DNA of 35,979 nt from Deltaproteobacteria bacterium. GTDB lineage: Bacteria; Myxococcota_A; Polyangia; Polyangiales; Houyiibacteriaceae. Position numbers and translations under genes: made by a program. Each line of letters starts with the position of its first letter. The stretch's first letter is position 1. The notes under the pieces were generated by a model. The model searched no databases and was not told the DNA's origin. It saw nothing but the letters and a program-made list of their open reading frames with translations. Positions 1 to 35,979 of the stretch are shown piece after piece. The stretch covers positions 1 to 35,979 of the forward strand of contig SHLP01000025.1 in assembly GCA_004283055.1 (NCBI GenBank), in the 5' to 3' direction.

Positions 1-111
1 GACGCCGAGCCGTTCGGCGCAGCCCCCTGTCGCGCTTTTTTCCGCGCCCCGGTATTACGCGAACGACCGTTCCCGTCACGGCCCGATTTGAAGTGCTAAG
101 GAGACGCTTCG

Positions 112-1287
112 ATGACCGCCGAGCCGAAGCCGCTAGCCGCTGACCAGGATTCGCGCCTCCTGTCGCGCGTGTTCGTCCTCCTGCTCGGTGCCGTTTCTCT
201 GTTTGGGTTCTCTTGGTCCTTTTATCTGATCCTCCCCAAGTTCTTCGCGGCCGAGCTCGGGATGGACGCTGCGGGGATCGGGCGAGCGGTGGCGGTAGAA
301 GGCCTCACGGCGGTGGCCGCCACCCCCCTGGTCGGCTGGCTCGTCGATCGGCACGGTCGAAAGCGCTGGCTGATCCTCGGTAACGTCATGATGGCGGCCA
401 CCGGATTCATCTACTTGTTCGTCGATCACGAAGGCCCACTTCTCTACCTCGCGCAGATGTGTTGGGGGCTCGGGATGGTGATGGGCTTCAACGCGGCCGG
501 GACGATGACGGCCGACATCGCGCCGAGCGGTCGGATGGCGCAGGCGCTTGGCCTCTTCGGTGCGGCGAACCTCGGCATGAATGCGGTCTCCCCAACCATT
601 GGCGAGGTCTTGGCGGACTCCGTGGGCTGGCAGTATGTGTTCGTTGCCAGTGCGAGCGCCGGCCTTCTCGCCGCGCTCTTGAGCACGCGTTTGAAGGAAC
701 CACCTCGGCACGCACCACAGGAACACCAGGCCCGACGACCGATTTTCGGCGGCTCGCTGATGCGCGTCTATGGAGCAACGTTCGTGATGACCGCTGCGTT
801 TACCGCGCTCTTCACACTTCACCAGCCGTTCGCCCTCGAGCTAGGCGTCACGGAAGTTCGAAGCTTCTTCATCGGGTTTGCCATCGTGGCGCTCACCGTT
901 CGCTTGGGCGGCGGGCGTCTCATCGATCGCTTCGGTGTGCTTCGCTCCTCGGTGATTGCGTTCTGCCTGTACGCCGCGGTGCCGCCTATCCTAGGCATGC
1001 TCGGTCCCGACCATCTCTTTGCGATCGGCGCCATGATGGGACTCGGGCACGGCATCGCGTATCCCGCGGTCACGGCGCTCGGAATCGAACGGGCGGACGC
1101 GGCGTCCCGGGGCATGGTGGTGTCCATCATCCACGGCGCGTTCAACGGAGGTCACGCATTTTTTGCGTATGGCCTTGGCCTCGTCGCTGCAGCGTGGAGC
1201 TACGGCACCGCTTTCTGGCTAGCGGGAGCCGTGACCTTGAGCGGAGCGTTCATTTTGAGCGTGAGCGGTCGAAGGAAAGTCGTTTAA
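112..1287 (+). CDS. MFS transporter
   Basis: A 391-residue polytopic inner-membrane protein of the major facilitator superfamily, probably a proton-coupled exporter or importer of a small molecule; the substrate cannot be read from sequence. About 12 hydrophobic segments are visible. The loop after the second carries an MFS motif A (GWLVDRHGRKRW, around residues 75-86), and a similar RLIDRFG element opens the second half, as expected for the internal duplication of MFS proteins. The ATG is preceded by AAGGAG at 98-103 with a good 8-base spacer, which fixes the start. The ATPase operon begins about 50 bases downstream on the same strand, but nothing ties the two functionally. Confidence 0.88.
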   Translation: MTAEPKPLAADQDSRLLSRVFVLLLGAVSLFGFSWSFYLILPKFFAAELGMDAAGIGRAVAVEGLTAVAATPLVGWLVDRHGRKRWLILGNVMMAATGFIYLFVDHEGPLLYLAQMCWGLGMVMGFNAAGTMTADIAPSGRMAQALGLFGAANLGMNAVSPTIGEVLADSVGWQYVFVASASAGLLAALLSTRLKEPPRHAPQEHQARRPIFGGSLMRVYGATFVMTAAFTALFTLHQPFALELGVTEVRSFFIGFAIVALTVRLGGGRLIDRFGVLRSSVIAFCLYAAVPPILGMLGPDHLFAIGAMMGLGHGIAYPAVTALGIERADAASRGMVVSIIHGAFNGGHAFFAYGLGLVAAAWSYGTAFWLAGAVTLSGAFILSVSGRRKVV

Positions 1288-1338
1288 CGTCAACACCCGG
1301 AGCGCCCCTTCTGGTATTTTCCAACCAGGTAGTTGGAT

Positions 1339-1716
1339 ATGGCCGCAAAGCGAAGGGACGGTGACGAGCCACAAGACGCGGACGCCACGAGCAAGCTCAG
1401 CCGCCTTCTACAAACGGAGGTCGAGCTCGAGGCGATGCTCGAAGAGGCCCGACTGGAAGCCAAGCGGCTCGTCGAACTAGCCGAATCCGAGGCCCAGGAT
1501 CGCGTGCAGCAGTTCGAGCTGCAGGTCCAGGCACACGAGGCGGCCGTCCGCGACCGAATCGCACGCGAGCGTGACGCAGCGATCCTGTCGATACGCGAAG
1601 AGGCCCGAAACGAAACCCAGCAGCTCGACGAGATCGACGACGCTACGGTTGAAGCACTTGCCTCGTATATGCTGGATTTTCTATTGGGCGATCCTGGCTC
1701 GCGGGGTGCCCCTTGA
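1339..1716 (+). CDS. V/A-type ATPase stalk subunit, G/H-like coiled coil
   Basis: A 125-residue hydrophilic protein that is almost entirely charged alpha-helix, rich in Glu, Arg, Ala and Gln with heptad-like spacing. It is the first gene of the V/A-ATPase operon, the position subunit G (H in archaea) occupies in Thermus-type operons (G-I-K/L-E-C-F-A-B-D). There it pairs with subunit E to form the peripheral stalk. Low-complexity coiled coils resemble one another, so the call rests mostly on synteny and length. ATG 1339 is chosen; an in-frame TTG at 1333 is possible. Its TGA overlaps the alternative TTG start of the next gene at 1713, implying translational coupling. Confidence 0.75.
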   Translation: MAAKRRDGDEPQDADATSKLSRLLQTEVELEAMLEEARLEAKRLVELAESEAQDRVQQFELQVQAHEAAVRDRIARERDAAILSIREEARNETQQLDEIDDATVEALASYMLDFLLGDPGSRGAP

Positions 1717-1724
1717 TTCTGGAA

Positions 1725-3605
1725 ATGTCCCGCATTCGAATGCTCGGACCCAGAGAACGGCTGCAGTCGTGCCTGGGCTGCGTCCAGGACGTCGGTCTCG
1801 TTCAACTGATCGAACCCGTTGAGACGGAGTCCTTGACGCCTCTCGGTCTGAGCGTCGAACAGGAGCACCACATGCGCAGCGTGCGCAAAGTGGTGGAAGA
1901 CGTCGACGGGGCGCTCGAGCTTCTCGGGGCGACACCCGATCCACCGAAAACAGCCGAAGCCTTGCCGCTGGCGAAGGCCGCACTGATTGCGGGCCGGAGC
2001 CGGAGGCGGCTCGAAGCTTTGGAAGAGAAGCGCCTCCGCCTCGAAGAGGAGCGCGCACTCATCCTCAAGTTTCGCCCCTTCTTTTCAGCGTTTCGCAAAA
2101 TCGGAGACTCGGGTCTCGACCTCGACGGCATTCGGGTGTTCTACCTGGTACTGAGAGAAGGCGGGGAGCAAGAGCTTCGCCGTATGCGCGCCGCGCTTCG
2201 CCAAGCCCTCGGAGATGGGTTCGAGCTCCTCAGCCAGCCGTCGGAGTCCGGCGAATCGGCGATGCTGCTTGCCGTGCCGACGGCGGACGCTGCCAAAGCC
2301 GACCAGCTGCTCAGTGAAGCGGGCGTGCAATCACTCTCGCTGCCCGACGAGTTCGAGGAGGAGGGCGTCAGCTCAACGATCCGACGCATGCAGGCTCGAT
2401 TGGACGAGCTGCCCCAGGCCCTTGCGGCCCTAGATCGCGAGCGCGCCCGAATCGCCCGCGAGCGCGGGCGGCAGCTCGCATGGATTCAGGCGAGCGTTCG
2501 AGATCACCTCGCTACGGTCGAAGCCATGGACAAAGCCGTGGTGACGCCACGAGCCTTCGTTCTCGAAGGCTGGGTGCCCAAAGCGGTCCAGGCCGAGCTG
2601 GAACGGAAGCTCGGTTTGTGCTGCGGTCCGGGGTTCGAAATCGAGACGGTGTCTTCCGAAGACTGGTCGGGCGACACCGTCCCGGTCGTCCTCAAAAACC
2701 CCCGTCTCTTTCGTCCGTTCGAGACGATTACACGCATGATGCCGCTGCCGAAGTACGGGACGGTCGATCCCACGCCGTTCGTCGCAGTCTTCTTCCCCAT
2801 GTTTTTTGGAATCGTGCTCGGCGACATCGGCTACGGGACGATTTTGGCTGCGGTGTCCCTCATCTTGCGTCTCAGGTCGCGAGCCGACACGACCTTGCGA
2901 TCGATATCCGAGATCGGCCTCGCTTGCTCCTTGTTCGCAATCATCTTTGGCTTTCTATACGGCGAGCTATTTGGCGATCTCGGGCACAAAATCGGCCTCC
3001 ATCCCCTCATCTTCAATCGTGAAGAAGCGTTTTTCCCTTTTCTGGGACTCGCCATCGCGCTGGGGCTCGTTCACATCGTCGTCGGCCTGCTGGTGGGCGC
3101 CGTCAAGATGTTTCGCGGAGACAAGCGACGCGCAATCGGAAAGGGCATGGCGGCCGTGATGGTCGTCCTCATCGCGCTAGCGCTCATGGCGGCCTTCGAT
3201 ATGCTCCCGACGCGGTTCTTCACCCCATTGGTGATCGCCACCCTGGTCGCCCTCCCAGTCTTGATCATTGGCGAAGGCATCCTCGCGCCCATCGAGTTCG
3301 TGTCCACGCTGGGCAACGTCCTTTCGTACGCGCGCATCATGGCCGTGGGCACTGCGTCTGTAATGATGGCGGTCGTTGCAAACCGAATGGTCGGAGCGTT
3401 TGGCTCGGTGCTCGTGGGTATCCTCTTCGCCCTCGTGTTTCATCTGATCAATTTCATCTTGGGTGTGTTCAGCCCGACGATTCACGTGCTGCGGCTTCAC
3501 TACGTGGAGTTCTTTGGAAAGTTCTACAGTCCGGGCGGTGCGCAGTACCGACCCTTTCGACACTGGTCCGCGCGCGAAAGCGCTTCTGACGAGAGGAGCG
3601 AGTGA
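1725..3605 (+). CDS. V/A-type ATPase subunit I (membrane stator, subunit a homologue)
   Basis: Stator subunit that provides the ion half-channels next to the K ring. The N-terminal half (to about residue 330) is soluble and largely alpha/coiled coil, opening with the typical SRIRMLGPRERLQ strand-helix. The C-terminal half has about seven or eight membrane segments. The stretch around 2780-2850 (FFPMFFGIVLGDIGYG) is the conserved start of the membrane domain, and LGNVLSYARIMAVG near 3315-3350 contains the conserved Arg-bearing helix. Length (626 residues) is normal. The ATG at 1725 matches the family N-terminus; a TTG at 1713 preceded by GGGG would add four residues. The gene ends 1 base before the K-subunit ATG. 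Confidence 0.93.
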   Translation: MSRIRMLGPRERLQSCLGCVQDVGLVQLIEPVETESLTPLGLSVEQEHHMRSVRKVVEDVDGALELLGATPDPPKTAEALPLAKAALIAGRSRRRLEALEEKRLRLEEERALILKFRPFFSAFRKIGDSGLDLDGIRVFYLVLREGGEQELRRMRAALRQALGDGFELLSQPSESGESAMLLAVPTADAAKADQLLSEAGVQSLSLPDEFEEEGVSSTIRRMQARLDELPQALAALDRERARIARERGRQLAWIQASVRDHLATVEAMDKAVVTPRAFVLEGWVPKAVQAELERKLGLCCGPGFEIETVSSEDWSGDTVPVVLKNPRLFRPFETITRMMPLPKYGTVDPTPFVAVFFPMFFGIVLGDIGYGTILAAVSLILRLRSRADTTLRSISEIGLACSLFAIIFGFLYGELFGDLGHKIGLHPLIFNREEAFFPFLGLAIALGLVHIVVGLLVGAVKMFRGDKRRAIGKGMAAVMVVLIALALMAAFDMLPTRFFTPLVIATLVALPVLIIGEGILAPIEFVSTLGNVLSYARIMAVGTASVMMAVVANRMVGAFGSVLVGILFALVFHLINFILGVFSPTIHVLRLHYVEFFGKFYSPGGAQYRPFRHWSARESASDERSE

Positions 3606-3606
3606 G

Positions 3607-3834
3607 ATGCAATTAGAGACGGTTTTCCTTTACCTGAGCGCAGCGTTGGCGGTGGGCATTCCAGCACTCGCCACCGCGTGGGCTCAATCCCGAATCGGCC
3701 CGGCGGCCGCGGCGGCGCTTGCGGAGAAACCAGAGCTCACGGTGACGGTCGTGCTGCTGATCGCTATTCCGGAGACGCTCGCGATTCTCGGGTTCGTCAT
3801 CGCGGTCCTGATCCTGATGCAAGGAGGAGGCTGA
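3607..3834 (+). CDS. V/A-type ATPase subunit K (rotor proteolipid, two-helix form)
   Basis: A 75-residue membrane hairpin forming the ion-carrying rotor ring. Two hydrophobic helices flank a polar loop (AEKPEL, residues 39-44). The second helix carries the ion-binding carboxylate in IPETLAILGF (Glu56, followed by Thr57). The first helix has Gln27 in AWAQSRIG, aligned by eye with the Gln that helps bind Na+ in sodium-type c/K subunits. It is the short two-helix version, half the size of the four-helix K of Enterococcus. The ATG at 3607 sits one base after the subunit I stop, with GAGGAGCGAG upstream as ribosome-binding site. Confidence 0.92.
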   Translation: MQLETVFLYLSAALAVGIPALATAWAQSRIGPAAAAALAEKPELTVTVVLLIAIPETLAILGFVIAVLILMQGGG

Positions 3835-3841
3835 GGCGGCG

Positions 3842-4423
3842 ATGGCCGGTTCCGACCTCGATACCGAGCTGCGCCGCGCAGCCAATGAGACGGCAGAGTC
3901 CATTCTGAATGCGGCCCGGGGTGACTCCGAACGCGTGGTGTCCCAATCGCAGCGGGCCATCGAAGACAGGCGAAGGGAGCTGATGGCGCGCAAAGAGGCA
4001 GAGTATGGTGCAGAGGCCCGCCGTGCGATCGCCGCGGAACGGCATAACGCCATGCGCGCGGTACTGATCGCGCGGACTCGGGTCGTCGACCGAGTGCTCG
4101 AACGGGCCCGGGCGCTTCTTCCAGACGCTGCCACCGACGAGCGCTACCGCGCATCACTCGACGCACAGCTCGCCGAAGCATTGAAGTTCGTCGATGCCGA
4201 TGATGCCGTAGTGCGCTGTTCGCCGGCGCTCGAAGCCTCCGTCCGGAAGGCCCTATCCGCTCGGCCGCGCGTCCGAGTCGAAGCCGATTCGGAGATGGGT
4301 ACGGGCTTCAACGTCGGAGACGCCTCCGAGTCGGTGCTCGTGGACTGTCAGCTAGAGACGCGGATCGACCGCTTGACGCCCTCGTTAGCCATCGAGATCC
4401 ATGCGCGCCTGCGGGAGCTCTAG
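3842..4423 (+). CDS. V/A-type ATPase subunit E (peripheral stalk)
   Basis: A 193-residue protein with the two-part layout of subunit E. A long charged N-terminal helix (about residues 1-85) would pair with the G/H-like subunit, and a compact alpha/beta C-terminal domain would dock on top of the A/B hexamer. The end of the protein (GTGFNVGDASESVLVDCQLE, then DRLTPSLAIEIHARL) matches the conserved E-subunit C-terminus. AAGGAGGAGG at 3821-3830 gives a strong ribosome-binding site upstream of the ATG. It lies between K and C as in Thermus-type operons, so the assignment is supported by both sequence and position. Confidence 0.9.
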   Translation: MAGSDLDTELRRAANETAESILNAARGDSERVVSQSQRAIEDRRRELMARKEAEYGAEARRAIAAERHNAMRAVLIARTRVVDRVLERARALLPDAATDERYRASLDAQLAEALKFVDADDAVVRCSPALEASVRKALSARPRVRVEADSEMGTGFNVGDASESVLVDCQLETRIDRLTPSLAIEIHARLREL

Positions 4424-4425
4424 CG

Positions 4426-5442
4426 ATGGCGAAGTACCTGGGCGACCTCAACGCACGTGCAAGAGGGCTTCATACGCACTTGCTTTCACCCTCGGAGCTG
4501 GTGCGCCTTGCGGGGGCCACGAGCCTGCCCGCGCTTCACAGGGAGCTCAGCTCGCTCGGGTTCGTGGCGTCCGATTCGCCAGCGACGGCGGCGAGCCTCG
4601 AGAGCTCAATTCGCCGTCACACAGCCCGGCAGCTGAGGGTGCTCGATCGCTGGTGCGGCGATCGCCGTCGGCTGGCCTTGTCGGTGCTTTTCGAGGACGA
4701 GGATCGGCGATCGATTCAGCGTATTTTGCGCGGCGCAGAACAAGGGGTCTCATCCGAAGCACGGATGGCGGGCTTGGTGCCGACGGCAAGTCTCTCGGAA
4801 CGCGCTCTGTTTACGCTGGCGAGTCAACCCACGCCGGCAGACGTGGTACGAATGCTTCTGCTGTGGAGCCACCCTTTCGGTCCACCTCTCGTCGAAGCCG
4901 CGAGCCGAGCCTACCCCTCGCTCTTCGAGCTCGAGATTGCGCTCCAGCGTGCGTTCGCTAGACGAGCGTCGACGCGAGCGCGCGAAGGAGGCCCACAATT
5001 GGTCGAGTACGCGGAACAAGTCATCGACCTCATGAACGCCTGGTCGGCCTTGTTGCACTTCGCCGAGCGGGACCCAAAGCTCACCGAGCTGACGTTCGTA
5101 GAGGGAGGGCAGTGGATCACGCGGCCCGTGTTCGACAAGCTGATGGGTGCGTCCACCCGCGAAGACGTCGAGAAGGAGCTCGGATGGGTGCTCCGCAAAT
5201 CTGCGCTGGCTCCTGTCTTTCGGGATGGAGTCGATGAGATTGCAGCGTTGGAAAGCGCTGCCCTTCGGGCACAAATCGCCTGGCAACATCGATCGATGCG
5301 GATCGACCCCAGCAGCGCCGCGCCCGTCATCGGATTCGTGATCGAGCTTCGCGCTCAGGCACTGAGCTTGCGACGAATAATCTGGGGCGTTGCCCTTCGA
5401 GCTCCTGCTGCCCTCATCCAAGGAGACATGGTGCTCGCATGA
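4426..5442 (+). CDS. V/A-type ATPase subunit C (V0 subunit d / rotor socket)
   Basis: A 338-residue, mostly helical soluble protein. It is the adaptor that couples the central shaft (D, F) to the membrane K ring. The sequence fits the vATP-synt_AC39 family: an N-terminal segment with ARARGLHTHLLSPSELVRLA, and repeated helical bundles with FEDEDRRSIQRILRGA and the closing IGFVIELRAQALSLRRIIWG. Length is typical. The start is 2 bases after the subunit E stop. The last four bases overlap the subunit F start (ATGA at 5439-5442), indicating coupled translation. Confidence 0.9.
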   Translation: MAKYLGDLNARARGLHTHLLSPSELVRLAGATSLPALHRELSSLGFVASDSPATAASLESSIRRHTARQLRVLDRWCGDRRRLALSVLFEDEDRRSIQRILRGAEQGVSSEARMAGLVPTASLSERALFTLASQPTPADVVRMLLLWSHPFGPPLVEAASRAYPSLFELEIALQRAFARRASTRAREGGPQLVEYAEQVIDLMNAWSALLHFAERDPKLTELTFVEGGQWITRPVFDKLMGASTREDVEKELGWVLRKSALAPVFRDGVDEIAALESAALRAQIAWQHRSMRIDPSSAAPVIGFVIELRAQALSLRRIIWGVALRAPAALIQGDMVLA

Positions 5443-5768
5443 GGGAGCAACGACTCGTAGTGATTGCAAGCCATGGCTTGAGCGCTGGATTTGCACTGGC
5501 CGGAGTGCCCGTATTCGAGGAAAGAAGCGGTGAGGACGCCGCAGCGCGGATCGAAGGGTGGACCGAAAGCGACAGCGTCGCGGTCGTCCTGATCGACGAG
5601 CCGCTCTACCGGAACATTCCAGAGGAGGTTCGGCGAGGGCTCCAGCAAGCGGGTCTTCCAGTCGTCATCCCCGTCCCAGGGCCCGACTGGACGTCGGAGG
5701 CTACGGCCCACGAGTACATCGTCGAGATCCTGCGCCGTGCGATTGGCTATCGAGTGAGGCTTCAATGA
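5439..5768 (+). CDS. V/A-type ATPase subunit F (central shaft)
   Basis: A 109-residue small alpha/beta protein matching subunit F, which binds subunit D in the rotating shaft and helps control coupling. The N-terminus carries a Rossmann-like strand pattern (LVVIASHGLSAGFALAGVPVFE). A central VAVVLIDEPLYRNIP segment resembles the conserved V-x-I-T-E region of the family, and PVVIPVPGPDW follows. Start and stop both overlap neighbours in ATGA junctions (5439-5442 with C, 5765-5768 with A), so its amount is probably tied to that of C and A. Confidence 0.88.
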   Translation: MREQRLVVIASHGLSAGFALAGVPVFEERSGEDAAARIEGWTESDSVAVVLIDEPLYRNIPEEVRRGLQQAGLPVVIPVPGPDWTSEATAHEYIVEILRRAIGYRVRLQ

Positions 5769-7501
5769 CGGAAGCGCGCATCATCCGAGTCGCAGGCGCG
5801 ATTGCGGAAGCAAAGCCGCTCGGCGATGCCGCTCTGTACGAGCTCGTCGAAGTTGGCGAGCGTCGACTACTGGGCGAGGTGATTCGGATTCAAGACGACG
5901 TTGCAACGATTCAAGTGTTCGAGGAAACCAGCGGCCTCGGACTCGATGAGCCGGTTCGCCGCACTGGAGGCTCGCTCATGATCCGCCTGGGGCCCGGTTT
6001 GCTCGGTTCCATTCTCGACGGCACCGGGAGGCCGCTCGCCGGACTCGCCGAACGGTCGGGCGACTTCATGGCGCCGGGGATGACGCTGCCCACCCTCGAC
6101 TTGGAGGCCCGCTGGCCGTTCACGCCGACCGTCGTGGTGGGGGCGGAGGTCGGCGCCGGCGATGTGCTCGGCGAGGTCGAAGAGCGTCCCGGCATGATGC
6201 ACCGCGTGCTGGTGCCGGCGGGCGCCGGAGGTCGAGTATCGGAGATCCGGAAGGGAGCGTTCACGGTGACCGAGCCCATCGGAAGCCTGGACGACGGCAC
6301 CGCCCTGAGCCTCTCGCAGCTTTGGGCGATTCGGCAACGGCGCCCGTTCGCGAAACGCCTGCCAGGCGACCGCCCTTTCATCACCGGGCAACGCGTCTTC
6401 GATCTCCTCTTCCCCGTCGTCGAGGGAGGCTCCGTGGCGGTTCCTGGTGGGTTTGGTACCGGAAAGACCGTCATCGAGCAGTCGCTCGCGAAGTACGCGA
6501 AGGCCGACATCATGGTCTACGTCGGATGCGGCGAGCGTGGAAACGAAATGGCGGACGTCCTGCACGACTTCAGTCGCCTCACTGACCCTGAAACCGGCCG
6601 CTCGATCATGGATCGAACGATCCTCATCGTGAACACGTCGAACATGCCGGTCGCCGCACGAGATGCGTCTGTGTACCTGGGGATGACGATCGCCGAATAC
6701 TATCGAGACATGGGCTACCACGTCGCCATCCTCGCCGATTCACTTTCGCGCTGGGCCGAGGCGCTCCGCGAGATCGCCGCGCGTCTGCAAGAGATGCCCG
6801 GCGAAGAAGGCTACCCAACGTACCTCGCCAATCGAATGAGCCGCCTCTACGAGCGGGCGGGCCGCGTCGAGAGCCAGGGGACGCCGACGCGGACCGGGGC
6901 GGTGACCTTCATCAGCGCGATCTCGCCACCAGGCGGCGACTTCGCGGAGCCGGTCACGCAGGCCTCGCTGCGCGTCGTCGGCGCCCTCTGGGCACTCGAT
7001 CCAAGCCTTGCCCACCAACGCCAGTTTCCCGCGGTCGATTGGGATGTAAGCTACAGCCTCTACACCGACGGCACCAGGGCATGGTTCTCCAGCGAAGCCG
7101 GAGCCGATTGGGCCGAGCTGAGGGTCGAAACGGTTCGTCTCCTTCAGCGTGATCGCGAGCTCCGAGAGATCGCGGGTCTCGTCGGGGTCGACGCGCTCGA
7201 GGACGAAGACCGCCTGGTGCTCGAAGGCGCGCGCATCGCGCGAGAGTTCCTCATCGGCCAAAACGCCTTTCATCCAAACGACGCGTTCTCGAGCGTGGAG
7301 AAGACCTACCAGCTCGTGAAGATGCTCTGGTCGTTCATGGAGGCCGGCGAAACGGCACTCGAGCAAGGCATCGGGTTCGAGAAGCTCGATCTCGCCGGCG
7401 TCCGGGTCGCATTCGGCGCCGTCAAGACCGCAGCGTCCGACGAATTGGACGAAGAGCTCTCGAAAGCCAAGAAGACCATCACAGAGATGAGGTCGGCATG
7501 A
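5765..7501 (+). CDS. V/A-type ATPase catalytic subunit A
   Basis: Catalytic nucleotide-binding subunit, 578 residues, acting in the cytoplasmic A3B3 hexamer (EC 7.1.2.2 family). Order: N-terminal beta barrel (about 1-75), the insert typical of A subunits (about 110-190), the ATPase core and a C-terminal helical domain. The P-loop is GGFGTGKT at residues 228-235, with Gly where most A subunits have Pro. The catalytic Glu lies in the GERGNEM motif about 30 residues on. ADSLSRWAEALREI and PPGGDFAEPVTQ are further family signatures. ATG 5765 is preferred over upstream starts because it aligns with the family N-terminus and overlaps the F stop. Confidence 0.96.
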   Translation: MTEARIIRVAGAIAEAKPLGDAALYELVEVGERRLLGEVIRIQDDVATIQVFEETSGLGLDEPVRRTGGSLMIRLGPGLLGSILDGTGRPLAGLAERSGDFMAPGMTLPTLDLEARWPFTPTVVVGAEVGAGDVLGEVEERPGMMHRVLVPAGAGGRVSEIRKGAFTVTEPIGSLDDGTALSLSQLWAIRQRRPFAKRLPGDRPFITGQRVFDLLFPVVEGGSVAVPGGFGTGKTVIEQSLAKYAKADIMVYVGCGERGNEMADVLHDFSRLTDPETGRSIMDRTILIVNTSNMPVAARDASVYLGMTIAEYYRDMGYHVAILADSLSRWAEALREIAARLQEMPGEEGYPTYLANRMSRLYERAGRVESQGTPTRTGAVTFISAISPPGGDFAEPVTQASLRVVGALWALDPSLAHQRQFPAVDWDVSYSLYTDGTRAWFSSEAGADWAELRVETVRLLQRDRELREIAGLVGVDALEDEDRLVLEGARIAREFLIGQNAFHPNDAFSSVEKTYQLVKMLWSFMEAGETALEQGIGFEKLDLAGVRVAFGAVKTAASDELDEELSKAKKTITEMRSA

Positions 7502-8907
7502 AGCGTGTGGACGCAGCCGTCGCCCGTACGTATTCAGGCGCCGCGTATGCAGCGGGTCCCTTGATTTTCGTCCGGTCTACGCGGCGCGCAAAGCTCGGCG
7601 AGTGGGTTCGAATTCGAGGCGCCGGCCAAGACGACCGGCGTGGACAGGTGATCGACGTGGGTACCGAAATCACCGTGATTCAGGTCTTCGAGGACACCGT
7701 CGGGTTAAAGCCCGCGGACGCCACCATCACTTTGACGGGCGAGACCGCGGCGACTGTGGTCGGGCAGGATTTGCTGGGGCGTGCGCTCAGCGGCACCGGG
7801 GAACCGCTCGACGGCCTTCCTCCGTCGATTGGCGAAGCGCGTCTGCCTATCTGGGGCGCTCCCATCAACCCCGTGCGAAGGCGCAACCCGTCGGACTTCA
7901 TCGAGACGGGGGTGTCTGCCATCGACGGAATGAACACGCTGGTGCGCGGGCAGAAGCTCCCCGTGTTCTCGGCGCCCGGTTTGCCGGGGGTGGAGCTTGC
8001 CGCGGACATCGTGGAAAACGCGCGCCCGGCACGTGGAGAACCGTTCGCGGTGGTGTTCGCCGCCATGGGAATCACCGAGCGCGAGACGCAATCGTTTGTG
8101 TCCCGCTTCCTCGAAAGCGAGGTCATGCAGCGCACGGTTCTCTTCCTCAACCAGGCGAGCGACCCGACGATCGAGCGCTTGCTCACGCCACGCGTTGCAC
8201 TGACGACCGCCGAGCACCTCGCGTTCACGCACGGCATCCACGTTCTGGTCGTAATGGCCGACATCACCCACTATGCGGAAGCTCTGCGAGAGGTCGCAGC
8301 CGCACGGGAGGAAATTCCGGGGCGCCGCGGGTACCCCGGCTACATGTACACCGACCTCGCATCGCTGTTCGAGCGCGCCGGGGTCCTCAAGGGCGGCAGC
8401 GGCTCGGTCACTCAGTTGCCTGTGGTTTCTCTTCCCGACGGCGACATGACGCACCCGATCCCGGACTTGACCGGGTACATTACAGAAGGGCAAATCGTAT
8501 TGAGCCGGGAGTTGCATCAGCGCGGCGTCTATCCACCCATCGACGTGCTCCCGTCCCTGTCACGACTGATGAATGCTGGCATTGGTGAAGGTCGGACCGT
8601 GCCGGAACACCGCGAATGGGCCGATCAACTCTACGCGGTCTACGCGCGCGGCCGGGAGGCGAAGCTCATGGCGGCCATCGTAGGAAGCGAAGGCCTCGCA
8701 CCGGGCGATCGCCGCGCCCTGGACTTCGTCGACGCGTTCGAAACACAGCTGATCAACCAAATCGGCGTCCGCCGCTCTCTCGCCGAGACGATGCGAGTCG
8801 GCTGGTCGCTGCTCGAAACGCTGCCTCGCGACGAGCTCAGCCGAATCTCGGACGCGGCTTGGACGTCACGACCGGGGACGGCCGACGCCGATGAGGGCAG
8901 CCGATGA
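7498..8907 (+). CDS. V/A-type ATPase regulatory subunit B
   Basis: Non-catalytic partner of subunit A, 469 residues. The overall fold is ATPase-like, but the P-loop is absent: the corresponding stretch reads LPVFSAPGLPGVELAADI. Family signatures are visible: VFEDTVGL, GRALSGTGEPLDG, PINPVRRRNPSDFIETGVSA, FAAMGITERETQSFVSRF, REEIPGRRGYPGYMYTDLA and GSVTQLPVVSLPDGDMTHPIPDLTG (first 20 residues shown in parts elsewhere in the family). The extra C-terminal 20 residues are hydrophilic. The gene is joined by ATGA overlaps at both ends (7498-7501 with A, 8904-8907 with D). Confidence 0.96.
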   Translation: MKRVDAAVARTYSGAAYAAGPLIFVRSTRRAKLGEWVRIRGAGQDDRRGQVIDVGTEITVIQVFEDTVGLKPADATITLTGETAATVVGQDLLGRALSGTGEPLDGLPPSIGEARLPIWGAPINPVRRRNPSDFIETGVSAIDGMNTLVRGQKLPVFSAPGLPGVELAADIVENARPARGEPFAVVFAAMGITERETQSFVSRFLESEVMQRTVLFLNQASDPTIERLLTPRVALTTAEHLAFTHGIHVLVVMADITHYAEALREVAAAREEIPGRRGYPGYMYTDLASLFERAGVLKGGSGSVTQLPVVSLPDGDMTHPIPDLTGYITEGQIVLSRELHQRGVYPPIDVLPSLSRLMNAGIGEGRTVPEHREWADQLYAVYARGREAKLMAAIVGSEGLAPGDRRALDFVDAFETQLINQIGVRRSLAETMRVGWSLLETLPRDELSRISDAAWTSRPGTADADEGSR

Positions 8908-9539
8908 GCACGCGCTCGGTGCCGCGGACACGTTCCGGTCTCGTTCGCGCCAGCGCACAGCTTGGGCGGGTTCAGAAAGGTCGGGAGCTGCTCAATCGAA
9001 AGCGCGAAGCCCTGATCACGGAGCTTTTCAAGAGCGCACGCCCCGCGTTGAACGCTCGCCAAGATGTCGAGAAGCGGGCCAGTGAAGCCTACAACGCATT
9101 GCTCCATGCCTTGGCGGCGCGCGGACAGCTGACCCTGGAGAGCGACGCTTGGCCGGGTCGAGAAATCACGGTCGAGCTCGAGCACCGGCAGATCTGGGGT
9201 ATCTCCGTGCCGTCGGTCGCGTCACACAGTCCCGTCGTACGTGCCTTGACTGGGCGCGACACGGCCGCCGCCGCGATCGGCCCCGCCGCCGCGCAAACCG
9301 CCAGCGAGTTCGAGCGTCTGGTCGAGCTCGTCCTCGAAGCGCTCCCCAAAGAGCAGCTCGTTCGACGCCTTGGTGACGCGCTCGCCAAGGCCACGCGCCA
9401 GGTCAACACCTTGCAGCTCCGCGTCGAGCCCGCGCTGACAGCCGAGCTCAGCTCGCTCAGGCGAATGCTCGAAGAGCGGGAGCGCGATGAGCGTTCGCGA
9501 CTGCGTCACGTACTACGACGCCGAAAGCAAACCGGCTGA
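8904..9539 (+). CDS. V/A-type ATPase subunit D (central shaft)
   Basis: A 211-residue, predominantly helical protein. Subunit D forms the long antiparallel coiled coil that rotates inside the A3B3 head. The sequence shows the expected pattern: an N-terminal helix (LGRVQKGRELLNRKREALITEL), a variable middle (RQIWGISVPSV, about residues 95-105) and a C-terminal helix with KATRQVNTLQLRVEPALTAEL, the most conserved D-subunit motif. It is the last gene of the operon. Its stop is 3 bases from that of the convergent metallohydrolase gene, and the two stops lie in a short GCTGA-TCAGC inverted repeat (9535-9547). Confidence 0.92.
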   Translation: MSTRSVPRTRSGLVRASAQLGRVQKGRELLNRKREALITELFKSARPALNARQDVEKRASEAYNALLHALAARGQLTLESDAWPGREITVELEHRQIWGISVPSVASHSPVVRALTGRDTAAAAIGPAAAQTASEFERLVELVLEALPKEQLVRRLGDALAKATRQVNTLQLRVEPALTAELSSLRRMLEERERDERSRLRHVLRRRKQTG

Positions 9540-9542
9540 CGA

Positions 9543-11078
9543 TCAGCGAGCGCGGCGGCGGCGCCAATACCGTGCGCCGAGTCCTAAGAGCACCAGAAGC
9601 ACTCCGGTGTCCTGATCGGACGCGGTCACGACCCGGCAGCTGCAGCCGCTGCGGCTCGTGCCAGGTTCGGGCGGCTCCGCCGCTCGAAGCCATATGTAGC
9701 TGCCGATCGTGACTGGGTCGACCGCGGCCACGACTTGGTGTCGGTAGCGGTCCTCTCTTTCGGCCGGCGCATCGACGATCAATTCATGGGTAAATGGGTC
9801 AGTGTCGATCGATTCGGTTTCGAGAACGACGCCGTTCTTGATCACCTGGAGGGTGTTCCCTGTTCCCCCCGTCACCCGCACCGATAGCGTGGCCGTGTCG
9901 GCGAAGACAGTGTTGCCTACGCGCTCGCCGCTGAGCTCCGTTTCGAGCATCGGGTCATCGATACTCTTCACCTTGATGACGGTCCGACCGGCTCGAACAC
10001 CTTCGAGAATCGCGTCAACGCTCAGATTTTCCGCGAAGACCATGGTGGTGGGCATACCAATCGGGCTGTAGAGGACGCCGCTCCCGTCACCGGCCTGATG
10101 ATCATCGCTTCCGCCGACCGCGGTCGCGTGCGAGCCCTCGACACACATCTGCTCCCAGTAGGCGATCGCATCCCAAATGCCGCCCTGCGCCTCGAGGCCG
10201 TCGATGGTACGAGGGTCGACTTCGATTTCCCAGGGGCAGCCGATGCAAAAATTCCCGCCCGGGACCGTGGGGTGATTGATCGAAAAGAGCGCGCTCTGCG
10301 CCTGATACGCTTCAATCGCCCCCTCGACGGTGACGCCGCGCACACCCACCTTATGGTCGACCCAGTCGATCGCGCCAATGGCGTTGGCGTGCCCAGCGTA
10401 CGTCGTCCACTCGACCCCCGGGACGATGAGAAGCTTCGGGAAGTCCGGTTGCACGCTCCCATAGAGCGTGAGCCCGCTGTTGGTGTTGTGCTCGGAGAGC
10501 ATGACGAAATCGAGCCCGGCCTCCTCCGCGAACTCCAACGTATTGGAGATGCTTGGACTCGCGTCGCCACTTTGGCGCGAATGCACGTGGAAGTCGCCGG
10601 CGTACCAGCGCGCTTCGCTATCGAGGACGCCGGGATCCTCGTAGGGCATGCGGGGCTGCGGCGGCAAGGTCGGCTCCGTCCGCAGAATGACGCAGACGTC
10701 GTACTCGGCCGGTGTCTCGATGATCTGAGCCTTGCCGACCACGACCTCCCAAGTTCCCGCGGGCATGAGTCCCGGTACGTAGCTTCTCGATGCGGCTTCG
10801 ATGCCTACGACGGCAGGCTCGCTGTTCCCTCCGCCCCAGCCGCGAAACCCGTTCGGGTCGTCGAGCCCCCAGTCGAGGATGTTCTCCGAGGAGAGGTCGT
10901 CGTGCCGGACTTCGATTTCGGCAATGTCCGCGGGAACCTCGAAGGGCAAAAAGAAATGGGTCTCGGGACCGTCGGGCACCGTGCCTTGGATGATTAGCCC
11001 GGGGCAGGGGTCCTGCGCACGGGCCGCGCTGGCAGCGAGCACGAAACCGGCGGCCAGCCAGAGAAGATGTAACGGCAT
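9543..11078 (-). CDS. Secreted PHP-domain (CehA/McbA-type) metallohydrolase with MYXO-CTERM-like tail
   Basis: A 511-residue exported protein. It opens with a signal peptide (hydrophobic run LLWLAAGFVLAASAARA, likely cleavage before Gln-Asp). A beta-rich region resembling bacterial pre-peptidase C-terminal domains (about residues 25-130) follows. Next is a PHP-type metallohydrolase domain with metal-ligand motifs GDFHVHS, LSEHNT, PGVEWTTYAGHANAIG, INHP and GGSDDHQ, as in CehA/McbA-family phosphoesterases/hydrolases. A second beta domain precedes the tail. The C-terminus has GCSC, a hydrophobic segment and RRRRAR, matching the MYXO-CTERM sorting signal, so surface anchoring is likely. Substrate unknown. 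Confidence 0.85.
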   Translation of the reverse strand: MPLHLLWLAAGFVLAASAARAQDPCPGLIIQGTVPDGPETHFFLPFEVPADIAEIEVRHDDLSSENILDWGLDDPNGFRGWGGGNSEPAVVGIEAASRSYVPGLMPAGTWEVVVGKAQIIETPAEYDVCVILRTEPTLPPQPRMPYEDPGVLDSEARWYAGDFHVHSRQSGDASPSISNTLEFAEEAGLDFVMLSEHNTNSGLTLYGSVQPDFPKLLIVPGVEWTTYAGHANAIGAIDWVDHKVGVRGVTVEGAIEAYQAQSALFSINHPTVPGGNFCIGCPWEIEVDPRTIDGLEAQGGIWDAIAYWEQMCVEGSHATAVGGSDDHQAGDGSGVLYSPIGMPTTMVFAENLSVDAILEGVRAGRTVIKVKSIDDPMLETELSGERVGNTVFADTATLSVRVTGGTGNTLQVIKNGVVLETESIDTDPFTHELIVDAPAEREDRYRHQVVAAVDPVTIGSYIWLRAAEPPEPGTSRSGCSCRVVTASDQDTGVLLVLLGLGARYWRRRRAR

Positions 11079-11163
11079 CGACGCTCATTGGAACGCAGAT
11101 TCGGCCGGGCATCAAGCGATAAGAATGGCGCATCGCGCGCAGAGTCGATGCTAGGCTGATCGC

Positions 11164-11943
11164 GTGGCACCGGTCCTCGATCTCGACGTCGAAGCCTTCA
11201 CGCGTGACGGCATCGCCATCCTCCGGCGCATTCGCTGGCAGATTTCGCCGGGGGAGCACTGGGTTGTGCTGGGCGCCAATGGGGCGGGCAAGAGCTCTCT
11301 TCTTTCGATCGTAGCCGGGTACGAGTGGCCAAGCAGAGGCCGCATTTCGGTCTTGGGCGAGATCTACGGCGAGTGCGACATGCGGGCGCTCAAGGAGCGC
11401 ATCGGCTGGGTCAGCTCCGCGCTTTTCTCCTGGCTCCCTGCGCGCCAGAGCGCCAGGCAAGTCGTGGCGACCGGCATCCACGCCACCATCGGGAACTGGC
11501 ACGAGCTGAGCGCCAGCGACCTCATGCGAGCAGACGACGCGCTGCGCAGCATCGGTGCGTTCGCGTTCCGAAACAAACGCTACGGCGTGCTTTCGCAGGG
11601 CGAAAAGCAGCGGGTCATGATCGCGCGCGCGCTCGTCACGAAGCCGGAGCTCTTGATCCTCGACGAACCGTGCGCCGGCCTCGATCCCGGTGCGCGCGAA
11701 AGCCTGCTCGACGATGTCGATCGCCTCTGCACGAAACGCGGCGGCGCCACGCTGATCCTCGTCACTCACCATGTCGAAGAAATCCCAACGCGGGCCACCC
11801 ACGCTTTGCTCCTGAAGCAAGGCGGCCTCCTAGCCTCCGGCCCGCTCGATGAAGTCCTCACCGAAGAACGGCTCACAGAGCTCTATGAATACCCGTGTAA
11901 GCTCGGGTCATCCAACGGCCGCTGGTGGCTACAGGGACAGTGA
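11164..11943 (+). CDS. Orphan ABC transporter ATP-binding protein (ModF/iron-type)
   Basis: A 259-residue ABC ATPase. Walker A is GANGAGKSS (Gly37-Ser45), the signature is LSQGEKQRVMIARAL, Walker B is LLILDEPCAGLDP and the switch His lies in LVTHHVEEIP. The layout resembles the single-domain relatives of ModF and siderophore/iron importers. No permease or substrate-binding gene adjoins it, so it may work with a distant partner or in a non-transport role. The start is GTG at 11164, and the 85-base gap to the divergent metallohydrolase gene must hold both promoters. Its stop is 11 bases from that of the convergent VOC gene. Confidence 0.87.
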   Translation: MAPVLDLDVEAFTRDGIAILRRIRWQISPGEHWVVLGANGAGKSSLLSIVAGYEWPSRGRISVLGEIYGECDMRALKERIGWVSSALFSWLPARQSARQVVATGIHATIGNWHELSASDLMRADDALRSIGAFAFRNKRYGVLSQGEKQRVMIARALVTKPELLILDEPCAGLDPGARESLLDDVDRLCTKRGGATLILVTHHVEEIPTRATHALLLKQGGLLASGPLDEVLTEERLTELYEYPCKLGSSNGRWWLQGQ

Positions 11944-11954
11944 CGCCGCAGCGT

Positions 11955-12368
11955 CTACTCGAGCAGCCCCTTGCCAGGCACGAAGTTGATCTCCAAGCGA
12001 ATCCCATCCGGGTCTTCGAACAAGACCGAGTAGTAGCCCGGAGCCCAGACCGCTTCTTTCGGGGCGTGGACGATCTTTGCGCCGAGGCTCTTGACGAACC
12101 CGTAGGCTTCGTCGACGTCTTCCCGGCTGCGGGCGCGGAAACAAATGTGGTGGAGGCCGACGCGGCCTTGCTCGAAGCGCTCGCCACGCTCAGCCTCGGG
12201 CGCCTCTCGAATCGCAAAGCCGGTTCGACCTCCGACGCAGTAATAGGTCCCCGGAATGTCCATCACGTTCTTCAAACCGAGGAACGGTAGGAGCTCGCCG
12301 TAAAACGCGCGGGCCCGTTCGAAGTCGCCCACGGTCACGAAGGTGTGTGCGATTCCGTTGATTTCCAT
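11955..12368 (-). CDS. VOC/glyoxalase-family protein
   Basis: A 137-residue vicinal-oxygen-chelate fold protein, i.e. two beta-alpha-beta-beta-beta modules. Probable metal ligands are visible: His near the N-terminus (IAHTFVTVGDFERARAFYGE), a central His in VGLHHICFRARS and a Glu near the C-terminus in GIRLEINFVPG. The family includes glyoxalases, methylmalonyl-CoA epimerases and ring-cleaving dioxygenases; the reaction cannot be assigned. It lies 9 bases downstream of an acyl-CoA dehydrogenase on the same strand and probably shares its transcript, so a substrate linked to acyl-CoA turnover is plausible. Confidence 0.85.
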   Translation of the reverse strand: MEINGIAHTFVTVGDFERARAFYGELLPFLGLKNVMDIPGTYYCVGGRTGFAIREAPEAERGERFEQGRVGLHHICFRARSREDVDEAYGFVKSLGAKIVHAPKEAVWAPGYYSVLFEDPDGIRLEINFVPGKGLLE

Positions 12369-12377
12369 GCGCCTTCC

Positions 12378-13586
12378 TCAGCGAAGCTCCGACGACCGCT
12401 TCCCGAGCAGCCGCCGTGCGACGATTAGCAGCTGGATCTGCTGCGTGCCCTCGAAGATATCGAGAATCTTCGAATCCCGCGCCCACTTTTCGAGAAGCTC
12501 TGCTTCGGAGTAACCGAGGCTGCCGCAGAGCTCCACGCAGCGGAGGGTAATTCGATTGGCGACGCGCGCGGCCTTCGCCTTGGACATCGACGCTTCGGTC
12601 GAGTTGGGAATCCCGTTGTCCGCCATCCACGCGGCCTTGAGCATGAGCAGACGGCCCGCCTCCCAGTCCGCTTCCATGCGAATGAGCTCGGCCTCGGCGG
12701 CGCTCTTCTCGAACAGCGGTCCCCGGTACCGAACCTCGATGCCCTCGTCTTCGAGCAGCTTTCGCGTGTGTTCGAGGGCAGCTCGGGCCACGCCGACCGC
12801 CATTCCTGCCACGATCGGCCGCGTATTGTCGAAGGTCTGCATCACTCCGCCGAAACCCTTTTTGGTGTCGATGTCGGAGGTCCCAAGCAGGTTCTCTTTT
12901 GGAATGCGGCAGTCGGTGAGAGTGATGCTGGCCGTGTCCGAAGCCCGAATGCCGAGCTTCTTGTCCAAACGGACGACCTCCATCCCGGGCGTGCCGTGCG
13001 GCACCACGAAAGATTTGATCGCCGCGCGTCCGAGATTTCGATCCAGGGTCGCCCAAACGACCACCGAGTCGGCCCGGCTCCCCGCCGTGACGTAGATCTT
13101 CTCTCCGTTGAGCACCCACTCGTCGCCGTCGAGGCGCGCGGTGGTCCGAATGTTGGCCGAGTCCGAGCCGGCGCCGGGCTCGGTGATCGCCATCGCCGCC
13201 CAGACCCCCGCGAAGCGCTTCTTCTGATCCGCGTCGGCCACCGCCGTGATCGCAGCGTTGCCGAGACCTTGACGCGGAATGGAAAGCGCCAGACCTACAT
13301 CACCCCAGCAGAGCTCGGTCAGCCCCAGGCAGGTGATCATGTTACCGCCGTTGCGAACGCCTCCGTTCGCACCGTCCTCGCGCTGAAGAGAATCGACGCC
13401 GCCCCCCTGGGGCCCGCCGCCTGCGCTCAAGCCATCCATGAGCGCTGCCAGCATGTCGAGCTCTTTTGGATAGTCGTGCTCGGCGCGATCGTACTTGCGG
13501 GAAATCGGACGAAAGATGTGCTTGGCGACTTGATGCGCCTGGCTGACGACGAGCTTGAGATTCTTCGGAACTTCGAGGTAAATCAT
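12378..13586 (-). CDS. Acyl-CoA dehydrogenase (catalytically complete partner)
   Basis: A 402-residue flavoprotein that would introduce an alpha-beta double bond into an acyl-CoA thioester. The FAD/substrate-binding strand ITEPGAGSDSANIRTTA is intact, as are NGEKIYVTAGS and the C-terminal LFEGT-type element (DIFEGTQQIQ), whose Glu379 is at the catalytic-base position of short/medium-chain enzymes. It follows a second, degenerate acyl-CoA dehydrogenase gene by 9 bases. This resembles heteromeric (alpha2beta2) ACADs of steroid and cholate degradation, where only one subunit type is catalytic. The actual chain or sterol substrate is not determinable from sequence. Confidence 0.9.
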   Translation of the reverse strand: MIYLEVPKNLKLVVSQAHQVAKHIFRPISRKYDRAEHDYPKELDMLAALMDGLSAGGGPQGGGVDSLQREDGANGGVRNGGNMITCLGLTELCWGDVGLALSIPRQGLGNAAITAVADADQKKRFAGVWAAMAITEPGAGSDSANIRTTARLDGDEWVLNGEKIYVTAGSRADSVVVWATLDRNLGRAAIKSFVVPHGTPGMEVVRLDKKLGIRASDTASITLTDCRIPKENLLGTSDIDTKKGFGGVMQTFDNTRPIVAGMAVGVARAALEHTRKLLEDEGIEVRYRGPLFEKSAAEAELIRMEADWEAGRLLMLKAAWMADNGIPNSTEASMSKAKAARVANRITLRCVELCGSLGYSEAELLEKWARDSKILDIFEGTQQIQLLIVARRLLGKRSSELR

Positions 13587-13595
13587 GAGAACGCC

Positions 13596-14921
13596 CTAAA
13601 GCAATAGATTGCCGTCCATCACAGCGATGGAACGAAGCTGTCGATACCAGAGCTCGACAGGATGATCCTTGATGAAACCGGCGCCGCCCAGGAGCTGAAC
13701 GCCATTGGTTCCGATTTCCATCGCCTTGTCCGAACAAAGCGTACGAGCGAGGTAGGCCTCGCGCGCGCATGGGAGGCTCGCGTCAATGCGCCCAGCGGCG
13801 CGATACACGAGCATCCGCATCGACTCGAGCTCGATGCCGATATCGGCCACCATGAATGCGACGGCCTGGCGATGCGAAATCGGCTCACCAAACGCAAGCC
13901 TTTCGTTGCAGTACGGAATCACGTAGTCCAGCAGCGCCTGCGAAGTCCCGAGCGCCATCGCACCCCAGGCGATGCGCGCCCGATCAACGGCTTCATCGTA
14001 CGCCGCTCCGCCATCGGTCGAGAGGGCGGCTTCGCCACCAAGCAGTGCCTCCGGTCCGACCCGAACCTTGTCGAGCTTCAGACGGCCGAGGCTCGCCGAC
14101 CGCAACCCCATTGCAGGTTCGTCGCTCGTATGCAGGCCCTCGATACCCCGTTCGAGCAAGAAAAATCGCGGACCGAGCTTCGGCACCTCTGCCGCGACCA
14201 AGAGCCACTGCGCGCGATCCGCCAAGGCTACCATCGATTTTTCGCCGCTGAGCTCGAAGTCCGAGCCACGCCTCTTTGCCGTGGTCCGCAGGGCGCCGGG
14301 ATCGAAAAGCGGATGCGGCTCGAGAACGGCCAGAGCCGCAGCGCTCGTTTCCCCCTCGAGCAAGGACGGCAGCAAGCTGGCCCGCTGCGCCTCACTTCCC
14401 CATTGAACGAGCGCGTTTACGAACGACAGCGGCGAGAGCGCGGCGTAGGCCAGGCCCATATCGCCGCGCGCAAGATCTTCGACGATGAGCATCTGAGACA
14501 CGGCCGACACCCTCTCCGCTGCCCCTCCGAGCGCTTCGGGCACCGACATGGCAATCGCACCGAGCTCGCCAAACGCTTCTAGAAAGCCGTCTGGCGTCGA
14601 CGAGTCCTCATCGGAGCCTCGTGCAGCCGGTCGCATCACATCGTCGGCGAACCGGCGAAGCGTGTCCCTCATCAACTGCTGTTCCTCGGTGAGGGTCAGG
14701 TCGAATTTGCGCGAGCTTCGAGGGCGCTCGCTCGGGCGCTTAGAAGAGAATCGCTTGGCAGCTTTCGCGGCGGTTTCCGCGGCACGCTTGGCGCCCTCGT
14801 AGACGAGCTTCTGAGCGCGGTCTTCGAGTCCAAGCCGTTCGACGAGCGGTGAATCGGCGATACGGTTGAGCACCCGCAGGCTGCTCCCCATGACGTCGTT
14901 CAAGATCCTTTGGTTATCCAC
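13596..14921 (-). CDS. Degenerate acyl-CoA dehydrogenase-like protein
   Basis: A 441-residue ACAD-family protein with an extra N-terminal stretch of about 75 residues, Ala/Lys/Arg rich, before the ACAD fold begins (LTEEQQLMRDTLRRF). The FAD-binding strand is altered (LEPHPLFDPGALRTTA instead of TEPxAGSD). The C-terminus reads AVMDGNLLL and then stops, so the usual YEGT catalytic Glu is Asp436 and the last helix is missing. It retains GVQLLGGAGF, which contacts flavin across the dimer. It is probably a structural partner of the intact ACAD encoded 9 bases downstream. The start could be GTG 14921 or ATG 14891. Confidence 0.82.
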   Translation of the reverse strand: MDNQRILNDVMGSSLRVLNRIADSPLVERLGLEDRAQKLVYEGAKRAAETAAKAAKRFSSKRPSERPRSSRKFDLTLTEEQQLMRDTLRRFADDVMRPAARGSDEDSSTPDGFLEAFGELGAIAMSVPEALGGAAERVSAVSQMLIVEDLARGDMGLAYAALSPLSFVNALVQWGSEAQRASLLPSLLEGETSAAALAVLEPHPLFDPGALRTTAKRRGSDFELSGEKSMVALADRAQWLLVAAEVPKLGPRFFLLERGIEGLHTSDEPAMGLRSASLGRLKLDKVRVGPEALLGGEAALSTDGGAAYDEAVDRARIAWGAMALGTSQALLDYVIPYCNERLAFGEPISHRQAVAFMVADIGIELESMRMLVYRAAGRIDASLPCAREAYLARTLCSDKAMEIGTNGVQLLGGAGFIKDHPVELWYRQLRSIAVMDGNLLL

Positions 14922-15047
14922 CAGGGAAGGCTGAGCCGACGCCGAATGCGGGTCAATCGGCCCTTCGCAAGTCTGCAGTCGGCCCCTGCGACTCTAGGTG
15001 CCGCTGGCCCTCCACTTGAATCTCGAATCGTGAGCAGCCAACTTAAC

Positions 15048-16238
15048 ATGGTGGGGTTAAGATTTTTTTTGGTCTGTGCCTGCTTCTTGGCGGCATGTGG
15101 GGAATCGACGAGTAGCACGGGTACCGCTGGCGCCGGCGGCATGGCGGGAACAGGAGGCTCGAGCGGCACAGGTGGCGATGCCGGCGCCGGCGGCGGACGC
15201 ACCCTGGTGGACTTGAGCGTCACGCCTTTCATCTCTGGCCTGGACAAACCGTGGGACATCGCGTGGCTGCCGAATGAAACCGTCCTGGTGACCGAGCGAC
15301 CGGGTCGGCTCAACGTGTACATCGATGGAGTCGGTTCGGCGCCTTTCACGATCGCACCGACGGACCTGGTCGCGAACGGCGAGGGAGGGATGATGGGGCT
15401 CGAAGTCGACCCCGACTTCGCGAGCAACGGCTACGTCTACGTGTGCATGGCGTCCGATGCGGGCCCCGCCACCGACGTGCGCTTGGTCCGGTACGAGCTT
15501 CAGACACCGAACGGGGACGACCTGGTCGAGCGAACGGACATCGTGACCGGGATGCCCTATAGCACCGGACGGCACAGTGGATGTCGGCCTCGCTTCGGCC
15601 CCGATGGCTACCTCTGGGTCGGCACCGGCGATGCGGCGATCGGGACGACACCGCAGGACGACGGCTCTCTTGGCGGGAAGGTCCTGCGCATCGATCGAAG
15701 TGGCAACGCGGCTCCGGGAAATCCCGACGGCCGCCGCTGGTTCTCGAAGGGCCATCGGAACATCCAGGGCATGGCGTTCCGGTCCTCGGACGATCTAGGC
15801 GTCTCGGCAGAGCACGGTCCGTCCGTCGATGACGAAATCAATCTGCTCGTGGCCGGCAACTTCGGCTGGGATCCGGTGCCTGGCTACACCGAATCGGTTC
15901 CTATGACAGACCTGGCGGCATTCCCCGATGCAATCGAGGCGATCTGGTCGAGCGGGTCCCCTACCCTTGCGCTGTCCGGCGCGACCTTCATCGAAGGAAG
16001 CAACTGGGGAGACTGGGACGGCGTGCTCGCCGTGGCGACCCTGAGAGCCACCCACCTCCACGTCTACACGGTGAGCGCCGGGGGCGAGGTCACAGACGAT
16101 TTTCGGGTGATCGAAGACCGGGGACGCCTTCGCTCGCCGAGGCAAGGTCCAGACGGTCTCTTGTACATCACCGATGACGGCGGCGGCTCTGGCGGCGAAG
16201 TTCTTCAGGTGAGCCCCGTGCTCTCGCCCGAGCTCTAA
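15048..16238 (+). CDS. PQQ-dependent aldose sugar dehydrogenase-type lipoprotein
   Basis: An exported lipoprotein of about 396 residues, similar to soluble glucose/aldose sugar dehydrogenases (GSDH/YliI family), six-bladed beta propellers that oxidise sugars with PQQ. A short signal peptide ends in the lipobox LAAC-GES. A Gly/Thr/Ser/Ala linker typical of myxobacterial lipoproteins follows, then propeller blades with the family signatures LDKPWDIAWLPNETVLVTER, GEGGMMGLEVDPDF, GRHSGCRPRFGPDGYLWVGTGD, GHRNIQGMAF and EHGPSVDDEINLL. The ATG at 15048 is chosen; an in-frame GTG at 15030 would also include the signal. No PQQ synthesis gene is in the window. It converges with and overlaps the next gene by 4 bases. 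Confidence 0.87.
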   Translation: MVGLRFFLVCACFLAACGESTSSTGTAGAGGMAGTGGSSGTGGDAGAGGGRTLVDLSVTPFISGLDKPWDIAWLPNETVLVTERPGRLNVYIDGVGSAPFTIAPTDLVANGEGGMMGLEVDPDFASNGYVYVCMASDAGPATDVRLVRYELQTPNGDDLVERTDIVTGMPYSTGRHSGCRPRFGPDGYLWVGTGDAAIGTTPQDDGSLGGKVLRIDRSGNAAPGNPDGRRWFSKGHRNIQGMAFRSSDDLGVSAEHGPSVDDEINLLVAGNFGWDPVPGYTESVPMTDLAAFPDAIEAIWSSGSPTLALSGATFIEGSNWGDWDGVLAVATLRATHLHVYTVSAGGEVTDDFRVIEDRGRLRSPRQGPDGLLYITDDGGGSGGEVLQVSPVLSPEL

Positions 16239-16612
16239 AGCAGACGCCCGATCCGCCGATACTTCCCTTCAAACATCTCGATCCACTCTTCGAGCTTCTC
16301 AAGCTCGTCGGGCTCCAGCCCGTCGGTGTTGCCATTGAAAAGCTCTGCCTCGAACGACACCTTCGCCAGCGCACGAGTGCAGTCCTTGCCGGCAAACATC
16401 GCGTAGGGCCCACCCGGACCGTAGAAATCACGGCCGCGGGTCACGTCATAGACCTGGCCGCGAATGCCGATGAGGAGAGGTTTGCCGGGATCGGACCCGT
16501 CGTAGGCAGCCAGCTCCGAACGCCCATAGTCGCGCTCTTCGGCTTCAGGCAGAGGAGCCCGCGGCTCCGTTCTTTTTCCGAACAAGCTCGCGACGAAGCG
16601 GCCGAAACCCAT
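16235..16612 (-). CDS. Cytochrome b5-like (MAPR family) heme-binding protein
   Basis: A 125-residue protein with one cytochrome b5-like domain. It begins at about residue 28 with YGRSELAAYDGSDPGKPLLIGIRGQVYDVT and continues with GRDFYGPGGPYAMFAGKDCTRALAKVSF. The FYGPGGPY motif, with Tyr in place of the heme-ligand His of true cytochrome b5, is characteristic of membrane-associated progesterone receptor proteins. The N-terminus (MGFGRFVASLFGKR) is weakly hydrophobic and may be an amphipathic anchor. MAPR proteins bind heme and often assist sterol or P450 chemistry; any such role here is inference from family. Its 3' end overlaps the sugar dehydrogenase gene. Confidence 0.82.
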   Translation of the reverse strand: MGFGRFVASLFGKRTEPRAPLPEAEERDYGRSELAAYDGSDPGKPLLIGIRGQVYDVTRGRDFYGPGGPYAMFAGKDCTRALAKVSFEAELFNGNTDGLEPDELEKLEEWIEMFEGKYRRIGRLL

Positions 16613-16675
16613 GCCCGAGACCTACGATGAATGCATGCCTCGGACAATCGGGCCGCAGCGTCCGGCCGGCGGGCG

Positions 16676-17908
16676 CTATTCCGTCATCGCGCCGGCACCG
16701 CCCATATGGTAGCCCTCTTCGCCGTGCAGGTTGGCGTCCAAGCCCTCGCTCTCTTGGTCCTTGCTGACGCGTAGACCAACGGTCACGTCGAGCAGTTTCA
16801 GAATCGCGAATGTCACGATCATCGAATAGGCTGCAGCCGCGAGAACGCCGATGACGTTCTCGATGAAAAGAGCGCTGTTCCCCCCGATGAGTCCGTCGGT
16901 GCCACCCCAGACGGCGCTGGCGAACACCCCGGTCAAGACCGCGCCGAGCGCGCCTCCCACACCGTGAATTCCAAACGCGTCGAGCGCGTCGTCGTAGCCG
17001 AGCGGGCCCTTGAGCAAGACGGCGCCGTAGCAAACCGGACCTGCGACCAGACCCATCAGCACCGCAGAGGTCGGGCCGACGAAGCCCGCTGCCGGCGTGA
17101 TGCAAACCAGACCGGCGACCAAACCCGAGGCGACCCCGAGGGCGGTCGGCTTGCCCTGCTTGCTCCATTCGACGATGGCCCAGGCAAAGGCTGCGGCCCC
17201 GGCGGCCAAGTGCGTGTTCACCAGGGCGAGCGCCGCGTTGTCGTTCGAGGCGAGCGCGCTCCCCGCATTGAAGCCGAACCAACCAAACCAGAGCAGGCCC
17301 GCGCCGAGCAAGGTCAGGGTGAGGTTGTGGGGCGGGCCGGGTCGACTGCGCCGACCGATGACGAGTGCGCAGACCAGGGCCGCGGAGCCCGAGGAAAGGT
17401 GGACCACGGTGCCACCGGCGAAGTCGAGGGCACCGCGGGCGCCCAGCCAACCGTCCGGACCCCAAACCCAGTGGCAGATCGGATCGTAGACCAGCGTCGC
17501 CCACAGCAGAATGAACAGGAAGTACGCCGAGAACTTCATCCTCTCCGCGATCGCGCCGGAGATCAGCGCGGGCGTGATGATTGCGAACATCATCTGAAAC
17601 GCCATGAACAAGAGGTGCGGAATCGTCGACCCCTCTTGCGGCTCGAGACCCACACCGTTCAAGAAGGCGTATTCAAATCCGCCGATGAAGCCTCCGCCCG
17701 CGTCGGAGCCGAACGCGAGCGAATAGCCGATGACGACCCACTGCAGCGTGATGATGCCCAGCGCAATGAAGCTGTGCATGAACGATGACAGCACGTTGTT
17801 CGAGTTGACCATGCCGCCATAGAAGAGCGCCAGCCCCGGTGTCATCAGCATCACGAGTGCGCAGGACACCATGAGCCATGCCGTGTCCGCCTGATTGAGA
17901 GCTTCCAT
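16676..17908 (-). CDS. amt: Ammonium transporter (Amt)
   Basis: A 410-residue, 11-helix ammonium channel of the inner membrane. Family motifs are present: MLMTPGLALFYGGMV near the N-terminus, GALDFAGGTVVHLSSGSAALV with the first pore His, and AFGIHGVGGALGAVLTGVFAS with the second pore His. An unusually strong ribosome-binding site (CAGGAGGAACCGG) precedes the ATG on the minus strand. Most bacteria pair amt with glnK, but no PII gene adjoins it here. The 236-base gap to the divergent SCP2 gene should hold its promoter; no convincing sigma-54 site was found on either strand. Confidence 0.95.
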   Translation of the reverse strand: MEALNQADTAWLMVSCALVMLMTPGLALFYGGMVNSNNVLSSFMHSFIALGIITLQWVVIGYSLAFGSDAGGGFIGGFEYAFLNGVGLEPQEGSTIPHLLFMAFQMMFAIITPALISGAIAERMKFSAYFLFILLWATLVYDPICHWVWGPDGWLGARGALDFAGGTVVHLSSGSAALVCALVIGRRSRPGPPHNLTLTLLGAGLLWFGWFGFNAGSALASNDNAALALVNTHLAAGAAAFAWAIVEWSKQGKPTALGVASGLVAGLVCITPAAGFVGPTSAVLMGLVAGPVCYGAVLLKGPLGYDDALDAFGIHGVGGALGAVLTGVFASAVWGGTDGLIGGNSALFIENVIGVLAAAAYSMIVTFAILKLLDVTVGLRVSKDQESEGLDANLHGEEGYHMGGAGAMTE

Positions 17909-18144
17909 CCCCGGTTCCTCCTGTGAAGTTGGCCGAGCCTAGATCCGCGCTGTTTCAGTCGGATGTGTCCCGCGTTTCCGGCTTGTTTCAACGCACCATC
18001 GGTCGCTGACCTTCGAAATCGCTGCGTTTTTCCACTTGGTACGGGGGTGCATGCAGCGGAAATTTCGGTTACAACTCCCCTCCGGCAGGCCACACCCGGG
18101 GAGCGGGTGGGAACGGCGGCCGACAACCAAGAGAGGCAAAATCA
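17909..18144. other. Divergent intergenic region between amt and the SCP2 gene
   Basis: A 236-base gap that must carry promoters for both neighbours. Visible are an AGAGG ribosome-binding site before the SCP2 ATG and AGGAGG before amt. A TTGGTACG-GGGG-TGCAT stretch near 18035-18055 resembles a sigma-54 promoter but has a spacing one base too short. No gene, RNA or repeat was seen. Confidence 0.5.
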
Positions 18145-18486
18145 ATGGAATCCGCAGCTGAGTTCTTCGAGAAGTTTGAGCAGAGGGCCGCCGAAAACAC
18201 CGACGCGGCCACCGCCCCCAACGCGATCTACCAGTTCAACATCACCGGCGACGGTGGCGGTGAGTGGAGCTTGGACTGCACCAAAGGCAAGACCAGCGGC
18301 TTCGTGAGCAAGGGCACCCACGACAGCCCGGGCGCAACGATCACCGTCTCCTCCGAGGATTGGCTGGGCATGCTCAACGGCTCGCTGAACCCCATGCAGG
18401 CTTTCATGTCGGGTAAGATCAAGATCGATGGTGACATGACCCTCGCGATGAGCCTTCAGCAAGTCATGAACCTGGCTCAAGACTGA
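18145..18486 (+). CDS. SCP2 sterol-binding domain protein
   Basis: A stand-alone 113-residue sterol carrier protein 2 domain. Landmarks are the strand NAIYQFNITGDGGGEWSLDC, the GATITVSSEDWLGMLNGSLNPMQAFMSGKIKI-type core (given here only as a pattern over residues 54-87) and GDMTLAMSLQQVMNLA at the end. SCP2 domains bind sterols, fatty acyl-CoAs and other lipids in a hydrophobic tunnel. A factor-independent terminator follows at 18513-18545, so it is probably a single-gene transcript. It stands next to a TetR regulator and near acyl-CoA genes, consistent with lipid handling. Confidence 0.9.
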   Translation: MESAAEFFEKFEQRAAENTDAATAPNAIYQFNITGDGGGEWSLDCTKGKTSGFVSKGTHDSPGATITVSSEDWLGMLNGSLNPMQAFMSGKIKIDGDMTLAMSLQQVMNLAQD

Positions 18487-18512
18487 GTCGTCCGTAGTTC
18501 TAGGAAGGGATT

Positions 18513-18545
18513 AGGGTGGCTTCGATTTGTGGGGCCGCCCTTTTT
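18513..18545 (+). terminator. Rho-independent terminator after the SCP2 gene
   Basis: GGGTGGC at 18514-18520 pairs with GCCGCCC at 18534-18540 (one G-U pair, 13-base loop), followed at once by TTTTT at 18541-18545. It lies 27 bases after the SCP2 stop. It also argues that the TetR gene starts at 18555 and not at the in-frame ATG 18516, which would fall inside the stem. Confidence 0.75.
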
Positions 18546-18554
18546 CGTGACTCG

Positions 18555-19169
18555 ATGCCGTCAAGCAACAGACCCAGCGACCCGTCGCGTACCAGGCTCA
18601 GTCCGGAAGACCGCCAGCAGCAATTGCTGCGTGTCACGTCGGACATCATCGCGACGGACGGCGTCGATAATGTACGCATCCCCTACGTCGCCGCGGCGGC
18701 CGGCATCACCCGGCCGGTCGTCTACAAATTCTTTCCGAATCGTCACGAGCTCATCAAGGGCGTGCTCGAAGACTTTCGTGAGGACTTCGCACGTCGCACG
18801 CCAAACATCATGGTCACCGAAGATGCGGCGGACATCGGGTCGATCGCACGCGGCTTCATCGACGCCGCCTGCGACACCATTGAAGCCAAGGGCTCCGGCG
18901 GCTGGCAACTGCTTCGTTCGGTAGGTCCCGATCAGGAAATCTCCGCGATCAGCAAGGATTTCCGCGGACAGCTCGTTCAGCCCTGGCTCATCCCGCTTCG
19001 CGAGCTCACGGGGGTCGATGATGCCGAAGCCCAGGCGCTCGCCGACATGTTCTTGACCGGTGCCGGGGAGATATTGCAGCGCTGGATCGACGGCGAGTTC
19101 TCGCGTCAACAGGTCGCCACGCTTCTGGGACGCATCATCCTCGCCGTCTTGAGCGAGTTCACGGAGTAA
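18555..19169 (+). CDS. TetR-family transcriptional regulator
   Basis: A 204-residue repressor-type protein. The N-terminal helix-turn-helix domain (about residues 15-65) shows the TetR pattern RQQQLLRVTSDIIATDGVD, IPYVAAAAGITRPVVYKFF and PNRHELIKGVLEDF. The rest is the helical ligand/dimer domain. It lies 6 bases upstream of the menB-like gene on the same strand, so the two are probably co-transcribed and the regulator may control that operon or the nearby lipid genes. The ligand is unknown. The start at 18555 is chosen because an upstream terminator occupies the alternative start. Confidence 0.9.
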   Translation: MPSSNRPSDPSRTRLSPEDRQQQLLRVTSDIIATDGVDNVRIPYVAAAAGITRPVVYKFFPNRHELIKGVLEDFREDFARRTPNIMVTEDAADIGSIARGFIDAACDTIEAKGSGGWQLLRSVGPDQEISAISKDFRGQLVQPWLIPLRELTGVDDAEAQALADMFLTGAGEILQRWIDGEFSRQQVATLLGRIILAVLSEFTE

Positions 19170-19175
19170 CGGGCG

Positions 19176-20072
19176 ATGGTGTCAGAGATATTCGACGCAA
19201 CGAAGTGGGTTGAGGTCCCAGGCCTCGACCTCCAGGACATCAGCTATCACCGCGCCAAAGACCAGGGAACGGTGCGCATTGCCTTCAACCGGCCCGAGGT
19301 GCGGAACGCCTTTCGCCCCGGCACCGTCGACGAGCTCTACAGAGCACTGGACCACGCGCGGCGGACGTCGGACGTGGGCTGCGTGCTACTCACGGGGAAC
19401 GGGCCTTCACCGAAAGACGGCGGCTGGGCGTTTTGCTCGGGCGGTGACCAGCGAATCCGCGGCAAGGACGGCTACAAGTACGAAACCGACTCTGCCGGAG
19501 AGATCGACCCGGCTCGACTGGGTCGCCTGCACATCCTCGAAGTGCAGCGCCTGATCCGCTTCATGCCGAAGGTCGTGATCGCGGTGGTGCCAGGCTGGGC
19601 CGTGGGCGGAGGACACAGTCTGCACGTGGTGTGCGACCTGACCATCGCCAGCGAGGAGCACGCGGTCTTCAAGCAAACCGACCCGGATGTCGCCAGCTTC
19701 GACAGCGGCTACGGCTCAGCCCTGCTCGCGAGGCAAGTCGGACAGAAGAAGGCGCGCGAGGTCTTCTTCGTGGGCCTCAACTACAGTGCGCAGGAAGGCG
19801 CGGACATGGGGATGGTCAACGCGGTCGTGCCCCACGTAGACCTCGAGAATTTCGCTCTGGACTGGGCCAAAGAGGTCAATTCGAAGAGCCCGACGGCGAT
19901 GCGGATGCTCAAGTTCGGCTTCAACATGGTCGATGACGGGTTGGTCGGTCAGCAGCTCTTTGCGGGGGAGGCTACCCGTCTCGCCTATGGCACCGAGGAG
20001 GCCCAAGAGGGCCGGGACGCATTCCTCGAAAAGCGCCCCCAAGACTACAAAAAGTTCCCCTGGCACTACTGA
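19176..20072 (+). CDS. menB: 1,4-dihydroxy-2-naphthoyl-CoA synthase (MenB), actinobacterial-like
   Basis: A 298-residue crotonase-fold enzyme closing the second ring in menaquinone synthesis (o-succinylbenzoyl-CoA to DHNA-CoA). Diagnostic motifs are all present: FCSGGDQRIRGKDGY, HILEVQRLIRFMPKVVIAVV, GWAVGGGHSLHVVCDLTIAS, FKQTDPDVASFDSGYGSALL and the C-terminal LFAGEATRLAYGTEEAQEGR. Length and wording resemble mycobacterial MenB closely. The QTD at residues 167-169 places Asp where bicarbonate-dependent MenBs have Gly, so this should be the bicarbonate-independent type. No other men gene is in the window; the partner just upstream is a TetR regulator. Confidence 0.9.
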   Translation: MVSEIFDATKWVEVPGLDLQDISYHRAKDQGTVRIAFNRPEVRNAFRPGTVDELYRALDHARRTSDVGCVLLTGNGPSPKDGGWAFCSGGDQRIRGKDGYKYETDSAGEIDPARLGRLHILEVQRLIRFMPKVVIAVVPGWAVGGGHSLHVVCDLTIASEEHAVFKQTDPDVASFDSGYGSALLARQVGQKKAREVFFVGLNYSAQEGADMGMVNAVVPHVDLENFALDWAKEVNSKSPTAMRMLKFGFNMVDDGLVGQQLFAGEATRLAYGTEEAQEGRDAFLEKRPQDYKKFPWHY

Positions 20073-20175
20073 GTCAGCGTCGATCGCCAACAAAAAGCCT
20101 GGATCTGGGGTACACTGTCCTTTGGACCTAGAGCAAAAACGTGCCAAAGGAGCACATCGGAGAACGGAGTAAGTC

Positions 20176-20616
20176 ATCTCAAGCAAGATATTCGTAGGGA
20201 ACCTCAACTTTGCCACGACCGACCAAGAGCTGCGTGAGCTCTTCGGAGAAATCGGAGAGGTTGTTGACGTTCACATCCCAAAGGACCGTGAATCTGGCCG
20301 CCCGCGGGGGTTCGCATTCGTCCGATTCGCAGCAGATGAGCACGCGCAGCAGGCCGTCGAGAAGTTCCACGGTCGTGAAGTCGGTGGTCGTGATTTGCGA
20401 CTCGATATCGCGGAAGACCGTCCACGGCCCCCGCGTCAACGCCGTGATTTCGGCGGCCCTCCGCCTGACCGCTACGATCGTGGCGGCGACCCAGGTGGCG
20501 ACTTCGATCGTGGCGGGAGCTACGACCGGGGTGGCGGGGACGGTCGCTCGTACGACCGGCCGAAAAAGCCCAAAGGCAGTCGCCGCGGGCTGCGCGGCAA
20601 GAAGCGAAGCCTGTAA
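20176..20616 (+). CDS. RRM-type RNA-binding protein with probable ATC start
   Basis: A 146-residue protein. One RNA recognition motif spans about residues 4-80, with RNP2 IFVGNL and RNP1 RGFAFVRF. A Gly/Arg/Asp-rich tail (repeats of DRGG) and a basic end (KKPKGSRRGLRGKKRSL) follow, a layout common in bacterial cold-shock-type RRM proteins. In this frame a TAA stands at 20170-20172 and no ATG, GTG or TTG occurs before 20395, which would delete the RRM. ATC at 20176 gives (M)SSKIFVGNL, the usual N-terminus of the family, and sits 6 bases after GGAG (20166-20169). The start is therefore most likely non-canonical, or an ATG altered by a base error. Confidence 0.85.
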   Translation: MSSKIFVGNLNFATTDQELRELFGEIGEVVDVHIPKDRESGRPRGFAFVRFAADEHAQQAVEKFHGREVGGRDLRLDIAEDRPRPPRQRRDFGGPPPDRYDRGGDPGGDFDRGGSYDRGGGDGRSYDRPKKPKGSRRGLRGKKRSL

Positions 20617-20683
20617 CGACGCGCCGCTCACGGCGTTCCGCGCCGTTCGAGCTAGGCGGGAACTGATGCGAACGCTTAAAAAT

Positions 20684-20722
20684 CTCGGGCGAGGTGTGAA
20701 CCCCGCCCGAGTGCCCGTTTTT
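20684..20722 (+). terminator. Probable terminator after the RRM gene
   Basis: CTCGGGCG at 20684-20691 is perfectly complementary to CGCCCGAG at 20704-20711, and five Ts follow at 20718-20722. An alternative, shorter pairing CGGGC/GCCCG (20686-20690 with 20713-20717) would place the stem directly against the T run. It separates the RRM gene from the RiPP-like cluster. Confidence 0.65.
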
Positions 20723-20853
20723 GTTGTACCCCCAAGGAGTATGAACGCCGTTCACCTTGCCAGCGGGTCGCAAAACGACCGCCGACAGTGTTACGGTAAA
20801 GCTCCGAAAACACGGTTGTCAACAAGTATTTTGGGTCACATTCGGGCGGGAGC

Positions 20854-20867
20854 CTCGGGGCCCCGAG
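20854..20867. repeat. Perfect 14-bp palindrome upstream of the S24/S26-like gene
   Basis: CTCGGGGCCCCGAG is self-complementary with no loop and ends at the base before ATG 20868, the first in-frame ATG after the terminator that fits the S24/S26-like reading frame. With no loop it is better suited to a dimeric DNA-binding protein than to an RNA hairpin. Function unknown. Confidence 0.5.
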
Positions 20868-21320
20868 ATGAGCGCTGGAATTCGGCCTCGAGGGGTGCAG
20901 CGCCCGACCCTCTGGTATGGTCGCTGGCGGCGCATGCGAGGGGGACGATCGAGCTTGGCGAGCCTCGGCCTAGGCCATGGGGAATCCGTGGAGTTCTGGG
21001 TCCGCGGGAGCTGCATGCGAACCTTGGGAGATGGGCAATCGGTCCAGGTGCGCAGGCAGCGGCTCTATCTGCCCGGTGATGTGATCGTAGTGCGGCGCCG
21101 CGATCACTGGAACGCGCATCGATTCCTGGGCTACGCGCCCAGCGTGCACGGTCTGGTCGCGCTCACGCAGTCGGACGACGCGGCCGAACGGGACCCTGCG
21201 GCCCCCACGAGCGCGATCGTGGGTCGGGCGACATGCGAGGTCCGCGTCTCGGATCGACTGGCAGCGCTCGGAAGGTACGGCCGCGCCGTCATCCGCCGAG
21301 TGACTGGGGTCGGGCGATGA
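20868..21320 (+). CDS. S24/S26 peptidase-like protein, Cys at the Ser position
   Basis: A protein of about 150 residues with the compact beta fold of LexA/signal-peptidase relatives. The pattern VRGSCMRTLGDGQSVQV (residues 45-61), then LPGDVIVVRR and AHRFLGY, then AIVGRA matches the S24/S26-like proteins often encoded next to PqqD and HprK-like genes. The expected G-x-S-M nucleophile motif reads GSCM, so Cys49 sits where the Ser should be. It may be a leader peptidase for the peptide encoded downstream, or a non-catalytic binding protein. The start is uncertain (ATG 20868, GTG 20895 or ATG 20934). It overlaps the kinase gene by 4 bases. Confidence 0.65.
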   Translation: MSAGIRPRGVQRPTLWYGRWRRMRGGRSSLASLGLGHGESVEFWVRGSCMRTLGDGQSVQVRRQRLYLPGDVIVVRRRDHWNAHRFLGYAPSVHGLVALTQSDDAAERDPAAPTSAIVGRATCEVRVSDRLAALGRYGRAVIRRVTGVGR

Positions 21321-22183
21321 GCGAGCTCAGCATCGAATTCGCGGGCGCCCGCTACCGGTTTGCTGGATTGAACCCAGCGCAGGATGGCCTAGTGCGTGCG
21401 CGATTTCGAGCATTGCTTTGCAGGGATGATGCCAAGCCCGATGTTCGGATAGACATCCACTTCGACCCCAACTCACCCGCCTTCATGCGGAGGCCATCCG
21501 GACCCGTCGAGTATCCACTTGCCGTAGTGCCCGGCGACGAAAGTATCGCCGTCGCGGGCGCCGGCTTCACGGCCAACATCGACCGCAGCCCGTTTCGTGC
21601 GCAAATGCAGACCTGCCTCAGCGACGATTGGTTCGTGGCTGCCTTCGAGAACCTCTTTAGGATCATTGCCTGCCACCGGCTCTTCAACGAAGGGGCGCTG
21701 GTCATGCATAGCGCGGCCTTCACGGACGGGGCTCGCGGGTTCCTCTTCTGCGGGCGCTCAGGCGCCGGTAAAACCACCCTCTGCGGCTTGGCCGACGCGC
21801 TCGACCTCGAAATACTGAGTGACGAGCTGAACGCAATTCGGCCTCGAGGCGGTTCGTTCGAGCTTCTCGCCATGCCATTTGCAGGTGACTTCGGCGGGGA
21901 GCCACGGCGCCACCCACCCTACCCGCTCACCGGCCTGCTTGGCCTTCGCCAGGGTGGCGAGACGTCGTTGAGCGTCTGCTCGAAAGCCGAAGCGGTCTCG
22001 CGTATCGTCGCCTCATGTCCCTATCTGAACGCCGATCCGCAGCTCGTCGACGAGTTGGCTTCACGCGTAGAACGGCTCGTACAGCGACACGAACTGCGCA
22101 TTCTCGCATTCACAAAGGACACCCGTTTTTGGAAAGTGTTGGACAATGAGTACCGAGAGCGAGCCACCGCGGTATCGCGTTGA
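21317..22183 (+). CDS. HprK-like serine kinase of a RiPP-type cluster
   Basis: A 288-residue protein whose second half resembles the C-terminal kinase domain of HPr kinase. The P-loop is CGRSGAGKTTL (about residues 144-154), followed by LEILSDELNAIRP, which contains the Mg2+-binding acidic motif. The N-terminal half (to about 125) is unrecognised beta-rich sequence. Stand-alone HprK relatives in peptide clusters, such as those of phosphorylated lasso peptides, phosphorylate the C-terminal Ser of the precursor. No HPr or PTS gene is nearby. ATGA couples it to the upstream gene, and it overlaps the PqqD-like gene by 38 bases. ATG 21317 is chosen over longer options. Confidence 0.8.
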   Translation: MSELSIEFAGARYRFAGLNPAQDGLVRARFRALLCRDDAKPDVRIDIHFDPNSPAFMRRPSGPVEYPLAVVPGDESIAVAGAGFTANIDRSPFRAQMQTCLSDDWFVAAFENLFRIIACHRLFNEGALVMHSAAFTDGARGFLFCGRSGAGKTTLCGLADALDLEILSDELNAIRPRGGSFELLAMPFAGDFGGEPRRHPPYPLTGLLGLRQGGETSLSVCSKAEAVSRIVASCPYLNADPQLVDELASRVERLVQRHELRILAFTKDTRFWKVLDNEYRERATAVSR

Positions 22184-22427
22184 ACCACACGCACGGTTTC
22201 GCGTGATGGGAGACGAAGGTGTCTTCGTGCTTCAGGAGGCGGGCGAGGTGCTCGTCGTGAACGCGGTCGGCGCCTTCATCGTGGAGCAGCTGCAGGCCGA
22301 GCGAAGCGTCGAGGAGATCGTCATCGCCGTGACGGATCGTTACGCGGTCGACCAGGATCGCGCGCAGGCGGATGCAAGGTCTCTCCTCGACGCGCTCCTC
22401 GGGGCAGGCGCGATCAGACAAGCATGA
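22146..22427 (+). CDS. PqqD-like peptide chaperone
   Basis: A 93-residue protein matching the PqqD/RiPP-recognition-element fold: three beta strands (FRVMGDEGVFVLQ, EVLVVNAVGAFIVEQL) followed by helices (SVEEIVIAVTDRYAV, DARSLLDALLGAGAI). Such proteins bind the leader of a ribosomal peptide and present it to the radical SAM enzyme. It lies directly between the kinase and the radical SAM gene and overlaps both (38 and 4 bases), so the three are almost certainly co-translated. Confidence 0.88.
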   Translation: MSTESEPPRYRVEPHARFRVMGDEGVFVLQEAGEVLVVNAVGAFIVEQLQAERSVEEIVIAVTDRYAVDQDRAQADARSLLDALLGAGAIRQA

Positions 22428-23488
22428 GTTACTCCAACACGATCAAGCGCGCGTGGACCGAGAACCGACTGATGTCGGTCCTCCTGGAGCTCACCTACGC
22501 CTGCAACCTCGACTGCACGTTTTGCTACAACGACCTCGCGCGCCCTGGACAGCCCCTCTCTCTCACCCAATACCGGCAGCTCCTCGACGACCTGGCCAAG
22601 CTCGGGGTTCTAAACCTCTCTCTCAGCGGCGGGGAGCCGCTCGCCCATCCGCGCTTTTTCGATATCGGGAGCCATGCCCGAAGCCTTGGATTCGTCATCC
22701 GGCTGAAAACCAACGGCCATGCCGTCAGACCCGCGATGGCCGAAAGGATTCGAGAGGAAATCGACCCTTTCGTCATCGAAGTCAGTGTCCACGGGGCGAC
22801 GGCAGAAACCCACGATCGACAGACCCGCGTCGCCGGAAGCTTCGAGCGTCTCGTCACGAACATCCGGACCATGAAGTCGCTTGGGCTTCGCGTGAAAGCC
22901 AACAGTGTCCTGACTCGGTGGAACGAGCACGAGGTCGAGGAGATGCTCGCGCTCTTCAACGAGCTCGGTCTTCTGTTTCAAGTCGACCCCGAAGTGAAGC
23001 CGAGAGACGATGGCGATCGGAAGCCCTTGGAAATTGCGGTCAGCGCAGACGGACGAGCTCGCTATCGTCGCGCACTCGCGGCACTGGCGGCCGAGGGCGA
23101 GGCCGACATCGATGCCGCGAGGCCTGAAGCCGAGCGGAGACCGCCCGCCGCGCGGACCGACAAGCACTGCGGCGCAGGATCCAACAACCTCGCGATCGAT
23201 CCGTACGGAAGCGTGCTGCCCTGCGTGCAATGGCGTGTTCCCGTTGGCAACCTTCACGATCGGCGGATTGCCGAGATTTGGCAGAAATCACGCGAGCTCC
23301 TGGGGGTTCGGGAAACGACAACGGCGGCACGGCGCATGCTCGAAGGCCTTGGTGACGCCGCGGTCGGCTCTAATTTCTGCCCGGGTGCAGCCCAGGTCTA
23401 CTCGGGCAACCCGCTGGCGCTCTACCCTGCGGTAGAGCAGAAGATCGACGAGTCGGCTCGCGCGCGGCTCCGACTTACTGTATTGTAG
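22424..23488 (+). CDS. Radical SAM/SPASM-type peptide maturase
   Basis: A 354-residue enzyme. The radical SAM CxxxCxxC motif is CNLDCTFC (Cys27, Cys31, Cys34), with the GGEP SAM-binding motif in SLSGGEPLAHP. The C-terminal region carries Cys249 (HCGAG), Cys267 (LPCVQW) and Cys319 (NFCPG) in the SPASM/twitch pattern, with IDPYGSVLPC and VGNLHDRRIAEIW. It is expected to hold one site-differentiated cluster plus at least one auxiliary cluster, and to install a radical-based modification (crosslink, epimerisation or similar) on the peptide encoded 15 bases downstream. Which modification cannot be told. ATGA overlap with the PqqD-like gene. Confidence 0.92.
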   Translation: MSYSNTIKRAWTENRLMSVLLELTYACNLDCTFCYNDLARPGQPLSLTQYRQLLDDLAKLGVLNLSLSGGEPLAHPRFFDIGSHARSLGFVIRLKTNGHAVRPAMAERIREEIDPFVIEVSVHGATAETHDRQTRVAGSFERLVTNIRTMKSLGLRVKANSVLTRWNEHEVEEMLALFNELGLLFQVDPEVKPRDDGDRKPLEIAVSADGRARYRRALAALAAEGEADIDAARPEAERRPPAARTDKHCGAGSNNLAIDPYGSVLPCVQWRVPVGNLHDRRIAEIWQKSRELLGVRETTTAARRMLEGLGDAAVGSNFCPGAAQVYSGNPLALYPAVEQKIDESARARLRLTVL

Positions 23489-23503
23489 CGCGCAAGGGGA
23501 AAC

Positions 23504-23671
23504 GTGGAACGAAAGAACACCAGCAGCTCAGGCGAAGGGCCGAAGCGCGAGCCGTATGAGCCGCCTCGAATCGTCTATCGCGAGCCTTTGGAAGCCGTCG
23601 CTGTTGCCTGCACGACCGAATTCGCCAAAGGCAACCCAGGCGCGTGTCCGGTCGGTCCCGTTTCGTCCTGA
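23504..23671 (+). CDS. Putative RiPP precursor peptide (55 residues)
   Basis: A small gene starting at GTG 23504, with AAGGGGA at 23494-23500 as ribosome-binding site, 15 bases after the radical SAM stop. The peptide has a charged, Ser-rich start (MERKNTSSSGEGPKRE), a middle PYEPPRIVYREPLEAVAVAC that looks like a leader with a helical recognition segment, and a C-terminal part TTEFAKGNPGACPVGPVSS, a plausible core with Cys36 and Cys48 and a Ser-Ser terminus. It is unrelated in frame to its neighbours and has no hydrophobic signal. The assignment rests on position, size and composition; no database comparison was possible. Confidence 0.72.
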   Translation: MERKNTSSSGEGPKREPYEPPRIVYREPLEAVAVACTTEFAKGNPGACPVGPVSS

Positions 23672-23687
23672 GCGACGAATCGGGCTC

Positions 23688-24521
23688 TCAGGGCCGTCGA
23701 ATCTTGTGAAGAAGCGCCCTGGCGCCCGATCGAGCCGCCCTTGGGAGGGAGTCGTTCAGCGAGTGCGCGAAGAGAGCGCCGCGACGCGAGACAGCAGGCG
23801 CGTTGTGCAAGCCCGAGGATGCTAGCGTGGCGATGCATGCACCCACCGGATCGAACGGGAGGCTGCTGTGGACCTTCGCAGCAAATGGCTCGTTCATCGT
23901 CTGGTGTACCAAGGGCAGTACATACCGCGAGACACGCCGCATCCCACAATCCACGAGGTGCTCCGCGACGGTTTCGGCCGGCAGGTCGATCCGGCTCGCC
24001 ATTCGGGCGATCTCGTCGAGCCGGCCGGTCGCGCGGCAGTCGAGATGGTCGCTGCCGAATTTTCCAATGAGGTGCGCGTAAGCGTCGAGCGGTGAAGGAA
24101 GGATGACGTGCGCCGAATAGAGACGGGTGTCTTCGGTGCCCCGCGCGAATAGCTCCGCGGTTCGCAATCGGTAACGAGCGGCGTCGAAAAGCGAGGGGTG
24201 AAGATCGAGCGCAAGGCCGAACGGTGTGTGCAGGACGACCGCGCCGAAACTGGGGCGCAGCAGGGTGCGATAGCCTGCTGACGCGAGCTGTCTCACCGCT
24301 CGCTCCAAATCCTGCGGCAGAACGAGCAGATCGACATCGGTCAACGGTCGGTCGGTCGGATCATCGTAAAGCCAGTGCTGGAGGAGTGCGCCCTTGACCG
24401 GCATCACCCGAATTCCGGGCTCAGCGAGCCTGCGCGCCACGTCACCCACCAGCGCGTCGGCCGCCATCGAGGTGGCTGCGCGAAGTCGGGCAGAATTTCG
24501 ATCGGCCGTGGGTCGTTGCAC
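23688..24521 (-). CDS. Nucleotidyltransferase-family protein (NTP_transf_5 type)
   Basis: A 277-residue protein with the minimal nucleotidyltransferase signature of this family. VMPVKGALLQHWLYDDPTDR leads into PLTDVDLLVLPQD (metal-binding Asp-x-Asp) and later ALDLHPSLFDAARY. Genes of this family often sit in clusters with PqqD and HprK-like genes, and in one lasso peptide pathway a homologue helps decorate a phosphorylated C-terminal Ser. Here it converges on the precursor gene, with 16 bases between stops and a CCTGAG/CTCAGG inverted repeat (23667-23692). The start is GTG 24521; ATG 24467 is an alternative. Confidence 0.8.
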   Translation of the reverse strand: MQRPTADRNSARLRAATSMAADALVGDVARRLAEPGIRVMPVKGALLQHWLYDDPTDRPLTDVDLLVLPQDLERAVRQLASAGYRTLLRPSFGAVVLHTPFGLALDLHPSLFDAARYRLRTAELFARGTEDTRLYSAHVILPSPLDAYAHLIGKFGSDHLDCRATGRLDEIARMASRIDLPAETVAEHLVDCGMRRVSRYVLPLVHQTMNEPFAAKVHSSLPFDPVGACIATLASSGLHNAPAVSRRGALFAHSLNDSLPRAARSGARALLHKIRRP

Positions 24522-24579
24522 TCTGGAAATCTCTTCGTACTCGGTATAAATGAGCCCGCTTCGGTGGTATAGAGCGCCG

Positions 24580-25263
24580 ATGGCTACGCATCAAAGGCTT
24601 GGCGACCTCGCAGAGGCGCTCGAAGCGGAAGGGGCGGACGAGCTCCGAGTTCACGTGGTTCGCCGCGCGCGCGAGTTCAAGCGCTCGTGGGTCATGATGG
24701 CCGAGGCGCTCGTCGAGGTCCGGAATCGGGAATCGTATCTGAGCTGGGGCTACGAAGACTTCTACTCGTACTGCTCGCTCGAGCTTCAGCTCAAGCAGGC
24801 GACCGCCGACAAGCTCACCGGCTCCTACGTCGCGCTGAAGCGGCATGCACCGTCCGTTCTCAAACGCGACGGGCTCAACGAACGCATCCCGACCTGCGAC
24901 GCGGTCGACTACTTCGCACGAGCGCTCCGCAAGGACCCAGGCGGCGATGCGCCGCCCGAGCGCGCTGTGCCTCAGGGCGTCGTCGACCAGCTCCGGGAGG
25001 CCGTCTTCGAGGAAGGCGCGCCGGTGACCGAGCTGCGGAAGCGGTTCAACCCCGTGTTCAATCCGAAGCCGGAAGGCGCCGAGCAGATGGACGCGATTCG
25101 ACGCGCAACCGCGGCGGCCAGGCGGCTGGAACGAATGGTCGAAGAGATCGATGGCCTGCGCCGCCCGATGGTCCGCTCGACCCTGGAGACGCTCGAGGCA
25201 CTCCGCGAAGACCTGACGGAGCTCCTGGAGCGGACCAAGGCCCAGTACGCAAAGTCCGCATGA
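24580..25263 (+). CDS. Conserved-looking hypothetical helical protein
   Basis: Not recognised. A 227-residue soluble, highly charged and mainly helical protein with no signal or membrane segment. The first half includes an aromatic-rich stretch (YLSWGYEDFYSYCSLELQL, about residues 50-68). Its helix pattern resembles small DNA- or protein-binding domains. The last third (ARRLERMVEEIDGLRRP to LTELLERTKAQ) is likely coiled coil. The gene is followed after 15 bases by the DUF35 gene, so it may be co-transcribed. ATG 24580 is preferred to ATG 24550, which lies inside a TATAAAT sequence. Long antisense frames here look like GC-driven shadows. Confidence 0.65.
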   Translation: MATHQRLGDLAEALEAEGADELRVHVVRRAREFKRSWVMMAEALVEVRNRESYLSWGYEDFYSYCSLELQLKQATADKLTGSYVALKRHAPSVLKRDGLNERIPTCDAVDYFARALRKDPGGDAPPERAVPQGVVDQLREAVFEEGAPVTELRKRFNPVFNPKPEGAEQMDAIRRATAAARRLERMVEEIDGLRRPMVRSTLETLEALREDLTELLERTKAQYAKSA

Positions 25264-25278
25264 GCTGCGAGAAGCGCA

Positions 25279-25731
25279 ATGACTGACAAGACCCACATCC
25301 CGGCCGTCGAAGGCCTTTTCACCATGGACCCGAGCGAGCCGCGCCTCATTGGAACGCGATGCCGCGGCTGCGGAACCTACTTCTTTCCCGCGGAGCAAAC
25401 CTTGTGTCGAAACCCGGCCTGCGATCAAACGGACTTTGAAGAGGTCGCTTTGAGCCGAACGGGAAAGGTCTGGTCGTACACCAGCGCGAGCTACAAGCCG
25501 CCCGCGCCGTTCGTCGCCAAAGATCCGTTCGAGCCGTTTGCAATCGCAGCGGTCGAGCTCGAGACGGAAGGCATCACTATCCTCGGCCAGGTCGCCGATG
25601 GGATCGGGGTGGATGCACTGGCGACCGGCATGCCGATGGAATTGGTGCTCCGAGAGCTCTACCAAGACGACGAGCACGTCTACTTCACCTGGAACTGGAA
25701 GCCGGTGGCGGCAGGAGCGACGCATGAGTAA
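25279..25731 (+). CDS. DUF35 Zn-ribbon/OB-fold protein, partner of the thiolase
   Basis: A 150-residue protein. An N-terminal rubredoxin-like zinc ribbon carries CRGCG and CRNPAC at about residues 29-53. An OB fold (VWSYTSASYKPP, PFAIAAVELETEGITILGQV) follows, ending in YFTWNWKPV. DUF35 proteins bind thiolase-like enzymes and acyl-CoA. In steroid side-chain degradation a DUF35 protein with an Ltp2-type enzyme forms a retro-aldolase. Here the gene overlaps the thiolase-like gene by 8 bases, the classic arrangement of an obligate pair. Confidence 0.88.
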   Translation: MTDKTHIPAVEGLFTMDPSEPRLIGTRCRGCGTYFFPAEQTLCRNPACDQTDFEEVALSRTGKVWSYTSASYKPPAPFVAKDPFEPFAIAAVELETEGITILGQVADGIGVDALATGMPMELVLRELYQDDEHVYFTWNWKPVAAGATHE

Positions 25732-26911
25732 GGACATCGCAGTGCTCGGTGTAGGCATGCACCCCTGGGGAAAGTGGGGGCAGAGTTTCATCGGCTACGG
25801 CGTGAAGGCCGCAATGGACGCGTTGAAGGACGCTGGGGTGGAGTGGAAAGACATCCAGCTCGTCGCGGGTGGTGACACAATTCGCAACGGGTACCCGGGC
25901 TTCGTGGCGGGCGCGACCTTCGCACAGGCCCTCGGCTGGTCGGGCGCCAAAGTGTCGAGCTCCTACGGTGCCTGCGCGACGGGTGCCCAGGCTATCAGCG
26001 TTGCACGGGCAAACATCTTGGCTGGCCTCTGCGACGTCGCCCTCGTGATCGGCGCCGACGCGGCGCCGAAGGGTTTCTTCGCACCTGCTGGCGGGCGCCG
26101 GCCAGAGGACCCGGACTGGCTTCGCTTCCACGTTCAGGGCATCACCAACCCGACGTACTTCGGGCTGTACGCGCGTCGACGCATGGAAATCCATGGGGCC
26201 ACCCAAGAAGACTTCGCGGCCGTCAAAGTGAAAAACTCCAGGCACGGACTTCACAACCCAAACGCTCGATATCGCAAAGCGGTCGCGCTCGAGGATGTGA
26301 TGAGCTCCGTGCTGGTCGCAGATCCGCTTCGCTTGCTCGATATTTGCGCGACGAGCGACGGAGCTGCAGCGCTGGTCCTTTCGAGCATGGACTTCGCGCG
26401 GCGACACACGACCGACCCCGTCAAGATCTCGGCGGTGTCGACCGTGACGCCGGTGTATCCGAACGACATCATCGAAATGCCCAACCTCGCGACCGACTCG
26501 AAGGCTGGCGTGGGACTGCCTGAAATCGGTTTCAAAGAATCGATTGCGCACCGTGCGTACGAAGAAGCAGGGCTCGGCCCCGAAGACATGAGCCTTGCCG
26601 AAGTCTACGACTTGTCGACCGCGCTCGAGCTCGACTGGTATGAGCAGATCGGGCTCTGCCCAGCTGGCGATGCGGAGAAGCTCCTCCGAGATGGCGAGAC
26701 CAGCCTCGGCGGCCGCATCCCGGTCAACCCGAGCGGCGGCTTGGCCTGCTTTGGTGAAGCCGTGCCGGCACAAGCGATCGCACAGGTCTGCGAGCTGACT
26801 TGGCAACTCCGCGGCCAAGCCGAGGGGCGCCAGGTCGAAGGAGCAAAGGCCGGCGTGACCGTGAACCAGGGCCTGTTCGGTCACGGATCGTCGGTGATCT
26901 GCACCGTCTGA
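25724..26911 (+). CDS. Thiolase-like protein (lipid-transfer protein/SCPx type)
   Basis: A 395-residue thiolase-superfamily protein. The usual nucleophile position is present as Cys84 in YGACATGAQAISVARANI. The C-terminal part reads NPSGGLACFGEAVPAQAIAQ, where true thiolases have a GHPxGATG loop, and ends with NQGLFGHGSSVICTV. Absence of the GHP His fits the lipid-transfer-protein branch, some of which are aldolases or non-decarboxylating condensing enzymes. It is co-encoded with a DUF35 partner (8-base overlap) and probably acts on a beta-keto or beta-hydroxy acyl-CoA. The ATG at 25724 matches the family start (SKDIAVLGVGMHPWG). Confidence 0.88.
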   Translation: MSKDIAVLGVGMHPWGKWGQSFIGYGVKAAMDALKDAGVEWKDIQLVAGGDTIRNGYPGFVAGATFAQALGWSGAKVSSSYGACATGAQAISVARANILAGLCDVALVIGADAAPKGFFAPAGGRRPEDPDWLRFHVQGITNPTYFGLYARRRMEIHGATQEDFAAVKVKNSRHGLHNPNARYRKAVALEDVMSSVLVADPLRLLDICATSDGAAALVLSSMDFARRHTTDPVKISAVSTVTPVYPNDIIEMPNLATDSKAGVGLPEIGFKESIAHRAYEEAGLGPEDMSLAEVYDLSTALELDWYEQIGLCPAGDAEKLLRDGETSLGGRIPVNPSGGLACFGEAVPAQAIAQVCELTWQLRGQAEGRQVEGAKAGVTVNQGLFGHGSSVICTV

Positions 26912-26930
26912 GGCCGCACTCTGGCCTCAG
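26908..26930. terminator. Inverted repeat containing both convergent stop codons
   Basis: CTGAGGCC (26908-26915) and GGCCTCAG (26923-26930) form a perfect 8-bp stem with a 7-base loop. The thiolase TGA and the CcmH stop on the other strand are part of the stem. There is no T run, so this is at best a weak bidirectional terminator or RNA-stabilising hairpin. Confidence 0.4.
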
Positions 26931-27385
26931 TCGAGGGCGGCCAGCTCTCGGTCGAGTCGGGTGTCGAGGTCGTCGTCGACTGTGTCGACTTCGTCGAGGC
27001 GCTGTTGCGCGCCACGCCCCCTGGCTTTGCGGACCATCACGACAAACCAAAGGGTTGACAGAAGGAGCGCGACGACCGGGATGATCCAACCCGATTTGAC
27101 GGGTGGGATACTCAAATCAAAGGTGGGGACCCTCGATTGAAGTCGATCTCGGATCTCCGGTCCGGGTACGCCGGCCTCGACCCACTCGCGAATATCCCGC
27201 CGCCACTCCCCCGCCTTTGGGCTGGGGCAGGAGTCGAGGGTCTTGCCCGGACAGAAGGGGCTCTGGGTGTTGCGGACAATCGACTGCACCTGCCGGCCCT
27301 CGTCGGTGGAGGCGTCCTCGTCTGGAATCGGAGCGCAGCCGAGGGCGAGACAGACTACCGAGAACGCAAGAACACGCAGCATCAT
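26927..27385 (-). CDS. CcmH-like cytochrome c biogenesis protein, variant Cys spacing
   Basis: A 152-residue membrane-anchored protein. An N-terminal lipoprotein-type signal (VLAFSVVCLALGC) is followed by a periplasmic helical domain. The sequence VQSIVRNTQSPFCPGKTLDSCPSPKAGE continues as a CcmH three-helix bundle (DIREWVEAGVPGPEIRDRL) before one membrane helix (IIPVVALLLSTLWFVVMV) and an acidic tail. CcmH reduces apocytochrome c for heme attachment. Here the canonical CxxC is replaced by two Cys separated by seven residues. No other ccm gene is in the window. The start at ATG 27385 or 27382 is set by the signal peptide. Confidence 0.72.
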   Translation of the reverse strand: MMLRVLAFSVVCLALGCAPIPDEDASTDEGRQVQSIVRNTQSPFCPGKTLDSCPSPKAGEWRRDIREWVEAGVPGPEIRDRLQSRVPTFDLSIPPVKSGWIIPVVALLLSTLWFVVMVRKARGRGAQQRLDEVDTVDDDLDTRLDRELAALD

Positions 27386-27483
27386 CCATTCACATAAGTC
27401 CGCTCGACGCCGGGCGAAAGGCGGCAAATTGTCGCGGCGAGCGAGCCGTAACAGCGCTGACGCTGACGCTGGCACCGGGCCCG

Positions 27484-28785
27484 CTAGAGGAGCATTCCAG
27501 CCACCGCCGCCGTCATCAGCGAAGCGAGCATTCCTCCGAACATCGCTCGCAGTCCGAGGCGCGCCAGGTCATGCCGGCGCTCGGGCGCAATCCCAGCGAT
27601 CCCGCCGATCTGAATTCCGATGGACCCGAAATTCGCGAACCCACAGAGCGCGTAGCTCGCGATCACGACGCTGCGGTTCGAGAGCTGTGCCGCGCCCTCC
27701 GAGAGCGACTCGTAGAGATGGAGGTATGCGATAAATTCGGTGAGCACGATTTTTTCGCCGAGCAGGGTGCCAACCGTCGCGCACTCAGCAAAGGGCACCC
27801 CGATCAGAAACGCGAACGGCCAGAAGAGCCAGCCGAGGATCTGTTGAAACGTCAGGGGCGCCACCGCCGCGGCGCCTTCGAGGCCCATCCAGTCGTTATA
27901 GAGCTGAAACGGCAGACCGAGGAGCGCGTTGCCGAGGGCGATGAGGGCGATGAAAGCCAGCAACATGGCCCCGACGTTCAATGCGAGCTTCATTCCTTCG
28001 TACGCACCCCGGGCGGCGGCGTCGATCACGTTCGCGTCCGGGCTGACGGCCTCCGCGGCGGAGTCGTCATCGACTTCGCGGCTCTCGATTTCAGGCCACA
28101 TGACCTTGGCAATCACCAAAGCGGCCGGAGCGCTCATCACCGTTGCCGCGATCAAGTGTCCGGCAATGTCCGGGAAGACGCCTTTGAGCAAGCCCACGTA
28201 AGCCGCTAGGACCCCACCCGCGACCGTCGCAAAGCCGCCCGTCATGACCGCGGTGAGCTCTGACATGCTCATCTTGCCGATGAAGGGCGCGATCATCAGC
28301 GGCGCCTCGGTCTGGCCGACGAAGGTGTTGGCGGCCACGGAGAGCGTTTCGGGACCCGAGGTCTTCATGGTGCGGCGCATGACCCATGCAAAGACCCCTA
28401 CCAAGCGCTGCATGATGCCGAGGTAGTAGAGGATCGTCATCAGCGAGGAGAAGAAGATCAGAGTTGGAAGGACGTTGATCGCAATCGTGAACTTCTCGGA
28501 CGCAAAGTCACCAAAGATGAACTCGGTGCCTTCGGCGGTGAAGCTGAGCAAGGCGAGCACGAGATTATTGAGAATCGAAAACAGCTTCAGTCCGAGATCG
28601 GTCTTCATCACCAGAACCCCGAACGAGATCTGCAGACCGATTCCCCATGCGATGACGCGCCAAGGGACCCGATCGCGGTGCTTCGAGAAAAGCCATGCAA
28701 TCCCAACCATCGCAAAGAGCCCAAAAAGCGAAATCAGCCGCTGCCAAAACGGAACTACCCCAATCTCGACAAGCATCGCATCCAT
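27484..28785 (-). CDS. Concentrative nucleoside transporter (CNT/NupC family)
   Basis: A 433-residue inner-membrane symporter for nucleosides, driven by Na+ or H+. The hallmark core is clear: GPETLSVAANTFVGQTEAPL followed by MSMSELTAVMTGGFATVAGGVLAAYV-type sequence (residues roughly 150-200). A C-terminal region with NRSVVIASYALCGFANFGSIGIQIGG also matches the family. About ten hydrophobic segments are visible. It lies alone on the minus strand between the CcmH-like gene and the sulfotransferase operon, separated from the latter by the REP-like element. Ion choice is not determinable. Confidence 0.92.
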   Translation of the reverse strand: MDAMLVEIGVVPFWQRLISLFGLFAMVGIAWLFSKHRDRVPWRVIAWGIGLQISFGVLVMKTDLGLKLFSILNNLVLALLSFTAEGTEFIFGDFASEKFTIAINVLPTLIFFSSLMTILYYLGIMQRLVGVFAWVMRRTMKTSGPETLSVAANTFVGQTEAPLMIAPFIGKMSMSELTAVMTGGFATVAGGVLAAYVGLLKGVFPDIAGHLIAATVMSAPAALVIAKVMWPEIESREVDDDSAAEAVSPDANVIDAAARGAYEGMKLALNVGAMLLAFIALIALGNALLGLPFQLYNDWMGLEGAAAVAPLTFQQILGWLFWPFAFLIGVPFAECATVGTLLGEKIVLTEFIAYLHLYESLSEGAAQLSNRSVVIASYALCGFANFGSIGIQIGGIAGIAPERRHDLARLGLRAMFGGMLASLMTAAVAGMLL

Positions 28786-28790
28786 CCTAA

Positions 28791-28871
28791 CCCCTACGAA
28801 AAAGGGACTGTCTCTTTTTTCGAGGGAGTAACAAATTCAAAAGGGAACTGTCCCCGACTCATTCGTAGGGG
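28791..28871. repeat. REP-like element with 10-bp terminal inverted repeats
   Basis: CCCCTACGAA (28791-28800) and TTCGTAGGGG (28862-28871) are perfect inverted repeats. Between them are two direct copies of a short unit, AAAAGGGACTGTC ending at 28812 and AAAAGGGAACTGTCCCC at 28839-28855. Read on the minus strand, each unit is a small hairpin followed by a T run, resembling known GGGGACAGTCCC-type REP sequences. It may act as a terminator for the sulfotransferase operon. The right repeat encodes the last four codons of that gene. Confidence 0.55.
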
Positions 28872-30127
28872 ACGTTGAAGCGGGCGCGGTAGGGGGCGAT
28901 GCGCGATTCGACGTCCGAATCCGTCATTCCAAATTCTGCAAGGGAGTACTTGTGCCGGCCGTACTTGTGCTGCTTGTTCACCTTTTGCGAGGCTTGCATG
29001 AGGCGGATGGTGGGCGCGGTGAGCTCGAGCCCGGCGGCCTCGTAAATCCGCGACACCTGAGGCAGCGCGTCCTCGATCAGATCGTAGTATGAAACGTCGA
29101 TGAATCCTTCGTCGCCAACACGCTCCCGGGTTGCCATCGTTCGCCGCGCCATGTTTTCGATCTTGCCGAGCCAGTGTCCTGCTACTCGATTCGGATCGAC
29201 TTCGTCGCTGAAGATCATCTGCAGGTGGGTGAGCATGCTAAAAAGCGAAGGACTCGTCTTGAGCGGATCGCGATGCGTATGGACGAGGAGCGCCTTCGGA
29301 AACACCTCGAGGAGGGGGTCGAAATACTCCTGATGGTGCGGTGTCTTGAGCACCCATCGGACGGTCTTGCCAATTCCCGGCCTCTGCCATTGCAGGTACT
29401 GCATCATGCGCCGGAGCGCCCGATAAGCCGGCACGTGGTTCTGCTCTTCGAGCCACTTCGAGTACGTAGGCACGTTCATCATCGCCTCGGGAGTCGTCGT
29501 CAGAAACGCCTGCTCGAGTAGGATGACCTCCTCTTCGGGAGCGTCGGGCTCGGCGGGGTGGATGGCGAAGAAACCGGGCGACATGTACTTGAGCCCTTTG
29601 GCGGCCGCGGCGGCCTGGGCGAAGCGCGGGTCTTTCTTCTGCCCGGCGCTCCGCCTAGCAGGCGCCGGATTGATTGCCTCCCAGGACGCAAGTGAGCGAA
29701 TCGCTGGGTCCTGGGCGATCAGACGATGCAGCATGGTCGTCCCGGTGCGGGCCAAACCGGCGATGACGATCGGTGCCTCGACCGGAATGTCGAGGATTTC
29801 GGGGTGCCGCTTGATGCTTTCACGGGCCACCAGCTTGTTGGTCAAGACGCCGACGATTCGGCCGCGGATGATCATGTGACCCACGGGATTGAGCCGCGCT
29901 TCACCATTGATCGAATCGACCAGCACCTCGAGCGGCTCGAGGAAACCCTGATCGCCGAAGTCGTCGAGCCCCGCTTTGCGCCGTGCGTCCGACAACACCC
30001 CTCCCACCGTGATCGGCTTCCCACCGATGCCGAGCTTCGAGAGCGCGCGCCCCATCCGATTGGCCAGGGCTACCGCGCGCGGCCGATATGGCTTGCCGAA
30101 GCGGCTCGTGATTTCAGCCGAGGACAT
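28859..30127 (-). CDS. Sulfotransferase-family protein
   Basis: A 422-residue PAPS-dependent sulfotransferase-like enzyme. The PAPS 5'-phosphosulfate loop is APIVIAGLARTGTTMLHRLI (around residues 117-136). The 3'-phosphate motif is in LLVHTHRDPLKTSPSLFSM, and VLKTPHHQEYFDPLLEVFP contains the conserved KTP region. The C-terminal KYGRHKYSLAEFGM is typical of the long bacterial sulfotransferases found with DUF1214 and SDR genes. The acceptor may be a lipid, sterol or glycan. ATG 30127 begins 8 bases after the DUF1214 stop, so the longer frame is not used. The gene ends inside the REP-like repeat. Confidence 0.85.
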   Translation of the reverse strand: MSSAEITSRFGKPYRPRAVALANRMGRALSKLGIGGKPITVGGVLSDARRKAGLDDFGDQGFLEPLEVLVDSINGEARLNPVGHMIIRGRIVGVLTNKLVARESIKRHPEILDIPVEAPIVIAGLARTGTTMLHRLIAQDPAIRSLASWEAINPAPARRSAGQKKDPRFAQAAAAAKGLKYMSPGFFAIHPAEPDAPEEEVILLEQAFLTTTPEAMMNVPTYSKWLEEQNHVPAYRALRRMMQYLQWQRPGIGKTVRWVLKTPHHQEYFDPLLEVFPKALLVHTHRDPLKTSPSLFSMLTHLQMIFSDEVDPNRVAGHWLGKIENMARRTMATRERVGDEGFIDVSYYDLIEDALPQVSRIYEAAGLELTAPTIRLMQASQKVNKQHKYGRHKYSLAEFGMTDSDVESRIAPYRARFNVPYE

Positions 30128-30135
30128 CGAACCCG

Positions 30136-31236
30136 TCAGAGCTCCGAGAGCTTCACCACTCGAGTCTGGGGTTGCGGGTGCTCCGTGGCCCTCACCCAGC
30201 GCCAGCACATGGTGCCCTCTTCGTGCCCCACGGTATCGACCCAGTTGTCGAAGCCCTTGTCCTGCGCGGCGACCACCACTTGCACGGAGCCGTCGGCCCG
30301 ATACTTCGCGGTGTGCTTGTTCACGTGGATTGGGTAGTAGCGGTAATCGAGCGACTCCATCCAGTAGTTGTTGAGCTGGAAATTCCAATGCTCACAGTCC
30401 GGTGGCATGGCCTCGATCACCAGCGCCTCGTCCGGCGCCAGCTTCCAGTAGCTGTGATAGTAGGCAATGTCTGGCACCCCACCCGCCATGTTCGACACGT
30501 TTTGGTCGAATCGTGGCAACTGATTGGTGTGCTTTTTGAACCCTTCGGCCCAGCTTGCGAAAAGCATCGCGGCGCCGGCCACTAGACCAGCAGACTGGGT
30601 CAGCCCCTCCGCGCATCGAACCGGATCGAACGGCGTCGGCATTCCGTCCCCACCGAGGCGCTCGATGTGCAGGTCGGCGATGGTTTCGTTTTCACGATCC
30701 AGACGTGTTTGACGGACGATCAGGGTGCCGGTCTCCTTTTCCATCCGCAGCCAGTTCCCAGGCTGCTCGTCGGTGCTCAGGATGATCTCGAAGCTTCCGT
30801 CGGGCGCGACCTCCAGCGACGAGGCCTCGAGGTACCCCGTGGGCGGCATGCCGCGACCTTGCCCGTAGTTCCCCTTCTGCGTGAAGAACCCCAAATAGTG
30901 AACCGTTCCGCGGTTGCCCCAAATCCGGTACTCGTGATCGCCGCTAATCGCCGCGTTCTGATAGTAGTTGTCCGGGTGATCGGCCCCCATCTTCGCGGTT
31001 TCGTGCACGACGCGTTGGAGCACGGGCGCGAGTGGGTCGTTGTGCTCGACAAACGTCTGCAACGCCGCGCGAGTGATGCGGCTCAAGTATCGAAAGCCCT
31101 CCATCCGGTTCATCGGATCGCCGGGCGTGTTGGGCCCGAGCACGACGTTGCCGGCCATCTTCAACGTGTCGCAAAACTGGTTCCACACCGTTCCGTCGAG
31201 GATCTCTTGCTCTGCCTTGCTCAGCTCATCGCTCAT
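30136..31236 (-). CDS. DUF1214-domain protein
   Basis: A 366-residue soluble protein of unknown function. The C-terminal DUF1214 domain is recognisable from NFQLNNYWMESLDYRYYPIH, then VNKHTAKYRADGSVQVVVAA and the closing WRWVRATEHPQPQTRVVKL. The N-terminal two-thirds are beta-rich with an unusual run (GNRGTVHYLGFFTQKGNYG). No signal or membrane segment. It lies between the SDR and sulfotransferase genes with gaps of 9 and 8 bases, a tight three-gene operon, so a role in modifying the same, probably lipid-like, substrate is likely. No catalytic residues can be named. Confidence 0.8.
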   Translation of the reverse strand: MSDELSKAEQEILDGTVWNQFCDTLKMAGNVVLGPNTPGDPMNRMEGFRYLSRITRAALQTFVEHNDPLAPVLQRVVHETAKMGADHPDNYYQNAAISGDHEYRIWGNRGTVHYLGFFTQKGNYGQGRGMPPTGYLEASSLEVAPDGSFEIILSTDEQPGNWLRMEKETGTLIVRQTRLDRENETIADLHIERLGGDGMPTPFDPVRCAEGLTQSAGLVAGAAMLFASWAEGFKKHTNQLPRFDQNVSNMAGGVPDIAYYHSYWKLAPDEALVIEAMPPDCEHWNFQLNNYWMESLDYRYYPIHVNKHTAKYRADGSVQVVVAAQDKGFDNWVDTVGHEEGTMCWRWVRATEHPQPQTRVVKLSEL

Positions 31237-31245
31237 CTGATTCCC

Positions 31246-32259
31246 TCAAAGCACATCGTGTTCGCCCAAGAGGGCTTCTGTCTTACTCCACAGCAGCGCG
31301 CCGTTCTGCGCATCCATAGACGCTTTCGACGACTCTTTGAACCGCATCATATGCATGTACTCGCCTGTCTTCTCACCCATTTCAGCCGACGCGACGAGAT
31401 AATCAACGGGAATCGAGGCCTTGTCAGGGCTTTGGAAGAACAAAGCCATGACCGGGTTGAGGACCGGCTTGAGCCAGGCGGGCGCCTCGCGGGCCATGTT
31501 GGAGTTGACGGCGCCCGGACACAGAGCGTGGACGCAGACATCCGGGTTTCCGCCACTGCCACCGGGGTTGAGCCGCCGCGAGAGCTCGTGGAAGAACGTC
31601 GTGAGGTGGAGCTTGCTCAATCCGTAGTACTTGACCCCGTCGGTCACTCCGTATTCGATCGGCTCGCCGAACGTGTCGAAATCGATTGGGATCGAGCTCC
31701 GATGGGTCTCCGACGAGATGAAGATCAGCCGCGGCGGGTCCTCGGCCCTCGAATTGTGGCCGTAGACCTCATTTGGAATCACGCCGTCGTTCAGCAATCG
31801 GCGGAGCACGACGAACTTGGCTAGGAAGTTCACCGCGAACATCAATTCGAGACCGTGCTCGTTCGTCCGCGAGGTGACGGGAACGACACCCGCATTGAAC
31901 ACCGCAACATCGAGCGTCACCTTGCGATCGCGAAGCTGGTCACAGAAGGCCGCTATCGAATCGAAATCACTGAGGTCGACGTGCATCATCTCGATGCTGC
32001 CGCCACCGCTCGCTGCCCGAACCTCCTCGCCCGCTTCAGGGATTCCGCTGCGGCAGGCCATGATCACATGGGCGCCCCGTTTGGCGAGACGGATGGCGAT
32101 ACCCTTCCCCAAGCCGCTGTTCGCGCCGGTCACCAGACACACCCGTCCGTCGAGTCGCACGCTGTCGGACACTGGGGCGACCTTCGGGTCTTTGCTTCGC
32201 TGGTCGAGCAGGCCACTCAGGACCGCGCGGAAGGGGTTCTCATGGGTCCTGTTAGCCAT
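31246..32259 (-). CDS. Short-chain dehydrogenase/reductase
   Basis: A 337-residue SDR, longer than the classic 250, resembling retinol-dehydrogenase/protochlorophyllide-reductase-like members. The cofactor motif TGANSGLGKG begins at residue 44. The following strand VIMACRSG has Arg after the second beta strand, which favours NADP(H). NAGVV and the YGLSK catalytic Tyr-x-x-x-Lys are present. The substrate is unknown; sterols, retinoids or other lipids are common for this group. It is the first gene of the SDR-DUF1214-sulfotransferase operon. Confidence 0.9.
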   Translation of the reverse strand: MANRTHENPFRAVLSGLLDQRSKDPKVAPVSDSVRLDGRVCLVTGANSGLGKGIAIRLAKRGAHVIMACRSGIPEAGEEVRAASGGGSIEMMHVDLSDFDSIAAFCDQLRDRKVTLDVAVFNAGVVPVTSRTNEHGLELMFAVNFLAKFVVLRRLLNDGVIPNEVYGHNSRAEDPPRLIFISSETHRSSIPIDFDTFGEPIEYGVTDGVKYYGLSKLHLTTFFHELSRRLNPGGSGGNPDVCVHALCPGAVNSNMAREAPAWLKPVLNPVMALFFQSPDKASIPVDYLVASAEMGEKTGEYMHMMRFKESSKASMDAQNGALLWSKTEALLGEHDVL

Positions 32260-32292
32260 GGCCCGAGCACTTTAAAGAACTCCGTTCGACTG

Positions 32293-33033
32293 TCAACGAG
32301 ACCCGGTAATTTCCAGGTATTCGGCCACGACAGCCCCTAGGCCGACAAACATGGCCCGAGCCATCAGCGCATGCCCGATCGAAACCTCGTCGATCCCGTT
32401 CAAGCTGAGAAACGTGGGCAGGTTTTGCAAGTCGAGGTCGTGCCCGGCATTGACGCCCAGCCCGTGGCCGATCGCATGTTCGACCGCCGAGCGATAGTGG
32501 TCGAGACTCCGCTTCAGCGCATCGCCGCCTTGCTCGAACGCACGCGCGAAGGGCTCCGTGTAGAGCTCGATGCGATTGGCCCCCAGCTCGGCCGCCCAGT
32601 CGATCGCCGACCGCTCCGGGTCCACGAATACGCTCACGCGCACACCGCTCTGTCGAAAGCGACCTATGATCGCGGCAAGCTCTTCTCTCGGGGTGCCGGC
32701 ATCCCAACCGGCCTCGCTCGTGAGCTCGCCTGGGCGGACGGGAACGAGCGTGCACTGATCGGGGCGCACGTTTTCGACGAGCTCGACGAGCTCAGGCCGC
32801 GGGTCGCCTTCGATGTTGTATTCGACCCGATCGCGCACCGATGCGAGCGCATGGGCGATCTCATATACGTCGTCGGGGCGTATGTGCCGCTGGTCGGCCC
32901 GCGGATGAACGGTAATCCCCGGAGCCCCCGCATCGACGCAAACCCGGACGGCCTCGACGAGGCTCGGCACGGACCCACCCCGTGAATTCCGAAGCGTCGC
33001 AACTTTGTTCACATTGACGCTGAGCCGCACCAT
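32293..33033 (-). CDS. pdxJ: Pyridoxine 5'-phosphate synthase
   Basis: A 246-residue TIM-barrel enzyme condensing 1-deoxyxylulose 5-phosphate with 3-amino-2-oxopropyl phosphate in DXP-dependent vitamin B6 synthesis. The N-terminal motif RLSVNVNKVATLRNSRGG, the catalytic-loop region PGITVHPRADQRHIRPDDV, ECTLVP-like QCTLVPVRPGELTSE, and the closing GIDEVSIGHALMARAMFVGL are all in place. Length is normal. The canonical N-x-D-H-V reads NVNKV, so Asp-His becomes Asn-Lys near the start. It stands alone and divergent from the PaaX-like gene across a 136-base gap. Confidence 0.93.
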   Translation of the reverse strand: MVRLSVNVNKVATLRNSRGGSVPSLVEAVRVCVDAGAPGITVHPRADQRHIRPDDVYEIAHALASVRDRVEYNIEGDPRPELVELVENVRPDQCTLVPVRPGELTSEAGWDAGTPREELAAIIGRFRQSGVRVSVFVDPERSAIDWAAELGANRIELYTEPFARAFEQGGDALKRSLDHYRSAVEHAIGHGLGVNAGHDLDLQNLPTFLSLNGIDEVSIGHALMARAMFVGLGAVVAEYLEITGSR

Positions 33034-33123
33034 CGGCGGCTGTCTTAGCGCTCGATGGGGAGCCTGTCAGCATCGCTGGGTCTGCTGGGACCCAGCTGCG
33101 GCGCCAAACTTGAAACGTGTTCT

Positions 33124-33160
33124 ATTACGTTCGGTGGAATATCGGAGAATTTCGCGTAAT
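33124..33160. promoter_or_regulatory. Possible operator upstream of the PaaX-like gene
   Basis: ATTACG (33124-33129) and CGTAAT (33155-33160) form an inverted repeat with a 25-base spacer just before the regulator ATG. The half-site centres are about three helical turns apart, which could suit a dimer and autoregulation. No promoter boxes could be confidently placed. Confidence 0.3.
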
Positions 33161-33169
33161 GTCGTGCGA

Positions 33170-33961
33170 ATGGATGTGAGCGCCAAGGCGGTTGTGTTGG
33201 AGGTCCTTTCGGCCGGCGAGTCGATCGTCGACGGCACACTGCCCGTCCGCGCGCTAGTCCAGGCTGCGTCTGTCTTCGACATCGCCGAAAACAGCGTTCG
33301 CGTCGCGATCGTTCGCCTACGCGCCGAGGGTCTTCTCGAGTCGCCGAATCGGGGCGAATATCGACTGGGGCCGAGCGCCCAGATGGTCAACGAAAGGATC
33401 CACGGCTGGCGAACTGTTTCGTCTCGCCTAGGCGAATGGGACGGATCCTGGGCCGCCGTGTTCACCGCCGACCTCTCGCGCACCGATCGCCCTGCCCTTC
33501 GCCGCCGGCAGCGTGCGCTTCGCTATCTCGGCTTCGAGCAGCTCAAGACGGGATTGTTCCTCCGGCCGAACAACCTCAAGCCCGGGATCCACGGCCTTCG
33601 CGCGGAGCTGCGGGGGCTCGGCCTCGATTCAAAAGCATCGGTGTTTCGCATGGAGGACCTCAATCCTGAGCAAGACGCGTGCGCACGGGCTCTTTGGGAC
33701 AGCCCTTCCCTGGAGCAGACCTACTCGAGACTGCATGGGGATTTGAAGATCAGCATGGACCGCCTCGAGGAGCTACCGATCAACGATTCGGTTCGCGAGG
33801 CGTTTCTCCTAGGGCGTGAAGGCATTCGTCAGGTCGTACTGGACCCGCTGCTCCCCGCGCCGATGGTCGACACCGACAAGCGCTCGACCATGGTTCACCT
33901 GTTGCAGAGCTACTGCGACAAAGGCCTTCATCTCTGGGCTCGATTCCTCGCGATCGATTAA
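33170..33961 (+). CDS. PaaX-like transcriptional regulator
   Basis: A 263-residue regulator. An N-terminal winged helix (SAKAVVLEVLSAGESIVDGT, then NSVRVAIVRLRAEGLLESP and GEYRLGP) precedes the PaaX middle domain (RTVSSRLGEWDGSWAAVFTA, RALRYLGFEQLKTGLFLRP) and a helical C-terminal effector region. PaaX proteins repress aromatic or acyl-CoA degradation genes and respond to CoA thioesters; the target here is unknown. ATG 33170 is chosen over far upstream starts because the winged helix begins there. The promoter gap holds an ATTACG...CGTAAT inverted repeat. Confidence 0.85.
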   Translation: MDVSAKAVVLEVLSAGESIVDGTLPVRALVQAASVFDIAENSVRVAIVRLRAEGLLESPNRGEYRLGPSAQMVNERIHGWRTVSSRLGEWDGSWAAVFTADLSRTDRPALRRRQRALRYLGFEQLKTGLFLRPNNLKPGIHGLRAELRGLGLDSKASVFRMEDLNPEQDACARALWDSPSLEQTYSRLHGDLKISMDRLEELPINDSVREAFLLGREGIRQVVLDPLLPAPMVDTDKRSTMVHLLQSYCDKGLHLWARFLAID

Positions 33962-33990
33962 ACCGCCATTTCGAGTATGCTGCCGCTCAT

Positions 33991-34923
33991 ATGAACTCGG
34001 CCGATTTTACGTTTCAGACGGTGGACGGTGCCAATCTCCACGTGAGCGGCTGGGTGACCGAAAACCCGAAAGCGATCGTGCAGATCCTACACGGGATGGC
34101 GGAGTACGGGTCCCGGTACGCACGTCTTGCGCAGGCGCTCGCGGGCGCAGGGTACAGCGTCTATGCGCACGATCATCGCGGGCACGGGAAGAGCATTCCC
34201 GAGTCGGGCTCGGCGGGCCACATGGCGGACAGCGACAGCTGGAATCGCATCGTGGAAGACGCGCACGGGGTGAATCGCGAAATCGCCAAGCGTCACCGCG
34301 GCCTTCCGATCATCATCGTTGGGCACTCGATGGGTTCATTCGTGCTCCAGCAGCTTCTGTTCGAACGTCCTGACGACATGGTTGCGGCCGCGCTCTCCGG
34401 TTCGAACGGCAAGCCCCCTCCTATCGCGATGGTCGGCAAGCTGCTCGCGCGAATCGAGCGGGCCCGTGTCGGTAGACAGAAGCCGAGTCCGGTATTGCAG
34501 AAGCTCACCTTCGGCGAATACAACAAGCCATTCGAGCCAGCGCGCACCGAGTTCGATTGGCTCTCCCGTGACCCCGACGAAGTAGACAAGTACGTCGCAG
34601 ACCCATTGATGGGCTTCGCCGTGTCTACGCAAACCTGGCTCGACCTGCTGAACGGGCTCGACCGAATCTCGAAGCCGAGCAACGTGGGCAAGGTACCCAA
34701 GGACAAGCCTCTCTATCTCTTCGCAGGAGACCAGGACCCCGTCGGGGACAGCGGCAAGGGCGTGAAGAATCTTTATGATGCGTACAAACGCGCCGCGATC
34801 TTCGACGTTCGGCTCAAGCTTTATCCCGACGCACGACACGAAACGCTCAACGAGACGAATCGGCAAGAGGTCATAGACGATCTCATCGCCTGGTGCGACG
34901 AAGTCATCGCCGCTCTAGGCTAG
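33991..34923 (+). CDS. Alpha/beta-hydrolase, monoacylglycerol lipase-like
   Basis: A 310-residue serine hydrolase of the lysophospholipase/monoacylglycerol lipase group. The oxyanion-hole motif HGMAEYGSRY is diagnostic, the nucleophile elbow is GHSMGSF with Ser113, the acid Asp lies near GDQDPV and the catalytic His in YPDARHETLNE. No signal peptide is visible, so it is probably cytoplasmic. It starts 29 bases after the PaaX-like gene and may be in its operon. The cap region (about 140-200) is rich in charged residues. Its TAG overlaps the stop of the convergent gene within a CTAG. Confidence 0.9.
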   Translation: MNSADFTFQTVDGANLHVSGWVTENPKAIVQILHGMAEYGSRYARLAQALAGAGYSVYAHDHRGHGKSIPESGSAGHMADSDSWNRIVEDAHGVNREIAKRHRGLPIIIVGHSMGSFVLQQLLFERPDDMVAAALSGSNGKPPPIAMVGKLLARIERARVGRQKPSPVLQKLTFGEYNKPFEPARTEFDWLSRDPDEVDKYVADPLMGFAVSTQTWLDLLNGLDRISKPSNVGKVPKDKPLYLFAGDQDPVGDSGKGVKNLYDAYKRAAIFDVRLKLYPDARHETLNETNRQEVIDDLIAWCDEVIAALG

Positions 34924-35819
34924 CCCTTGGGCGAGCGGCTCGTGTAAAGCTCGCCATCGACCGCTCCTCGAACCAATGGATGCGTCTCGGGCGTGACCCG
35001 GCATCGCCACAGGGCGCTTCGCGAGCCGATGGCTTCGGCTCCTCGGTAGGCGTTGAAGTCGGGAAAAACCGCCTCGACCAGGAAGCCTGCGTCGGCCAGC
35101 ACACGCTGTTTTTGAAGCCCCCGTTCACTGGCGCGCCGGCTCTGACCGAAACAGACGTAGAGCCGGCCGTCGGGTTTGAGCATGTCGGCAGCCCGGCTTA
35201 CGAAGAGCCGAAAGCCTTCGAGGGCGTACGGAGGATCGGTGAAGACGGCACCGTACCGCGCGCGCATCGCTTTCGGGACCGGCTGGCGCAGGTCGTGCTG
35301 AACGGCCTCGAGCTCCCAAGCCCGCTCCGCTGCGTGACGCGCCAAGATGCCCAAAATCTCGTCGTCGGCGTCGACCACGGTCACCTTGCGACCCGCGCCC
35401 GCGAGCTGGACCGCCGCACTCGTGAGGTCGTCGTCCCCGAGGAAGACGAGCCCTCGTTGGTGCTCGCCGGCCTCAATCAAGAGCTCCGCGCGACGGACGG
35501 CCGTATCGGAGGTCACGAAGACTTGGTCGAGCGCCCGCTTCGGCGCCCCGCGTTCGGCGGCCATCGCTTCATAGGCGCGGCACCAGGACGTATCCCGCGG
35601 CACTGCCGCTCCGCGCGCCACCAGCTCCCTCGCCAGCGCGGCAAGCCCCTGGTCCGAACAGCGTAGCCTGCCCTGATCGATTTCAAACCACTTGGCGTAG
35701 CGCTCGGTTACTTCCCGGACGACCGACGACGCTTCACCCGCGGCGCGAACGACATCATTCCGAGACAGCGATCGACCATCGCCAAGTGCTCTGAGGACGC
35801 GGAACGCTCCTTCGTACAC
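34920..35819 (-). CDS. Branched-chain polyamine synthase-like (bis-aminopropyl spermidine synthase, BpsA family)
   Basis: A 299-residue aminopropyltransferase-like protein. An N-terminal winged-helix domain is followed by a Rossmann methyltransferase-like fold. The motifs are GLVFLGDDDLTSAAVQLA, VTVVDADDEILGIL, HDLRQPVP and VFTDPPYALEGFRLFVSRA. GDDDL and DPPY are the signatures of BpsA enzymes, which add aminopropyl groups from decarboxylated SAM to make quaternary or tertiary branched polyamines. Family members occur well outside thermophiles, and their products there are poorly known. GTG 35819 starts 8 bases after the infA stop, so the two share a transcript. Confidence 0.82.
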   Translation of the reverse strand: MYEGAFRVLRALGDGRSLSRNDVVRAAGEASSVVREVTERYAKWFEIDQGRLRCSDQGLAALARELVARGAAVPRDTSWCRAYEAMAAERGAPKRALDQVFVTSDTAVRRAELLIEAGEHQRGLVFLGDDDLTSAAVQLAGAGRKVTVVDADDEILGILARHAAERAWELEAVQHDLRQPVPKAMRARYGAVFTDPPYALEGFRLFVSRAADMLKPDGRLYVCFGQSRRASERGLQKQRVLADAGFLVEAVFPDFNAYRGAEAIGSRSALWRCRVTPETHPLVRGAVDGELYTSRSPKG

Positions 35820-35827
35820 TGGGAGCG

Positions 35828-35979
35828 CTACTTATCGCGGAACACGATCATGCCGTGCGTCAAGTCGTACGGGGACAGCGCCACCGTCACACGGTCACCT
35901 AGGATCACGCGGATCCTGAACTTTCGCATCCGGCCGCAAAGCTGCGCGCGCACCGCAGCGCCGGATTCGGTCGTCACTT
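35828..35979 (-). CDS. infA: Translation initiation factor IF-1, 3' part
   Basis: The C-terminal 49 residues of IF-1; the gene runs off the right end of the window. The match is clear in GRMRKFRIRVILGDRVTVAL and SPYDLTHGMIVFRDK, which correspond to the conserved SGKMRKNYIRI...[21 protein letters not shown] pattern of the OB fold. Some positions differ from typical IF-1 (Phe for Asn-Tyr after MRK), so this may be one of two paralogues. It sits 8 bases upstream of the polyamine synthase-like gene. Confidence 0.88.
   Translation of the reverse strand, partial: VTTESGAAVRAQLCGRMRKFRIRVILGDRVTVALSPYDLTHGMIVFRDK

Follow-up and report, generated by a model that had tools for sequence, protein, structure and literature searches.

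The gene cluster at positions 20868–24521 of the window, which is the whole 35,979-nucleotide stretch analysed here, very probably encodes a RiPP pathway, that is, a modification pathway for a ribosomal peptide. The peptide is probably one whose C-terminal serine is modified by a kinase. The assignment is based on two features. A conserved, encoded small precursor stands beside the modifying enzymes in all 13 close loci (12 from the first searches, with the window's own included, and one in another family of the order) and in most of the wider loci. A leader-binding RRE/PqqD element (PF05402, E 3e-13) is encoded next to the radical SAM enzyme. The source is a Myxococcota draft genome of 4.3 Mb in 293 contigs.

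Gene organization and the precursor peptide

The cluster consists of five plus-strand genes, in the order S24/S26-like protein, HprK-like kinase, PqqD, radical SAM enzyme and 55-aa peptide, and one convergent minus-strand gene for a PF14907 nucleotidyltransferase. The features are as follows.

20868–21320, plus strand: S24/S26-like candidate protease, 150 aa (predicted fold from AlphaFold/Foldseek, and HMM alignment)
21317–22183, plus strand: HprK-like peptide kinase, 288 aa (motif alignment, predicted fold and a weak NCBIfam match)
22146–22427, plus strand: PqqD-type standalone leader-binding chaperone, 93 aa (PF05402, E 3e-13)
22424–23488, plus strand: radical SAM enzyme, 354 aa (PF04055, E 8e-24; SPASM PF13186, E 2e-8)
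23504–23671, plus strand: precursor peptide MERKNTSSSGEGPKREPYEPPRIVYREPLEAVAVACTTEFAKGNPGACPVGPVSS, 55 aa, GTG start (conserved in 13 loci; dN/dS)
23555–23602, plus strand: leader motif YEPPRIVYREPLEAVA within the peptide (invariant residues; putative recognition role)
23609–23668, plus strand: putative core, Cys36 ... Cys48 ... Ser54-Ser55-COOH (invariant Cys, C-terminal Ser)
23688–24521, minus strand: PF14907 nucleotidyltransferase, 277 aa (PF14907, E 1e-22)

All six genes named in the original prediction were found at these coordinates. Its description of the first four as joined by overlaps of ATGA or longer is exact: the S26 and HprK genes share ATGA at 21317–21320, the PqqD and radical SAM genes share it at 22424–22427, and the HprK and PqqD genes overlap by 38 bp (22146–22183). 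Equally exact is the gap of 15 bases between the radical SAM stop and the start of the 55-residue peptide gene, a GTG codon preceded by AAGGGG. The predicted gene set of the six-gene cluster is therefore sound. The prediction was silent on the opposite strand of the nucleotidyltransferase gene, whose convergent orientation places it outside the five-gene operon. Its claim of a full modification pathway stands as far as a RiPP pathway is concerned and slightly overreaches in the word "full", since neither a dedicated exporter nor an immunity gene was seen among the cluster genes.

The window peptide has no match in Pfam or NCBIfam, and nine precursors of the wider family have none in NCBIfam. 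The peptides of the close loci follow the pattern Y-x-x-P-x-[IV] ... PLEAxA-x-x-C ... C ... S-COOH, and the alignment keeps Cys36, Cys48 and the last Ser in all 13. Within the leader, Tyr18, Pro21, Glu27, Leu29-Glu30-Ala31 and Ala33 are invariant, and across the phylum the leader motif generalises to Y-x-x-P-x-V...E...L...C. A variant with QLEA, encoded on the opposite strand, occurs on L024; this 4.3-kb contig is the basis of the Gammaproteobacteria label, which could be due to misbinning. Pairwise dN/dS values against the window peptide are 0.09 (the comparison with an 83%-identical cluster), 0.24 and 0.29, and third-position changes are dominant. By these ratios the peptide gene is under purifying selection. 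Peptide conservation and the codon-position bias rule out a chance ORF.

Co-occurrence and chromosomal site

Of the 19 genomes of the genus, 8 have the same gene set, which also recurs in other genera; most of the genomes compared are metagenome assemblies, and the relatives with names are Myxococcales MAGs. Within the family, close homologues of the radical SAM enzyme (E ≤ 5e-91) and of the kinase (E ≤ 5e-40) select an identical 11 of 34 genomes, the next-best family matches falling to 2e-39 and 2e-13, respectively. Close homologues of the two enzymes also occur in an identical 7 of 379 sampled genomes of the phylum, and the precursor profile selects the same seven with E below 1e-11; these seven genomes are related and so do not represent independent events. 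The association of the genes is far beyond chance. Two refuting outcomes named in the original prediction can be judged from these data. Radical SAM homologues without a similar small gene did not appear, since all 13 close loci have a small gene with the same C-terminal motif in the vicinity of the radical SAM gene. Scattering of the PqqD and HprK genes was seen in part: the PqqD gene adjoins the radical SAM gene in every close relative, while the HprK gene is unlinked, but retained, in two genomes.

The two genomes with split loci (L086, L105, L095 and L106) are G054 and G002. G054 has the PqqD, radical SAM and peptide genes on one contig and the S26, kinase and nucleotidyltransferase genes on another, and G002 has the S26 and kinase genes on a second contig. 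Since the modules can come apart in this way, the kinase, nucleotidyltransferase and S26 protein could in principle be a system of their own, for regulation or envelope modification, that happens to lie next to a radical SAM/PqqD/peptide cluster, and the NCBIfam HprK-related families (e.g. HprK_rel_A) indeed carry no radical SAM link in their names. We consider this explanation improbable. At high score the co-occurrence is complete even where the genes are unlinked, and none of the 379 sampled genomes has a close homologue of one module without the other. The kinase is kept in G054 and G002 without linkage, which, together with the complete co-occurrence, argues for a shared pathway. The more distant loci, reached through weak precursor-profile matches, also speak against a separate system: the kinase, PqqD and radical SAM genes stand together in most of them, usually with the S26 gene and sometimes with the nucleotidyltransferase gene. 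Most of the distant loci contain a small gene with Y-x-x-P-x-V ... E ... L ... C that is matched by a widened profile; these matches are not independent, because the seed was partly drawn from those loci, and the weakest (E above about 0.01) are supported by motif and position only. Judged from sequence, the S26-HprK-PqqD-radical SAM-peptide architecture is phylum-wide in Myxococcota, and the window is one branch of it, not a one-off. A search of plasmids returned only distant radical SAM matches.

In the cluster-bearing congeners checked, the flanks are constant and consist of an RRM protein (20179–20616) and a 237-aa gene (24550–25263). The same flanking genes are adjacent in G028 and G029, roughly 300–350 bases apart and with no cluster between them. 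G018 also lacks the cluster; a 21-residue S26 remnant that runs on into the 237-aa gene points to deletion there. G021 and G014 have another radical SAM-PqqD-kinase-nucleotidyltransferase cluster in this interval; the candidate precursor in G021 is Tat-like and rich in Cys. The site is thus empty, apparently deleted or otherwise occupied among relatives, which makes the locus variable between related genomes.

Proposed modification steps

We infer every chemical step of the pathway. PqqD-type proteins present leaders to radical SAM enzymes, as established for PQQ. In the present cluster, the PqqD protein would bind the leader motif YEPPRIVYREPLEAVA, a probable recognition element for PqqD and the radical SAM enzyme, and would hand the precursor to the latter. 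The radical SAM enzyme carries the motif CNLDCTFC and, in its auxiliary domain, only Cys249, Cys267 and Cys319, arranged as C-x17-C...C. Nearly all relatives outside the window's clade have further SPASM cysteines beyond the first pair, and the SPASM domain of the window's clade appears to be twitch-like, with the second-cluster cysteines lost. When the radical SAM profile was compared with the PDB, the best match was PqqE (6c8v, E 5e-22), and SkfB (6efn, E 1.5e-18) was also matched. The similarity to PqqE and SkfB spans most of the length, and that to BtrN (4m7t) is limited to the auxiliary domain. SkfB is a twitch sactisynthase (PMC6231123). As in sactipeptide systems, a radical SAM domain is combined with a SPASM/twitch domain (PF04055 and PF13186), and the invariant Cys36 and Cys48 permit a bond from Cys to an alpha-carbon. 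We propose that the enzyme, with its single auxiliary cluster, would oxidatively crosslink the core. The core holds two invariant cysteines, so the simplest candidate product, and the likeliest, is a thioether formed by Cys36 and/or Cys48; as a specific assignment it is tentative and falls somewhat below an even chance.

The kinase shows the motifs HSA...GRSGAGKTT...SDEL...AGDFG. In the alignment, His131, Lys152 and Asp169 are invariant and Asp191 is nearly so, with one Glu. Its matches to NCBIfam HprK-related models are weak (TIGR04352 at 20.7 bits, cut-off 200, and a weak HprK_rel_A match). The AlphaFold model (pLDDT 88.5) has the PEP carboxykinase/HPr kinase fold by structure match, and the protein combines the P-loop kinase fold with the His-Lys-Asp-Asp pattern of HPr kinase-like and lasso-kinase-like enzymes. 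This pattern resembles the catalytic motif described for PadeK, the kinase that acts on the C-terminal Ser in the paeninodin precursor and phosphorylates it (PMC9266682). In the case of pseudomycoidin, PsmN puts a hexose onto that C-terminal phosphate (PMC9266682). The nucleotidyltransferase of the window has conserved TDVD (DxD) and LDLH motifs. It is found in the linked clusters, and in the split genome G054 it adjoins the HprK and S26 genes instead. The invariant C-terminal Ser and the pairing of kinase with nucleotidyltransferase, as in paeninodin and pseudomycoidin, make C-terminal phosphorylation and capping the leading hypothesis. By this analogy, the kinase would phosphorylate Ser55, a step that we favour with moderate confidence. 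The nucleotidyltransferase may then add a sugar, as PsmN does, or a nucleotide to the Ser55 phosphate; for this capping the chances appear nearly balanced, tilting slightly against. About 24 of the 34 precursors counted (close and wider loci) have a C-terminal Ser or Thr, and about 10 end in Pro, Glu, Phe, Val or Gln, yet their loci carry the kinase. C-terminal phosphorylation is therefore limited in generality, and the kinase family need not always target the C-terminal residue.

The S24/S26-like protein has no matches in Pfam or NCBIfam. Its AlphaFold model is of moderate confidence (pLDDT 70), and the best Foldseek matches are to the LexA C-domain and signal peptidase, each individually weak (E 2.6e-3 and weaker). 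The HMM alignment places Cys49 at the position of the catalytic Ser of LexA and signal peptidase, within a G-S-Cys49-Met motif that replaces the usual G-x-Ser-Met; His84-Arg85 is conserved. The window protein thus has Cys where S26 signal peptidases have the Ser nucleophile. Cys at this position is found in the window's genus, G010 and G054, Ser being kept in G011 and G002 of the same peptide clade, and the S26 proteins of other loci have Ser in G-x-Ser-Met. We tentatively read both the twitch-like domain and the S26 Cys as derived states. Among the products of the cluster, the S26-like protein alone qualifies as a candidate protease that could remove the leader. In a last step it may cut off the leader, Cys49/His84 standing where a serine is usual, although we would put this role just under an even probability.

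The most serious competitor to the thioether is that the radical SAM enzyme performs other core chemistry (C-C crosslinking, decarboxylation, epimerisation or a PQQ/mycofactocin-type rearrangement) and that the cysteines form a disulfide or a metal site. We regard this as a doubtful but substantial possibility. It is in keeping with PqqE as the best PDB match and with the NCBIfam matches to PqqE and the mycofactocin maturase, all of which are far below cut-off. PQQ-type precursors use Glu/Tyr and mycofactocin uses a C-terminal Val-Tyr; neither is conserved at the C-terminus here, and both Cys belong to the small set of invariant residues in the core, which argues against such chemistry. Twitch and SPASM enzymes catalyse varied reactions (PMC6231123), a diversity that favours the alternative, and a twitch domain does not predict the reaction, since BtrN is a dehydrogenase and MoaA acts on GTP (PMC6231123). 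A variant lasso peptide is suggested by the kinase/nucleotidyltransferase/PqqD-like tailoring set and the C-terminal Ser, which are common to lasso clusters (PMC9266682), but the central enzyme here is a radical SAM protein. No asparagine-synthetase-like lasso cyclase domain is present among the cluster genes, and the B2-type leader peptidase PF13471 is absent genome-wide, so that a lasso peptide is extremely improbable. A RiPP with a kinase-modified C-terminal serine remains our preferred reading.

Relation to known systems

Among the open-licence papers covered, mostly by title and abstract, none was found to describe this architecture, and the conserved pathway appears to be so far undescribed there. 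Graspetides (PMC8939145) were considered as a possible lead and set aside. The broadest reading is a new Myxococcota RiPP class with a radical-SAM-crosslinked core, a phospho- or glycosyl-phospho-capped C-terminal Ser, a signal-peptidase-fold protease with a Cys nucleophile in the window's lineage, and a variable locus of the competition or self-recognition type; we consider this combination unlikely, if conceivable. The pathway would join lasso-type tailoring enzymes (kinase and nucleotidyltransferase) with a radical SAM/PqqD core in one conserved unit. With the precursor, its invariant positions and a minimal set of enzymes defined, it is now feasible to make the products and analyse them by mass spectrometry. 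The family also offers two ready comparisons: full-SPASM against twitch-like members for the purpose of the second auxiliary cluster, and Ser against Cys in the protease for the purpose of the nucleophile.

The SynChlorMet cassette comprises the HprK-like ScmC, the PqqD relative ScmD, radical SAM/SPASM proteins and a small peptide. It differs from the present cluster in having two radical SAM proteins, and the scores against its ScmC, ScmD, ScmE and ScmF models are far below the NCBIfam cut-offs (ScmC 11.3 against 125 bits, ScmD 24.5 against 100, ScmE 78 against 400); no paper on SynChlorMet was found in the open-licence literature. The scores for GeoRSP (76.8 against 400 bits), mycofactocin (102.5 against 265) and PqqE (99 against 381) are likewise below the curated NCBIfam cut-offs. 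The PQQ system resembles the cluster in its separate PqqD and its radical SAM enzyme acting on a small precursor (PqqA, PqqD, PqqE). However, the SPASM domain of PqqE is full, PQQ has no kinase, nucleotidyltransferase or S26 protein, and its precursor chemistry is different. With SkfB (E 1.5e-18), the cluster shares a radical SAM enzyme with a twitch domain and a leader-bound, Cys-containing precursor. We know of no counterparts of the kinase, nucleotidyltransferase and S26 protein in the SkfB system. The leader-binding domain of SkfB is fused and its auxiliary pair is CXC (PMC6231123), whereas here PqqD is separate and a single Cys follows. The tailoring systems of paeninodin and pseudomycoidin (PadeK, PsmK, PsmN) share with the cluster the kinase, a precursor with C-terminal Ser, a protein resembling nucleotidyltransferases and a leader-binding protein of PqqD-like (B1) type. 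Those two are lasso peptides made via B2 and C proteins, neither of which is encoded in the cluster, where the radical SAM enzyme is central.

The site of the cluster in congeners

In two congeners of the window genome, G021 and G014, the chromosomal site of the window's cluster, between the genes for an RRM protein and a 237-aa protein, is occupied by a different radical SAM-PqqD-HprK-PF14907 cluster. The candidate precursor of the G021 cluster is Cys-rich (RRHFLKAAAYTAPAIL...CNPSTCMPGDCNPNGCNPLNC) and looks to be exported by the Tat pathway. In G018, a congener lacking the cluster, the S26 gene survives as 21 residues that continue in frame into its 237-aa neighbour; this is likely a deletion scar.

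Features at the site in congeners
L149 3068-8388, different radical SAM-PqqD-HprK-PF14907 cluster, G021
L150, different radical SAM-PqqD-HprK-PF14907 cluster, G014
L151 545-1318, S26 remnant and 237-aa neighbour, G018

Related clusters and additional genes

A 4.3-kb contig labelled Gammaproteobacteria (L024) carries the kinase, PqqD, radical SAM and precursor genes, with the precursor convergently encoded; the contig may be misbinned or may stem from horizontal transfer. In a distant cluster in G115, the radical SAM gene is separated from the precursor by the gene of a predicted lipoprotein that contains FG-GAP and fibronectin-type repeats. Immediately upstream of PqqD in G002, the expected place of the kinase is taken by a peptidase of the C25 family, whose tail is MYXO-CTERM-like.

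Additional genes
L080 5955-9722, predicted lipoprotein, 1255 aa, G115
L095 3325-5463, C25-family peptidase, G002

Elsewhere in the window, a secreted, PHP-domain-like protein (9546-11078; weak match) has a MYXO-CTERM-like C-terminal sorting tail.
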